The notes under the pieces were generated by a model. It saw only the letters and a program-made list of their open reading frames with translations. It searched no databases and was not told the DNA's origin. This document shows, in pieces, positions 1 through 64,000 of a stretch of DNA of 64,000 nucleotides. The translations under genes were made by a program, and so were the position numbers. This DNA comes from an uncultured Rubritalea sp. (GTDB taxonomy: Bacteria > Verrucomicrobiota > Verrucomicrobiia > Verrucomicrobiales > Akkermansiaceae), in NCBI GenBank assembly GCA_937923145.1, contig CALAJT010000015.1, forward strand, positions 110,892 through 174,891. The letters are read 5' to 3'. How positions within the stretch are numbered: position 1 is the first letter of the stretch; every line of letters starts with the position of its first letter.

Positions 1-443
1 TTTGCTATTTTTTCACGGCACCATTGTATTATAAATTCGTCTGATTCATCTTCAAACTGATCCATCTGAATAGCCGGATACCAGATGATTTTAGTCTGCG
101 CGAACGGGTAGCCGAAGCGATCTGTGATCTGCCCGCGAGGAGCTGGAATAGCTAGCGACATAGTGCGCGCGTCTCTACGAGTGTGAATACTTGCTTCGTC
201 GTAATCTAGGAAATTATCTTCTTCAGCCTTGTCTGCTTCCGCAAGTTTTTCAAGATCTGCTTTCTCCAGATGCTCCTTATTCTCTTTATCAGTAATCTCA
301 TTTTTCACCGTTGAGGTCTGAGCGAGTGACGAAATACTCATAGCTGCAACTGTGATGAGACTGCAAGATTTAGTTAACAGCTTAATTGATGACCGCTTTA
401 TAGTCGGGATTGATGTGAGAGAATATGACGAGAGTGGTTTCAT
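1..443 (-). CDS. Penicillin-binding protein 2-like / peptidoglycan transpeptidase, N-terminal part (runs off window start)
   Basis: Not in ORF track because truncated. Reverse strand from ATG at 443 is open to base 1 and includes ...RDARTMSLAIPAPRGQITDRFGYPFAQTKIIWYPAIQ..., resembling the xPRGxIxDRxGxxLA start of class B PBPs. Confidence 0.6.
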   Translation of the reverse strand, partial: MKPLSSYSLTSIPTIKRSSIKLLTKSCSLITVAAMSISSLAQTSTVKNEITDKENKEHLEKADLEKLAEADKAEEDNFLDYDEASIHTRRDARTMSLAIPAPRGQITDRFGYPFAQTKIIWYPAIQMDQFEDESDEFIIQWCREKIA

Positions 444-580
444 AAGCTACAAGTAGATACGAGTATTCTAAGCCAATATTATCACAAGTCGATAGAAACT
501 AGGCGATTTTTCATATTACGAAGTAATCTACCCCTTATCTAAATGTTCCTTAGAAAAATCTGTTGTAGCTATTAAAGATC

Positions 581-1894
581 GTGCTTATATTAATACTAAT
601 GTTTGAAGTAAGAGATAGGCCAGAAATGGTAGAGAGAGCACTGCTGGTTCGCATTTCCTTTAATAAGAGAAATGTAGACGAAGATATTAGCCTTTTGGAA
701 GAACTCGAAGAACTGGTGAATACACTAGGCATCGGTATCGCTGAGACCCAACTCGCTCACTCTCGCTCCATGCATAGAAAGTATCTTTGTGGAACTGGTA
801 AGGCTGAAGAGGTCGTAGAATACGCTAGAGCACATGAATGCGATTGCATCGTTTTTGATAATGAACTTGCCCCTTCACAGCAACGCGAGTGGGAGGAATT
901 AGCTCAGATTTGTGTGATAGATAGAGAAGAAGTCATTCTCGATATTTTCGCCCAACGCGCACAGACTAAAGAAGCTACCCTTCAAGTAGACCTGGCAAGA
1001 ATGCAGTACGCCCTACCGAGACTTTCTAGAATGTGGGGACATTTAGACCGTGAAGGCGGAAGTGGAGCAGGCGGCGGTGGTGGTGGTGCTTCCAGAGGTA
1101 TGGGAGAGCAGCAGGTAGAGGTAGATCGAAGACTCGCACGTCAAAGAATAGACAGAACAAAGCGTGAACTTGAAGCTGTCCGCACTCAGAGAGCTACCAG
1201 ACGTAAAGAGCGTGAGAAATTTGATACTGCACACGCTGCCATTGTTGGTTACACTAATGCCGGTAAGTCTACTTTGTTAAACAAGATCTCTGGCTCAGAT
1301 ATCATGGCGAAAGATATGCTCTTCGCTACTCTAGATACTACCACTCGTAGTATCGAATTACCTGACGGACAGACATTACTACTCACTGATACTGTAGGAT
1401 TTGTAAGGAATCTACCGCACCGTCTAGTTGAAGCTTTTAAGGCTACTCTAGAGGAAGCTGTATTGGCGGATTTTTTGATACATGTACTAGATACTGGATC
1501 TCCTGAGGCTATCACATTTTTTGAAACTACAATGCATGTTCTCGGTGAACTTGGGGCAGCAGAAAAGCCGATGATAACCGTGCTAAATAAAATCGATAAA
1601 GTAGAAGATAAAAGTATTATCGCTAGTTTGCAGGATAGATTTCCCAATGTCGTTTTAGTCTCTGCTCATACTGGAGAAGGTATAGATGAACTACTCCAGG
1701 AATGCTGTGTCATGCTCGGCGATAGAGTTCGTAAAAGAACATACCGAATCCCTCAGTCTGAAGGTCAGCTCGTAAACCAGCTACATGATGATGCGAAGGT
1801 AATTTCTACAGATTATGAAGGTAACGACATTATTATCACTGCCATCGTTCCAGCAGTAATTTCAGGTAGACTTGAGAAATATTTAGCAGAGTAA
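581..1894 (+). CDS. hflX: GTPase HflX
   Basis: HflX N-terminal domain plus G motifs GYTNAGKSTLLN, DTVGFVRNLP, NKID. True start may be the internal ATG at 626 (MVERALLV). Confidence 0.93.
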   Translation: MLILILMFEVRDRPEMVERALLVRISFNKRNVDEDISLLEELEELVNTLGIGIAETQLAHSRSMHRKYLCGTGKAEEVVEYARAHECDCIVFDNELAPSQQREWEELAQICVIDREEVILDIFAQRAQTKEATLQVDLARMQYALPRLSRMWGHLDREGGSGAGGGGGGASRGMGEQQVEVDRRLARQRIDRTKRELEAVRTQRATRRKEREKFDTAHAAIVGYTNAGKSTLLNKISGSDIMAKDMLFATLDTTTRSIELPDGQTLLLTDTVGFVRNLPHRLVEAFKATLEEAVLADFLIHVLDTGSPEAITFFETTMHVLGELGAAEKPMITVLNKIDKVEDKSIIASLQDRFPNVVLVSAHTGEGIDELLQECCVMLGDRVRKRTYRIPQSEGQLVNQLHDDAKVISTDYEGNDIIITAIVPAVISGRLEKYLAE

Positions 1895-1964
1895 CATATA
1901 TGCATTATGAAGACCTCATCTAGTTGCTTTTTCGTAATATCTGCTGTATGTTATATTATATATC

Positions 1965-3011
1965 ATGCGTCTTACTAACATCCTCCAGATCTTCACTCTC
2001 CTATGTTTAATCAAATCTTCTGTTTCTGCTAAATTACCAGAGAAGCAGCTAGAAAACATCCGTCTTCAAATTTATCTAGACCAGCAACACTTCGGACCAG
2101 GAGTAATCGACGGTAAATTCGGCACATATACTAAAATGGCTGTTGAAGCCTACAACCAAAAACATGAGCGAGAACTAGGTGATTGGGATGGTGTTAAATC
2201 TGATGCTATAAAAGAAGTTACACATTCATTCGCTCTAGCTACTGTCCCTGATGAAGCAACTAGTTTTGTGAACTCCGCACTACCTTATTCTAAGGACCGC
2301 GAGCTCCAAGCTAAAGAGAAGCAAATGTCCTACCGCTCTGTAGCGGAATTTATGGCTGAGCGATATCATACTACTCAAGATATTCTCATAGCCCTCAATG
2401 GCTCTAGTAAAATACGTAATCTAAAGCCCAGAGCTGCGATTAAAGTTCCGAATGTAACTCCATTCCTAATAGAAAATTTAGATGATGGTAAGAGCTATAA
2501 AGAGGACAAGAATTTGAGTAGGAGGTGGGTCGTAATAGATACAAAGAAGAAGCAACTACGTATTTTTGAAGCTGCTTTTGACTTATTAGAGAGAAATCCA
2601 GATGATGCGCCTTCTAAGGCAGTAATCGTTGACGAAGACTTTGTGCCCTATGACGAATCAAAAGCAAAGCTGATAGCAGCGTTTCCTATCACACCAGGTA
2701 AACCACAATTTATTCATTATGGTAAATGGGAGCTAAGAAATGCGATTGAATTTCCAACATGGCGCTATGATAAACAGCTGCTCGAAACTGGTGTGCGTAG
2801 TAGATCAGGGCTCGATATACCAGCTGGTCCTAACAATCCAGTGGGAGTTTTATGGCTCGGCCTTTCAAAGTCAGGCATAGGAATTCACGGTACAGATAAT
2901 CCGCAAACTATCGGAAGAGCTCGGTCATCTGGCTGTATCCGTATGGCGAACTGGGATGTAGTGCATGTTCCTAAATACGTCCGCCCTGGTGCTACTGTAA
3001 TGATTAAATAA
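1965..3011 (+). CDS. L,D-transpeptidase (YkuD) with peptidoglycan-binding and LysM-like N-terminal regions, secreted
   Basis: Signal peptide; HGTDNP...SSGCIRM catalytic motif of YkuD. Confidence 0.9.
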   Translation: MRLTNILQIFTLLCLIKSSVSAKLPEKQLENIRLQIYLDQQHFGPGVIDGKFGTYTKMAVEAYNQKHERELGDWDGVKSDAIKEVTHSFALATVPDEATSFVNSALPYSKDRELQAKEKQMSYRSVAEFMAERYHTTQDILIALNGSSKIRNLKPRAAIKVPNVTPFLIENLDDGKSYKEDKNLSRRWVVIDTKKKQLRIFEAAFDLLERNPDDAPSKAVIVDEDFVPYDESKAKLIAAFPITPGKPQFIHYGKWELRNAIEFPTWRYDKQLLETGVRSRSGLDIPAGPNNPVGVLWLGLSKSGIGIHGTDNPQTIGRARSSGCIRMANWDVVHVPKYVRPGATVMIK

Positions 3012-3024
3012 GCTATTTCTAAGC

Positions 3025-4875
3025 CTATTTCTCTATCCAAATTGAAAGCAACGCGAGATCTGCTGGAGTAATTCCTGAAATCCTTCCTGCCTGACCAATA
3101 GTAAGTGGTCGGATCTTTTCAAGTAACTGTCTCGCTTCGTTTTTTATACCATTAACTAGCTGATAATCAATCTCTTGAGGTATTTTTTTATGTTCCATCT
3201 TGGCAACACGTTCTACCTGTTTACGTTGACGCTGTAAGTGGCCCTCGTATTTAAAATCTGTTTCTATAATAGGCCAGAGCGCTTTGTCATACTTTTCAAT
3301 AATTTTGTCAGGTAAGTCTTCCCAGGAGTTTTCTGGTCGTCTAAACCAAAGATCCATTCGAGCTTGTTGATGAGTAGTCGCACGTACATATTCGGCTGCC
3401 TCTGCTAGCGTTTTGACTTTTTCCGCTGTGCGCTGAGCACGGTAATCCGTGACGATCCCCCGCTCTGCTGCATTAGCTGTCAGCCTTAAATCTGCGTTAT
3501 CTTGGCGTAATAATAATCTGTATTCTGCACGGCTAGTGAACATACGGTATGGCTCAGTACAACCTTTGGTAACCAAATCATCGATCATTACACCTATGTA
3601 TGCTTCATCTCTGGCTAAGATATAAGGAGCTTCTTCTTTTACTTTTAGCGCAGCATTTACTCCAGCCATAAGCCCTTGTGCTGCTGCTTCTTCATAGCCT
3701 GAAGTTCCATTAATCTGTCCTGCAAAATATAAATTCTCTACGCGCTTTGTTTCGAGTGTAGGCAATAACTGAGTGGGTGGACAATAATCATACTCCACCG
3801 CGTATCCAGGGCGAATGATTTCAGCGTTCTCAAGTCCTACTATAGAGCGAATAAAATCAAGCTGAACATCGTATGGAAGAGATGTAGACACGCCATTAAT
3901 GTAATACTCGTGAGTGTGTCGACCCTCAGGTTCTAGAAATACTTGGTGCCTTTCCTTCTCTGCAAACTTCACTACTTTATCTTCAATACTCGGACAATAG
4001 CGTGGTCCTACTCCAGCAATGTTACCAGAATACATGGCTGATTGATGAAGATTCTCACGAATGACATCATGAGTCTGTGGGTTAGTGTAAGTGATCCAGC
4101 ACGGCACTTGTTCCACGTGGAACTTTTCATCTCCCCATGGGTTTAGCGTGAAGATATCATTGGGCTCTTTGATGAGCGTATCATAGAGATACGAGAATTT
4201 CGGTATGGGTGAGTCACCTTCTTGTTTTTCGCATTTAGAGAAATCAATTGATCTACCATTTATACGACATGGTGTCCCTGTCTTGAATCGTTCAACTTCG
4301 AAACCGAGGTCTTTGAGGCTGTCACTAACAGTAGAAATAGCATCCCCCATTCTCCCACCTTTTTCATTTTTGAGACCTACATGCATAAGCCCTCTCATAA
4401 ATGTTCCAGCGGATAGGATCACCGTTTTTGCACCTATTTCCATCTGCAGGCTAGTTCTGATACCGCAGACCTTATCATTCTCGACAACTATCTCAGCAAC
4501 ATTCCCTTGGTGTAGATCTAGATTAGGAGTGCTTTCGATAAGGTGTTTCATTCTAAATTGATAGGCTTTCTTATCGCACTGAGCACGTGGCGCTCTCACT
4601 GAAGGACCTTTCTTTTGATTAAGCATTCTCCACTGAATAGCAGTCGCATCTGTGTTTAATGCCATAGCTCCACCAAGTGCATCTATCTCTCTAACCATGT
4701 GCCCTTTCGCTAGTCCACCAATAGCGGGATTACATGACATAGCACCGATGGTATCTAGATTTTGAGTAAGCATCGCTACAGAACAACCCATGCGCGCAGT
4801 AGCTAGGGCTGCTTCTACGCCTGCATGACCCGCCCCTATTACTAAGACATCGTAGTGTTTTGGATACTTAAACAT
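3025..4875 (-). CDS. mnmG: tRNA uridine-5-carboxymethylaminomethyl modification enzyme MnmG/GidA
   Basis: [22 protein letters not shown] motif; [15 protein letters not shown]; full-length GidA. Confidence 0.97.
4109..4124. promoter_or_regulatory. parS-like site (inside mnmG)
   Basis: TGTTCCACGTGGAACT; palindrome GTTCCACGTGGAAC at 4110-4123. Confidence 0.7.
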
Positions 4876-4935
4876 ATCTCTTTATTTAGCTCTACTACTA
4901 AGCTAGGTCAATAGCCAACGACATCTATTAGTTAT

Positions 4936-4951
4936 TGTTCCACGTGGAACT
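4936..4951. promoter_or_regulatory. parS-like site (upstream of mnmG)
   Basis: TGTTCCACGTGGAACT; palindrome at 4937-4950. Confidence 0.75.
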
Positions 4952-4974
4952 ATTTATTGTATTTTTATCATAGA

Positions 4975-4988
4975 GTTCCACGTGGAAC
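4975..4988. promoter_or_regulatory. parS-like site (upstream of mnmG)
   Basis: GTTCCACGTGGAAC, third identical 14-bp palindrome. Confidence 0.72.
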
Positions 4989-5049
4989 TTTATGATAAGA
5001 GTAAGAATTATCTTTGCTAGAGTAACTATCTAGTCTTATTATCTGTCAC

Positions 5050-5616
5050 ATGAACAGACCTTGGATAGCAGCCATCATCGTAGCCACGATACTAATCGTT
5101 TTCCGATTATTTACCGCTGGTAATTATGACTACGCAAACTTTGCCCCCGTAGCTGCACTGCTATTCTGTGGTGGAGCTTTCTGGAAGAATAATAAATGGA
5201 TGCTACCAACAGCCGCTCTTACATGGTTAATCTCATGGCCTCTCGTTAGTATGATTCAAGGTTACTCTCCGTTTCACATTTCTAATGTAGTAACATTAAT
5301 TGGCTTCGCAATAGTAGTAGCACTCGGACTAGCTTTCACGGGAAAATCTGCTGTTAAGCTAATTTTAGGTACATTACTTGGTGCAACAGCATTCTATTTT
5401 ATTACAAACACAGTAGCATTCTTCAGCGATCCTCTCTATGCTAAGACACTAGAAGGATACATCCAATGCATGTGGACTGGTTCACCCGTTTCTAAGATCC
5501 CAACATGGGCATTTTTCAGTAATAGTCTCATAGGAAATGTATTAGGTACTAGCCTCTTCTTGGCAACTATGAGCATACCGATCATCAAGCAGAAGACTGC
5601 TTTTCAAGTAGCATAA
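5050..5616 (+). CDS. Multi-pass membrane protein (DUF6580-like)
   Basis: Hydrophobic; RLFTAGNYDYANFAPVAALLFCGG...FFSDPLYAKTLEGYIQCMWTGSPV resembles DUF6580 proteins. Confidence 0.7.
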   Translation: MNRPWIAAIIVATILIVFRLFTAGNYDYANFAPVAALLFCGGAFWKNNKWMLPTAALTWLISWPLVSMIQGYSPFHISNVVTLIGFAIVVALGLAFTGKSAVKLILGTLLGATAFYFITNTVAFFSDPLYAKTLEGYIQCMWTGSPVSKIPTWAFFSNSLIGNVLGTSLFLATMSIPIIKQKTAFQVA

Positions 5617-5641
5617 ATTTTAAACGACAAATTAATACATT

Positions 5642-6715
5642 ATGGATATCACGACAACATCTCCAGATTACTCAAGTTACCCGATCAATAAGAATCTAAG
5701 CTCTGAGGAAAAAATCGACCTTTATCGCCTAGTCTGCCGCATGCGTAGATTTGAGCAAGGAACTCAAAAACCTTATAGCCAAGGAAAAATGGGTGGATTC
5801 CTTCACCTCTATATTGGACAGGAATCAGTAGCTGCTGGCACCATCTCACTCTGCGGTGAGAATGATCACGTCATCACAGCCTATCGCTGCCATGCTCATG
5901 CACTAGCTTGCGGTATGGAGATGAATGAGTGTATGGCAGAACTCTTCGGTAAATATTCAGGTTGCTCCAAGGGCAAGGGAGGCTCAATGCACTTCTTCGC
6001 TCCTGACAAAAACTTCTGGGGTGGTCACGGTATCGTTGCAGGGCAAACACCACTCGGTCTAGGCTTGGCATACGGAGTAAAATATAAGGGGCTTAAAGGC
6101 TGTTGTATTTGTTACCTCGGTGACGGTGCTATCAACCAAGGAGCATTTCATGAATCTCTCAACATCGCTGAACTACATAATATCCCAGTGATCTATGTCA
6201 TTGAGAATAATGGCTACTCTATGGGAACTAGTCAGAATAGATCTAGTGCTTATAAAAACTGCTTAGCGCAGAGAGCTGATGCATACGATATGCAGTGGGA
6301 TATAGTGAACGGCGAAGACCTCTATGAAGTCCGTGCTAAGACACAGATCGCTATCGACCGTGCTCATAACGAATGTAAGCCAACGATTTTAGAGATCACT
6401 ACCTACCGTTATTATGGCCACTCAGTAGCTGATGCGAATCATAAGAAATACAGAACTCCTGAGGAAATCACCAAATACAAAGAAGACCATGACCCAGTGA
6501 ATCTCTGGAAACAACGACTCATCGATGAAGGTATTCTCACAGAAGAATCTGCGAAACAGATCGATACTGAAGCTAAGCAGGAAGCTGCAGCTTCAGTTAA
6601 ATTTGCAGAAGAAGCTGAAAATCCAACTGTAGAATCAATCTTTGATGATGTATACTGGGAGGTCGATAACGACACTGAAGCAGGAAATACTGGCCGCCAC
6701 TTTTTTAACGATTAA
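5642..6715 (+). CDS. pdhA: Pyruvate dehydrogenase E1 component alpha subunit
   Basis: ThDP motif GDGAINQGAFHESLNIAELHNIPVIYVIENN; adjacent pdhB. Confidence 0.95.
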   Translation: MDITTTSPDYSSYPINKNLSSEEKIDLYRLVCRMRRFEQGTQKPYSQGKMGGFLHLYIGQESVAAGTISLCGENDHVITAYRCHAHALACGMEMNECMAELFGKYSGCSKGKGGSMHFFAPDKNFWGGHGIVAGQTPLGLGLAYGVKYKGLKGCCICYLGDGAINQGAFHESLNIAELHNIPVIYVIENNGYSMGTSQNRSSAYKNCLAQRADAYDMQWDIVNGEDLYEVRAKTQIAIDRAHNECKPTILEITTYRYYGHSVADANHKKYRTPEEITKYKEDHDPVNLWKQRLIDEGILTEESAKQIDTEAKQEAAASVKFAEEAENPTVESIFDDVYWEVDNDTEAGNTGRHFFND

Positions 6716-6727
6716 CTTTTTAAGACA

Positions 6728-7723
6728 ATGAGAGAAATAGAATACAGACACGCACTCCGCGAAGCGTTTGACGAAGAACTAGAGCGCGATGAAAACGTAG
6801 TAATCATGGGTGAAGAAGTCGCTCAGTACAATGGTGCCTATAAGGTAACTCAGGGACTCTGGGAGAAGTGGGGCGACAAGAGAATCGTTGACACACCGAT
6901 CTCAGAAGCAGGTTTTATCGGTATGGGAATCGGAGCATCAATGCTCGGTGTTCGTCCAGTGATGGAGCTCATGTTCTGGTCTTTCCACTCAGTGGCATTT
7001 GATCAGCTAGTGAACAATGCTGCCAACGTCCGCTACATGTCCGGTGGTAAATGTAACTGCCCGATCGTAGTGCGTGGTCCTGCTAACGGCGGAACCAATG
7101 TAGGTGCGACTCACTCACACACTCCAGAGGGTCTATTCTCAGCATTCCCTGGTCTTAAGGTTGTATCACCTGCCACTCCAGCAGATGCGAAAGGTTTGAT
7201 GAAATCAGCCATTCGAGATAACGATCCTGTCTACTTCATGGAAAGCACATTACTCTACGGAATGAAAGGTGATGTTCCAGATCCTGCAGATGGTGACTTC
7301 GTGATCCCACTGGGAGTAGCTGACATTAAGCGGGAAGGCACAGACGTAACTTTGGTAGCTCATGGTCAGTCAGTGATCAAAACTTTAGAAGCTGCAGAAA
7401 TTCTACAAAATGAACATGGAATTAGTGCTGAAGTAGTAGATCTTAGATCTATCCGTCCATTGGACCAAGATGCGATTATCAATTCCGTTAAGAAGACAAG
7501 CCGTGCAGTTATCGTAGATGAGAGTAAGCCATTCTGTGGTGTCTCAGCACAGTTGATCACCTTGATTCAAGAATACGCATTTGATTATCTTGACGCTCCT
7601 ATAAAGCGAGTAAATTCACTCGATGCACCGGCGATATACTCCCCTGCTATCGAGCACGAACAGCTACCATCCGCTAAGAAGATCATTGATAAAGTGCTCA
7701 GTATAATGCCTGCTAAGGCATAA
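6728..7723 (+). CDS. pdhB: Pyruvate dehydrogenase E1 component beta subunit
   Basis: REALREAFDEELERDENVVIMGEEV-like start; C-terminal transketolase domain; adjacent to pdhA. Confidence 0.95.
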   Translation: MREIEYRHALREAFDEELERDENVVIMGEEVAQYNGAYKVTQGLWEKWGDKRIVDTPISEAGFIGMGIGASMLGVRPVMELMFWSFHSVAFDQLVNNAANVRYMSGGKCNCPIVVRGPANGGTNVGATHSHTPEGLFSAFPGLKVVSPATPADAKGLMKSAIRDNDPVYFMESTLLYGMKGDVPDPADGDFVIPLGVADIKREGTDVTLVAHGQSVIKTLEAAEILQNEHGISAEVVDLRSIRPLDQDAIINSVKKTSRAVIVDESKPFCGVSAQLITLIQEYAFDYLDAPIKRVNSLDAPAIYSPAIEHEQLPSAKKIIDKVLSIMPAKA

Positions 7724-7738
7724 ATTAAATACTTTTTT

Positions 7739-7771
7739 AATACTCTCGGCGTACAATTCGACGAGGGTATT
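7739..7771. terminator. Probable bidirectional intrinsic terminator between pdhB and gatB
   Basis: AATACTCTCG...CGAGGGTATT stem followed by a T-run on + and preceded by an A-run. Confidence 0.7.
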
Positions 7772-7799
7772 TTTTTGCAATCGATTAGCCTTATTGTAG

Positions 7800-9263
7800 C
7801 TAAAGACCTAGTTTTCCAGCGATGCTATCGCTCACCATCTTAGGGTTTGCTTTACCTCTTGAAACTTTCATCACTTGTCCTGTGAGCCAGTTTGCTAGAT
7901 TAGGATTACCGCCAGTTATCTCGGCGACTTTTTCAGGGTTGGCAGCGATTACTTCGTCGATAATGGCTTCGATAGCTGAGTTATCAGCAGGTTCGAATCC
8001 CATCGATTTAGCAATGTCAGCAGGCGCTTTTTCTGGTGATTCCCAGAGTGCTGTGAAGACGTCTTTGGCTTGATTGTTAGAGATGGTTCCAGCTTCTACT
8101 AGGTCTACCAGATCTCTAAGGGCTACAGCGGTGACTGGAGATTGATCGATGCTGAGGAAAGTTTCGTTGAGCTTTCCCAGGACTGTATTGATTAGCCAAT
8201 TGGCTACTTTTTTACTGTCCTTAGCGCCTGTAGCTGCGGCTTCATAGTAGTCCGCTAGGGCACGCTCAGAGGTGAGGACACCAGCATCATACTCTGAGAC
8301 TGTGAATTCCTTTACGAAGCGATCACGCTTGTGGTGTGGAAGCTCAGGGACGTGAGCTTTCATCTTCTCTACTAGCTCACCAGTCAGGACTGGGAGAAGG
8401 TCTGGCTCAGGGAAATAGCGATAGTCAGCAGAATCTTCTTTGATACGCATAACTACAGTTTCACCTATGGCATCATCCCAGCGGATAGTGGCTTGTTGCT
8501 GAGCAATACCTTTATCGTATTCGTCACATTGACGTTGAATTTCGAATTCAATCGACTTTCTAACAGCGGTGATGGAGTTGAGGTTCTTAACTTCTAGCTT
8601 GGTGCCTAGCTCAGTAGTTCCTACTGGTCTAACGGAAATATTTACATCACAGCGCATCTGACCTTTTTCCATGTCTGCGTCTGAAATCTTACCATAGATA
8701 AGGATCTGTTGAAGCGACTTTAGATAGGCGTATGCTTCATCTGCAGAATCTATGTCAGCTTCAGATACGATTTCCATAAGTGGCGTACCAGCACGGTTAA
8801 AGTCGATCGTAGAATGACTGTCGAAATGTGTTGATTTAGCAACGTCTTCTTCAAGGTGAATACGGTTCATTTTGACCACTTTACCAGGGTTAGGAATCTT
8901 ATTCTGTACGTCCTTAGGGTAGGCAAGGTCGTAGAGAGGGACTCCACCACCTATGCACAGAGGAATATCGAACTGAGTCAGCTGAAAGTTCTTAGGCATG
9001 TCAGGATAGAAGTAGTTTTTTCTGTCCCATTTAGAAATTTCTGGTGTGTGACAGTCGAGCAACATCCCAGCTAGAATTGTCTGCTCTATAGCATGCTTAT
9101 TCAGTACAGGTAATGCTCCAGGAAGCCCTAAGCATACTGGACAGACATTAGTGTTAGGCTCGTGACCATAGCCAGCACGGCAGCCGCAGAACATCTTGGA
9201 ATTCGAGGTGATTTGGCAATGAACTTCAAGTCCAACGGTAGCAATATAGTCTTCTCTAGGCAT
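7800..9263 (-). CDS. gatB: Asp/Glu-tRNA(Asn/Gln) amidotransferase subunit B
   Basis: VGLEVHCQITSNSKMFCGC, NTNVCPVCLGLPGALPVLN; full-length GatB. Confidence 0.97.
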   Translation of the reverse strand: MPREDYIATVGLEVHCQITSNSKMFCGCRAGYGHEPNTNVCPVCLGLPGALPVLNKHAIEQTILAGMLLDCHTPEISKWDRKNYFYPDMPKNFQLTQFDIPLCIGGGVPLYDLAYPKDVQNKIPNPGKVVKMNRIHLEEDVAKSTHFDSHSTIDFNRAGTPLMEIVSEADIDSADEAYAYLKSLQQILIYGKISDADMEKGQMRCDVNISVRPVGTTELGTKLEVKNLNSITAVRKSIEFEIQRQCDEYDKGIAQQQATIRWDDAIGETVVMRIKEDSADYRYFPEPDLLPVLTGELVEKMKAHVPELPHHKRDRFVKEFTVSEYDAGVLTSERALADYYEAAATGAKDSKKVANWLINTVLGKLNETFLSIDQSPVTAVALRDLVDLVEAGTISNNQAKDVFTALWESPEKAPADIAKSMGFEPADNSAIEAIIDEVIAANPEKVAEITGGNPNLANWLTGQVMKVSRGKANPKMVSDSIAGKLGL

Positions 9264-9393
9264 GGTAAATAAGGTGATCAGTTAACAATGATCTATGATC
9301 AGTGCAGGATATTTGATGCCTGAAAAGACCATGTTAGCAAGCGATTGTCAATCTAGCTACTAGTCTTTTTATTCCAATCTTAGAGGGTCTTAA

Positions 9394-10656
9394 TTAACTT
9401 TTCTTTATCAGTGAACTCAGCTCCTCAACAGACATATTCAGTAAGTCAGCTGCTCGTTGTACATTAGAAGGAATTTGTAGACCTTTTGTAATGGGAATGT
9501 CTTCAACAAGTAGTAAGTTAGTGTCAGCTAGAGCACAGGCTCTTGCCATCGTATTTTCTAGTTCACGTACATTGCCTTGCCAATATTGTTCTTGGAGTTT
9601 CTCCTTAGCTTCGCCAGAGAGGTTGATGGTTCCTAAGTTATTTTTCATAGTAATCTTCTTTAGGAAAAATTCTGCTAGCAGAGGTATGTCTTCTTTGCGC
9701 TCACGCAGTGGTGGTAGGTGAAGCTCTACTACATTTAGTCGATAGTAGAGATCCTCACGGAAACGCTCCTCAGCTACTTCGAGTGCAAGATTTTTATTTG
9801 TCGCAGCTATAATTCTTACATCACTACTGAGTGTTTCATTGCCACCAACTCGCGAGAAGGTGCCCTCTTGAAGCACACGTAGTAGTTTCACCTGAACAGA
9901 AAGTGGCATATCCCCTATTTCATCGAGAAATAATGTACTCTGATCACATTGCTCAAAACGCCCCGCTCGTCTAGCAGATGCACCAGTAAATGATCCCTTC
10001 TCGTGACCGAATAGCTCACTCTCTAGAAGATTTTCTGGTATAGCTCCACAGTTAATTGCTACGAGTTCATTTTTACGACGTGGTGAGTGTTCATGGATAG
10101 AGTTAGCTACTACTTCTTTTCCAGTACCACTCTCACCTGTGATCAGAATCGGAGCATCCGTTTTAGCAACTTTACCAACAATTTTAAACAGATCTTGAAA
10201 GACTTTTGACTCACCAATAATCGTGCTTTGAGGTCTCAGAATGACGGACTCTTCGTCCTTAGATTCTAAAGCGGACTTACGCTCATCAATAGTTTGCCAA
10301 GCCCTCTCAACTACGGATCTGAGTTCAAATGGAAGTGATTCCTTTTTAAGAATATCATGTGCGCCTGTCTGAGTAGCTTCGATGATTTGTGAGGCACTAG
10401 GAAAGGCAGCTGTTAGAATAAATAATGCAGTGTTATTAGCTGCTCGTAGCTGCTTAAGAAGTTCTAAGCCATCGATCGGCTTAAGATCATCTGAAGCGAT
10501 GATCAACTCTACGTCAGCTTTCTGAGTAATTATAAGAGCCTTTTGTGCGCTATCACATTTAAGGATTCTAATACCAGATTTAGGTGCCTCTAGATGCTTG
10601 GCTGCCCAGTTAAGATAGTCATGATCTGGATCTATAAGTAATAAATTTTTTTCCAT
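9394..10656 (-). CDS. Sigma-54-dependent response regulator (receiver + AAA+ + short C-terminal HTH)
   Basis: GESGTGKEVVANSIHEHSPR Walker A, HEKGSFTGA sigma54-contact loop, GNVRELEN. Confidence 0.92.
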   Translation of the reverse strand: MEKNLLLIDPDHDYLNWAAKHLEAPKSGIRILKCDSAQKALIITQKADVELIIASDDLKPIDGLELLKQLRAANNTALFILTAAFPSASQIIEATQTGAHDILKKESLPFELRSVVERAWQTIDERKSALESKDEESVILRPQSTIIGESKVFQDLFKIVGKVAKTDAPILITGESGTGKEVVANSIHEHSPRRKNELVAINCGAIPENLLESELFGHEKGSFTGASARRAGRFEQCDQSTLFLDEIGDMPLSVQVKLLRVLQEGTFSRVGGNETLSSDVRIIAATNKNLALEVAEERFREDLYYRLNVVELHLPPLRERKEDIPLLAEFFLKKITMKNNLGTINLSGEAKEKLQEQYWQGNVRELENTMARACALADTNLLLVEDIPITKGLQIPSNVQRAADLLNMSVEELSSLIKKS

Positions 10657-10668
10657 TATATAAGGGGA

Positions 10669-11427
10669 TTAGACTTTGCCGAAGCGTCTGTCGCGGAGCG
10701 AAAATTCCTGAAGTGAGGCCACTAATTGATCATGGCGAAAATCTGGCCAGAGTTTATCAGTAATGACGATTTCAGCGTAGCTAAGCTGCCATAGTAGGAA
10801 GTTAGAAAGTCTCAGCTCACCAGACGTTCTGATAAGTAAATCTGGGTCTGGTATGTCTGCTGTATAGAGGTGATCAGAGAGCATTTGGTTATCTATGTCT
10901 TCAATCTTAATGTCACCTGCTACTGCTTTAAGAGCAAGTTGTTTTGCTGCATCTACGATCTCTTCTCTACCACCATAAGATAGAGCTAGTATCATAGTAA
11001 CTGCAGTATTAGCAGCTGTCTTAGCGATAGCGTGATCAAGTTCATCACGAACGTTTTTAGGTAACATATCTAGTCTACCAATTGCCTTTAAACGGACATT
11101 GTCCTCTAACATTTCTGGAAGTCGTTCTTTTAGAAATTTTTCTAACAACCCCATAAGGGCCTCTACTTCTGACTCTGGACGATTCCAGTTCTCAGAAGAA
11201 AACGCATAGAGTGTCAGATACTTAATACCTAATTGATCACATGACTTTACGATGTGCTTTACGGAGTCAGCGCCTGTTCTATGTCCAGCGACTCTTGGAA
11301 GTCCACGCTTCTTAGCCCAGCGTCCATTCCCATCCATAATGACAGCAAGATGCTCAGGAACTTTGAGTGTGTCTAAGTTAACTGCTTTCTTCTTGAGCGA
11401 AAATTTCATCCAGAAAAGAATGAGCAA
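10669..11427 (-). CDS. uppS: Undecaprenyl diphosphate synthase (isoprenyl transferase); start probably 11409
   Basis: HLAVIMDGNGRWAKKRGLPRVAGHRTG...RTSGELRLSNFLLWQLSYAE. Confidence 0.96.
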   Translation of the reverse strand: MLILFWMKFSLKKKAVNLDTLKVPEHLAVIMDGNGRWAKKRGLPRVAGHRTGADSVKHIVKSCDQLGIKYLTLYAFSSENWNRPESEVEALMGLLEKFLKERLPEMLEDNVRLKAIGRLDMLPKNVRDELDHAIAKTAANTAVTMILALSYGGREEIVDAAKQLALKAVAGDIKIEDIDNQMLSDHLYTADIPDPDLLIRTSGELRLSNFLLWQLSYAEIVITDKLWPDFRHDQLVASLQEFSLRDRRFGKV

Positions 11428-11502
11428 TTTTCAGCGTTATGCAAGTGTCTAAATAAGGAATAGGGTATCTCTTTAACGATGCAAAATGGTAGGATTATGA
11501 AA

Positions 11503-12198
11503 CTATCTTCTACGTTTAGCTAATAGAGCTATTGAACCGAATGTTAAGAGTAATACTGATGAAGGTTCGGGAACTACATTACCTAATATCTGCACATTAC
11601 TCAATGAAATTTCTTCAGGTCCAGCATTTACTCTAACAGTAAAAGTGAGGCTATTAATTGCAGAATTATCAACACTCGTATCAAAAGCGAAATCAGATCC
11701 AAAGTTACTAGTTGGAAAAGTAGAGCCATTAGTAAAATCTGTGGCTGCTGTTGTTCCAGAAATTCCGTTACTATCAATGGTAACTCCAGAGCCTACAATA
11801 TGAATACCATCGCTAGCCGTAACAGCTCCACCTCCTGAAGCGTCCCACTCTAAAACACCTACTGTAGAGCCGTCAAAACCAAGGGTTATGTTTTCAAAAC
11901 CCAGTGTTGAAATAGAACCGTTTAGAGTAACTCTAATTTGTACACCCCCTGCGCTTCCACTTTTATCAGCAGTTATAGTACCCCCTGCGACTATAGAGTC
12001 ATTGTTTCCGCCAGTTTCAGTAAAGGTCTGGGTCCATATAGTATCATCAAAGTTCAACGTTGCAACAACTGCAGCTTTAGAGGTAATTAGTAATATTAAA
12101 GATACTATAAAGGAATAGGAGGTAATTTTTGTTTGCATAATTAATTTAAGTTTAGGCATTCGAACTTTAATAGTCCAAGTAAAATATGGTAATTTCAC
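11503..12198 (-). CDS. PEP-CTERM sorting-domain protein
   Basis: C-terminal VPEPSSVLLLTFGSIALLAKRRR; start may be an internal ATG (MQTKITSYS). Confidence 0.85.
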   Translation of the reverse strand: MKLPYFTWTIKVRMPKLKLIMQTKITSYSFIVSLILLITSKAAVVATLNFDDTIWTQTFTETGGNNDSIVAGGTITADKSGSAGGVQIRVTLNGSISTLGFENITLGFDGSTVGVLEWDASGGGAVTASDGIHIVGSGVTIDSNGISGTTAATDFTNGSTFPTSNFGSDFAFDTSVDNSAINSLTFTVRVNAGPEEISLSNVQILGNVVPEPSSVLLLTFGSIALLAKRRR

Positions 12199-12239
12199 TA
12201 ACAGTTTTATAAGAGAAGAGACCTTATTCTAATGAATTA

Positions 12240-12600
12240 ATTACTGTGGACAACTAAGAACAAACCAGCGTCTGCCTGTGAATAAACTGTGGATTGAGAA
12301 CAACAGTGAATATCTTTAATGCTAAAAACTACTTTTCCTCACCGCCACAAAGAGCTTACCCGCACACTTTACACACGGTGGAACACTTATTCTATCAATG
12401 TGGAACAGCTAAATTAGACACTTATCCACATGCATAAGAAGAAGAAATGTTTTCTAATTTTAAAAAGAAATATATTAACCTTGTTGGTAAGTTCCCTTAT
12501 TTAATGAGTATGTGATCATCTAATTTCAATTATTCTCTTTAAAATATTATAGAAATAAAAAGTCTCAATCAAAAGATAATTCAAGTTCATCAAACAAACA
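12240..12600. other. Candidate replication origin: DnaA-box cluster plus AT-rich stretch
   Basis: TTATCCACA 12422-12430 (+); TTATTCACA as TGTGAATAA 12277-12285 (-); one-mismatch boxes at 12245-12253, 12367-12375, 12399-12407; AT-rich 12440-12600. Confidence 0.45.
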
Positions 12601-12618
12601 CCAAGGAACCTAATCAAA

Positions 12619-13194
12619 ATGAAAAACAGAAATAACTTTAAAGCGATCGGTGCCAGCTTAATGCTCATTACAAGCTTGATTCCAAGCACAGTGCTAGCGC
12701 AGGCAACTCTAGAAGAAAGAAAGCAGAAAACAGCACAAGTAGCGAAGCTCTACAATATGGCAGAAAAAGCCTATAGAGATGGTGACGTAGACGTGGCTAG
12801 GGACACTCTACAAATCGTCCTTGCAGAGCAGCCAGGGCATCCTCATGCGATCGCTATGCTAAAAAGAATCAAACTCAATGGAAGCCAATTTGAGCTAGCT
12901 AAGAAAAAACGATTATTCAGTAGCGTGATCATTAAGGAGGTAGACTTCAAAGAAGTTAATCTAGCTCAAGCTCTTAAAATATTAAACCAACAAGTGATGA
13001 CTGCTTCTGGGAAGAAAGTGATTCCTAACTTTGTTATCACTGACCCGAAAGAGTATTTGGGAGATGAACGTATCGAATTACAGATGACAAACGTCCCAGC
13101 TGGAACGGTTTTAGATCATCTCATGAAAAAAACTAATACATCAGCAAAATTCGGCAAATATTCTATTACTGTTAGACCAAGATCTAGCCAATAG
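12619..13194 (+). CDS. Secreted protein with TPR-like segment and STN-like (secretin/TonB short N-terminal) domain
   Basis: Signal peptide; IIKEVDFKEVNLAQALKILNQQ...IELQMTNVPAGTVLDHLMKKTNTSAKFGKYSITVRP resembles the STN pattern. Confidence 0.6.
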   Translation: MKNRNNFKAIGASLMLITSLIPSTVLAQATLEERKQKTAQVAKLYNMAEKAYRDGDVDVARDTLQIVLAEQPGHPHAIAMLKRIKLNGSQFELAKKKRLFSSVIIKEVDFKEVNLAQALKILNQQVMTASGKKVIPNFVITDPKEYLGDERIELQMTNVPAGTVLDHLMKKTNTSAKFGKYSITVRPRSSQ

Positions 13195-13592
13195 TCGATA
13201 ACCAAAGGGTATAAATAATTCTATACATGGAGGCCCTGTCATTTTCTAGCATATCATTCTACAGAGAATTTATGACTGGTGTACTGTATAGTTTTTATCA
13301 ATTCCTCAGTTATGTCTAACAGTTAATAGAGCGAGCATCATCTGGATAATTTTAAGAGATAATAATTGCGAATGACAAGGATACCATGGAAATGAACCAC
13401 TTCAAAACTAAGAGTTTAGATGACCAGCAGCTGAGGGTGTGAGATTTAAATACTCTTATTTAAAAGCTCCTAGATATTTGGATCGAAAGCCTCATAGATA
13501 ACAAGAAATCTTGAAAGTATATGCTATGCTTAGTATTGCAGTTAAATAAAGAGAGAATATAGAAAGCTAAGTAGCTACTTTATTGACTATCT

Positions 13593-15089
13593 CTAATACT
13601 TTTTCCAGAGCCTACGGCTGAACAATACCAGCACTGCAATGAACTCCAAACGACCTAGAACCATCAGTCCAGCTAGGACGATGAGTGATGGTGAGGATAG
13701 ACCAGAGTAGTTGCCACTGGGTCCTAGTTCGCCAAAGGCTGGACCGATGTTGCAAATGCAAGAGAGTACTGCTGATGAACATGCCATGGCGGTGAGGTCT
13801 GGCTCTAGTAGTGAGATTATGATGGAGCCTAATAGGAAGAAGAATACGGCTAAGGAGACGACTACAAAGACACTAGTGACTACTTCAGGATGTACTGCCT
13901 TGCCATTCATCTTGAGTTTAAGAACTACATTAGGGCGGAAGCCTATGATGATTTCGTTTTTCAGTGCCCTCATCCAGAGTAGGATCCGGGAGACTTTAAG
14001 ACCACCAGCAGTAGAGCCTGAGCAACCTCCTATGATCATGAGGAGCATGATGACCTGCTTACTAAGCACAGGCCATAGTTCGTAGTCTCCAGAGGCAAAT
14101 CCTGTAGTGGTTATGATAGTGACTACATTGAACGCAGAGTCTATTTCAGAAACATTAGTCCCATTAATGTAATGACCTATGATGAGTATTAAAGAAGAGA
14201 CTAATATGATTATGAGATAAACCCTAGTTTCTTCATGTCGCTTGATTATACTGACGGATTTCTTCTGCCACATAGCGATATATAATGGGAAGCTGATGCC
14301 GCAGAGCATCATGAAGAAGATAAGCCAGAGTTTGATATTATCTGAGAAGCTAGTAATACTATCATTCTCTGTTCCAAATCCACCTGTAGAGGTAGTGGTG
14401 AATGCATGATTGATCGCTTGGAAAAAGGTCATGTCCATAGCCCAGAGACCTAGCATACAGATGAGTGTGAGAAAGCTATACACTAGCCATAGTTTACGCA
14501 TGGCAGTACGCAAATCAGTACTAGATAGATCCGCACCGTGGATCGATGACTCAAAGCTAAGTAGTGTCTTGCCACGTGTCTCTCCACTGAAAATAAGTAA
14601 AAAAGCACCGAGTATACCCATACCACCCAGCCACTGCGTCATGGAGCGCCAAAGTAACTTAGTCTGAGATAGATTTTCGACAGATGGATAGATGCTAGAG
14701 CCGGTAGTAGTAAGACCTGAGCAGGACTCAAAAATAGCTTTGTCGTAGCTTACTCCATCAGCACCTAAACTATGAGGTAGAGCAGCGAATAGCGAGCAAA
14801 GTAACCAGCCTAAACCTACTACAGTAATCGCCTCTCTTCTAAGAATCCTTGGTTCTGCATTATCAACATTTTTACTCTTACCTTTCAGTTTATATTTACC
14901 AAAACCATACGCAGCTAGGCCAGTAAATACGGTAATCAGAATAGACATCCACCAGCCAATATAATCCACAGCTGATGCCCCTGGTCTATTCGAGATGAGA
15001 ATTTCACCAAGCACAAAACAGGCACCCATACTCACTCCGAGGAGCATTATGAGAATCCCTAAGGATCGTATGATGATACTAGAATTCAT
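13593..15089 (-). CDS. trkH: TrkH-family potassium uptake protein
   Basis: LTTTGSSIYPSVENLSQTKLLWRSMTQWLGGMGI, TTSTGGFGTENDS, GGCSGSTAGGLKVSR selectivity-filter-like repeats. Confidence 0.93.
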   Translation of the reverse strand: MNSSIIIRSLGILIMLLGVSMGACFVLGEILISNRPGASAVDYIGWWMSILITVFTGLAAYGFGKYKLKGKSKNVDNAEPRILRREAITVVGLGWLLCSLFAALPHSLGADGVSYDKAIFESCSGLTTTGSSIYPSVENLSQTKLLWRSMTQWLGGMGILGAFLLIFSGETRGKTLLSFESSIHGADLSSTDLRTAMRKLWLVYSFLTLICMLGLWAMDMTFFQAINHAFTTTSTGGFGTENDSITSFSDNIKLWLIFFMMLCGISFPLYIAMWQKKSVSIIKRHEETRVYLIIILVSSLILIIGHYINGTNVSEIDSAFNVVTIITTTGFASGDYELWPVLSKQVIMLLMIIGGCSGSTAGGLKVSRILLWMRALKNEIIIGFRPNVVLKLKMNGKAVHPEVVTSVFVVVSLAVFFFLLGSIIISLLEPDLTAMACSSAVLSCICNIGPAFGELGPSGNYSGLSSPSLIVLAGLMVLGRLEFIAVLVLFSRRLWKKY

Positions 15090-15129
15090 GAATGTTCTCT
15101 AGAATGATATTCAGAGAAAAAGCTAGAAT

Positions 15130-16143
15130 TTAGCTAAAGCCTAGTTTAGCCAAAGCTTCTTCAATATGAGGATTCACCTCTTGCTCCAGAGCTTCCATCG
15201 CACCACGTATTGCATTCTGCATTGCTAATGAGGATGATCCACCGTGTGAAATGATCACTACCCCGTTGATACCCAGCAGTGGGCTTCCACCGTAATATTC
15301 ATAAGAACTACGTTTCTTAACAGCTTTGAAAGCACCCTGGGCCATTGCTGCACCCATCGTTCTGAGTGGGCTGCGTTTAAACTCTAGCTTCATCCACTTG
15401 GACATAGCCTTAGCAGTCGCCTCACATGTCTTAAGAATGATATTCCCGGTGAAGCCATCTGTGAGCACTACATCAAGTTTTGTCTCGAAGAGATCGCCAC
15501 CTTCTACATTTCCTTTAAAAGTAAACGGAGCCTCGTCCCAGTCCTTTAATAGCTCAAAAGTCTGCTTAGTAAATGCTGTCCCCTTTTCATCTTCCTCGCC
15601 ATTTGACATGAGCCCGACGATAGGGTTCTCGACACCGTAGACATGCTTAGCAAACATAGCACCCATGACCGCATAGACCACCAGATGCTCTGGTTTGGCT
15701 TCAGGGTTAGCACCAGCATCGAGTAGATTACAGATACCGTATTCATTTGGCATAGGAGAGGCGATACCTGCTCGCTCTACGCCCTTCAGAGTTCTCAGCT
15801 TCAGTGTCGCGGCAGCTACTGCTGCACCAGTATTACCAGCGCTTACTAGAGCGTCTGCTTTACCGTCTTTCACCAGACCAGCAGCTACGGAAATAGATGA
15901 ATCTCTTTTAGAGCGTAGTGTCTTAGCACCACTCTCATGCATTTCTACCACTTGAGAAGCATGTACGATGACAGCTCTCTTATCAGTAAGATTATTCTTC
16001 TCGCATTCAGTTTTTAGAGTTTCTTCATCTCCTACTAAGTAAATGGTCTGAATCTGCGGATAGAGCGCAAGAGCCTCGCGAGCTCCTTCTATATTCACTA
16101 AAGGGGCATTATCACCACCCATTGCATCCAATGCTATTTTCAT
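15130..16143 (-). CDS. plsX: Phosphate acyltransferase PlsX
   Basis: MKIALDAMGGDNAP...GAREAL; VLTDGFTGNIILKTCEA. Confidence 0.96.
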   Translation of the reverse strand: MKIALDAMGGDNAPLVNIEGAREALALYPQIQTIYLVGDEETLKTECEKNNLTDKRAVIVHASQVVEMHESGAKTLRSKRDSSISVAAGLVKDGKADALVSAGNTGAAVAAATLKLRTLKGVERAGIASPMPNEYGICNLLDAGANPEAKPEHLVVYAVMGAMFAKHVYGVENPIVGLMSNGEEDEKGTAFTKQTFELLKDWDEAPFTFKGNVEGGDLFETKLDVVLTDGFTGNIILKTCEATAKAMSKWMKLEFKRSPLRTMGAAMAQGAFKAVKKRSSYEYYGGSPLLGINGVVIISHGGSSSLAMQNAIRGAMEALEQEVNPHIEEALAKLGFS

Positions 16144-16215
16144 AAATCTATACTAACTTGATGGAAATTAAATCCTATTAAAAAATCTGTCTAAATAACT
16201 CTATTCCACTACACA

Positions 16216-16252
16216 AAAAACGAGCGACGGACAAAATGCCATCGCTTCGTTT
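16216..16252 (-). terminator. Intrinsic terminator-like hairpin downstream of rpmF
   Basis: AAACGAGCGACGG...CCATCGCTTCGTTT with a T-run on the minus strand. Confidence 0.55.
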
Positions 16253-16278
16253 ATTAGAAAGAGGAAATAATTCGCTGA

Positions 16279-16461
16279 TTAGAGCGCATCAACGTCAAGA
16301 ATCTGACGCTCACGATAGTAGCCACATGATGGGCATGCAATGTGTCCAGGAATACGAGTATCGCACTCAGGACAAGTTTTAAGAAGTGGTGCTCTCCATC
16401 TGTTTGCGCCACGACGCATTTTTTGCTTCATTTTTGAGGTTCTACGCTTAGGTACTGCCAT
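16279..16461 (-). CDS. rpmF: 50S ribosomal protein L32
   Basis: MAVPKRRTSKMKQKMRRGANRW; CPECDTRIPGHIACPSCGYY. Confidence 0.96.
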   Translation of the reverse strand: MAVPKRRTSKMKQKMRRGANRWRAPLLKTCPECDTRIPGHIACPSCGYYRERQILDVDAL

Positions 16462-16485
16462 AATAATTGTGCCGATATTCGGCGG

Positions 16486-16986
16486 TTAATTGTTGTCTTT
16501 AAATTGATTGAATCCGTCTAAAGCTGACCATCGGTCATCACTCTTGCTCGGGGGCGCATCTGTTACACTATCTTCGACTGGTTTGTCCAGTGCTAAATAG
16601 CGTTCATCAAGCTCACATTCTTCAGGATCGTCACCTTCATCGCATCTAGGATAGGCTGGGAAATTTATAAGTAGCTCTTCACGCAAGTGTTCCGTAGCGT
16701 TCACGCTCCCTCCCACGATTTCGATACCGATTCCGACTTCTTCTAAAATAATTGTTTTTTTAAAAAATTTATTTGTTCGCACACACTTAAAATTGAAGGG
16801 CGCTGCGAGATATCCACGTAAAATAAGCTCATCATCAAAGCGCTGAACATAAAGATCATACTCTAATCCACCCAGCGGTTTCGCATCATTATCAGGCAGG
16901 CCAAAGACCTTATGGTCTAGCTCTCCTGAGTATGCCTTCCCCTCTTCTGGCAGATATGCCAGCTCTATGATTAATTCTTCACTCAT
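16486..16986 (-). CDS. DUF177 / YceD family protein
   Basis: Canonical DUF177-rpmF-plsX order; NFKCVRTNKFFKKTI and FPAYPRCDEGDDPEEC C-terminal pattern. Confidence 0.8.
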   Translation of the reverse strand: MSEELIIELAYLPEEGKAYSGELDHKVFGLPDNDAKPLGGLEYDLYVQRFDDELILRGYLAAPFNFKCVRTNKFFKKTIILEEVGIGIEIVGGSVNATEHLREELLINFPAYPRCDEGDDPEECELDERYLALDKPVEDSVTDAPPSKSDDRWSALDGFNQFKDNN

Positions 16987-17122
16987 GGCTTATACGTAAT
17001 TCCTATCGTAGGATTCGTCAAGTGTAGCGAATACTTAAATCAACTGTAACAAGTTTTTTATAAAGACTTAGCTTGAGGAAAAACCCGATAAGTCTACTAT
17101 AGGGCATCAATATATTAAACCC

Positions 17123-17956
17123 ATGAAAAAACTATTCACCACCCTTTCCATCTTCGCACTCTCAGTAATAAGCTCCAAAGCTGATATATTGACTACAGTT
17201 AAAATTCCAAACTGGCAATCCTACCATATGACTTCAAAAAGTAAAAACCATGGTATAGGAGTTCTCCAAGATGGATCAATAGAACTCTTTTTCCTAAAGC
17301 GCGGTGAGAAGCTCAATCTCAATAAACCTGTAGAGCTAAAGCTCAAGATAGAACGTAGGACAAAAAATGGCACAAAGTGGACCACAAAAAGCGTAAAGAA
17401 AGATGGCTTCACCAATGTCCAGAAGGCAGCAGAGAATCCTGAAAAGCTTAGCCTATTTGGTAAAATCACTGGAGGTATAGAGTTTAAAATTGACTACACA
17501 TTTACAGATAAAGGTGTAATGATGAAAGCAGGATTCGTGGGTGAGCCTTTAGATGCAAAAACCGCCGACTACCGAATCAGTGTAGTGAGTGATGTTGAAG
17601 AATTAGTCACCGTGAGCAAAGATGAAGAAAACGACATTAAAAAGATCAAAAGTAAAACACGTGGTAGCGATCTGCGCATAGAAACGCGTAGAGGTAAACC
17701 TACTAAGATAAGATTCTACGAACCCATAGAGGTAGAAACACTAGCCAAAGATGAAATCGTATCCATCGAACTTAAAGCTGATAAGATAGGACGTAAAAGT
17801 CTCGTCTGGAGCTTGGCTAACAGCAAGCTTGGCAGCTTGAAAATCGAACCAGATGCCGACAACAAAATGCCCTATGATGGCTTCAAAGTAAGCACCATTC
17901 TCCTAGACGAAACAGGGAATATTCAAAGTGAAGGTATTTTATTAGAATATAAATAG
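17123..17956 (+). CDS. Secreted hypothetical protein
   Basis: Signal peptide MKKLFTTLSIFALSVISSKA; no recognised domain. Confidence 0.75.
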   Translation: MKKLFTTLSIFALSVISSKADILTTVKIPNWQSYHMTSKSKNHGIGVLQDGSIELFFLKRGEKLNLNKPVELKLKIERRTKNGTKWTTKSVKKDGFTNVQKAAENPEKLSLFGKITGGIEFKIDYTFTDKGVMMKAGFVGEPLDAKTADYRISVVSDVEELVTVSKDEENDIKKIKSKTRGSDLRIETRRGKPTKIRFYEPIEVETLAKDEIVSIELKADKIGRKSLVWSLANSKLGSLKIEPDADNKMPYDGFKVSTILLDETGNIQSEGILLEYK

Positions 17957-17960
17957 ATAT

Positions 17961-18743
17961 TTATTTCCCGCCGTACATCTTAGCTAGATCTAGCAGATCA
18001 GTTTTGTGGGGAACCTCTGCATCAGCAATTGCTTGCTTTTGTAATGTGGTTATCTCCTTGATACCAGCTTCAGAAAGATCGAGCATCGCGTTCATTTCAT
18101 CTCTGGAAAAAGTAGCTTCTTCTCCTGCCCCTTGGATCTCCACGAACTCTAGATCCTCAGTCATCACGACATTGAAGTCCACATCAGCATCTCTGTCTTC
18201 AGGATAGTTGAGGTCAAGCACAGGTGTCTTTTCATAGACGCCAGCGCTGACTGCAGCGATTAGCTTCTTCATTGGTGATTGTTTTATCTTACCAGAGGCT
18301 ATCAGCTTATTAAGCGCTATAGCCACCGCTACAGCACCACCAGTGATGGATGCAGTACGTGTGCCACCATCAGCCTGAAGCACATCACAATCGATCCAGA
18401 GCGTGCGGTGACCTAGCATCTTAAGATCTACCACAGCACGGAGCGAGCGACCTATGAGACGCTGAATCTCAGATGAGCGTCCATCTAGCTTACCTTGAGA
18501 AATATCACGGCGTTTTCTGTCTAGAGTGGAGTAAGGAAGCATAGAATACTCAGCAGTGAGCCAGCCACCCTTGATTTTCTGGTACTTCATCCACCCCGGG
18601 ATATTCTCCTCGATCGTGCAGGCACATATAACGCGTGTATTCCCAAAGGATACTAACACCGAGCCACTAGCATGTGGAGCTACGTTAGGAGTGAAAGAGA
18701 TAGGGCGGAGTTGATTGGTTTCGCGTTCGTCTGGTCTGGTCAT
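17961..18743 (-). CDS. rph: Ribonuclease PH
   Basis: RPDERETNQLRPISFTPNVAPHASGSVLVSFGNTRVICACTIEE; DCDVLQADGGTRTASITGG. Confidence 0.97.
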   Translation of the reverse strand: MTRPDERETNQLRPISFTPNVAPHASGSVLVSFGNTRVICACTIEENIPGWMKYQKIKGGWLTAEYSMLPYSTLDRKRRDISQGKLDGRSSEIQRLIGRSLRAVVDLKMLGHRTLWIDCDVLQADGGTRTASITGGAVAVAIALNKLIASGKIKQSPMKKLIAAVSAGVYEKTPVLDLNYPEDRDADVDFNVVMTEDLEFVEIQGAGEEATFSRDEMNAMLDLSEAGIKEITTLQKQAIADAEVPHKTDLLDLAKMYGGK

Positions 18744-18772
18744 ATTGCTTAGTAAATTTGTTATTGAGTAAA

Positions 18773-19100
18773 TTAGTTTCGTTCTAGTGCTAGCATGAAT
18801 TCATGCAGCTTTGCTTGTAATAGCTCTTTCTCAGGTAGCTGAGTTTTGTATTGAGAAATCATTGTGGGAGATAGTGAGCGTCCCATCGCATGCTCCACGA
18901 CTTCATCATCTTTCGTAGCACATAGCAATAGCCCAGTTCGCAGTCTCTACTTTGTCGCTAATGATCTTCCCGACCTGGCAATAGAGCTCAGTCAGCTCAG
19001 TATTCACTGCTTGGAGAGCACGTCCGTTACGCTCAGTGATTAACTCAGCAATTAAGCTGAATGTTGATTCATCTGGAATATGTTTGGGTAGTTCTGGCAC
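18773..19100 (-). pseudogene. Decayed DUF1016 / YhcG-type PDDEXK nuclease remnant: N-terminus joined to extreme C-terminus
   Basis: N part MPELPKHIPDESTFSLIAELITERNGRALQAVNTELTELYCQVGKIIS; after a frame shift, KDDEVVEHAMGRSLSPTMISQYKTQLPEKELLQAKLHEFMLALERN*, typical of the DUF1016 C-terminus. Confidence 0.75.
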
Positions 19101-19114
19101 AATAAATTTTCTTA

Positions 19115-20209
19115 CTAAACCCTCTCTAGCAGCACACCAGCCTCCGTGTGATGAGTGAATGGAAACTGATCGAACATCGCAAAGCGAGTGATTTTGTGCG
19201 TCTTGGTGAGGGTCTGTAGATTGTCTTTTAGTGAGTCTGGATTACAGGAAATGTAAACAATTCGATCATACGCTTGCACCATAGCAACTGACTTTTCATC
19301 CATACCCGCACGTGGTGGGTCTACGAAGATCGTCTTGAAATGGTATTCAGAGAGGTCGACTTCCTGTTGCCTTAATCTACTAAAACTACGCTCATCATTA
19401 ATAGCTTCGGTAATCTCTTCTGCAGATAAACGCGCTATCTTAAGATTTGGCACCTTATTCTCAGCGATATTAAACTGTGCAGAATCTACCGATGGCTTAG
19501 CAACTTCAGTAGCCAACACTTGGCGGAAGTTTGGCGCTAGAGCGATAGAGAAATTACCGTTGCCACAATACAGCTCTAGAAGATCTGAATCTTGAGAATT
19601 TAGAGTGCAGTCAATCGCCCACTCCAGCATCTTAGTCGCTACAGTGGCATTGGGCTGAGTAAAGGAATTTTCCACCTGCATATAGCGTATTTCCTTATCA
19701 TTCGGATAGAGTTTCTCGATCACATGCTCGTGATCTAGCACGATTTTCTGCTTACGTGCTCTTCCTATAACATGTAGATTAAAGCCGTCATCAATGAGTT
19801 CTTGCTTGAGTTCCCTAACCGCCTCAACCCACTCATCATCCAGCTGACGGTGATAGAGTAATGACACTAACATTTCTCCACTAAGTGTAGAAAGAAAATC
19901 AATCTGGAAAATACGTCTGCGTAAAACCTCAGAGTGCTTAACTTTTTCTATGAGTATAGGCATTAATCGATTAATCAGCTCAGAAGCCACGGGGAATTTC
20001 TCTACTTTGTAGCGTTCCTTCGTAGCTTGATCGAACATGATATAGTAAAGATCCTCCTCATCATGCCACACCCGAAACTCAGCTCGCATCCTATAATGCT
20101 CAGGTGGAGAGCGAAATACCTCTAGCTCTGGAAGCTCACCAAATGAGCTAAATAACTCCTGGAGAGATGCTGATTTTTGATCGAGTTGTGTTTGATAATC
20201 CTTGTTCAT
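19115..20209 (-). CDS. trmA: tRNA (uracil-5-)-methyltransferase
   Basis: [61 protein letters not shown]. Confidence 0.95.
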
Positions 20210-20297
20210 CTTAATAGTCTGAACGCTAAACAGATTACCGTAGAAATTACAGAAATTTATCGTTTAGTAGAATCTAGGAAAGTGTTATGTTCTAGCA

Positions 20298-20465
20298 ATG
20301 AATAAGGAAATAATTATGGCACTAGTTGCTGGCATCATTGTGGGAGTGGTATTCAAAGCTCTAAAGCTACCTCTTCCAGCCCCACCCGTCCTGGCTGGTA
20401 TAATGGGTATTCTAGGCATCTACCTAGGTGGTATGGGCTATGACTGGATGCTCACTAAATTTTAA
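20298..20465 (+). CDS. XapX-like (DUF1427) small membrane protein
   Basis: Not in ORF track (55 aa): MNKEIIMALVAGIIVGVVFKALKLPLPAPPVLAGIMGILGIYLGGMGYDWMLTKF*. Confidence 0.8.
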   Translation: MNKEIIMALVAGIIVGVVFKALKLPLPAPPVLAGIMGILGIYLGGMGYDWMLTKF

Positions 20466-20480
20466 ACACATCTCAATAAT

Positions 20481-21188
20481 ATGACGCCTCATATCGAAGC
20501 GAAAGAAGGAGACTTTGCAGAAAGCATCCTACTCCCAGGGGATCCACTCAGGGCGAAATTCATCGCAGATAATTTCCTGACCGATGTAAGACAAATCAAT
20601 AGCGTGCGCAATATGCTCGGCTACACAGGCAACTATAATGGCAAGGAAGTTTCCGTCATGGGCACAGGCATGGGTATTCCATCCATGACCATTTATGTGA
20701 CCGAGTTAGTGAAATTCTACGGCGTTAAAAACCTCATTCGGGTAGGAAGCTGCGGTGCGGTGAGCGATGATGTTAAGGTGCGTGACTTAGTTTTAGCTGT
20801 AGGCGCCGCTACAGACTCTGGAGTTAATCGTGCGCGCTTCGGCGGTATGGATTTCTCCGCCACAGCAGACTTCGGACTACTCAGCAGTGCTGCAAATATT
20901 GCAGCTCAAAAGGGTCTAGAAATCAAGACTGGCAATATCTTCTCAGCCGATCTTTTCTACCATCCAGACGAGAAAATGCTAGAGACCCTCTCCACCATGA
21001 ATATCCTAGCAGTAGAAATGGAAGCCGCAGGACTCTACGGAATCGCCGCAGAATATCACAAACTAGGAGTCAAAGCCTTAGCCATCTGCACAGTCTCGGA
21101 TCATATCAAAACAGGGGAAGCACTACCGCCAGAAGAACGGCAGTCGTCATTTAGTGACATGATGGAAGTGGCTTTAGGGTGTATTTAA
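20481..21188 (+). CDS. deoD: Purine-nucleoside phosphorylase, DeoD type
   Basis: [40 protein letters not shown]. Confidence 0.96.
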
Positions 21189-21473
21189 ATCTTCAGATTC
21201 CTATGAGCCTCTTACTGTAGTTATTTGTCTCAATACGGTTAGAGTAGCATTTCACGATCGAGAATGGTGCTTATTTTTCGTTCCTAACCATGTCTCTGGA
21301 GTTGGTGTAATGGTAGCCTTTGTGGACTCCGTAATTGCCTTTATAGTTGTTGTCATTCATGTAGGCGACTACGTTTGGAAAACTAGTAATGAGGTATCCT
21401 ACAACATAAGCAGTACGAAAAACATTTATTTTTCAGTGGCTAGATTTAGAAAAATGAGTAAGTTTTTATAGTA

Positions 21474-22022
21474 ATGGGACTTGGTAATATTGTACGTTTT
21501 ATGAAGGACAGGTATGTGACACCTGAACGTGATTTTGTAGCAGAAGATTATCGTCATTCGGACTTTGGGCGGATGTATGGCTGGTGGGTGCTCCTAGATG
21601 GTATCCGTGTGGCTTCACTAGAGTATCGTTGCTATTTAGAAGAACCAGTGCACATGTATGCGGTGACTGCTTTACACGAGACATTTTTCCGTATAGATCT
21701 AGATCCTGAGAAATGGGCTAGCCCTAAGCTTTCTGTTCAGAGTCAGTATGCTATGGACTATAGCCAACAAGGTCTCCAAATGGCAGCGGTGGGTGATGAA
21801 CTAATCGTAGTACAGAATCTCTATGTCCCTGAAAATTATTATGCCCAAAAGCATCGCAGCGTGACTGATCTGCACGAGAAATTACTCGCAAAAGCAGAGA
21901 GGAATACCGATCGGGAGAATGATCAGCAAGTTAACCAAGTCTTGGAAGATTCAGACGAAATTAATAAAGCAGAACTTACTTCCGTAGCAGCTGAAAATTC
22001 TAAGGATAGGATATTAGGCTAG
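21474..22022 (+). CDS. Hypothetical protein
   Basis: Single long ORF, 182 aa; no domain recognised. Confidence 0.7.
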   Translation: MGLGNIVRFMKDRYVTPERDFVAEDYRHSDFGRMYGWWVLLDGIRVASLEYRCYLEEPVHMYAVTALHETFFRIDLDPEKWASPKLSVQSQYAMDYSQQGLQMAAVGDELIVVQNLYVPENYYAQKHRSVTDLHEKLLAKAERNTDRENDQQVNQVLEDSDEINKAELTSVAAENSKDRILG

Positions 22023-22245
22023 AAATTATATATTTACGAGCATTCACTAGAGGCTGATGTTTTCTAGCTATCTATTTATCATCTCTTCTCCACTATACTT
22101 GAGTAGGTAAGCTAATTTAGGTAATGACTGGAATAAGAAAGTTGATATGGATCAGTCGTACTAGCTGATGTGAAACCATCAAGGGTGGAAATTGTGAAAT
22201 GTAAGATCATGTTACCGATCATATTTGCTAGAGCTGACTAAATAA

Positions 22246-23946
22246 TTATAGCCTAAAGAGTCCGCCGCCTTTTCTACCTATGAGAACAAATGCACCTGCT
22301 ATCGCTACTGCTAAGAAGACCATCGCCCATACTCCGAGTGCGGCTGCTATTTCATGTCCATTTCTCAATGTGCTAAGTAGTGCATAGATTGCCTTAGTTA
22401 CTGGATAGTGATCCACTTGCTGGGCTAGGATGAGACTATCTGAGACTTCTAACATGGCAAAAGCGAATGCTAGGATAGCTCCTGCTGTAACACTGGCACC
22501 GATGAGTGGTAGAGCGATACGCTTGAAAGTCCTACGTGGGCTAGCACCCATAGATTGCGCAGCTTCTTCTAGCACAGGATCACTCTGTTGGAGTCCTGCA
22601 ACAGCCGCTCTCACAACGTAAGGTAATCTTCTCACGGCATAAGCTAAGATAAGAAGGAATAGTGGTCCTCCACCTCCCATTTCTACGATCCAGCTGAATG
22701 GACCACCGACGTCACTTAGAGCACGGTAACCAAATGCCAGAACGAGTCCAGGAACTGCTAGCGGAAGCATCATGAGAGCATCTATGACATTACGCCCCCA
22801 GATCTTACTGCGGACAATTACCCATGCGATGGCAACACCGAGAATCACATCTAGTAATGTAGCACCGAGTGAGTAGATGAGACTGTTTTTTATGCTGCTC
22901 ATCACCATTGGATGACCGAGTCCATCAGTATAGTGCTGACTGGTCATACTTTCTGGAAAAATAGTGCCATACCAATCTCCTGATACGGAAAGGAACAAAA
23001 CGCCGAAATGCGGAACCGCAGCGATCAGAAATACCATCATAAAGCCAGATGCCATCAGCCAGCCTTGCCATCCTGTTAGCGATTTCTGCGCATAACGAGC
23101 CTTAGGTCGCGGAGTGGATCCAAGATTGTTTTTGCCAAAGATCAGCTTACTGACACCGAACACCACAACAGAGATCAAGAGCATAACTGCAACAAGTGCA
23201 TAAGGTGTAGGGTTATTATTAAGGTCTTTAATACCATCATAGATCTGCACGGGGGCAACTTTATGATAATCGAATACTAACGGCACACCTAGCTCTGTAA
23301 ATGACCAGATAAATACGATAGATGCCCCTGCGAAGACACCTGGCATACAGAGTGGCAGAGTGATTTTCTTAAAGCGTTTCCATGGGGAGGCGCCAAGGTT
23401 CTGAGCGGCTTGCTCCATTGCAGGATCGAGTTTGTTTAGAGCGGCTAAGATATTGATAAATAGAATAGGATAAAGGTGCAGGGCATTCATTAGAACAACT
23501 CCCCAGAACTTACTCTGTCCCATCCAGTCAGTAGGATCTCCAGCATCCATGAAGCCGATATCAGTGAGAAAGGCATTCAGTGCACCTTCAACACCAAGGA
23601 TATGTTTCACACCCACAGCACCCACGAATGGAGGTAGCACGAGAGGTGCAAGAATCAGGATATTAAGCCATTTCTTACCAGGGAAAATCCAGCGGTATGA
23701 AGCGAGAGCTAGCGGCAGGGCGATGATGAAAGTAACGAACGTACTAGTAATCCCGAGACAGAAAGCATTCCACATACCTTCGAGATAATTCGGGTTCATA
23801 AAGATATTCAGCAAGTAGTCCCATGTGAATCCGCCATCCGCATCTTGGAAAGCTACTTTGAGGATCTCGAATACAGGGTAGACGAAGAAATAGCCAAAGA
23901 AGACTGTGACCAAGATGGTGATGATTGTCGCTTTTTTACTATTCAT
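22246..23946 (-). CDS. Iron(III)-type ABC transporter permease (fused double permease, FbpB-like)
   Basis: Two EAAxxxG-type loops (EQAAQNLGASPWKRFKKITLPL and EEAAQSMGASPRRTFKRIALPL). Confidence 0.9.
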   Translation of the reverse strand: MNSKKATIITILVTVFFGYFFVYPVFEILKVAFQDADGGFTWDYLLNIFMNPNYLEGMWNAFCLGITSTFVTFIIALPLALASYRWIFPGKKWLNILILAPLVLPPFVGAVGVKHILGVEGALNAFLTDIGFMDAGDPTDWMGQSKFWGVVLMNALHLYPILFINILAALNKLDPAMEQAAQNLGASPWKRFKKITLPLCMPGVFAGASIVFIWSFTELGVPLVFDYHKVAPVQIYDGIKDLNNNPTPYALVAVMLLISVVVFGVSKLIFGKNNLGSTPRPKARYAQKSLTGWQGWLMASGFMMVFLIAAVPHFGVLFLSVSGDWYGTIFPESMTSQHYTDGLGHPMVMSSIKNSLIYSLGATLLDVILGVAIAWVIVRSKIWGRNVIDALMMLPLAVPGLVLAFGYRALSDVGGPFSWIVEMGGGGPLFLLILAYAVRRLPYVVRAAVAGLQQSDPVLEEAAQSMGASPRRTFKRIALPLIGASVTAGAILAFAFAMLEVSDSLILAQQVDHYPVTKAIYALLSTLRNGHEIAAALGVWAMVFLAVAIAGAFVLIGRKGGGLFRL

Positions 23947-25507
23947 TCTCTAAGTCTTTCTCTGCACGTTTAAGAGCATCCGAGTATTGTCTCCGGAAGA
24001 TGGCTGCTAGATCATTGAATCGATCTGCTGCGAAGAGTGTGCGCTTTTGGCGTTCCACATTAGAGCCCTTGCGTCTGTTATCTAGTAGTGACCTGAGTTC
24101 TTCAGTCTTCTTGTATGAGAAGAGGGCCACGTCATTGAACCGCTTCAGAGCATCTGGTTTCATACGGCCATTAGCATCCAAGTTCTCTATCAATGCTTGC
24201 CAAGCGTTAGTAAGCTCATCGTGGGTATCGATACACATCACTCGGATCTCCTCACGCATCGCCTCGAAGAGATCTCCAGTGATCGACTCATCATAGATCA
24301 GCCCATCCGTTCGTTCATAAGGATTCTGATCAGCATCAGTAAAGTCTTTTAAATTCTCTGAAGTATAGACATCTGGCCTGATTGGGAGTCTACGGAGTGC
24401 GCTATATTTAGGACCATTTTTTGTGCCTGGCTTCTTATTCCATAGTAACTGCGCCTCCTTAGTAAGCAGAAATTCTACAAATCCCTGAGCGACTTCAGGC
24501 TGGAGAGCACCACGAAATACAGCCACGGGATCTACTCCTGTGCTAGTGCCCCCTTTTGGAGAAATCCATACTAGCCTGCTAGTGCCATCCCCTTTCTTTA
24601 GCTTCTCATTATAAGTGCGTCCGTAGAAATCAATACACATCCCAGCCACCGCATCGCCCTGTGCGACATCGTGCGGAATCTTAGTAGCGCTGTCGGTAAA
24701 GTAACGTGCATTAGCAGATATTTTCTGTATCAGCTGCATCCCTTTTTTCCATCCCTCACGGATACAACGGTTACGAAGATCTTGCGCAGTCTCACCTGGC
24801 TGCCTATTAGAAACAGCGATTTCTATAGCGATTTTCTGCTGTATCAGCATTTCAAAAGCTCGTGCAGCACTCCCACTCTTTGTCGGGTCAGCTAGTGCTA
24901 ATTTACCAAAATATTTAGGATCAGCTAGATCATCCCAGCTAGTAGGAGTTTTTACTCCAATACGCTTAATACCGTCCGTATTATAGCAGATACCGAACTC
25001 GCTCATACAGACACCAATCCAGCGTTGATTATCGCCATAGCAGCGCTCCCCGCTGAATCTTTTCTGAATCCCGTTATCGCCAAACCATTCCTTGCGAGTC
25101 TCAAAGACATCTAACTTCACTAGCCGCTCCTTAGCCGCCAATTTCTTAAATAAATAATCTCCACCACCGAACATTACATCCACCCTTATGCCTTCTTCGC
25201 CTCTCTCCTCAGATCTCTTGAAGTCTCCTTCTAGAACCATACGTATCTCGCTCGTTCCACCTGGCGTGCGCCAGTCTACGAACACTTTCTTACTAGTCTT
25301 ATCCTGCCAATATTTAGAAAATGCTTCGCCGAATTCAGCACGGATCGTCGCATTATGCGGAGTCATCACGACTAATCTCATATCTTCATCACCCGATGCC
25401 ACCGACTCGCTTCGCTGCAATAGCAGGGGAGCTACAGCTACGAAGATCAGTGCTAGTATAAGCTGCACTTCCTTTTTCTTCAGATTATTGATGATAAATT
25501 CCTTCAT
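23939..25507 (-). CDS. ABC transporter substrate-binding protein (iron/thiamine family)
   Basis: Sits between permease and ATPase genes; PTSWDDLADPKYFGKLALADPTKSGSA typical of the FbpA-like family. Confidence 0.88.
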   Translation of the reverse strand: MKEFIINNLKKKEVQLILALIFVAVAPLLLQRSESVASGDEDMRLVVMTPHNATIRAEFGEAFSKYWQDKTSKKVFVDWRTPGGTSEIRMVLEGDFKRSEERGEEGIRVDVMFGGGDYLFKKLAAKERLVKLDVFETRKEWFGDNGIQKRFSGERCYGDNQRWIGVCMSEFGICYNTDGIKRIGVKTPTSWDDLADPKYFGKLALADPTKSGSAARAFEMLIQQKIAIEIAVSNRQPGETAQDLRNRCIREGWKKGMQLIQKISANARYFTDSATKIPHDVAQGDAVAGMCIDFYGRTYNEKLKKGDGTSRLVWISPKGGTSTGVDPVAVFRGALQPEVAQGFVEFLLTKEAQLLWNKKPGTKNGPKYSALRRLPIRPDVYTSENLKDFTDADQNPYERTDGLIYDESITGDLFEAMREEIRVMCIDTHDELTNAWQALIENLDANGRMKPDALKRFNDVALFSYKKTEELRSLLDNRRKGSNVERQKRTLFAADRFNDLAAIFRRQYSDALKRAEKDLENE

Positions 25508-26598
25508 TACGGCTTCAGGATCACTACGTCATTCTGGCGGGCGGTTAGATGGACTTGGGCGCCTGGATCAATCAGATTGCGTGGGTTCATCACAGTAACT
25601 TGGAGATAGATACCTTCTTGGCTTCGCACTAGATATTGGATTGTTGCACCTTGGTAAACACGTTCTAGAACCTTGCCACTGACCTGATTAATCACGTCAC
25701 CACTGTCATCGAATTTGACTACCTCTGGTCGCATTGATGCGATTACTTTATCACCGACAGTAGGTTTCCAGCTCTTGTCAGTCACCGTTCCCTGGAGGAT
25801 TTCTCCAGCCTTGGAAATAGCTCTAACCACGTAGCTTTCCTCAGTATCGCGCACGATCCAGTCCACCTTGCCACTGATCATATTCGTCTCACCCATGAAT
25901 GAAGCGACATGCTTCGACTGGGGCCATCTGTAAATATCTTCCGGTGTGCCGATCTGCTCGACCTTACCGTTATTCATCACTGCGATCTTATCTGCTACAC
26001 TGAGAGCTTCCTCCTGATCATGAGTAACATACACAGCAGTGAGTTTATACTCCTTAACAATTCTGCGGATTTCCCCACGCATCTCCATCCGGAGTTGGGC
26101 ATCAAGGTTAGAAAGCGGTTCGTCTAGAAGTAGACATTTAGGACGAACTACTAGCGCACGAGCCAGAGCCACTCGCTGTTGTTGACCTCCAGAAAGTTGG
26201 TCGATTCGTCTGTCTTCATAGCCTTCCAGTCGCACACCCTTTAGTGCCTCTATGGTTCTGTCAACGAGTTCGTCTCCATCAATACCACGTTCTTCTAAGC
26301 CGAATGCTACATTCTCAGCTACTGTCATATGCGGCCATAGAGCGTAGGACTGAAACATCATGGCCGCCTCACGCTTATGAGTTGGGACAGTAGTGACATT
26401 TCTCTCACCGAAATAGATACGCCCGCTATCAGGTTTTTCCAAACCAGCGATCATTCGTAGAAGAGTAGTCTTACCGCAACCACTAGCGCCGAGGAGGAAA
26501 AATAAATCACCTTCAGGCACAGTCAGGCTCACCTCATTGAGCGCCACGACATCTTTACCGAAGCTCTTATTTACCTTATCTATACGAATCGCATCCAT
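25507..26598 (-). CDS. ABC transporter ATP-binding protein (FbpC/PotA-like)
   Basis: GASGCGKTTLLRMIAGLE, LSGGQQQRVALARALV, LLLDEPLSNLDAQLR, TOBE-like C-terminus. Confidence 0.95.
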   Translation of the reverse strand: MDAIRIDKVNKSFGKDVVALNEVSLTVPEGDLFFLLGASGCGKTTLLRMIAGLEKPDSGRIYFGERNVTTVPTHKREAAMMFQSYALWPHMTVAENVAFGLEERGIDGDELVDRTIEALKGVRLEGYEDRRIDQLSGGQQQRVALARALVVRPKCLLLDEPLSNLDAQLRMEMRGEIRRIVKEYKLTAVYVTHDQEEALSVADKIAVMNNGKVEQIGTPEDIYRWPQSKHVASFMGETNMISGKVDWIVRDTEESYVVRAISKAGEILQGTVTDKSWKPTVGDKVIASMRPEVVKFDDSGDVINQVSGKVLERVYQGATIQYLVRSQEGIYLQVTVMNPRNLIDPGAQVHLTARQNDVVILKP

Positions 26599-26793
26599 GT
26601 AAAAGAGTTATAGGCACAATCGTAAAAAAGAATCAACCCCTCTACGTGAACAAATGGAAATAAGGATGCTTAAGAGACAGGTAAAAGTCCTCATCTGGAA
26701 TGATAGATGTAAATATTGATAGCCTTGCTAACTAGGGTTTCTAGCACTGAGTTCTCATCTTATCTCAGATTTAAGATAGGGGTAAAACCAAAA

Positions 26794-26821
26794 GACCGCC
26801 AAGTCGTAAGACATGGCGGTC
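26794..26821 (-). terminator. Terminator hairpin downstream of tRNA-Pro
   Basis: GACCGCCA...TGGCGGTC followed by TTTTGGTTTT on the minus strand. Confidence 0.7.
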
Positions 26822-26823
26822 AA

Positions 26824-26904
<81 letters not shown>

Positions 26905-27028
26905 ATCTAGTCGGTAAGATGAATCTCGTATTGAGAGTCACCTTCTTGGTGCGGGCGGAGACTCATACAAAGTGACGAATTAATCAAGCTATCTTTTTAA
27001 AATAATGCACTTTTCTTTAAGATAGTTC

Positions 27029-27895
27029 CTAATGAACCAAATTTTCCAGCATTTGGCCATATTTGACATAGCTTTGGTAGCACTGTTCCCAGTCTACTTC
27101 GTCCGCTTTCGCATGGAAGACAGTTGCGACGTGAGGCTCGATAGCGATGAAGCCAGTGTAGTTGTCCTTCTTCAGCTCAGAGATGATTGCTTGCACATGG
27201 CTCTGACCTTCTCCAGGATAGGTGTAAACTGGCTCTACGTCTGCTGTTACAGGATTGATACAATCTTTCACATGCACATGTATGACATTCTCTTTCACAG
27301 CATTGAAGAACTCTAAGCTATCTTGCCAAGGGAATGTCCCGTCACTACTTGGCTTAGAGCGGTCGTGTTGGAAAGTTGGGTTGCCAGTGTCGAAGATGAG
27401 CTTCATATCAGGGACTTCCTCAATGAGACGAAGTGTGTGCTCTGCTGAGAAGCCACCCCAATTCATACAGTTCTCGTGCGCAGTGATGAGCCCGGCATCA
27501 GTGAATCTCTGAGTGATCTCTCTAAGTCTGCGAAAGCGTTCTTGCTCTTGCTGGTCTTGTCCCCATGGCTCTTGTGCATAGGACATGACACGGACGATCT
27601 CTGTGCCGAGGCGCTTCATCCTAGGAATGCTTCGCTCTACTTCGGCTAGGGTGATATCAAAATCAGTGGTAATAGACTTTGCCCAAGTTCCGATCAGTGA
27701 TCCAAACTCTGCGATGCGAATTCCCGCATCCTTTAGCTGTGCTTCAGCGGTATCAAAAGCTTCATCACTAAGGTCGTGAATGTTCTTACCATCAATTCCG
27801 CGAGCGGAAATGTAGTCCCAGCCGAGTTCTTGGGTGGCTTTGATCTGTGTGGCTAGGTCAGCCCCAGCTTCGTCTGCGAATCCTGTTAGTATCAT
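27029..27895 (-). CDS. Sugar phosphate isomerase/epimerase (xylose isomerase-like TIM barrel)
   Basis: TGFADEAGADLATQIKATQELGWDYISARG; HENCMNWGG; FDTGNPTF. Confidence 0.88.
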   Translation of the reverse strand: MILTGFADEAGADLATQIKATQELGWDYISARGIDGKNIHDLSDEAFDTAEAQLKDAGIRIAEFGSLIGTWAKSITTDFDITLAEVERSIPRMKRLGTEIVRVMSYAQEPWGQDQQEQERFRRLREITQRFTDAGLITAHENCMNWGGFSAEHTLRLIEEVPDMKLIFDTGNPTFQHDRSKPSSDGTFPWQDSLEFFNAVKENVIHVHVKDCINPVTADVEPVYTYPGEGQSHVQAIISELKKDNYTGFIAIEPHVATVFHAKADEVDWEQCYQSYVKYGQMLENLVH

Positions 27896-27912
27896 GGTTT
27901 AGAAAGTTTATT

Positions 27913-28962
27913 TTATTTTACATCTACCCACTTGCCGTCGTTCTTAGCGCTTTCATAGATAGCGGTGATGACTGCTACTGCTTTTCTGGCTTCGAGACAG
28001 TCTACAGATGGTCGGCGACCTTCTTTGATGGCGCTGACTACTTCTTCAAAGTTTCTCTGGTGACCAGTGAAGTTGATGGCGTTTGGATCGTTGGCTCCTA
28101 GACCTACTGCGTCATCGCTAGCCATTAGGTTAGCATGGACGTATTTGTCTTCTGGGGCTGGATTCTTGAAGTCCCAGACTTTAAAGTGTTCGTCTGCTAG
28201 GAAGGCGCTGCCCTCACTACCGCAGATGTTTACTTCTGCTGGATGACCAGTGGATGACCAGCATGAAGTAGAGCCCTGGACGATGCCTTTGGCGCCATTT
28301 TCAAACTCTAATAGGGCTACGGCTGTGTCCTCTACTTCAATGTTCTCGTGAGTGAGTAGTCCCATAGATGCAGTGACTCTTTTCACTGGTCCGACTGTGT
28401 GGACGAGTTGGTCAATGATGTGGATGGACTGGTTCATTAATGCGCCGCCTCCATCGAGAGCCCATGTGCCTCTCCAGCCAGCAGAGTCGTAGTATTCTTG
28501 GGTGCGATACCATTTGATAGATGCTTCTACGAGTGTGAGTGTGCCGAAGCGTCCCTTGTCCACAGCGTCCTTGAGGACTACTACAGATTCGTTGAATCTA
28601 CGGTTGAGAATAGCGGCAAGAGTTACTTTATTACTGTCAGCTGCTTCGATCATCGGATCGATTTTCTCTATTGTGACCTCTAGTGGCTTTTCACAGATGA
28701 CGTGCTTACCAGCATTGATACCAGCGAGAGCAGGTTCCATGTGTGTGCCAGATGGAGTGCCAATGGTGATGATCTCTAGCTCAGGATCAGCTAGGAACTC
28801 TTCTATTGTGTCATATGTTTTAATACCATTTTCCTTGGCAAACTCATTGGATCGTTCTGAGTTTCTGTCGTAGCATGAATGTAGTGAACTACCTTCCATT
28901 GCTTCGATCGCCTTTGCGTGAAAGTTAGCGATCATTCCTGTTCCTACTATTCCGAATTTCAT
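27913..28962 (-). CDS. Gfo/Idh/MocA family oxidoreductase
   Basis: GIVGTGMIANFHAKAIEAM; GKHVICEKPLEVT. Confidence 0.92.
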   Translation of the reverse strand: MKFGIVGTGMIANFHAKAIEAMEGSSLHSCYDRNSERSNEFAKENGIKTYDTIEEFLADPELEIITIGTPSGTHMEPALAGINAGKHVICEKPLEVTIEKIDPMIEAADSNKVTLAAILNRRFNESVVVLKDAVDKGRFGTLTLVEASIKWYRTQEYYDSAGWRGTWALDGGGALMNQSIHIIDQLVHTVGPVKRVTASMGLLTHENIEVEDTAVALLEFENGAKGIVQGSTSCWSSTGHPAEVNICGSEGSAFLADEHFKVWDFKNPAPEDKYVHANLMASDDAVGLGANDPNAINFTGHQRNFEEVVSAIKEGRRPSVDCLEARKAVAVITAIYESAKNDGKWVDVK

Positions 28963-28987
28963 AATTATTTGTGTTAGAGATTGTTAA

Positions 28988-30607
28988 TTAGGCGATTTTA
29001 TTACGCTTCATGAACCCTGAGATACCTATGACTGCTAGCGCGGCTAGACCTATCATTCCTATGATTCCTGGAGTTCCTTTTGAGTTGAGTGCCCAGATAG
29101 ATGCAAATGTAGCCACACCAGCTGAGGTGAACATGAGTGCATTGATGAGACCTCTGCGTTTAGGAAGTTGGTCGCCAAGTGCTGATCTAGAGTTCATTAA
29201 TAATAAGAAGCCTAGGTAAGCTATCGGTAGCAATGTGGTAGCGATAATTGAGGCAGGGATCTGCATCGCAGCCTTAGCGTCTCCGCTCCATAGATAAGGT
29301 GAGAAGAAGCCTGCTACGGCTGGCATCATAGCACCGAGGATGAAGTATTTCGCATTTCCGACCTTATTGAATGCTTCACTAATTGCGTAGCCATTCATCA
29401 TCATGTGGACAAGTAGTGTAGAGATAGCCATGGCTAGAACTCCTATTCCGAAGATCTTCTGTGAGTTTTCTCCGAGGAATGGCTCTAGAGAAGCTGCTAA
29501 GTTTTTAGCCCCTCTGTTAGAGAGCATCGCTGCGAGTTGTTTTTCTTCTAATGGGAGAGCTTCTCTGAGTTGACCTTTAGCTGCGCCATCTAGTGTTGCG
29601 AAGTCTTTGTTAGAGGAAGAAAGTTTGGTGTCTACGACTTTATAATAAGCGTTTTCCATACCTGGGAGTGGCTTGCCATCAGCGGAGATCATATCCGCAT
29701 GTTTAGCGTGGAATGATGCTGCAGAGGCGATCACTAGTGCAGAAGCTCCGAGGATAAATGGAACGAAGAGTCCGAGTAGTAGATCATATCGTGAGAGTTC
29801 ACGGTGTGGCTTACCCCAGCCTTTTTTCTTGAGTGAATAAGGGAGTAGGAAAGTCATGTTGATACCCACCGCTGTTCCGAAGGCAGCAATGATTTTTCCA
29901 CGTTGTTCACCTGTGACGTATTCTGTCCAGTAACTAGCGTTATCACCTGTAGTGGCGATGGCAGCTGCGATCTGATCCGTAGGTCTAAATAGAGCTGTGA
30001 AGTCTGGGATGAGTCCTGAGAAAAGGCTGCTCCACTGAACAGCTCCCTTTGAGATGAGGATGACCACTACAGCCATGAAACAGATGACGATGATTCCTAC
30101 AAGAACCTTGAGGATGTTGTCGATCAGAGCTGCCGCTCTTGTATTCTTCTGTGAAATACAGATAAGCGCCATTGCTATAATAAAGAGTGATCCTGTGATG
30201 ACGTAAGGTCCAGGAGTGAAGCCGAGATTATCCTCAATAGCACCTCGGCCGAGTGAGAACTGGGCGGCACAGAAGACCGTGTCAGCAATTACTGTGGCAA
30301 TGAGCCATCCCCAAGCCAGAGTGGGTGAAACTTTCTTCTCCATCACACGGAATGGGCGTTCTTCACATGAGAGTGTCACGTAAGAGATGGCTGCTAGCAT
30401 GATGATACCACAGAGCATGGCGAGTGGCTGCAGCCAGAGGAATTCATATCCACCGATAACACCGAGGTAGAGTGCACCAACGAGTGAACCACCTCCCAGA
30501 GTTACTGCTGCCTGAACCCAACCAGGACCTGACATTTTCCCATAGATTCCGAGCTTTGTGAGTAAGCCACCATTTCGGGCTTTTTCGAGTTGTGAGTGAT
30601 TATTCAT
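28988..30607 (-). CDS. Nramp-family-like transporter (atypical)
   Basis: KMSGPGWVQAAVTLGGGSLVGALYLG followed by many TM segments; Nramp-like N-terminus without DPGN. Confidence 0.75.
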   Translation of the reverse strand: MNNHSQLEKARNGGLLTKLGIYGKMSGPGWVQAAVTLGGGSLVGALYLGVIGGYEFLWLQPLAMLCGIIMLAAISYVTLSCEERPFRVMEKKVSPTLAWGWLIATVIADTVFCAAQFSLGRGAIEDNLGFTPGPYVITGSLFIIAMALICISQKNTRAAALIDNILKVLVGIIVICFMAVVVILISKGAVQWSSLFSGLIPDFTALFRPTDQIAAAIATTGDNASYWTEYVTGEQRGKIIAAFGTAVGINMTFLLPYSLKKKGWGKPHRELSRYDLLLGLFVPFILGASALVIASAASFHAKHADMISADGKPLPGMENAYYKVVDTKLSSSNKDFATLDGAAKGQLREALPLEEKQLAAMLSNRGAKNLAASLEPFLGENSQKIFGIGVLAMAISTLLVHMMMNGYAISEAFNKVGNAKYFILGAMMPAVAGFFSPYLWSGDAKAAMQIPASIIATTLLPIAYLGFLLLMNSRSALGDQLPKRRGLINALMFTSAGVATFASIWALNSKGTPGIIGMIGLAALAVIGISGFMKRNKIA

Positions 30608-30680
30608 AAATTTTATTTTTGTTAAAGTTTCGTCGTCTCAGACCAATGACTATTGACCTGTGATTATTGACAGCTACGGG

Positions 30681-31451
30681 CTATATACTCATTGAGTTGA
30701 ATCCACCGTCTACGATCATTTCATGACCGGTGATGAATCCACCTGCTGTGCTAGATGCTAGTAAGATTGTTGCGCCGATGAGTTCATCTGGGTTACCAAA
30801 ACGATCCATTGGTGTGTGGCCCATGATGGTCGCTATACGGGATTCATCAAGCACGCTTTTATTTTGTTCAGCAGGGAAGAATCCTGGGACGAGTGTGTTG
30901 ACGCGGATCTTCTGGTTTGCCCACTCACGTGCAAGGTTTTTGCTGAGGTTATGGACGGCGGCTTTAGAAGCAGAGTAGGAAAAGACGCGGGAGAGAGGAT
31001 TTAGTCCAGAAATAGATCCTAGGTTAATAATACTGCCTTCAGCATCCTTTTCCAGCCAGTATTTAGCGAAGACCTGACAAGCGACAAGTGTAGCTGTTAG
31101 ATTGACGTTGATAATATTATTAAACTCTTCAGTGCTTATATCCAGTACTGGAGTTGGTGAGTTAATTCCAGCTCCGTTTACTAAGATATCGACCTTGCCA
31201 AATTCCTTTAAAACATCAGCGAGTAACTTGTCTATAGATTCACGTGTGCTGATGTCAGCTGCTATGAAGTGGGCATTACCCCCTATCTGGTCGATACGAG
31301 TTTGTGCCTTTTCAGCATTTCTACCAACGAGCACGACAGTAGCACCTGCCTTAGCAAGTCCGCCCGCCATGTGGCTACAGAGTTCTCCTGTGCCACCGAT
31401 GACGACTGCTACTTTGTTTTCAAGTGAGAATAATTTTTCTAGATAATGCAT
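30681..31451 (-). CDS. SDR-family oxidoreductase (fructuronate/mannonate reductase-like)
   Basis: Glycine-rich NAD(P) motif [41 protein letters not shown]-terminal [13 protein letters not shown]. Confidence 0.9.
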
Positions 31452-31463
31452 AATTTTAGAGAG

Positions 31464-32381
31464 TTAGTTTTTAGTTTCTACGAGCCAGACATTTCTGAAA
31501 ACTGTAGGATTGCCGTGGTCTTGGAAATTGATGATTCCCTTGGCTAGCTGCTTTTTCTCTGCGCCAGCGCCTGTTCCAGTTTTAAGTTCTACATCGTCAT
31601 GAATTTTCACTCCGTTGTGTAGGACAGTAAGTCGACCGTTCACCACTTTTTTATCTCCTTCAAATACAGGAGCTGTAAAGTCGATGTCATAGGTTTGCCA
31701 AGTAAGAGGAGGCAGCGCCATGTTCAGATCTGCCTGCTTCATTTTGTAGAGACATCCACACCACTGAGTCTTGAGTGACTCTAGTTTAATAGGATACTCT
31801 TCAGTGGAATAGTCTAGTGCGAAGGTGTCTAACACCTGGATTTCGTAGTTGTTATAAATGTATATTCCGCTGTTACCCTTGTCCTGGTTACTCGGATTAC
31901 GTGTAGGCTTGAATGGAAGTCTGAACTCTAAATGCATTTTAAATGAACCCACTTCTTTAGCTGTGGTACCGCCAGCAGGTAAAATCCCATCATTTACCTT
32001 TGTAAAGCCAGTAGGCATTGTGAGTGTAGCATTTTCAGGTGCTTTTGCTCCCATTGTAGGGCTTACGTAGTGGGCTTTCTGAGCTGTTTTAAGAAGGGCA
32101 TCGAGATCTGTTTGGCAGATTTTTTTTGAAATCGCTGGAGACTTATCCCAGCCTCTTCCAGGAAGCCCACCTTTATATGTAGTGACGAGATAGTCCTTGG
32201 TTTTTAGAACTGAGACTTGAAAAAATACATTCTTATCATCTGTGCTGTATTCACCGATATATTGGAACTGTGTATTTTCTTTAATAGCTAGCAGAGGGTT
32301 AGTCCATGTTGGGACTTCTTCTGTTTCTTTAGCAAGAGTGCTGAGCTGTGTGGATAGTAATAGTAGAGCGAGTAGTTTCAT
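31464..32381 (-). CDS. DUF1080 (3-keto-disaccharide hydrolase-like) secreted protein
   Basis: Signal peptide; NSGIYIYNNYEIQVLDTF, WQTYDIDFTAPVF, LTVLHNGVKIHDDVEL, INFQDHGNPTVFRNVWL. Confidence 0.88.
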   Translation of the reverse strand: MKLLALLLLSTQLSTLAKETEEVPTWTNPLLAIKENTQFQYIGEYSTDDKNVFFQVSVLKTKDYLVTTYKGGLPGRGWDKSPAISKKICQTDLDALLKTAQKAHYVSPTMGAKAPENATLTMPTGFTKVNDGILPAGGTTAKEVGSFKMHLEFRLPFKPTRNPSNQDKGNSGIYIYNNYEIQVLDTFALDYSTEEYPIKLESLKTQWCGCLYKMKQADLNMALPPLTWQTYDIDFTAPVFEGDKKVVNGRLTVLHNGVKIHDDVELKTGTGAGAEKKQLAKGIINFQDHGNPTVFRNVWLVETKN

Positions 32382-32386
32382 AATGG

Positions 32387-33643
32387 TTACCAGTTAAAAT
32401 AGTTCTTAGGGTTGTTGTAGCAGATATCTGCGATGAGTTGGTCCAGTGCTTCTGGTTCGTTTGGCATTTCGCCTGCTTCCGCGGCATCACCGAGGTATTG
32501 GCAGAGGAGACGGCGGTAGTATTCGTGGCGAACGTAGGAGGTGAAGGATCTTGAATCAGTAAGCATACCTACAGAGGTGCCAATAGCTCCGAGCGATGTC
32601 AGAATATCCATCTGCTCACGGATGCCACGAACATTATCAAGATGCCACCAAGCCGGTCCGTATTGGACGAGGCCTTTGGCTTGCTCGTTCTGGAAATTTT
32701 GTAGTGCGCAGCAGATCGGCTCTGATTCTACTGATGAGAGATTATAGACGATTGTCTTGCCAAGATTACCTGCTTCGTTAAGTGCGTTAAGTCCTGCTAT
32801 CAGGGGAGCAGTTTGTTGGCAAGATCCCATAGTGTCGAAGCCGCTGTCTGGGCCTGTGATGGCGGTCATTGCTTCATTGACTCGGCGTTGTGGTCCTAGG
32901 TGAAGCTGCATTGTCCAGCCACGAGCTTTATTCCATTTTGCAATATGATTAAGAGTGTCAAAAGCGGCACTACCTACTGCTGGAACATGAGGCATTCCGT
33001 GGTCTGAGAGTCGGCATCCATTTGCATGGAAGTGATCATGTTGCTGCTTGAGAAGAACGAGGTCGTGTGTGTCGGTGTCTTTTACGAAGTCGACTCGGAA
33101 GGTGGGTAATACCTTAGTCTTGATGTCAGACTCTGCGATATCGTTATGAGTTGTTAGAGCAGAATCTGGAGCGTCTGTAGTGCACACTAGTTCGACGTTG
33201 AAGCTCTCTAGTAGACCTTGCACTGAGAGATCGTCTCGCTCAGAAAGTTGTTTATTAGCTTCGTCCCAGATTGCTTTAGCGTTACCAGCATTGAGAATAA
33301 GATCGATACCGAAGACACGCTTTAGTTCTAGGTGCGCCCAGTGATGAACAGGATTGCCCGGAGCTAGTGGCATGATGCTAGCGAAGGCTTCGAACTTTTC
33401 CCAAGGGCTGGCATTTCCTGTGATGCGTTCTTCATTTATCCCACATCCACGCATCAGTCTCCACTTGTAATGGTCGTGTTTAAGCCATAGTTCCCAGAGA
33501 TTTTCGAAACGATGATCATTAAGAATTTCGCCTTGGGGAAGGTGGGTATGGAAGTCAATGATCGGCAAATTTTTTGCCACATCGTGATACAGCCGTTGAG
33601 CAGTAGCAGTGGTGAGAAAGACGTTGTCGTGCAAATATTCCAT
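32387..33643 (-). CDS. uxaC: Glucuronate (uronate) isomerase
   Basis: LPIIDFHTHLPQGEI; full-length UxaC. ORF track extends to 33700; ATG at 33643 avoids overlap with the upstream gene. Confidence 0.94.
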   Translation of the reverse strand: MEYLHDNVFLTTATAQRLYHDVAKNLPIIDFHTHLPQGEILNDHRFENLWELWLKHDHYKWRLMRGCGINEERITGNASPWEKFEAFASIMPLAPGNPVHHWAHLELKRVFGIDLILNAGNAKAIWDEANKQLSERDDLSVQGLLESFNVELVCTTDAPDSALTTHNDIAESDIKTKVLPTFRVDFVKDTDTHDLVLLKQQHDHFHANGCRLSDHGMPHVPAVGSAAFDTLNHIAKWNKARGWTMQLHLGPQRRVNEAMTAITGPDSGFDTMGSCQQTAPLIAGLNALNEAGNLGKTIVYNLSSVESEPICCALQNFQNEQAKGLVQYGPAWWHLDNVRGIREQMDILTSLGAIGTSVGMLTDSRSFTSYVRHEYYRRLLCQYLGDAAEAGEMPNEPEALDQLIADICYNNPKNYFNW

Positions 33644-33650
33644 GAGTTTG

Positions 33651-34724
33651 TTAAATAGTTTTAGTTGGGGTGATTGTGTCGCGTCCGAGTTCTTTAGCAA
33701 TGTCGTTTAGTTCAGCTAGCTCAGCGTCACTGAAGAGTAGGCCACCAGCAGCCTCTGATCTCTTAGCTGCTTCAGCCTCGAAGTATCCAGGAAGAATCGC
33801 TTTCTCGTTACCTTCAGTTAAAATGTTACCGAGCACTTCTTTGATGTTCTCAGATTGTGTTCTGCCTTGAGCGAAATCTCTTCCTGAAAGTGCATCTGGA
33901 TGGATGATCTGGAAGAAGAATGAGGTCGTGTTTTTTTCGTCATCACTAGGGACTTTACGCCCACGGTGTAGTGGGAGTGAGCCTCCAATGTAGGCGGCTG
34001 TGATCTCATTGATCAGAGAAAGCCCGTAGCCCTTGTGCGCTCCGAATGGGAGTAGTGATTTTACTTTATGCGGGTCTTGTGTAGGGTTTCCATCTTCGTC
34101 CACGGCGGCAAGTGGTGGGAGAGTTCCGCCCTCACGCTTGAGCTGCTGGACGCGTCCCATAGCTACAGTAGAAGTAGCCCAGTCGATGCAGATAGGGAAG
34201 CCTACGGAGTCTACAGTAGGGAATCCCCAGCTGTGTGGATTAGTGCCGAGAGTTGGCGTCTTTCCTAGGAAAGGAACTACCTCAGCGAGAGTAGATGTGC
34301 AGTTAGTGTAGGCGATGTAGCCACGCTTTGCTGCCTCAATGACGTAACCTGCTCCCCAGAGATAGTGGAATGCATTGTCCACAGAGACGATACCGATACC
34401 GTGGATTTCAGCGAGTTTGATCGCCCGGTCAAAAGCACGTTTAGCGACTGCTTGGCCTAGCTTCTTATTCGCATTCCAGACTTCCGTAGCGGAGAATCTA
34501 GATGGTAAAACTTCGACTTCAGCACCAGGAACACATCCGCCAGCTGCTGAGCCGAATAGCTCGTCTAGGTGGAGTGCCTTGAGGGCGTTGTGGGTGTTGT
34601 TACCGTGCCATGTAGCAGCTACTGCCATGTCGGCAGCTTCTTGTGCTTCGTCTTGGGCGAACCCACGAGCCATGAAGGCTGCGATGACGAGGGCGTTGTG
34701 ATCTTTAATTGATACGACGTTCAT
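33651..34724 (-). CDS. Ldh/YiaK-type malate/L-lactate/ureidoglycolate dehydrogenase family oxidoreductase
   Basis: IVSVDNAFHYLWGAGYVIEAAKRGYIAYTNC; GTNPHSWGFPT; FGAHKGYGLSLINEI. Confidence 0.88.
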   Translation of the reverse strand: MNVVSIKDHNALVIAAFMARGFAQDEAQEAADMAVAATWHGNNTHNALKALHLDELFGSAAGGCVPGAEVEVLPSRFSATEVWNANKKLGQAVAKRAFDRAIKLAEIHGIGIVSVDNAFHYLWGAGYVIEAAKRGYIAYTNCTSTLAEVVPFLGKTPTLGTNPHSWGFPTVDSVGFPICIDWATSTVAMGRVQQLKREGGTLPPLAAVDEDGNPTQDPHKVKSLLPFGAHKGYGLSLINEITAAYIGGSLPLHRGRKVPSDDEKNTTSFFFQIIHPDALSGRDFAQGRTQSENIKEVLGNILTEGNEKAILPGYFEAEAAKRSEAAGGLLFSDAELAELNDIAKELGRDTITPTKTI

Positions 34725-35215
34725 GATAATTTAGAAATGATGTTGGTGATAATTTGCTCTGGTGAATCTTTGATAGAAATGGTGATTATGTTAGATTCCT
34801 CGGATGGATCTTCTAGTGTGTTTAGTTGAGAATCAAGCAGGCTAGATGGCATAAAATGATCTGTGCTGTTAGAACGCTCTATTAGGCGCTCTAGCAATGT
34901 TTCCTTGGAGCCATGAAGATAGATGAAGGTGACGTTACCAGCAGTGCTGAGGGTGTCACGGTAAGTTTTCTTTAATGCAGAACAGGCTGTAACTGAGCCT
35001 GCTGCAGTATCCTTCATAACACACGCTAATTTTTCTAACCAAGGCTTGCGGTCGTCGTCATTGAGAGCAGTACCGCTAGCCATTTTGTCTACGTTGGCTT
35101 GTGGGTGATAGTCATCACCATCGTAGAAAGCGACTCCAAGACTATTAGCCAGTGTCTGACCAATGGTAGATTTACCACAGCCTGAGACCCCCATTACAAT
35201 GATGTGTTTTGACAT
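34721..35215 (-). CDS. gntK: Gluconokinase
   Basis: MGVSGCGKSTIGQTLANSLGVAFYDGDDYHPQANVDKMASGTALNDDDRKPWL; ends with TGA overlapping the next ATG. Confidence 0.93.
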   Translation of the reverse strand: MSKHIIVMGVSGCGKSTIGQTLANSLGVAFYDGDDYHPQANVDKMASGTALNDDDRKPWLEKLACVMKDTAAGSVTACSALKKTYRDTLSTAGNVTFIYLHGSKETLLERLIERSNSTDHFMPSSLLDSQLNTLEDPSEESNIITISIKDSPEQIITNIISKLS

Positions 35216-35227
35216 ATTTACCTGTAA

Positions 35228-36247
35228 TTAGCGGTTAACGATGTTCTCACATGCATCAGGTCCCTGCTCTAGAATGGTGATAATATTCTTAGCAGCAGTT
35301 GATGCCATGGCGGCATTAGACTCTGCAGTGTTAGAGCCTACGTGTGGTGTCATGAGAATGTTGTCTAGTGAGCGGAGATCTTTCGCGGCATCTTGTGGTT
35401 GGTATGGCTCGGCTTCGAATACATCGAGAGCTGCACCTGCGATCTCTCCGCTGCTGAGAGCATCATAGAGATCGTTTTCACAAACTAGTGCTCCACGAGC
35501 TGAGTTTACTAGGATACCTGTGGACTTCATTTTCTTAAGGAATTCTGAATTTACGATGTGCTTAGTAGCGGGAACAACTGCCATGAGGAGGACGATATAG
35601 TCTGCCTCTGCAATAGCGGCATCACGATCCTGAGTGTATTTTGTAAATCCGATCTCAGCTTGTTGGTCTGCGAATACGCTTTCATCAACGATGTCCACCC
35701 CTGTGACTTCCATTCCGAAGCCGAAGGAAAGCTTGCGGCAGAGATTCTGACCGATTCTACCGAATCCTAGGATAGCGACTTTGCGGCCTCTTAGCTCAAC
35801 TCCCGGTATAGGGTTCCAGTTTTTAGCTTTGGTATCAGGGTGAAGTGAGTGAAGGTGACGAGCGGTATTACCGATCATCCAGCATGCATGCTCAGCTACT
35901 GCATTATCTAGAACGCCTGGTGTGTTCGCTACATGAAGTCCGTTTGCGGTGGCTTTTTGCTTATCCACACTATCGTGACCTACTCCGTAACGAGCGATGA
36001 CTCCGCCTTTAGGTAGTGCAGTATATAGCTCATTGGTGTAGGGATAAATATCTGCGATGAATGCTTTGGCATTGTTCGCCTTGATCGCCTCAGCGAGTAG
36101 TGATTCGCTCTCATCTGTAGGTTGGAAAACGTAGCCAGTCTCTTGCTGAAGTTTTTCAAATGTCGACTGGGCTTTTTTATAGGAAATTTCTGAAACTAAA
36201 ATGGTGCTCATCCCTTTATCTAAGCGAAATGTTTGATCTATAGCCAT
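35228..36247 (-). CDS. D-2-hydroxyacid dehydrogenase (start probably 36211)
   Basis: VAILGFGRIGQNLCRKLSFGFGMEVTGVD; GILVNSARGALV; MTPHVGSNTAE. Confidence 0.92.
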   Translation of the reverse strand: MAIDQTFRLDKGMSTILVSEISYKKAQSTFEKLQQETGYVFQPTDESESLLAEAIKANNAKAFIADIYPYTNELYTALPKGGVIARYGVGHDSVDKQKATANGLHVANTPGVLDNAVAEHACWMIGNTARHLHSLHPDTKAKNWNPIPGVELRGRKVAILGFGRIGQNLCRKLSFGFGMEVTGVDIVDESVFADQQAEIGFTKYTQDRDAAIAEADYIVLLMAVVPATKHIVNSEFLKKMKSTGILVNSARGALVCENDLYDALSSGEIAGAALDVFEAEPYQPQDAAKDLRSLDNILMTPHVGSNTAESNAAMASTAAKNIITILEQGPDACENIVNR

Positions 36248-36331
36248 ATCGCTCAGCGGATGACAACTTTACGTTTCACGACGTGTAATATTGGCGTTGC
36301 CCGTGGTTTGAATCTAGTGCTTATTGATTCT

Positions 36332-37816
36332 ATGAATAAAGCGTATCAAGAAATAATCAAACTCTGTGAAGAAGTTTCATTACTAGAAGGCACAGCCTCT
36401 GCATTAGATTGGGATCAGGAAACCTACATGCCTTCGAAAAGTCTAGCATTTAGAGCGAAGCAGCTATCTTATCTTTCAGGAAAAATCCATGAGTTGAGCA
36501 CAGGTGATGGCTTTAAGAAAAAGCTCGAAGCCGCAGAAGCTGCATCAAGGGGAGGAGATGGCCTCACTGTAAAAGCGAACCTCCTTGAGTGGAGACATGG
36601 CTTTGATAAATCTAATAAGCTTTCTCAGGAGCTAGTGGAGCGCTCGTCTAAGATTACTACGCTAGCGAAGAATGCGTGGGCTGATGCTCGTGAGAAAAAT
36701 GAGTTCACTCTATTCGCTCCACACTTAGAGCAGCTATTAGCAATAGCCAAAGAAAAGGCGGAGCTCTGGGGCTATGATGACGAGCCTTATGATGCATTGC
36801 TAGGTTGTTATGAGCGTGGTGCTAAGACTGCTGATATCGCTAAAATATTCGGCGAGTTTCAGCCGGAAGTAACCGTGCTAGCACGTAAGGCTGTCGAGAG
36901 GTCAACAGCCAACCCAGCGAGAAAACTCACAGGTGATTTCCCGATTGAGAAGCAGCAAATACTTAACCAAGAAGTAGCGGAGTCAATCGGTTTCGACTTT
37001 GAGGCGGGGCGTATTGATGCCACCACGCACCCATTCTGTACGACACTAGGACCACAGGATGTGCGTCTAACAACTCGTTACTACGCGCATGATTTTACAG
37101 CTAGTCTCTTCGGCGTAATGCATGAGGCTGGACACGGATTATACGAGCAAGGAATCCCAGCAGATCAATTCGGATTACCGAGCGGAAGTGCAGTTTCATT
37201 AGGCATCCATGAGTCACAATCACTACTCTGGGAAGCACATGTAGGTCGTTCCCGTGGGTTCTGGAATAAGTGGTTCAGCCGTGTTCAGGAGCTTTTTTCG
37301 CAGATGCAAGATTGGTCAGTGGGGGAATTTTTACAGACCATCAATCAGGCAAAATATTCACAAATCCGAGTGGATGCAGACGAGGCAACTTACGATCTAC
37401 ACATCATGCTACGCTTCAACATAGAGCGCGAAATTCTCAACGGAGACATAGCGGTAGCTGATATACCAGCAGCTTGGAATGAACGCTTCGAGAAGATGTT
37501 CGGAATGAAGCCAGAGAACGATACAAAGGGATGCTTACAAGACATTCACTGGTCGATGGGAGGGTTAGGCTATTTCCCTACTTACTCATTAGGCAACCTA
37601 AACGCATCCCAACTTTTCCACAAAGCATGCGAAGACACCTCTGTAAGAACAGCATTCGATAACGCTGACTACTCACCATTACTAAACTGGATGCGCACTA
37701 ACATCCACGCTCACGGATCTACTTATTTACCACAAGATCTCATGAAGAAAGCCACTGGAGAAGGAACTAATCCAAAGTATCATCTAGCTCACTTGGAGCG
37801 CAGATTCTTGGCTTAG
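36332..37816 (+). CDS. Carboxypeptidase M32 (Taq family)
   Basis: GVMHEAGHGLYEQGI (HExxH) and HESQSLLWE; the internal ATG is more plausible than 36233. Confidence 0.95.
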   Translation: MNKAYQEIIKLCEEVSLLEGTASALDWDQETYMPSKSLAFRAKQLSYLSGKIHELSTGDGFKKKLEAAEAASRGGDGLTVKANLLEWRHGFDKSNKLSQELVERSSKITTLAKNAWADAREKNEFTLFAPHLEQLLAIAKEKAELWGYDDEPYDALLGCYERGAKTADIAKIFGEFQPEVTVLARKAVERSTANPARKLTGDFPIEKQQILNQEVAESIGFDFEAGRIDATTHPFCTTLGPQDVRLTTRYYAHDFTASLFGVMHEAGHGLYEQGIPADQFGLPSGSAVSLGIHESQSLLWEAHVGRSRGFWNKWFSRVQELFSQMQDWSVGEFLQTINQAKYSQIRVDADEATYDLHIMLRFNIEREILNGDIAVADIPAAWNERFEKMFGMKPENDTKGCLQDIHWSMGGLGYFPTYSLGNLNASQLFHKACEDTSVRTAFDNADYSPLLNWMRTNIHAHGSTYLPQDLMKKATGEGTNPKYHLAHLERRFLA

Positions 37817-37871
37817 TCATAGTCATAGTGCATAGCTACAGGTCTCATAAGACCTATGCCGAAGCACTGAT

Positions 37872-38246
37872 TTAAAACTGAGCCCCAGTGACTCTCACAA
37901 AATACTCAACAGGTAGTTCAGCAAGAGGTTCTTTTAGCTTAGCGAGCTCCTCAGCAGGTCCGTGGACTTCTACTCGGATCATATCGGACATTTCACCCGA
38001 TACCTCAAGATGTGCGCTGACATTCTCAATGTGCGCTAGCAGAGCACCCGCGTCCACATAGGCTTCGCGGCAGAAAGCTACGTCGCCATTGAGACTAAAG
38101 TCATAGTAAAGACAAGTCTTCTCAGTCTGTGTGCTCTCGATGAATTCTGCCATGAGGCTCTTGAAATCATTAACACGACCTTCATTGATTTTAAAATAGG
38201 GGTGAATGCTTACTGCTTTGGATAGTTGACTCATAGTAGCTAACAA
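37872..38246 (-). CDS. Putative ABM-like (antibiotic biosynthesis monooxygenase fold) protein
   Basis: SIHPYFKINEGRVNDFKSLMAEFIESTQTEKTCLYYDFSLNGDVAFCREAYVDAGALLAHIENV. Confidence 0.7.
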   Translation of the reverse strand: MLATMSQLSKAVSIHPYFKINEGRVNDFKSLMAEFIESTQTEKTCLYYDFSLNGDVAFCREAYVDAGALLAHIENVSAHLEVSGEMSDMIRVEVHGPAEELAKLKEPLAELPVEYFVRVTGAQF

Positions 38247-38331
38247 TTACGTAATGACCATCGACCGTCAACAAGTAAGATTTTCAGAATCACTATTTGC
38301 ACGAAGCGAAAAAGTTTGCATAATATAGCTC

Positions 38332-39138
38332 ATGAAAAAAATCTTTCTCGCTCCAATAGCTGCCTCACTCACAGCCTCCACCATGCTTTTCTCATCCTGT
38401 GCGCCAGTGTCTGGTCCTGTGGTAGGAAATGATGGAACAGTCAGCGTAGTGCGCCCCTCAAACACTCTCATGCAGCAGGGACTTAAGGAGTTCGCTACGA
38501 TTAAAAGTAAAAAAAGAATTTCTAGTAACTCAACCTATAATGCCCAGCTACAACGCGTGGCATCAAAGTTAAAAAAGGTGATCCAGATGCCAGGTGCGCG
38601 ATGGGAATTTGTAGTGTTCGAAGACTCTACCCCGAACGCATTCGCCTTACCTGGAGGTAAAGTAGGTGTCCACACAGGACTATTTAAAATCACTCAGAAT
38701 GACGCAGGTCTAGCTGCAGTGGTAGGTCACGAGATCGCACACGTTACTCGTAACCATGCAGGCGGCAGACAGAAGCAAGCCTTAGGTATTGGAGCTGCTG
38801 GTCTGATTCTTGATCAAATTGCTAAAAGTAGAGGAGCTAGCAGTGCAGACCGTGTTAAGCTCGGAGCTCTCTACGGTGGTGCAGCTACTGTAGGTGTAGC
38901 ACTCCCACACTCGCGTAGAGCTGAGCTAGAGGCAGATAAGATAGGAGCTATCTTCATGGCAAAAGCAGGTTACAATCCTAATGAAGCCGTTTCAATGTGG
39001 CAGAGATTTGCCGCCTATAAGAATAAGAGCGGAAGCCGTCAGCCAGAGTTTCTCAGTACTCACCCACTAGACAGCACACGTATCAATGCTCTTAAAGCAT
39101 TTATGCCAACTGCTATGAAAGAATATAATCGTCGCTAA
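38332..39138 (+). CDS. M48-family metalloprotease, lipoprotein
   Basis: Lipobox LFSSC; VVGHEIAHVTRNHAGGR; ELEADKIGA; THPLDSTRI. Confidence 0.94.
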   Translation: MKKIFLAPIAASLTASTMLFSSCAPVSGPVVGNDGTVSVVRPSNTLMQQGLKEFATIKSKKRISSNSTYNAQLQRVASKLKKVIQMPGARWEFVVFEDSTPNAFALPGGKVGVHTGLFKITQNDAGLAAVVGHEIAHVTRNHAGGRQKQALGIGAAGLILDQIAKSRGASSADRVKLGALYGGAATVGVALPHSRRAELEADKIGAIFMAKAGYNPNEAVSMWQRFAAYKNKSGSRQPEFLSTHPLDSTRINALKAFMPTAMKEYNRR

Positions 39139-39182
39139 ATGATCTTAGCTTAAGTGTTAATGTTAGCGTTAACTTTAGTGTT

Positions 39183-39761
39183 ATGTCAGATGAATTAAAC
39201 AAGCCTGCTGCTATGCCAATAGTAGCAGAAGGTAACGAAGAAATAACCCTCGGAGCTGGCTGTTTCTGGTGCATAGAGGCAGTCTATAGTCGGCTCGACG
39301 GTGTTATTTCATCAACTTCTGGCTACATGGGCGGCACTCGTGAGAACCCAAAATACGAAGACGTAATACAGAGAAACACTGGAGAAGTAGAAGTGGTAAA
39401 AGTAGTCTTCGACCCAGAAAGAATCTCTCTTGAAGATATACTCAACTGGTTCTGGCAACTTCACAATCCTACTCAGGTAGACGGTCAAGGTGCCGATAGA
39501 GGACCACAATATTTATCCACTATCTTCTACCATTCTGCGGAGCAGAAACTAGTAGTTGAGAACTCAAAGTCTGAAGCACAACTCCAATTTGAAATCCCAA
39601 TAGCCACCCAACTGAAGAAGGGCTTAAGCTTCTACCCAGCAGAGATCGGACATCAAGATTACTACCGGCTCAATAAAAATAAAAATCCCTATTGCCAAGC
39701 AGTCATCACTCCTAAATTAGAGAAGCTGAAGCTAGAGGATAAGCCTAATGTGGTGGCTTAG
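39183..39761 (+). CDS. msrA: Peptide-methionine (S)-S-oxide reductase MsrA
   Basis: TLGAGCFWCIEAVYSRLDGV; GYMGG; YHSAEQK. Confidence 0.96.
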   Translation: MSDELNKPAAMPIVAEGNEEITLGAGCFWCIEAVYSRLDGVISSTSGYMGGTRENPKYEDVIQRNTGEVEVVKVVFDPERISLEDILNWFWQLHNPTQVDGQGADRGPQYLSTIFYHSAEQKLVVENSKSEAQLQFEIPIATQLKKGLSFYPAEIGHQDYYRLNKNKNPYCQAVITPKLEKLKLEDKPNVVA

Positions 39762-39784
39762 AGTATTAGAATATTGGAGAAAAA

Positions 39785-40453
39785 CTACTCCCAGAGTCTA
39801 AACCCACCTTTAAAGGCGGCTGAGTTATCTACTCTGCGAGCAAATTCGGGAAATGGCTCTAGTATCTTAGCATTACCACCGCCGATGACTACATCACCGG
39901 CAACAGTAGCGTCACGGAGTATTTTTATGATCCGATTAGTATGTTTAACCCATTTATCATGACCTAATTTCGCATATCCCTCTTTACCTGTATAGTCTTC
40001 AAAACTAAAATCCTTGCGATAAGGGAGATGCCCGCCTTCTAAAGGAATGATCACATTATCAGCAATGAGCGTGGTGCCGAGACCGGTGCCGAGACCGAGG
40101 AAAAGCATTTTGCCTCCTTCATAACTGCCATAAGCTTGCATCGCTGCATCATTGATAAGTTTGACAGGCTTACCAAAGGCTTTTGCGAAGTCGAAGCCGA
40201 TCCAGCCATCCCCTAGATTGACTGGATTTATTAAGATTTCTCCATTTTGGATAGCACATGGACAACCTATTGAAATAACTTCGTAATCCCATTCTTCTGT
40301 AGCTTTTATCACTTCGTCTACTACATCCTGCGGAGTCATATCTGCGTGTGAAGGGATTTTGATACGTTTCTCCTCACCAGTGGCGATAATCTTAATATTA
40401 GAACCGCCCACATCAATGACGAGGATAGTTTTCTTTACTGATTTAGCTACCAT
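39785..40453 (-). CDS. ROK-family / polyphosphate-glucokinase-like sugar kinase
   Basis: ILVIDVGGSNIKI; LFLGLGTGLGTTLI; DVVIGGGNAK. Confidence 0.85.
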   Translation of the reverse strand: MVAKSVKKTILVIDVGGSNIKIIATGEEKRIKIPSHADMTPQDVVDEVIKATEEWDYEVISIGCPCAIQNGEILINPVNLGDGWIGFDFAKAFGKPVKLINDAAMQAYGSYEGGKMLFLGLGTGLGTTLIADNVIIPLEGGHLPYRKDFSFEDYTGKEGYAKLGHDKWVKHTNRIIKILRDATVAGDVVIGGGNAKILEPFPEFARRVDNSAAFKGGFRLWE

Positions 40454-40590
40454 AAATTGGATTTTAATGTGAATATAGGATTACTGCAATGGATTTTATT
40501 TGAGAGCTATAAAGGCTGTGAATATTTCACTCTTTACTTTCCAGTGGTAGAAGGATTTATTCGGTTGAACTTACCCCTCTTCCATTTCTG

Positions 40591-41694
40591 ATGAAACAAT
40601 CTATTTTACTTACTTTCTTATCTTTAAGCCTGCTAGCGAATGCTCAGGTAACGCCGCCACTAGCTCCAGCTGAACCTGTAGAGCCTTCTGTGCCTGCTGT
40701 CGAAGAGCCTAAAGTAGAAGTTCCTGGTGACTCTGCAGAAGAAGAGCAGAAAGAAATCCCGAAAGCTATTCCTGTAGAAGAAGAGCCATTTATTCCATTG
40801 GGTGGAATGGCTCAACTCACTGAGCAGGCTGACATCGACCTATTCACTAAAGGTAAGAATATAGGCCACGTGCAGAATAACCCAAAACTAAAATTCCGCA
40901 GATTAGTGCAGCGCACGATCATGCCTACTGAGCCATTTTCTAAAGCAGGAGCTGTGCTTACTTTTGATGACCAGCTCGTATCAGATTCTTCTAAGATGAG
41001 TAGCGCTATAGAGATAGGCAAAGACCTCGCTCCACTGAATGCACGTGCGATATTCTTTGCAAATGTCAACGGCGTATCTGGCACGAATGTCTATCACATT
41101 CTTAGAAAGAAAATTTCTAATGATGCGAAGAAGAAGCTAGTCAAAGACTTATTCGCCGAGAAGAAAGAAGAATTCGTCTCCACGATGCGTTCACTGATCA
41201 AAATTCAAGGACCAGCGGATGCAGACGGAAATCGCGAATACATCTGTGAGGTTTTCAATCACACCGCCTTCCACCAAGACATGAGCACACTAAAGAAAGG
41301 GACGATACGCTATGATGTCTGCATCATGGGCATCGACTTTATCGAGGTCTGTATAGATGAAGCATACGCCGCCGAACGTCCAGGCTGGGAGCGTGCCAGA
41401 TACTTTCGTTTTCCATTCCTCCACACTCCTAAGGATAGCGCTACTAAGGCTGATCTAAATAAGAAATTTACCGAACTAGGGCTCATCTCAGTAGGTGAAA
41501 CTCAAGACTCAAAGGACTTCATAAACTACAGCGCAAACACTGCCTATAAATCATTAGCTGCAGCTAAAAGACATAAGCGCTATACGCCGAAATATGGTGT
41601 CTACGGTGTTGCGGATAAGCCAGTGGCACTCTTCCATATCAAAACCTGGAAAAAGATTAAATCAGGCGTCATTAAGGCGATCAAAGAAAAATAA
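40591..41694 (+). CDS. Secreted hypothetical protein with Pro/Glu-rich N-terminal linker
   Basis: Signal peptide then PPLAPAEPVEPSVPAVEEPKVEVPGD. Confidence 0.75.
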   Translation: MKQSILLTFLSLSLLANAQVTPPLAPAEPVEPSVPAVEEPKVEVPGDSAEEEQKEIPKAIPVEEEPFIPLGGMAQLTEQADIDLFTKGKNIGHVQNNPKLKFRRLVQRTIMPTEPFSKAGAVLTFDDQLVSDSSKMSSAIEIGKDLAPLNARAIFFANVNGVSGTNVYHILRKKISNDAKKKLVKDLFAEKKEEFVSTMRSLIKIQGPADADGNREYICEVFNHTAFHQDMSTLKKGTIRYDVCIMGIDFIEVCIDEAYAAERPGWERARYFRFPFLHTPKDSATKADLNKKFTELGLISVGETQDSKDFINYSANTAYKSLAAAKRHKRYTPKYGVYGVADKPVALFHIKTWKKIKSGVIKAIKEK

Positions 41695-41700
41695 ACTATC

Positions 41701-41886
41701 ATGAAAAAACTAACTATCACACTTCTCTCCCTCGCATTCATAGGATTACTGAACTCATGCGCTGTCGTCACAGTACCACTCAAGGTCGCAGGTAAAGCAG
41801 CCACTACAACTGTAGGAGTAGCAGGTAAAGTAGCAGGTGCAGGACTAGGAGCAGTGACTCCTAACCGAGGTCATTCTGGCGAATAA
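41701..41886 (+). CDS. Small lipoprotein
   Basis: MKKLTITLLSLAFIGLLNSC lipobox. Confidence 0.7.
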   Translation: MKKLTITLLSLAFIGLLNSCAVVTVPLKVAGKAATTTVGVAGKVAGAGLGAVTPNRGHSGE

Positions 41887-42060
41887 TGATACTCTGATTT
41901 TAGGATGTATTTGCAGTCTAATCGGAATTATCACTCCGTTTTTGAGTGGATTTCTTGTTGTATCTCAAAAGCGGACAAAATAAAAAATCAGGCATTTAAA
42001 ATGATCTGTATCTGAGATTGTCAGAGAGCAATTTCTGGCTAAGGTAGAGGCACACCTACC

Positions 42061-45000
42061 ATGTCTGATTCATTTGTTCATCTCCACGTTCACACAGAAT
42101 ATTCTGTAAAAGATTCTATCGTAAGGATCGGCGATCTTGTGAAGAAAGCTGCAGGACTAAATATGCCTGCAGTCGCGATGACGGATCATGGAAATCTCTT
42201 CGGTACGGTAAATTTTTACCAGAAGATGACGAAGGCTGGAGTCAAGCCGATCTTGGGATCCGAAATCTACCTTGCGCCTTCTGATCTGAATCAGAAAAAA
42301 GACTTTCCAGGGCGTAAACGCTCTACCCACCTTACCTTGTTGGCGAAAGATACTACTGGCTGGAATAACCTTACTAAACTGATTTCAGTGGGTCATCTAG
42401 ATGGGGAATATTTAGGCGAGCCTCGTGTCGATAGGGAAGCTCTCCGTAGATTTTCTGAAGGCGTTATCTGTCTTAGTGGCTGTAGCAATGGCCCCATCCA
42501 TGAGTGGCTAGAAATAGGTGATCTGGATAAAGCCAGAGAAGAAGTTGCCTTGCTAAAAGACATCTATGGAGGGGAAGATTTCTACATTGAGCTGATGGAT
42601 CACAGCCTAGAATCCCAAGATGAAACTATACCGATTCTGCGCGGATTTGCAGAAGAGTTTGGGCTAAAGGTAGTGGCTACCAATGACGTTCATTTCCTAG
42701 AGCAACAAGATCATGAAGCACTAGACGCTTTGATCTGTATTGGTGAAGGTTGTCTACTGTTAGATGAAAATCGTAAGTCATATTCTAACCAAGTTTACTT
42801 TAAGACTGCAGAGCAGATGCGGGAGCTTTTCAAGGACATCCCAGACGCCTGCGATAACACGCTAGAGATCGCCGCAAAATGTAATGTAGAGCTGATCCTG
42901 GACCCGACATCCACAGATAAATACCCTCAATACGACTCCCCAGATGGTAGCCCACGTGAGGAATATCTACGTAAGGTTTGCTACGATGGTCTCAAGACGC
43001 GTTACCCCGAAAAGAAAATTCTCCAGCTGACTGAAACTTATAGTACGGATGAAGACGGAGTATGGAAAATTTTGCATGACCGTCTCGACTACGAGATCGG
43101 AATTATCAACTCTCTAGGCTTCGCATCCTACTTCCTTATTACCGCTGACTTCATTAACTGGGGTCGTGAGCAGGGGATACCAGTAGGTCCTGGACGTGGC
43201 TCGGCGGCTGGTTCGCTAGTGGCATACACCATGGCGATAACCGATATCTGCCCGATGTATTTCGGACTTCTTTTCGAGCGATTCCTTAACCCTGAGCGTG
43301 TCTCACCGCCTGATGTGGATATTGATTTCTGTCAGAACAGACGCCCAGAGGTGATTCAGTATGTGCGTGAGAAATACGGCGAACGCTGTGTCTCTCACAT
43401 CATCACCTACGGGACTTTAGGAGCTAAATCAGTGATACGTGATGTCGCCCGAGTGCTCGGTGTTTCCTACGGAGATGCGGACACCCTTGCCAAGTTGATC
43501 GAGGCAGTGCCTGGCGTCACACTCCAGTCTGAGTGGGATGCCAAGGAAGAACTCCGCAACACTGTGAACGCTTCCTCTAGCTTCACCGAACTCTGGGGAC
43601 TAGCTACCAAGCTGGAAGGTCTCACTAGAAACACCGGAGTCCATGCAGCTGGGGTCGTTATCGGTAGTGGTGATCTTGATGAGCACGTGCCACTTGCGCG
43701 TGCGAAAGAAGGTGAAGTGGTCACCCAAGCGGACATGAACGCGATCACCGAGATAGGTTTGTTGAAAATGGATTTCCTAGGACTGAAGAATCTCACAGTG
43801 ATTCAGGATGCCATTTTCCACATCCACAAGCACACTCCAGACTTTGATATCTACGAAATAGAGCTAGATGATAAACCTGCTCTAGACCTCCTCAACCGTG
43901 GTGAAACCATGGGAGTCTTCCAGCTGGAATCCGGCGGTATGGTCGAGACTTGTAAGAAATATGGGATCGATAAAATAGAAGATATCATTGACCTACTAGC
44001 TCTCTATCGCCCTGGTGCGATGCAGTACATCGACCAGATGATCGACGTCAAAAAAGGAGTTACTAAGGTCGAGTATGAACACCCTTTGTTAGAAGAAATC
44101 TGTGGTGATACCTATGGCGTCATGATCTATCAGGAGCAGGTGCAAAATGCTGCGAAACTGCTAGCTGGATACACACTAGGTGGTGCGGATATTCTGCGCC
44201 GAGCGATGGGTAAAAAGAAGCCGTCTGAGATGGCTAAGCAGCGAGAAATATTCGTCAAGGGTGCAGCTGAGACTAATCAAATCCCAGCATCAAATGCGAA
44301 CAAGATCTTCGATAAGATCGCTGGATTCGCTGGATACGGTTTCAATAAATCTCACTCAGCTTGTTACGGTCATATCTCTTATTGGACAGCTTATCTAAAG
44401 GCAAACTTCCCTGTAGAGTTTCTCGCTGGATTACTTTCTAACGAGCTTAATAATACTGATAAAATAGCAGTATTTATTTCCGAATGCCACCGCATGGGCA
44501 TTGAGGTGCTACCACCAGATCTCAACAAATCATTCTCAAGATTCACTCCTGAAAAGACCCCTTCTGGAAAAATGGCGATCCGCTACGGACTAGCTGCTGT
44601 CAAGAACGTGGGCGAAGCAGCGATGCTCACAGCCATTGCTGACAGAGAGCAAAATGGTGCATTCGAGAGTATGGAAGACCTCTCTAACAGACTCGATACA
44701 AAAGTAGTCAACAAGCGTATTTTAGAGAACCTCATTAAAGCTGGAGCAATGGATTTCACTGGCACCAACAGAGCCACTTTGGATTCTAAGCTGGCGCAAG
44801 TCATGGCATCGGCATCATCTGCTCACAAGGACAGAGCATCTGGGCAAGGCAGCATGTTTGACTCCATGGACTTCGGTAGCCCAGAGCCAACAGCTGATTC
44901 ACCATCTTACCTTAAGGAATGGACTAAAGATGAGCGCCTTGATAACGAGAAAGAACTTCTAGGCTACTACACCTCTGGTCACCCGTTAGACGCTATCAGA

Positions 45001-45567
45001 AGCGTTCTGAATGATGACCGATACACTAAGATCACTACCATAGACGATGTAGATATCAGCGACCGTAAGATCCGCCGTCAGATCGCAGGAATGATCAAAA
45101 CCGTAGAGCACCGTACTACTAAAGCAGGTAAGCCATTCGGGATCATCACCATTGAGGATCTAACAGGAGTCCGTGAAGTCCTATCATGGTCAGAGAGCTA
45201 CACCCCAGCACGGGATGAGGGATTACTAGAATCTGGTAGCGTGGTGAAGATGAACGTCAATATCCAAGAAGACGATCGTAATGACGGTAGAAGAGTCAGC
45301 GGTAGTCAGATCAAAGAGATAAGAACCAAAAGGGGAGGAGAAGATAAAGACACTCTCAACATCAATCTTTGGACTACCCGACATAGCCAATCGGATCTGA
45401 ATTACATCATGGCTGTCCTTAAAAAATATCCAGGTAAAGTTGATGTAAAAGTTACGATCCAGAATACACTAGGTCAGCGTGTTCAATTAATACTCCCAGA
45501 CCACCTAAAGATTCGCACCAAAACGAATCCAGATCTTAATAGGGAGCTAGAGAGATTCTTAGGGTAG
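42061..45567 (+). CDS. dnaE: DNA polymerase III subunit alpha
   Basis: PHP domain FVHLHVHTEYSVKDS; GPGRGSAAGSLVAY; PDVDIDFCQNRRPEVIQYV; 1168 aa. Confidence 0.97.
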   Translation: MSDSFVHLHVHTEYSVKDSIVRIGDLVKKAAGLNMPAVAMTDHGNLFGTVNFYQKMTKAGVKPILGSEIYLAPSDLNQKKDFPGRKRSTHLTLLAKDTTGWNNLTKLISVGHLDGEYLGEPRVDREALRRFSEGVICLSGCSNGPIHEWLEIGDLDKAREEVALLKDIYGGEDFYIELMDHSLESQDETIPILRGFAEEFGLKVVATNDVHFLEQQDHEALDALICIGEGCLLLDENRKSYSNQVYFKTAEQMRELFKDIPDACDNTLEIAAKCNVELILDPTSTDKYPQYDSPDGSPREEYLRKVCYDGLKTRYPEKKILQLTETYSTDEDGVWKILHDRLDYEIGIINSLGFASYFLITADFINWGREQGIPVGPGRGSAAGSLVAYTMAITDICPMYFGLLFERFLNPERVSPPDVDIDFCQNRRPEVIQYVREKYGERCVSHIITYGTLGAKSVIRDVARVLGVSYGDADTLAKLIEAVPGVTLQSEWDAKEELRNTVNASSSFTELWGLATKLEGLTRNTGVHAAGVVIGSGDLDEHVPLARAKEGEVVTQADMNAITEIGLLKMDFLGLKNLTVIQDAIFHIHKHTPDFDIYEIELDDKPALDLLNRGETMGVFQLESGGMVETCKKYGIDKIEDIIDLLALYRPGAMQYIDQMIDVKKGVTKVEYEHPLLEEICGDTYGVMIYQEQVQNAAKLLAGYTLGGADILRRAMGKKKPSEMAKQREIFVKGAAETNQIPASNANKIFDKIAGFAGYGFNKSHSACYGHISYWTAYLKANFPVEFLAGLLSNELNNTDKIAVFISECHRMGIEVLPPDLNKSFSRFTPEKTPSGKMAIRYGLAAVKNVGEAAMLTAIADREQNGAFESMEDLSNRLDTKVVNKRILENLIKAGAMDFTGTNRATLDSKLAQVMASASSAHKDRASGQGSMFDSMDFGSPEPTADSPSYLKEWTKDERLDNEKELLGYYTSGHPLDAIRSVLNDDRYTKITTIDDVDISDRKIRRQIAGMIKTVEHRTTKAGKPFGIITIEDLTGVREVLSWSESYTPARDEGLLESGSVVKMNVNIQEDDRNDGRRVSGSQIKEIRTKRGGEDKDTLNINLWTTRHSQSDLNYIMAVLKKYPGKVDVKVTIQNTLGQRVQLILPDHLKIRTKTNPDLNRELERFLG

Positions 45568-45676
45568 ATGCACACATGGATACGACGTTTTTCTCCATTC
45601 TCTAAGCTGGTATGAGATAAGCATTTATCCCATAGAACAGGATGGTGCGTATGATAACATCGTAGAAGCTAATGCT

Positions 45677-47038
45677 CTAAAATTGCTCGGCAGCAAACGT
45701 TTCGAATTTCTTGAAAAATTCTAAGATATCAGATTTTTGCAGACGGGAATTCACAGTCACAAATCGCACGAATTTATCATCTTTAAAAGAGCCAAAGCCG
45801 ACCATTAGTTTGCCGTGGTTAGCTAGTGCATTGCAGATAGAGTCAGCAGGCACGTCCTTGTAGTTGAAGCAAACTGCTGTGGATTCTTCGTGACTGTAGA
45901 GTGTGTAGTCAGGGTGATTATTTACATAATCTCTAGCTATATCGGCAAGATTGTATAGCTGATCAATGATGGCTTCGAGTCCCTTAGTCCCGACAGATTT
46001 CCACAGTGCCCAAAACTTGAATGCGTCATTACGTCTACCGCACTGTATCGATGTTTTGCCGAGATTGTAGTCATCGCTATCGCCTTGATAAAGGTAGCTG
46101 GCATCTTGTGAGAATGAAGAAACAAGCTGTTGTTTGTGCTTAGTAAGGAATACTGAGCAGGAGAGGGGCGTGCCGAGAGCTTTGTGCGGATTGATGGTAA
46201 AAGAATCACATTTCTCAAGCCCCTTGATGAGGTGCTTATGCTTTTCGCTAAAGATTACACAGCCGCCATAGGCTCCATCCACATGGAACCAGACATTCTG
46301 ACGTTTAGCGATATCACCGATGGTATCAATATCATCAAATGTTGCTAAAACTGTGGTGCCTGCGGTCGCATTAATCAGAAAAGGATGCAGTCCATTTTCT
46401 CTATCTGCGATGATCATTCTTTCTAGAGCATCTGTGTCTAGCTTGCCATTTTCTTTTGCCGCGATATAACGAACATTTTCTCTACCTACTCCTGAGAATG
46501 AAGCATTTTTAGCGATAGAATAATGCGCTTCATCAGAGGTGTAGATGATCATCTTCTTACTCACTCCAGCCTGCTGAGCATCTGAGTCAGCGGCGTCTCG
46601 CGCCATGATGACGGACATGAAATTGCTCATAGATCCACCAGGGGCAAATGTGCCGCCACTGGTCTCAGGATCGAAGCCTATAAGTGTGCATACCTGAGCG
46701 ATAACTTCCTTTTCAATCCCAACATGCGGACCGCCTACCTTATAGGTATACATACTAATATTTAGCATCACGGAGAGTAGCTCACCGAGAGTGGCTGCAC
46801 CGAGCCTACCACCGAAAAGTTGGTTAAAAAATGATCGGCTAGCGGTGCGCGGTGTGTTGAGGACTACTTTCTCTATGAGAGCAGAAAAGTCGGCGTCCGA
46901 CATAGGATCATTCTGCACGGAGAGATCAAAATTCTCCACCATATCCTCTGGCGCACCGAGCTTGACCACTGGATCTAGCTCTTCCATAGCGAGTAGGGAG
47001 TCTACAATCTTGTTAAATATTTCTAATTCTTTTTTCAT
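45677..47038 (-). CDS. Pyridoxal-dependent group II amino acid decarboxylase
   Basis: TSDEAHYSIAKNASFSG; HVDGAYGG; SFTINPHKALGTPLSCSVFL. Confidence 0.9.
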   Translation of the reverse strand: MKKELEIFNKIVDSLLAMEELDPVVKLGAPEDMVENFDLSVQNDPMSDADFSALIEKVVLNTPRTASRSFFNQLFGGRLGAATLGELLSVMLNISMYTYKVGGPHVGIEKEVIAQVCTLIGFDPETSGGTFAPGGSMSNFMSVIMARDAADSDAQQAGVSKKMIIYTSDEAHYSIAKNASFSGVGRENVRYIAAKENGKLDTDALERMIIADRENGLHPFLINATAGTTVLATFDDIDTIGDIAKRQNVWFHVDGAYGGCVIFSEKHKHLIKGLEKCDSFTINPHKALGTPLSCSVFLTKHKQQLVSSFSQDASYLYQGDSDDYNLGKTSIQCGRRNDAFKFWALWKSVGTKGLEAIIDQLYNLADIARDYVNNHPDYTLYSHEESTAVCFNYKDVPADSICNALANHGKLMVGFGSFKDDKFVRFVTVNSRLQKSDILEFFKKFETFAAEQF

Positions 47039-47089
47039 CGAGAGGTTTAGTAATATAGAGGCATTGGAGAGAAGGTTATTCCAGATACT

Positions 47090-48064
47090 TTAGCGTAGTC
47101 CGACAGCCTTTTTAACTCTTTCAAGGACTTTAGAAGATTCCTCACGAGCCTTCTCTGCTCCTTTAGAAATGACTTGCTGAATGTAATCTAAATTGTTTTC
47201 TAACTCCTCGCGCTTCGCTCTAACAGACTCAAATTTTTCCCAATAAGCGTCGAATAACTGTTGTTTAAAATGACCGTAACCCATGCCTTGCTCACCTGAG
47301 AGACCGTGCTCATCGATCATGGTCTGCACCGCAGTTTCATCTGCGAAAAGTTTATACAGAGCGATCACAGTAGACCCATCAGTAGGCTTAGCTTCCACCA
47401 CCTCATGTGATGAAGTCACGATCTTCATGATCTGCTTACGGATTGCTTTCTTACCACCTGTTAGAGGAATAGTATTATCATAGCTCTTGCTCATCTTCTG
47501 CCCATCTAGACCAGGCACAACTGCGGTGGAATCTTTGATCTGCGCTTCTGGCATGACAACCGTGCCTTCACCGAATTTATCATTGATCTTACCTGCTAGA
47601 TCACGCGTGACTTCGAGGTGCTGTTTCTGGTCTTTTCCTACAGGAACAAGGTTAGCATCATAAAGTAAAATATCTGCTGCCATAAGCGCAGGGTAAGCGA
47701 AGAGAGCGTGGTTTGCATCGAGTCCGCGGTCGACTTTATCCTTATAAGAATGGCAGCGCTGGAGTAGTCCCATGGGGCAGACTGTAGAGAGTATCCATGC
47801 TAGCTCATTGACTTCTGGAATGTCACTTTGGCGGAATATTGTCGCCTTTTCAGGGTCGAGTCCACATGCTAGAAAGTCGATTGCGAGATCTTGCACATTA
47901 TTCTTCAAAGTAGCGGCATCGGTCATCGAAGTCATCGCATGATAGTCTGCTATGAAGTAAAATGCTTCGCCTTGATCCTGAAGTTTGACAGCAGGATCCA
48001 TCGCTCCAAAATAATTGCCTATATGTAGCTTACCGCTAGGCTGTAGTCCTGTAAGAATGCGCAT
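47090..48064 (-). CDS. trpS: Tryptophan--tRNA ligase
   Basis: ILTGLQPSGKLHIGNYFGAM; GQKMSKSYDNTIPL. Confidence 0.97.
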   Translation of the reverse strand: MRILTGLQPSGKLHIGNYFGAMDPAVKLQDQGEAFYFIADYHAMTSMTDAATLKNNVQDLAIDFLACGLDPEKATIFRQSDIPEVNELAWILSTVCPMGLLQRCHSYKDKVDRGLDANHALFAYPALMAADILLYDANLVPVGKDQKQHLEVTRDLAGKINDKFGEGTVVMPEAQIKDSTAVVPGLDGQKMSKSYDNTIPLTGGKKAIRKQIMKIVTSSHEVVEAKPTDGSTVIALYKLFADETAVQTMIDEHGLSGEQGMGYGHFKQQLFDAYWEKFESVRAKREELENNLDYIQQVISKGAEKAREESSKVLERVKKAVGLR

Positions 48065-48137
48065 GTCAGTGGTCTACCCCAACCAGCCTTATAATGCAAC
48101 TACGAGCAGTCTAACAGATGTGTTTTTCCTGACTCAT

Positions 48138-48171
48138 AAAAAAGCGCCCATCTGAGTAGATGCACGCTTTT
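48138..48171 (-). terminator. Intrinsic terminator-like hairpin downstream of the 48202 ORF
   Basis: AAAAGCGCCCATCTGAGTAGATGCACGCTTTT with a T-run on the minus strand. Confidence 0.65.
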
Positions 48172-48201
48172 GGAAGATTGATGATGTAAAATATAAAAAG
48201 T

Positions 48202-48483
48202 CTACTTCTTAAGAATCATATTCTTGATGAAGCCGATAACAGTGAAGAGTATGCCACCACCAGCTGCGCCAGCCGCTGCCACGTCACCAGTAGGATCACC
48301 TGTTAGACCGCCAAGTATACCGTCAAGCCCTGGGATGCTTCCCATCTGACCAAGTCCACCCAGTAGTCCACCGAGTCCACCGGTAAGGAGGTTGCCTAAT
48401 TTCCCCATGCTAAGTCTTTTGACTGCTCCACCGATTCCGCCGCCACTAAGTAGCCCTGTAATAATACTAATAATTAAGTCCAT
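48202..48483 (-). CDS. Small Gly-rich membrane protein of unknown function
   Basis: MDLIISIITGLLSGGGIGGAVKRLSMGKLGNLLTGGLGGLLGGLG...; own terminator. Confidence 0.7.
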   Translation of the reverse strand: MDLIISIITGLLSGGGIGGAVKRLSMGKLGNLLTGGLGGLLGGLGQMGSIPGLDGILGGLTGDPTGDVAAAGAAGGGILFTVIGFIKNMILKK

Positions 48484-48607
48484 TTCATAATGATCCTTGG
48501 CAGATTGCTCTGATTTGTCAATTTAACTTACCGTAGTCAATTTAAGGTTTCTTAAATTTAAATCACTTTTGCTTTCCCACATCAACTCAGGTGTGTTTAT
48601 CTAGATC

Positions 48608-49870
48608 ATGAGAGAAGATTTATTGAGGCACCCAGTATTTAAGATGGCTGCAGAGCAGTTTGATCGGTCTGCAGATTTCCTGAAATTAACCGAAGACGTC
48701 CGTGAGCGCTGTAAATGGCCGAAGCGCCTGATCACAGTGACTATACCGATCAAGCGCGATAGTGGAAAAACGGAAGTCCTCTTCGGCTATCGAGTGCAGC
48801 ACCACCTCAGCCGTGGTCCAGTCAAAGGAGGATTACGCTTCCACCCGAATGTCGACTTAGGCGAAGTAGCCGCTCTGGCTATGTGGATGAACTGGAAATG
48901 CGCGCTCATGGGGCTACCCTTCGGTGGCGGAAAAGGTGGAGTAGCGTGTGATCCTAGGACGATGAGTAATCATGAATTAGAAAATGTAACGCGTAGATAC
49001 ACCTCCGAAATCCTCCCATTCATAGGACCAGAAACAGACGTCATGGCTCCAGACATGGGTACCAATGAGCAGACTATGGCATGGATCACAGACGTCTACG
49101 CCACACATGCAGGACATCTAGTGCCTAGCATAGTTACAGGCAAACCAGTCATTTTACAAGGCTCAGAAGGTAGAACAGAAGCCACTGGACATGGCGTAGC
49201 ATTCCTAGCAGCTAGAGCCCTAAAGCGCCTAAATAGTAAAGTGAAAGAACCTACAGCGATCGTCCAAGGATTCGGTAACGTAGGCTCACATGCAGCACGT
49301 ACTCTAGAATCATACGGGATAAAAGTAATCGCAGTTTCAGATGTGACAGGTGCTATCCATGCTGCCGATGGGCTCTCTATTTCCGACCTGATGGACCATG
49401 TAGCGAAGACAGGATCTGTCAAAGACTTCCCAGGATCAGAAGTAGTAAATCCTGATGCTATGCTTACAATGAAATGCTCTATTCTAATCCCAGCAGCACT
49501 CGAACGCGTGATCGACGAGAGCAATGCAGCTGATCTGCAGTGCGTAATTCTAGCAGAGGGAGCCAATGGACCTACTACCACAAAAGCAGATGCAATCATC
49601 GAGAAGCGAGGCGACATATTCCTCATCCCAGACATCCTCTGTAATGCTGGTGGTGTGACCTGTTCCTACTTCGAGTGGGTGCAGAATCTCCAGCGTTTCC
49701 AATGGTCTAAACAAGAGGTGCTGAGTAAACTGGACACCATGATGGCACAGGCATTTGACCGTGTAGTATCCTTTGCAGAACGAAACGAAATCCCTATTCG
49801 TGTGGCGGCACTATCACTAGGAATAAAAGAAGTCGCAGACGTGAAATCTCAGCGCGGTCTCTACCCATAA
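48608..49870 (+). CDS. Glu/Leu/Phe/Val dehydrogenase (glutamate dehydrogenase)
   Basis: GPVKGGLRFHPNVDLGEVAALAMWMNWKCALMGLPFGGGKGG; VQGFGNVGSHAA. Confidence 0.96.
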   Translation: MREDLLRHPVFKMAAEQFDRSADFLKLTEDVRERCKWPKRLITVTIPIKRDSGKTEVLFGYRVQHHLSRGPVKGGLRFHPNVDLGEVAALAMWMNWKCALMGLPFGGGKGGVACDPRTMSNHELENVTRRYTSEILPFIGPETDVMAPDMGTNEQTMAWITDVYATHAGHLVPSIVTGKPVILQGSEGRTEATGHGVAFLAARALKRLNSKVKEPTAIVQGFGNVGSHAARTLESYGIKVIAVSDVTGAIHAADGLSISDLMDHVAKTGSVKDFPGSEVVNPDAMLTMKCSILIPAALERVIDESNAADLQCVILAEGANGPTTTKADAIIEKRGDIFLIPDILCNAGGVTCSYFEWVQNLQRFQWSKQEVLSKLDTMMAQAFDRVVSFAERNEIPIRVAALSLGIKEVADVKSQRGLYP

Positions 49871-49871
49871 G

Positions 49872-51080
49872 CTAGACTGTCTTCTCGTAGAGCAAAAGCG
49901 GATCTGCTGGCTGATAGGCGCCGGCAGTTCTCTCAACGAGCCTTTCCCAGACTTCTTCACCACTCAAGATGTCTACCTCGATTCGTAGGAAATACACATC
50001 CACGTCCAGCTCTGTGGGCCTAGGAAAGCGTACTGCATCCTTCTCGGTAGTTACGATGATATCCGTATCGCGTCGCATACAGCGGTTCATGAATTTATCG
50101 ATATCCTTCTGAGTGAATTGATAGTGATCTGAGAAGGTACGGTGGAATAAAACATCAGCACCGAGGTCAGTGAGCTTCTCCTCGAAACTCATAGGCACAG
50201 CAATCCCACTGATCGCAGCCACAAACTTTCCTTTGAGAAATGTGAGCGGCTTAATCTCACCAGTGAAGACATTCTCCAGCTGCACAGGACCGTGTGTGCA
50301 CTCGATTATTTCAGCTACTTTATTATGCTTTCTAATCTTTTTTATCAGAGCTTTATTACCAGCGTGATAACATTTAGTGATGAAAATATAGTCCGCACGG
50401 CAGAGACTCCTAGGCGGTTCACGAAGCGTTCCCCGTGGAATCATAGCTCCCGTTCCCCAGGGGCTGTTAGAGTCTACCAATACCACATCAATACTATGAG
50501 AGAGTTTCAGAAATTGCATCCCATCATCAATTAGCAAGATATCACAATTTAGCTCATTAATCGCGAATTTTCCGGCTTTGACACGATCTCTATCTACGAC
50601 TACAGCCACCTCATCTAAGTTCTTAGCTAGCATGTAAGGCTCATCACCAGCGTACTGCACATCTAGGTCTAGGCCTGTCCCGGCACTAACCACTTTTGGC
50701 ATATCTTCTGGATCGATATTCTCGCCAGTATGCTGGCTGACCCACTCCTGTTTTTTTTCTAAATCTTTACTCTTATAGCCACGGCTTAAAATAGCCACTT
50801 TCTTGCCGCGGTCACGTAGCGTCTTAGCAAATAGCTCTACTACTGGTGTCTTACCTGTGCCTCCCATCGTAATATTACCTATACTGATGACCATGGTCCC
50901 CAGATGAGCTTGTTGTTTATAGCCTTTACGAAATAGCCTTAGCCGCACCATTACCAGACCTCTGAAGAGCCATGAAAATCCCCTTAGGAGGATTCGCATC
51001 AGAGTAGCTCGGAAGCCTTTGGCTCTGCCAAAAATAACATCTTCTCCCCACTTTTCGAATTCTTTTTGCTGCTCACTCAT
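49872..51080 (-). CDS. lpxK: Tetraacyldisaccharide 4'-kinase
   Basis: [47 protein letters not shown]. Confidence 0.95.
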
Positions 51081-51194
51081 GCGCTGAAGACATAAACTAC
51101 TTTTTGCAGATCAGAAAAGCGAGCGTAATTAAATCCTCATACAAGAGTTTAACATACTTTACATATCTCAATAGTGGAGTAAATTAGAAATGCT

Positions 51195-51434
51195 ATGAAT
51201 AAACAACTTTTCCTACTAGCGACCATGCCCATTCTATCCTGCTCCTTAATGTCTTGCGGCACTATTGGAGGAGTCGGTAAGGATCTCCAAGTGCTAGGCT
51301 CATCTATGGAGAAGGCAGAACATAAGCGACTATTTTCAAAAAATAAACCAGCAACTCAAAATGGAGCTATAGACCCAGCGACACTGAATCCTGATATTAT
51401 GAATCAGGCTTACCCTGACTATCCAGCTCAATAA
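51195..51434 (+). CDS. Small entericidin-like lipoprotein
   Basis: MNKQLFLLATMPILSCSLMSCGTIGGVGKDLQVLGSSMEKAEHK; lipobox. Confidence 0.7.
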   Translation: MNKQLFLLATMPILSCSLMSCGTIGGVGKDLQVLGSSMEKAEHKRLFSKNKPATQNGAIDPATLNPDIMNQAYPDYPAQ

Positions 51435-51443
51435 TATTCAGCT

Positions 51444-53003
51444 TTATGGATTCAAAAACAAATGAATCTTTTCTGCTGTGCTTGGACCAATTCCCTTAAT
51501 TTTTCTTAGATCAGCCATACTAGCAGTTTTAATTTTAGCAACCGTCCCAAACTCAGTAAGCAGGATCTGTTTACGTCCTTGGGTCATTCCTGGGCAGTCA
51601 TCTAACAGACTCTCTTTCATGCGTTTACTGAGAAGTAATTCATTGTAGAGATTTGCATAGCGGTGAGCCTCATCACGCATTCGCTGCATCAATTTTAAAG
51701 CACCATCGCCGTGGTCTATTCTTAGTGATTCGCTCTTACCAGGGAAGAATATCTCCTCGTGCTGCTTCGCTAATCCTATAATCGGTAGATCGTGCAACTT
51801 TAAAGCAGTCAGCTCATTATGCGAAGCCGAGAGCTGACCTTTACCACCATCTACGATCACCAGATCAGGTAGAAATAATGGGCTTTTTCCTTTATCCCGT
51901 AGATCATATAGTAGCTCAGTTAACTCTAGTTGCGAATGCTCAGCCTCCTGCGGATTAGCACGTAAGTTTTCCGCAATAATCCTAGAATACCTTCTCCGAA
52001 CCACCTCAGCCATAGAGGCAAAATCATCTTGCCCTTCCACTGTCTTAATCCGATATCTACGGTAATTAGCATTATCTGGCACACCGTCTAGAAATCTAAC
52101 CATAGAGGCTACGATATGAGTAGTAGATACATTTGAAATATCGAAACACTCCATTACCGAAGGCGGCTTGCCGAGACCTAAATACTCGCCTAGAGCAATC
52201 ATATCCTCTTTAGGCACTACCGTTGTAGGCATAGACTTTCCATACGCAAACTGCCTTGCAGGGCTAGTCGTCTTCTCTAGATTTTCAATGATATCTCTCA
52301 GCTCCGCAGCCTTCTCAAACTCCATATCAACAGACGCTTGACTCATCTGTATCTTCAGATTTTTAAGCTTATCACGGCGACCTTTACCCCCTAGCAAAGC
52401 ACAGGCATCTTGGATGCGTATCCGATAATCTGCCGCAGAAACATCACCTACAAACTGCTCCCCATGATGCCTATTGAGTACCTCGCTCACCTCGTGAAAT
52501 CCAATCTCGCCTTCCTGCTTAGGCGCCTGCTTCCAAAGCCCGAACTCCTGCCTCAACCATTCTAAAGTAATCTTCAGTGCCCTGGAGTGCACGAAAGGAC
52601 CAAAATACTTATAGTGATCATTCTTCTTAATCCTCGTAAGCTCGAAAATAGGATATTCATCTGCCAGATTGATCCTCACCATGAAATACCGTTTATCATC
52701 TTTCAGGGCGATATTATATCGAGGTCGGTATTCCTTAATCAACTTCGATTCTAAGATTAGCGCCTCCTTCTCATTCCTCACCACATGAGTCTCAAAATCC
52801 CAAATAGAATCAATCAATGCCCGTGTCTTTAAATCAACCCGATTCTTCCTAGAAGGCATAAAATAAGAGCTTAGCCGCTTTCGTAAAATCTTCGCCTTAC
52901 CCACATAAATCACATGCCCCAGACGATCCCGCATGATGTAGACCCCAGGCTGCAATGGCACCGTATGCATCCGCGCTCTAAGCTCTGGTAATTTAATAGA
53001 CAT
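51444..53003 (-). CDS. uvrC: Excinuclease ABC subunit C
   Basis: GIY-YIG domain PGVYIMRDRLGHVIYVGKAKILRKRLSSYF; C-terminal HhH. Confidence 0.96.
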   Translation of the reverse strand: MSIKLPELRARMHTVPLQPGVYIMRDRLGHVIYVGKAKILRKRLSSYFMPSRKNRVDLKTRALIDSIWDFETHVVRNEKEALILESKLIKEYRPRYNIALKDDKRYFMVRINLADEYPIFELTRIKKNDHYKYFGPFVHSRALKITLEWLRQEFGLWKQAPKQEGEIGFHEVSEVLNRHHGEQFVGDVSAADYRIRIQDACALLGGKGRRDKLKNLKIQMSQASVDMEFEKAAELRDIIENLEKTTSPARQFAYGKSMPTTVVPKEDMIALGEYLGLGKPPSVMECFDISNVSTTHIVASMVRFLDGVPDNANYRRYRIKTVEGQDDFASMAEVVRRRYSRIIAENLRANPQEAEHSQLELTELLYDLRDKGKSPLFLPDLVIVDGGKGQLSASHNELTALKLHDLPIIGLAKQHEEIFFPGKSESLRIDHGDGALKLMQRMRDEAHRYANLYNELLLSKRMKESLLDDCPGMTQGRKQILLTEFGTVAKIKTASMADLRKIKGIGPSTAEKIHLFLNP

Positions 53004-53084
53004 GGTTCATCAAAACTAGATTTGCAATGCAAGCACCTCAACTACTAATTTACAAATTTACCCAATTACTAAGCAACGAGTAAG

Positions 53085-53543
53085 CTACCCACGGTTAAAC
53101 TTAGAAACCTCACGCAGAGCTTCACGCATCTCCACCTTATCTCTAAGAGCATGGCGTTTATCCGCATGAGTTTTACCCTTAGCTAAGCCGATCTCTACTT
53201 TGACCTTCTTACCCTTCCAATACATCCGCAGACACACCAGCGTCTCACCGCTTTGAGCAGTAAGTTGATCTATCTTCAGAATTTCTGCCTTGTGAGCTAA
53301 AAGTCTACGTGGACGACGAGTCAAATGCTGAAAATACTCACCAGCGGTCTCCCAGGGCTGAATACTACAACCATGAAGAATAAGTTGTCCCTTATCCACA
53401 CGGGCAAATGCATCGGAGATATTAACCGCCCCAGCTCGGATAGATTTCACCTCAGTTCCCTTAAGCTCTATCCCACACTCGTAAGTATCTAGGATCAGAT
53501 ATTCATGACGCGCTTTCCTGTTTTTAGAAATATCTGCACTCAT
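53085..53543 (-). CDS. smpB: SsrA-binding protein SmpB
   Basis: NRKARHEYLILDTYECGIELKGTEVKSIRAGAVNISDAFA. Confidence 0.96.
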   Translation of the reverse strand: MSADISKNRKARHEYLILDTYECGIELKGTEVKSIRAGAVNISDAFARVDKGQLILHGCSIQPWETAGEYFQHLTRRPRRLLAHKAEILKIDQLTAQSGETLVCLRMYWKGKKVKVEIGLAKGKTHADKRHALRDKVEMREALREVSKFNRG

Positions 53544-53600
53544 GATTTAGGGGAGGTAATTTAGCTCAATAACTCTAGGAGTGTGAGCTAATAAAATTGA

Positions 53601-53900
53601 TTACTCAGCAGGTGTGTCAAGCTCTACTAGCTTTAATTTACCCTCAATGATTTCAGTAAGAGCTATATCAGCTACTCCCATAGATGGCATAGCATCAATG
53701 AGTGGTGACCTGCCAGAATTTAGCTGGCGGACGCGCTGTGAAACGAGATTGATAAGAACTTGTGGATCTTTAATGATCTCTGCTGCTTCGTCGACGAGTG
53801 CGCTTTTCATAGGTGTAATGGGAAATCTGCTAGATGGCCTAGGTTGTCCAAACGGAACAATGTTATCAACATCAGATTCGTTTGATCGGTTTTTAGCCAC
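53601..53900 (-). CDS. rpoZ: DNA-directed RNA polymerase subunit omega
   Basis: LINLVSQRVRQLNSGRSPLI...GVADIALTEIIEGKL. Confidence 0.8.
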   Translation of the reverse strand: MAKNRSNESDVDNIVPFGQPRPSSRFPITPMKSALVDEAAEIIKDPQVLINLVSQRVRQLNSGRSPLIDAMPSMGVADIALTEIIEGKLKLVELDTPAE

Positions 53901-54105
53901 AGTAAGAGTAAATTATATATAGTTGGTGGTTATAGAACAAGAGATTCTACAGCCAGACGGATTCGTCATAAAACACACAACTTGCACAATTTCAAGTCTA
54001 ATATGAAAAATTAATTGAATCTATCAAGAAAAAGGATTGCAACCCCCGCATTAGCTGTCTAGCTTCGCCATCGATTCAACGTAATCGTGATCAACTAAAA
54101 TACAC

Positions 54106-54195
54106 GGACAGGTGTCAGAGTGGTCGAATGAGCTCGCCTGGAAAGCGGGTGTGCTAGTAATAGTACCGTGGGTTCGAATCCCACCCTGTCTGCCA
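54106..54195 (+). tRNA. tRNA-Ser (GGA), CCA encoded
   Basis: GGACAGGTGTCAGAGTGGTCGAATGAGCTCGCCTGGAAAGCGGGTGTGCTAGTAATAGTACCGTGGGTTCGAATCCCACCCTGTCTGCCA; long variable arm, anticodon GGA. Confidence 0.97.
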
Positions 54196-54230
54196 TCACC
54201 CCAGTTCTGTAATGCAGAGCTGGGGTGATG
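54194..54230 (+). terminator. Hairpin immediately after tRNA-Ser
   Basis: CATCACCCCAG...CTGGGGTGATG. Confidence 0.6.
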
Positions 54231-54315
54231 GTGTTTGATGGAGTGATGAGAACGCAGGAATTCATTAACTTTCTAGCTTGTTACTGCATTTAGCTTCTGT
54301 AGATTATAATCTGTT

Positions 54316-54783
54316 ATGAAAAACTTATTTTTAATCCTCCCTCTCTACTTATTCTTCTTAGTTTCCTGCGATAGTGGTTCGTCTGACTCGTTGTCCAGTA
54401 GCATTGGTAACTCTGAGGTAGATCCTAGATTACAGGTTTATCTTGATGAATTCCTTACGGAGGCGGACCGAAGGGGGGTGACCGTGAATGGAAATCGCTT
54501 GAGCACATTGAGTATTCAATTCGGGGAGTTGGAGTCTGGGACACTAGGGATCTGTTCTTCAAGTAGCAGGGAGAATGTGATTACGGTTAGCACTGAAGCT
54601 ACCGAAGATCAATTCAGATGGGTAGTCGTCCATGAGCTTGGCCATTGTATTCTGAGAATGGAACATAGAGATAATACACTCAGTGCAATGAACTCAGCAC
54701 TGAGTCTGAGGAGGCTTGATAGTCTTGGTGAGGAAGCCGTTTATAATGAATTTTTCCAAGAGAGATTTTTTGAGGCCTATTAG
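54316..54783 (+). CDS. Putative zinc metallopeptidase lipoprotein
   Basis: Lipobox LVSC; VVHELGHCILRMEHRDNTLSAMN (HExxHx6H). Confidence 0.7.
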   Translation: MKNLFLILPLYLFFLVSCDSGSSDSLSSSIGNSEVDPRLQVYLDEFLTEADRRGVTVNGNRLSTLSIQFGELESGTLGICSSSSRENVITVSTEATEDQFRWVVVHELGHCILRMEHRDNTLSAMNSALSLRRLDSLGEEAVYNEFFQERFFEAY

Positions 54784-54846
54784 TATTTGAGTGAGAGTAT
54801 AGAAACTGAGTTTGACATACTCCTGATCAGTTACAGGTTATTAATT

Positions 54847-55452
54847 ATGAAAAGACTATTGATTCCCGCTTGGCTTTTGATCTCTCTAGGAACATTGAAT
54901 GCCTTACCTGATATTGATAAGGCTAATATTGAGAAGCAGGCGCCTAAATATATTGCAGAAGCTCCGTTGCCCAAAGGTTGGCCAGCACCGGGATCATTTT
55001 ATAAGGTCACTGAAAAGAAATTTCCAGCTTACAGAGCCGCTTATACCAAAGGCTCATTCCAAGGTTTTGCCTTTATGCGCCTTTTCAAGCACATCCAACG
55101 GAACAAAATCCCGATGACTTCTCCAGTAGAAATGGATATGAATAAGAAGGAAAATAGCCTCAATATGGAAGCTATGGGATTTCTCTATCAAAATACAGAA
55201 GTGGGGAAAACAGGTATGGATGGCAAAAAAATCGAGGTGCGTGATATCCCTGCGATGCAGACACTCAGCTATACTTGGCAGGGGAAGAATAACTCTAAGA
55301 ATCTCGATATGGCTAGATCTGCTCTAGAATTAGAACTACAGAAGCATGGCAAGAAGACTGACGACTTCCGCGTTCTAGGTTACAATGGTCCAGGAGTTTC
55401 TAATGATAAAAAGACTTGGGAAATGTTAGCGGTATTACCCACTAAGAAGTAA
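54847..55452 (+). CDS. SOUL-type heme-binding protein, secreted
   Basis: YKVTEKKFPAYRAAYTKG; FMRLFKHIQRNKIPMTSPVEM; internal ATG fits the signal peptide MKRLLIPAW. Confidence 0.88.
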   Translation: MKRLLIPAWLLISLGTLNALPDIDKANIEKQAPKYIAEAPLPKGWPAPGSFYKVTEKKFPAYRAAYTKGSFQGFAFMRLFKHIQRNKIPMTSPVEMDMNKKENSLNMEAMGFLYQNTEVGKTGMDGKKIEVRDIPAMQTLSYTWQGKNNSKNLDMARSALELELQKHGKKTDDFRVLGYNGPGVSNDKKTWEMLAVLPTKK

Positions 55453-55594
55453 TACGTGTTAGCTGTTCTAGTAATCTGTGCTTGAACGATCTTGAATATT
55501 TTAAAATCTTAACTTATTACTGTTTATTGAAGAGCTTATAATCTATTGAACTTCGATTCTAGAGAGCTCTTCTACATCCCCAACTAACAAAACT

Positions 55595-56179
55595 ATGAAG
55601 AATGCATTTATCGCTCTAGCTTCTATGGCATCTCTAGCCTTACAGGCTCAAGCCTAAAACTTAATCACAAATGGAAGTTTCGAAACGAACGACTACGTAG
55701 TAACAGCATCTGGTTATGGTCGATCTAAGACTCTACTGGGTTGGCAGACCACTGCGTCCTCTGGGCTTTACGCGCTGATCACAGGATTAGGTAGAGCATC
55801 TTAAGGAACTTATTTCATAGAGTTAGCAGATGGTTCTGGATCTCTTGTAGCTCCTGCGAACTATTCTCAGACTGTCATTTCCGTTGCAGCCGGTTTTTAT
55901 GAATTGTCTTTCGATTATAAAGAGACAAATGGTATGGGTCTTAATTTAGAAGGTCGAAAAATAGATAGTTACAATAATACTTCGAGAACTTGGACAACTG
56001 CGAGACATGTATTCAAGCATAATGGGGGAGATATTAATTTTGAACTCATAGCAGATGGATCTAATAACCACGGATTTGTGGATAATGTGGCTCTTGTCGC
56101 TACTAAGGTTCCCGAGCCATCAAGCACTGCGCTTCTAGGTCTTGGTGCTCTTGGGTTGTTCATACGTCGTAAGAGATAA
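55595..56179 (+). pseudogene. PEP-CTERM secreted protein interrupted by two in-frame TAA codons
   Basis: One frame from ATG 55595 with TAA at 55655-55657 and 55802-55804, ending KVPEPSSTALLGLGALGLFIRRKR. Confidence 0.8.
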
Positions 56180-56194
56180 GATAGATAATTTAAA

Positions 56195-56410
56195 TTACTT
56201 CTTATACTTCTGACTAAGCCGGATAGCACAGTTTACCTGCTCTTTTGATTCTAGGCGGCACTGTCTTTTCGAGCGTATCCAGTCTACTGGGTTCATACCC
56301 TTTGGGATGAATCCAGCATTGGAGTGACATGCAGCGATGCTAAAATCCTTAGACATTTCGTTGTCTCTCATCAGGCGATCATCAGTGTATACGCTGACTC
56401 GGAATCCCAT
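56195..56410 (-). CDS. Small hypothetical protein
   Basis: 71 aa ORF in otherwise unoccupied DNA with balanced composition. Confidence 0.5.
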   Translation of the reverse strand: MGFRVSVYTDDRLMRDNEMSKDFSIAACHSNAGFIPKGMNPVDWIRSKRQCRLESKEQVNCAIRLSQKYKK

Positions 56411-56485
56411 CTAAACCTTAGTCTAAGTGCTCATGGAGAAGGATCCTTTGTAGTCTCTTAAAATCCTCTACATACTAAGTTTGAC

Positions 56486-56812
56486 ATGCAGACAGACGCA
56501 CCTATACAGACTCTCATGTCAGAAGAAACAAATAATATAAAATCAACTTTCGGATTCCCTAAATCAACTCCGAAGAAGCTTCAAGAGGAGATCGTACAAT
56601 TGATTCCAGCTGAGTTTCACGAGCAGGCAATCGTAATTTTACGCGATAATGCAAAACAAAGTCTCCGTGATGCCCTCTCAGCCAATCCTTATAAACTCAC
56701 TCCAAGCATGATCGCTATGCTGTTGAAAAACTATTACTCACATGGATGCGACACCACTGCTATCCTAGACAAAGCTAAGCAATTAGCTGAGCTCATGAGC
56801 AAGCCGAAGTAA
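56486..56812 (+). CDS. Hypothetical protein
   Basis: 108 aa ORF; start may be the internal ATG (MSEETNNIK). Confidence 0.6.
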   Translation: MQTDAPIQTLMSEETNNIKSTFGFPKSTPKKLQEEIVQLIPAEFHEQAIVILRDNAKQSLRDALSANPYKLTPSMIAMLLKNYYSHGCDTTAILDKAKQLAELMSKPK

Positions 56813-56872
56813 GATTTTACCAGTAACTAAATCCTCCCAACTTAGTTAAAATCTAATTTATCCATATTTTCA

Positions 56873-57280
56873 TTGAGCATGGCTAAACCTGTAAAACCTA
56901 AGAGATACACTCCTATTGATTTCAATATCCATGAAGCACTCGAATGGGAACGTAATAATATCATTCTAGTGCTCGATATAATCCGTAAGAAATTCTGCGA
57001 AACGCAAGATCTCTCACGTCATGGTCTAAGTGCTCACATAATGCCGCGCGAGCATCCTGAGAAAGCGGGCGAACTCCATCCAGCCATGGGACTAGTCATC
57101 CCTACCTCGAAACACTTTGGTCACTTTGACACAGATTCCATCATCTCACTCTTCGATGCCTGGAGGCGTAGCCATGAAGTAAGCGAACTACTAGAGGAAG
57201 CCTCTGGAATAGGCGTCCCATCATGGGAGCAGCTCCTCAAGCAAGAGACTTTTCCTATAGACCCTCGCACGCTTTATTAG
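56873..57280 (+). CDS. Hypothetical protein
   Basis: 135 aa ORF; no known domain recognised. Confidence 0.6.
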   Translation: MSMAKPVKPKRYTPIDFNIHEALEWERNNIILVLDIIRKKFCETQDLSRHGLSAHIMPREHPEKAGELHPAMGLVIPTSKHFGHFDTDSIISLFDAWRRSHEVSELLEEASGIGVPSWEQLLKQETFPIDPRTLY

Positions 57281-57303
57281 AAGAACAGTTCACCCTAACA
57301 GGA

Positions 57304-57762
57304 CTAGCTTACTTCCTGTCCTAATCCGTGGATGAATTTACGCAATACCTGCTCAGGGCATTCGGCATAATTACGCTGACCTTCCTTGCGGAAAAATGAG
57401 CCTAGCTCAGATTTTGAAACGGTAAAATTTGCGTTCTTGAAAACGCCCATCATCCCTTCATCACGAAGCGCGAGGGCGATTCGGAGTTTCTTCAGAATCT
57501 CGTTTCTGGAAAGAACTTCCAGGGGTTTCGGGGCAGGGTTACCGGGACGAGCACCACGCTTTTCTATTATGAGACCATCTAGAAACTTACATAGATTTCT
57601 ATCAGAAAGTGGCTGACTAAATTCATCAGCCTCCTGATTAATCCAGCTCCTTACATTAGTCGTGGTAATCTTCTCATCTACGCGAGCTATGACCTTAGCC
57701 ACATGAGAATTATTATAATTAAAGGCATAGCGGAGGCGTCGGAGAATGTCGTTATTAGTCAT
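57304..57762 (-). CDS. DUF1456 (YehS-like) protein
   Basis: Two repeats: NNDILRRLRYAFNYNNSHVAKVI... and SRNEILKKLRIALALRDEGMMGVFKNANFTVSKSELGSFFRKEGQRNYAECPEQVLRKFIHGL. Confidence 0.9.
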   Translation of the reverse strand: MTNNDILRRLRYAFNYNNSHVAKVIARVDEKITTTNVRSWINQEADEFSQPLSDRNLCKFLDGLIIEKRGARPGNPAPKPLEVLSRNEILKKLRIALALRDEGMMGVFKNANFTVSKSELGSFFRKEGQRNYAECPEQVLRKFIHGLGQEVS

Positions 57763-57945
57763 GAATGATGGGCTTGGTAACCTGACTTCTTATCAACCAC
57801 ATTCAAGCTGGGTTCACCAGCACCAAAACGACGTAGATTTTCTAAGAGAACACCAGAATATCGTTGATAGGAAACTGCTGAGCTAGTTGCAACGTGGGGT
57901 ATGATAGTCACGTTAGCTTGTTTCCATAAAGTTAGACCTTTAGGC
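57759..57945 (-). pseudogene. C-terminal remnant of a D-2-hydroxyacid dehydrogenase
   Basis: Reverse strand reads ...CKPKGLTLWKQANVTIIPHVATSSAVSYQRYSGVLLENLRRFGAGEPSLNVVDKKSGYQAHHS*, matching the family C-terminus; N-terminal body absent. Confidence 0.72.
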
Positions 57946-58268
57946 TTGCATACTTTTATAATATAGTTTGTCGATGAACGATTACATTAATCGCAAAGAT
58001 ATTACGAGGCCTCGCGATAGCAGACCCGATATCAGCGAGTCCTATTACATACATTATTATTCTCTATAGAGCTACAGATCTAATCCCACTTTCGCTACTG
58101 ATACATATCGCATATCGCTGATTTTAGGTGTAGTAGTTTATATAGTTGTATGTCAGAAAGATTAGAATAGATATAAAAGTAGTGTGAAAACTATTTTTTC
58201 TAATTTGACAGAGAAAGGGGTAGGTATACCCTATGAGGCAATCTTAACTCTGACTCTAACAATACTTT

Positions 58269-58838
58269 ATGAAAACACTAACATTACTACTATCAACTAT
58301 ACTTCTTTCAGCCTCAGCCTCAGCCTCAGCCTCAGCCTCAGCAATTGCAGATATAAAAGAAGATTATAAAGAAATCAAAAAGCAGGAAAAGACGGCTACT
58401 AAGGCATATAATGACATTCGCTATGGACCAGAATTCGATAAAGAAGGTGAGTATGCAAAGGCTGATGCAGAATATATGAAAGCTGCTAAGAACTGGAAAA
58501 AAGTTCGTGAAGAACACCCAGTGTTAAAGAAATTTGCCGAAGATGAAAAGCGCTATATTGAAGAAATGGCAAAACTCAAACGCGGAAGCGAAGAATTTAA
58601 TAAGCTGGAAAAAGAATACAGAGCGCACTGGGCGGCTCTCAGTAAAGCAAGTGCACAACTCCCAGAGCTTCAGCTGGCAAGAAAAAACATGGATGCCACG
58701 GCTCTAGAGTTGAAAGCTGTAGAGAAGCGTCTATTAGAAGCAAATCCTGCAGCGATGGAGGCATTGAAAAAAAAGAAGGAAATAATTAAAAAGCGCAAAG
58801 AACTCAGAAAAAAAATCAAAGCCCACGGTAAATCTTAA
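58269..58838 (+). CDS. Secreted coiled-coil-rich hypothetical protein with (Ser-Ala)n signal peptide
   Basis: MKTLTLLLSTILLSASASASASASAIADIKEDYKEIKKQEK... Confidence 0.75.
   Translation: MKTLTLLLSTILLSASASASASASAIADIKEDYKEIKKQEKTATKAYNDIRYGPEFDKEGEYAKADAEYMKAAKNWKKVREEHPVLKKFAEDEKRYIEEMAKLKRGSEEFNKLEKEYRAHWAALSKASAQLPELQLARKNMDATALELKAVEKRLLEANPAAMEALKKKKEIIKKRKELRKKIKAHGKS
58308..58342 (+). repeat. (TCAGCC)n hexanucleotide tandem repeat inside a signal-peptide coding region
   Basis: Five full TCAGCC units plus a partial sixth. Confidence 0.95.
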
Positions 58839-59077
58839 GTTAAGTATTTCAGTATACAGTACTAATCTATAACTCACTATTTTTTAACTAAAACTTGAAA
58901 TATTAGAGACTGGATTTGTCTATTTCTTTTCATTAAGTAGATTATCATACAGCTATCTAGTATTCGAATATCAGTGATATAGTATGTGGCAGTAATAGAT
59001 AGATCTGGTTTTGCATTTTCGGTGCTTTTATAATTTACAAGATATACTTATAGATTCAATGTAGTTTTCTAAACATT

Positions 59078-59566
59078 ATGAAAACTATATATATACCATT
59101 AGCTCTATCAGTCCCATTTTTACTTACTCAATGTGGAGGCAACTCTCCTTCTACAGGTAATACTGCTACTGTTAGTAATATCTCTACAGAGCAGACAGCG
59201 CGTGAAAAAGCCTTGGCGTCAGAAATATTTACTGCTTTAAATAATTACCGCACTAGCCAAGGAAAAGCTGCTATTGGTCGTTCAAGTAAATTAGATTCTA
59301 TAGCAAATGCTAAAAGTTCATTGATGGTTTTGAATAATAAACTTATTTCAGAAACTCAGGCACCAGCTTTAGGAGAAGCAGTGATTGCACAGGCGGTGGC
59401 AGCCTTTGGCGACCGTGATAATACAGCGGCTAAATTTATCAACTATTGGAACAGCAAAAGTAATAGTAACTTGCTGCTAGGAGACTGGTCTAGAATCGGT
59501 GTAGGTGTGAAAATCAACAGCGAAGGTCTCGCCTACAGTACTCTTTCTCTTAAAGGAACGAACTAG
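59078..59566 (+). CDS. CAP/SCP-like domain lipoprotein (divergent)
   Basis: Lipobox LLTQC; EIFTALNNYRTSQGKAAIGRSSKLDSIANAKSSLM resembles the CAP N-terminus. Confidence 0.6.
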   Translation: MKTIYIPLALSVPFLLTQCGGNSPSTGNTATVSNISTEQTAREKALASEIFTALNNYRTSQGKAAIGRSSKLDSIANAKSSLMVLNNKLISETQAPALGEAVIAQAVAAFGDRDNTAAKFINYWNSKSNSNLLLGDWSRIGVGVKINSEGLAYSTLSLKGTN

Positions 59567-59771
59567 CAGATTTTCAGAGATATTGGCTCAAAAGTCCCTT
59601 CGTATAAAAATCATACAGTGGGGCTTTTGATAGGGAGATAATTTCTTTTCAGATTTGTTTACTTATTTTGCTGTGTCACAGTTTGAACGCCCAATACAAA
59701 GGTAAGACGGGCCTGTAATACACAATGTGTGGAGCTAAAATAAACTATCTAATAATATTGTAACTTAATCT

Positions 59772-60167
59772 ATGAATAACTACTTATCTCAAATCTTCGT
59801 CGTCTTCACCGTATTCCTCGCGGTAGCGACATCAGCATTCGGTCAAGAAACATGTAAGCCAGCTGAGAAGATTATGGCTGAACTGGAAAAGCCTTCACTG
59901 ACGTTCTATTATTTCGATCAATGACCCATGTGCAACAAGATTAAGGTCATCGTGAATGATCTGAAGAAGACACAAGGAAAGGAAGTTACTTTTAAAAATA
60001 TCGCCGTATCAGCAGATACTAACGAGGAAATTAAAAAGGCAAAACTACAAGGTCACGGAATCATCGCTAAAGACAAAGAGGGGAAAATAGTTCAGATATT
60101 GAGCGGTCATAGCTATGACGCAAAAGCAGTCAAAGCAATCGTGACCAAGCTACTTGAGGAAGAGTAG
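59772..60167 (+). CDS. Secreted thioredoxin-fold protein, candidate selenoprotein (UPMC active site; TGA at 59922-59924)
   Basis: MNNYLSQIFVVFTVFLAVATSAFGQETCKPAEKIMAELEKPSLTFYYFDQ-U-PMCNKIKVIVNDLKKTQGKEVTFKNIAVSADTNEEIKKAKLQGHGIIAKDKEGKIVQILSGHSYDAKAVKAIVTKLLEEE; the ORF track shows only the part after the TGA (59928-60167). Confidence 0.6.
59944..59962 (+). promoter_or_regulatory. Candidate bacterial SECIS hairpin
   Basis: A-GGTCAT-[CGTGA]-ATGATC-T: 7 bp stem including one G-T, 5-nt loop with G at position 2, loop begins 26 nt after the TGA. Confidence 0.45.
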
Positions 60168-60248
60168 TCTATGCAGGAACCCGTTTCAGTATCATTTATC
60201 TTCTAAAGCCGATGCTTTTTTCATACTCAAATTTTGATATCATAAAAA

Positions 60249-60278
60249 AATCCCAAGCTGCGATAGCAACTTGGGATT
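60249..60278 (-). terminator. Intrinsic terminator of the 60341 gene
   Basis: AATCCCAAG...CTTGGGATT with a T-run on the minus strand. Confidence 0.75.
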
Positions 60279-60340
60279 AAATGATGTGCAATTTGCTGCG
60301 TTTACTATGCATTAGTATGTTGCATCGCACAGATAGAGAG

Positions 60341-60910
60341 TTATTTCTTTGACTTGAAGTGTTTTACGATAGCGGAAAACTTCTTTTGGCCAATGCCTGT
60401 AACATTTCCAAGGTCTGTAACATCTTTGTAAGGACGAGCCTTTTTGATCAGAGCAATTGTTTTTTCACCAAGTCCAGGGACTTTGATTAAATCAGCGCTT
60501 GTGCCTTTATTGAATGTGTTGAGCATTGATTTCCTTTGCGATGAAGAGAGAGTTGCAGCAGATTTTTTATTTGCAGCTGCAGTTTTTGGATCAGCTACTG
60601 TAATTCCCTTAGTAGTGGTAGTTTTTTGATTAGTAGAGTTAGGAGTTGTTTTCTTAACTTCCTTTTTAGCTGTAGTAGGAGTAGTTTTTTTAACTTCTTT
60701 CTTAGCTTTAGTAGGAGCAGTTTTCTTAACTACTTTCTTAGCTTTAGTAGGAGTTGTTTTCTTAACTACTTTCTTAGCTTTGGTAGGAGTCGTCTTCTTA
60801 ACCACTTTCTTAGTTTTAGTAGGAGTTGCTTTTTTGTTTTCCTTTGCCTGTAGTGGTAATAATGTGAAAGACAGTACGATAATAGCTGATAATGTTTTGG
60901 TAATACTCAT
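60341..60910 (-). CDS. Secreted Lys/Thr/Pro-rich repeat protein with C-terminal ComEA-like helix-hairpin-helix
   Basis: Signal peptide; ~5 repeats of KKVVKKTTPTKA; C-term LIKVPGLGEKTIALIKKARPYKDVTDLGNVTGIGQKKFSAIVKHFKSKK. Confidence 0.82.
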   Translation of the reverse strand: MSITKTLSAIIVLSFTLLPLQAKENKKATPTKTKKVVKKTTPTKAKKVVKKTTPTKAKKVVKKTAPTKAKKEVKKTTPTTAKKEVKKTTPNSTNQKTTTTKGITVADPKTAAANKKSAATLSSSQRKSMLNTFNKGTSADLIKVPGLGEKTIALIKKARPYKDVTDLGNVTGIGQKKFSAIVKHFKSKK

Positions 60911-61152
60911 ACAGTAATAGATGTAGGAGGCGCCTCATAAAGTCACATTTTTATAACTCAATATCTGGAAGAGGATTAAGCTCATCCGCTTTTATCAAAT
61001 ATTAGGTTCTTTCCCGTTGCTTTCTGCACAGAGCTAATGGTCGAGTAGTCCTATGTCAATCGAGTCAGTAATCGCTTTATAATTATTGAAAGTAGTATAG
61101 GTGGCATCTTTCTTGAATCTAAAATTATTAGATCAAGCAGGGAAATAACTTA

Positions 61153-61473
61153 CTAGTCGGCTCCGATGATTTTGAAGATCATGCCGTCTAGGTTGTCTTC
61201 TAGCATGATCTGGCAGGCTAGCCTACTCTGTGGCACGGTGCTCACACCTTGTAGGGTTTTAAGTTCACCATCGGACATATCTTCGATATGATTGACTCCT
61301 TGCACGATGGCTCCATGACAAGTTCCGCACCATGCCTTGCCTTTACAAGCGCCGATATCTTCGTAGAGCTCGTGCACGATAAATTCCATCAGGTTACGAT
61401 AAGAATAGGGAACAAAATCTAAAGTTTTGCTAGTGCCTTTGATATCAATGATGGTGATGGAAAGTTTTTTCAA
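61153..61473 (-). CDS. 2Fe-2S ferredoxin (adrenodoxin-like)
   Basis: CKGKAWCGTCHGAIV...SRLACQIML: Cx5Cx2C plus distal Cys. Confidence 0.88.
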   Translation of the reverse strand: MKKLSITIIDIKGTSKTLDFVPYSYRNLMEFIVHELYEDIGACKGKAWCGTCHGAIVQGVNHIEDMSDGELKTLQGVSTVPQSRLACQIMLEDNLDGMIFKIIGAD

Positions 61474-61761
61474 CGTGTTGCAGATGTTAAGATTCGGTCT
61501 TTGGAATAATTTGAGCTCGCATATGAATAGACTTTAACAGGATACTGATAGTGAAAAGTCTGTCTAGCAGATTTAGTTACATCGATGGTAAACGGTTTAA
61601 TATAGATAATATAGGATATCTAAGATTAAGGGATGAGCCAGTTTATTTTCTCTGTCGAGTTATCAAGATACTCTTAGTCTTTTTTAGAATTAGTGATACA
61701 CTTCTGTAGTAAGTATTTACCTAAAATATCAAAACTATATAATCAATAACACAAAAAATCG

Positions 61762-62100
61762 ATGGAAGAATTAGTGATTTTAGCACAAGTAGCTGTAGCC
61801 TTAGCTGTAGCGTTCGTTTGGATTTTTAGATTCCATAATGTACGTAAAGAATTTAATCAGTTTGGGCTCAGCCTTACCACTCGGAGCTTCGTAGGTGCAG
61901 CTAAAGTATCATTAGCAACCTTACTTGTGGTTGGTATCTGGCACCCATCATTGGTCTTGATTCCTGCTATTCTCATGGGAGCATTCATGATCGGTGCTCA
62001 GTATTTTCACTTTAAAGCTAGTAACCCTTTTAGCCAAAGGTTTCCTTCTCTAGTTTTACTAGCTCTGTGTGGATTTATAGCTATCAGCTCAATTTTGTAA
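61762..62100 (+). CDS. DoxX-like small membrane protein
   Basis: 112 aa, four predicted TM segments; EFNQFGLS... motif. Confidence 0.7.
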   Translation: MEELVILAQVAVALAVAFVWIFRFHNVRKEFNQFGLSLTTRSFVGAAKVSLATLLVVGIWHPSLVLIPAILMGAFMIGAQYFHFKASNPFSQRFPSLVLLALCGFIAISSIL

Positions 62101-62106
62101 TCAGAC

Positions 62107-62445
62107 ATGAATATTTTAGAAATATGCATTTGGGTTTCTAGTTTATCTTTTTTGGGCTATGTCGCTTCCTATTTTACTTCACCTCATATGAAAAGTGAGT
62201 TCGTAAGGTTTGGGCTAGAGAAATTTGGTTTATTAACTATCCTATTACAAATCGCTGGATCTGTAGGATTACTTATCGGGCTCATATACAATCCCATTTT
62301 AGTGATCTCATCTCTAGGTCTTGCATTACTTATGCTTCTGGGATTTATAGTAAGAATAAAAATAAAGGACAGTGTGTTGGCTTCGTCTCCAGCTTTGTTT
62401 TACATGATACTCAATGCTTTTATATTTTTGGAATCAGTAAAATAG
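62107..62445 (+). CDS. DoxX-like small membrane protein
   Basis: 112 aa; SEFVRFGLEKFGLLTILLQIAGSVGLLIGL. Confidence 0.7.
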   Translation: MNILEICIWVSSLSFLGYVASYFTSPHMKSEFVRFGLEKFGLLTILLQIAGSVGLLIGLIYNPILVISSLGLALLMLLGFIVRIKIKDSVLASSPALFYMILNAFIFLESVK

Positions 62446-62719
62446 TAGATCTACCTCTACTGCATCATCATAGTGATTAGCTAGGCTTGAATTTGAAAGT
62501 AAGATATTAAATGTTTCTTTCTGTGTGCTAAGCCAGATGACGGTTTTAAAATGCTCTTTAACGGGGAAGATGTTGATGGTTGGTATAGCAAATTAAAGGA
62601 CGCGATGTTGCATTAAGGGAGTGTATTCCAGATCGGAGACGGCATGGTGTATGTCTGGTGAGGGCTAGCCAGCGAAGGTTTTACAAAGTAGTTTTATCGT
62701 TGTGTAGATGTTAAAATCT

Positions 62720-63894
62720 GTAAGCGTCTTTAAATTAGCCATCTAGGCAAATTCAGAAATCAGCATAGACTTCGCACTCTATGATTGATTTATCTTCATC
62801 CGTATTAAAAATCCGAGTCATCCTTCCTCACTACCGCCATTCTCAGCGATTCTTCAGAGAGCAAACTGTAGAACTCAGCCGCAAAACCATCAACGGATGG
62901 GTGCATCAAATAGCCCAACATCTAGCACCTATAGCAGAAGCGATAGGCGCAGAACTACGCGGCTCAGACCTCCTCCAGATAGACGAAACACCCATGCACT
63001 ACCTCATTCCCGGATCAGGAAAAGCACACACAGGATACCTCTGGGTCATGCGAGATCCACAGACCGGAGCAGTCTATTACCAATGGCAAAAAGGTCGTTC
63101 AGCCCGAGACCTCATGGAGACATTAGGCTACGATGAAAAAACCAAACAACTAGCCTTTAAAGGCACCATCCAGTGCGACGGCTACATCTGCTACCAAACT
63201 ATAATGAATGCCTACGAAGGTATCGTCCTTGGAGCCTGTCTCGCCCACATTCGGCGCAAATTTATAGATGATAAAAGCCTACGGCAGATCCCCTGGGTAG
63301 CCTATTTACTACGATCGATCAAAGTCCTCTATCGGATAGAACGGCGACTGCGAAACACTTCAGCGCCACCAGACCTATGTCAGAGAAAAAGGCGATCCTA
63401 CGCCAAACCCATCATAGAAAAACTGCACAGGAACCTAACCAAAGAACTACCTCAGCATCGTCCATCGAGCAGCTGTGGTAAGGCGGTCAAGTATGCACTT
63501 AATCAATGGTCGCAATTTATCCTCTACCTAGAAGATGGTCGCCTGCCGATAGATAACAACGGAGCAGAAAACGCCATTCGTCCCTGTAAACTAGGCCTGA
63601 AGAACTATATGTTCTTTGGCAGCCTAGAAGCAGGAGCAAACAACGCCATCCTCTACACACTTATTGAGAACTGCAAAGCAGCTGGGCTCAATCCCCGAGC
63701 CTACTTAGAACATATACTCGAAAATCTTGGCCGCCAGCCAGCAGAGGACTTAACCCCAGGGAAAGTCGCCAAGCTCTGGAAAAAATCAGAAGAAGCTGCT
63801 TAGGCCAATTTTAAGACGCTTACAATTAATCATAGACCGCAAAGCCTATTCTGATTTCAGAACCTGACTAGGTGGCCAATTTAAAGACGCTTAC
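62720..63894 (+). mobile_element. Shortened IS66-like element with ~67-bp imperfect terminal inverted repeats
   Basis: IRL 62720-62786 GTAAGCGTCTTTAAATTAGCC...CTATGATT; IRR 63828-63894 is its approximate reverse complement; encloses only a TnpC-like ORF. Confidence 0.78.
62781..63803 (+). CDS. IS66-family transposase (TnpC), N-terminally truncated
   Basis: LQIDETPMHYL; CLAHIRRKF; LPIDNNGAENAIRPCKLGLKNYMFFGSLEAGANNAILYTLIENCKAAGLNPRAYL. Confidence 0.92.
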   Translation: MIDLSSSVLKIRVILPHYRHSQRFFREQTVELSRKTINGWVHQIAQHLAPIAEAIGAELRGSDLLQIDETPMHYLIPGSGKAHTGYLWVMRDPQTGAVYYQWQKGRSARDLMETLGYDEKTKQLAFKGTIQCDGYICYQTIMNAYEGIVLGACLAHIRRKFIDDKSLRQIPWVAYLLRSIKVLYRIERRLRNTSAPPDLCQRKRRSYAKPIIEKLHRNLTKELPQHRPSSSCGKAVKYALNQWSQFILYLEDGRLPIDNNGAENAIRPCKLGLKNYMFFGSLEAGANNAILYTLIENCKAAGLNPRAYLEHILENLGRQPAEDLTPGKVAKLWKKSEEAA

Positions 63895-63921
63895 CTTGCT
63901 TACGTTTCTTTAGACAAAAAA

Positions 63922-63953
63922 ATCCCGCACACCAGTATATCAGTGAGCGGGAT
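63922..63953 (-). terminator. Intrinsic terminator of a minus-strand gene lying to the right of the window
   Basis: ATCCCGC...GCGGGAT hairpin followed by TTTTTTT on the minus strand. Confidence 0.65.
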
Positions 63954-64000
63954 CTGAGATTATTAGAGCTGTTTGCTACTAATGCTTACTGACCTGGTAC

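Follow-up and report, generated by a model that had tools for sequence, protein, structure and literature searches.

The intergenic gap and its DnaA boxes

The window analyzed here, i.e., the whole stretch of 64,000 nucleotides, corresponds to bases 110892–174891 of contig C15 (174,891 bp) of an uncultured Rubritalea sp., whose genome amounts to 2.70 Mb in 53 contigs. The region of interest is a gap of ca. 420 bp found between two divergent genes: one on the minus strand (11503–12198), starting at 12198 or, alternatively, near 12138, and coding for a small protein with a C-terminus that resembles the PEP-CTERM motif, and one on the plus strand (12619–13194) that codes for a presumed secreted protein. 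Both lie outside the putative origin described below. The right-hand gene has homologues in 89 of the 117 genomes of the family, and in several of them these are located close to parS. The left neighbor varies, being ribD-like in Rubritalea profundi (G066) and in G041 and PEP-CTERM-like in the window (gene names assigned by reading the translations).

Positions within the gap are given relative to the consensus DnaA box closest to the presumed DNA unwinding element (DUE), TTATCCACA, at 12422–12430 on the plus strand (position 0). A second consensus box, R2 (TTATTCACA, 12277–12285, minus strand), is found at position −145, and both had been correctly picked out in the initial annotation. Among the boxes that it gave as having one mismatch, R1 at 12245–12253 (TTGTCCACA, minus strand, position −177) holds, and is aligned in seven species of the genus at 32 bp from R2. 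The other two are not one-mismatch boxes, since the stretch at 12367–12375 reads CTTTACACA, with three mismatches, and the weak minus-strand box at 12399–12407 (TGTTCCACA, position −23) has two. R3 at 12288–12296 (CAATCCACA, minus strand, position −134) also has two mismatches and had fairly been called weaker; the TGTGGATTG located there is conserved within the genus. Three weak or degenerate boxes had been omitted, all of them at positions conserved in relatives: TTGTTCTCA (12295–12303, minus strand, position −127), which overlaps R3 in a block conserved in the genus, TTACCCGCA (12356–12364, plus strand, position −66) and the converging TTACCAACA (12482–12490, minus strand, position +60). 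Near the discarded 12367 box the genus alignment shows a conserved element, ACACGGTGGAACA (12373–12385, plus strand). This element is among the best-conserved blocks of the putative origin, yet it is unlike a consensus DnaA box. In several other genera GTGGAAC can be seen at about the same place.

On the strand that reads TTATCCACA, the box at position 0 is followed by a trio-like tract of AAG triplets, TAAGAAGAAGAA (12435–12446), also omitted before, and then by AT-rich DNA (12447–12618) that, judging from duplex stability, would comprise the DUE and its flank. The AT-rich DNA reported next to the boxes is indeed there: the AT content of 12431–12490 is 78%, and no 101-bp stretch of the entire window is less stable than 12457–12557, which adjoins the boxes.

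Clustering of the boxes

Exact TTWTNCACA boxes were not enriched over the whole window (7 vs. 5.0 expected), so that the signal lies in their clustering. Genome-wide we listed 96 TTRTYCACA boxes, and only at this gap were three of them located within 200 bp, the rest of the genome having at most two per 350 bp. A better cluster elsewhere, which had been named as an outcome contrary to an origin, was not found among them. A simple Poisson estimate from the genome counts gave a value of ca. 0.002 for such a three-box place anywhere. The orthologous gap of R. profundi contained five boxes in 256 bp (1,723,359–1,723,614), the sole such place among the boxes listed, with a Poisson estimate of ca. 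1e-8. This cluster was the strongest in all samples and in the 400 kb around it, where it scored 5.5 against 1.5 for the next best.

Conservation of the layout

When the gap was aligned across the seven species, the box layout was kept, as an origin had been expected to be. The conserved blocks were the left boxes with their 32-bp spacing, TGTGGATTG, ACACGGTGGAACA, the right-hand box (12422–12430 in the window), the TAAGAAGAAGA tract that follows it, the AT-rich stretch and TAACCnTGTGnGTAAGT; the sequence outside these blocks was poorly conserved. We searched for the combination TTRTYCACA-N4-TAAGAAGAAGA in 84,980 genomes (257 Gb) and found 22 matches, all of them in Verrucomicrobiota, where ca. 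0.5 were estimated by chance for the whole collection. They include Spartobacteria/Chthoniobacter, Terrimicrobiaceae, Haloferula, Luteolibacter and Rubritalea. A looser motif was found in 15 of 384 genomes of the phylum, with one match each, and its reversed control in none. Even so relaxed, the motif is stringent enough to leave many origins undetected, and other constructions may prevail in much of the phylum; in Akkermansia-like origins, for example, box and tract are further apart.

The boxes around the motif also keep their places. We examined 35 distinct Verrucomicrobiota loci, for which ca. 0.06 boxes were expected per 5-bp bin. As these loci were picked by the box and the tract, only the other box positions count as evidence, and related loci among them are not independent. 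A minus-strand box was located at −156 to −143 (about −154/−145) in 28 of the 35, a plus-strand box at −66 to −64 in 16, and a minus-strand box at +58 to +63 in 20. As judged from sequence, the same box layout recurs in relatives across several orders of Verrucomicrobiota.

Position relative to dnaA, parS and the GC skew

Neither dnaA nor dnaN adjoins the boxes at the gap. As the initial annotation had stated, dnaA is not nearby: it sits on another contig (C10), where the surrounding 3.5 kb contain a single box, and in R. profundi it is located at 3.547 Mb, 1.8 Mb from the cluster. The parS cluster that had been described is real and lies 7.3 kb from the gap, with sites at 4109–4124 (TGTTCCACGTGGAACT, inside mnmG), 4936–4951 (TGTTCCACGTGGAACT, upstream of mnmG) and 4974–4989 (AGTTCCACGTGGAACT, C15:115865–115880). 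All genomes searched had sites of the TGTTCCACGTGGAACA type, between one and three each, clustered where there were several; those of the Akkermansia-like G038 are also at mnmG. The box clusters of the window's genome and its relatives were found ca. 2–13 kb from parS, and in 10 of 11 further genomes read around parS we found DnaA boxes and an AAG-type tract ca. 2–8 kb away, despite differing neighbor genes. The congener G032 counts against an origin at this place: reading 20 kb around its parS revealed no box cluster, and the 12619 homologue sits on a different contig and without boxes. The origin of this congener may have moved, or its consensus boxes may have been lost.

The cumulative GC skew, proposed before as a check, gave a mixed picture. 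In the closed chromosome of R. profundi SAORIC-165 (G066:C1, 4,159,517 bp), 20-kb samples had mostly negative skew as far as 1.45 Mb and mostly positive skew beyond 1.77 Mb; the reverse, terminus-like switch lies between 3.76 and 3.90 Mb. Contiguous reading of 1.44–1.84 Mb confined the switch to a noisy 100-kb zone (ca. 1.66–1.76 Mb) that contains the cluster, the opposite switch being about half a chromosome away; the raw cumulative minimum (1,662,794) is 60 kb from the cluster, which counts against it. The switch of G038 was sharp, all 2-kb windows being negative up to 973,000 and positive beyond, and the cumulative minimum (972,995) is only 103 bp from the first box (973,098), while dnaA is at base 385. 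On the contrary side, G036 had no clean switch at its cluster, and the skew of contig C15, short and noisy in a genome of 53 contigs, flattens near the gap with its raw minimum 14 kb off; over the 64-kb window the skew was too noisy to place a minimum. In three closed Akkermansia-like chromosomes (G028, G038 and G063) the records begin at dnaA, and the box cluster and parS are found ca. 1.0–1.2 Mb away.

Alternative roles of the cluster

The boxes could belong to a DnaA-regulated promoter or leader of the 12619 gene, with no origin involved. In Rubritalea-type genomes the cluster is in fact located some 160–430 bp upstream of the homologue of this gene. However, in other genera there is no cluster upstream of the homologue, a like box layout adjoins other genes near parS (e.g., the ribD-like gene in Akkermansia-like genomes), and G028, G038 and G063 have the cluster and no detected homologue. 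The coincidence of the skew switch with the cluster in R. profundi and G038 also speaks against a promoter. Since the cluster does not follow the gene, we rejected this role, which we regard as extremely improbable. A DnaA-titrating or regulatory site of the datA or DARS kind, with the true origin elsewhere within ca. 50 kb, would fit the fact that the skew of R. profundi resolves the switch to ca. 100 kb only. Against such a site, there is no rival cluster in the 400 kb around that of R. profundi nor in the window's genome, the skew minimum of G038 lies 103 bp from its cluster, and unstable AT-rich DNA adjoins the boxes. This explanation appears very unlikely as well.

A highly probable chromosomal origin distant from dnaA

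The stretch 12245–12490 is almost certainly the chromosomal replication origin (oriC), its activity being predicted from sequence comparisons. It combines a box cluster above chance, adjoining unstable AT-rich DNA, parS nearby and conservation in relatives. The candidate put forward in the initial annotation is supported by the unique cluster, the conservation in the genus and the skew switch of R. profundi and G038. Together with the unique three-box cluster, the reading rests on the five-box gap of R. profundi and the coincidence with the skew switch there and in G038, the proximity of parS in relatives, the seven-species footprint kept despite a changing left neighbor, the phylum-restricted motif found once per genome, the fixed box positions and the least stable 101 bp alongside; in addition, for 12 gut bacteria, A. 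muciniphila YL44 included, read coverage supported origins placed by parS and skew, which were not always at dnaA (PMC10197239). The origin is recognizable by its layout though dnaA, its usual marker, is elsewhere.

DnaA would occupy the three strong boxes (12245, 12277 and 12422) and, together with the weaker ones in between, assemble into an oligomer that would open the AT-rich DNA from ca. 12435 rightwards, a region comprising the AAG tract and reaching 12557. This tract and the converging +60 box would presumably take part in this step. Helicases would then be loaded at the opened DNA, with forks departing both ways, and the new origins would be segregated by ParB and SMC by way of the parS sites 7.3 kb off.

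Polarity of the AAG tract

Within the origin reading, the AAG tract could be a DnaA-trio of the usual kind, as in the basal unwinding system already published. Its repeats have a period of three and a middle A; a short spacer separates them from the DnaA box that precedes them, and the AT-rich DUE lies beside them. The box is perfect and the spacer is 4, where the rule of that system allows up to two mismatches and triplets within 16 nt. However, published trios (3'-GAT-5') are opposite to the TTATCCACA strand, and here the AAG run is on the TTATCCACA strand, as it is in all 35 loci. The sequence of the E. coli oriC is one of three bases for the published polarity. The other two are the description of DnaA-trios on the bottom strand (PMC10201434) and the CTACTA printed in the order of the boxes (PMC7561715). 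On the canonical strand, three NAN triplets within 16 nt were found in just 4 of the 35 loci (11%) vs. 30% in shuffles; the window itself reaches two, and the published search rule, which asks for at least three, fails. After this strand test we dropped the standard trio, which had been our first reading and which we now consider rather unlikely. A trio run serving the +60 box was no longer than in shuffles at most loci.

In some genomes a CTTCTT tract mirrors the AAG next to the +60 box (e.g., G048), so that the DUE looks two-sided. The presumed DUE of G048 (G048:C1:2424650–2425050) is mirrored, with a box, TGAAGAAGAAGAA ... TTCTTCTTCA and a converging box, like two facing unwinding half-sites. 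We tentatively propose, as a possibility that we would not favor strongly, that Verrucomicrobiota have a variant unwinding element made of a box, a strand-reversed AAG tract and a converging box 60 bp off (with its own CTT tract in some species), where DnaA might act on the DUE from either side and assist in loading a helicase on each strand.

Comparison with known origins and implications

In the oriC of E. coli the R1 box of an array is located beside an AT-rich DUE, away from dnaA and near mnmG. The origin described here is alike in being away from dnaA and near mnmG and in having boxes in both orientations beside the DUE, but it lacks the 13-mers, has an AAG/CTT tract instead and carries a converging box beyond the DUE. 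The incC of Bacillus subtilis (DnaA-boxes 6/7 and DnaA-trios), a system in which a single box can suffice, shares the succession of box, short spacer, triplet repeat and AT-rich DNA (PMC6669920, PMC8287927); the present origin differs in the strand of its triplets, which is reversed with respect to the box, in its distance from dnaA and in the recurrent converging box 60 bp past the first. Among Verrucomicrobiota, the origin of Methylacidiphilum infernorum was placed by GC skew 250 nt upstream of dnaA (PMC2474590), whereas ours is away from it. In a Hi-C study, parS and skew, supported by coverage, served to locate the origins of 12 gut bacteria, and the authors cautioned against relying on dnaA as an origin marker (PMC10197239). 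Among these bacteria is Akkermansia muciniphila YL44, by our reading of the same family, with its origin likewise placed at parS; the text of that study contains no DnaA-box anatomy. In the main texts of the papers searched we found no description of verrucomicrobial oriC anatomy. The origin is ordinary in kind, and its clade-wide architecture and non-canonical triplet element appear to be undescribed in the literature searched.

The odd polarity of the triplets offers a direct test of the generality of the published unwinding model. It is common practice to rotate the chromosomes of this family to dnaA, and the evidence puts the origin ca. 1 Mb or more away. A misplaced origin affects growth-rate estimates based on coverage, origin prediction and the rotation of assemblies, including those of Akkermansia-type gut bacteria. 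With the motif, the origin can be located in draft genomes of several orders of Verrucomicrobiota.
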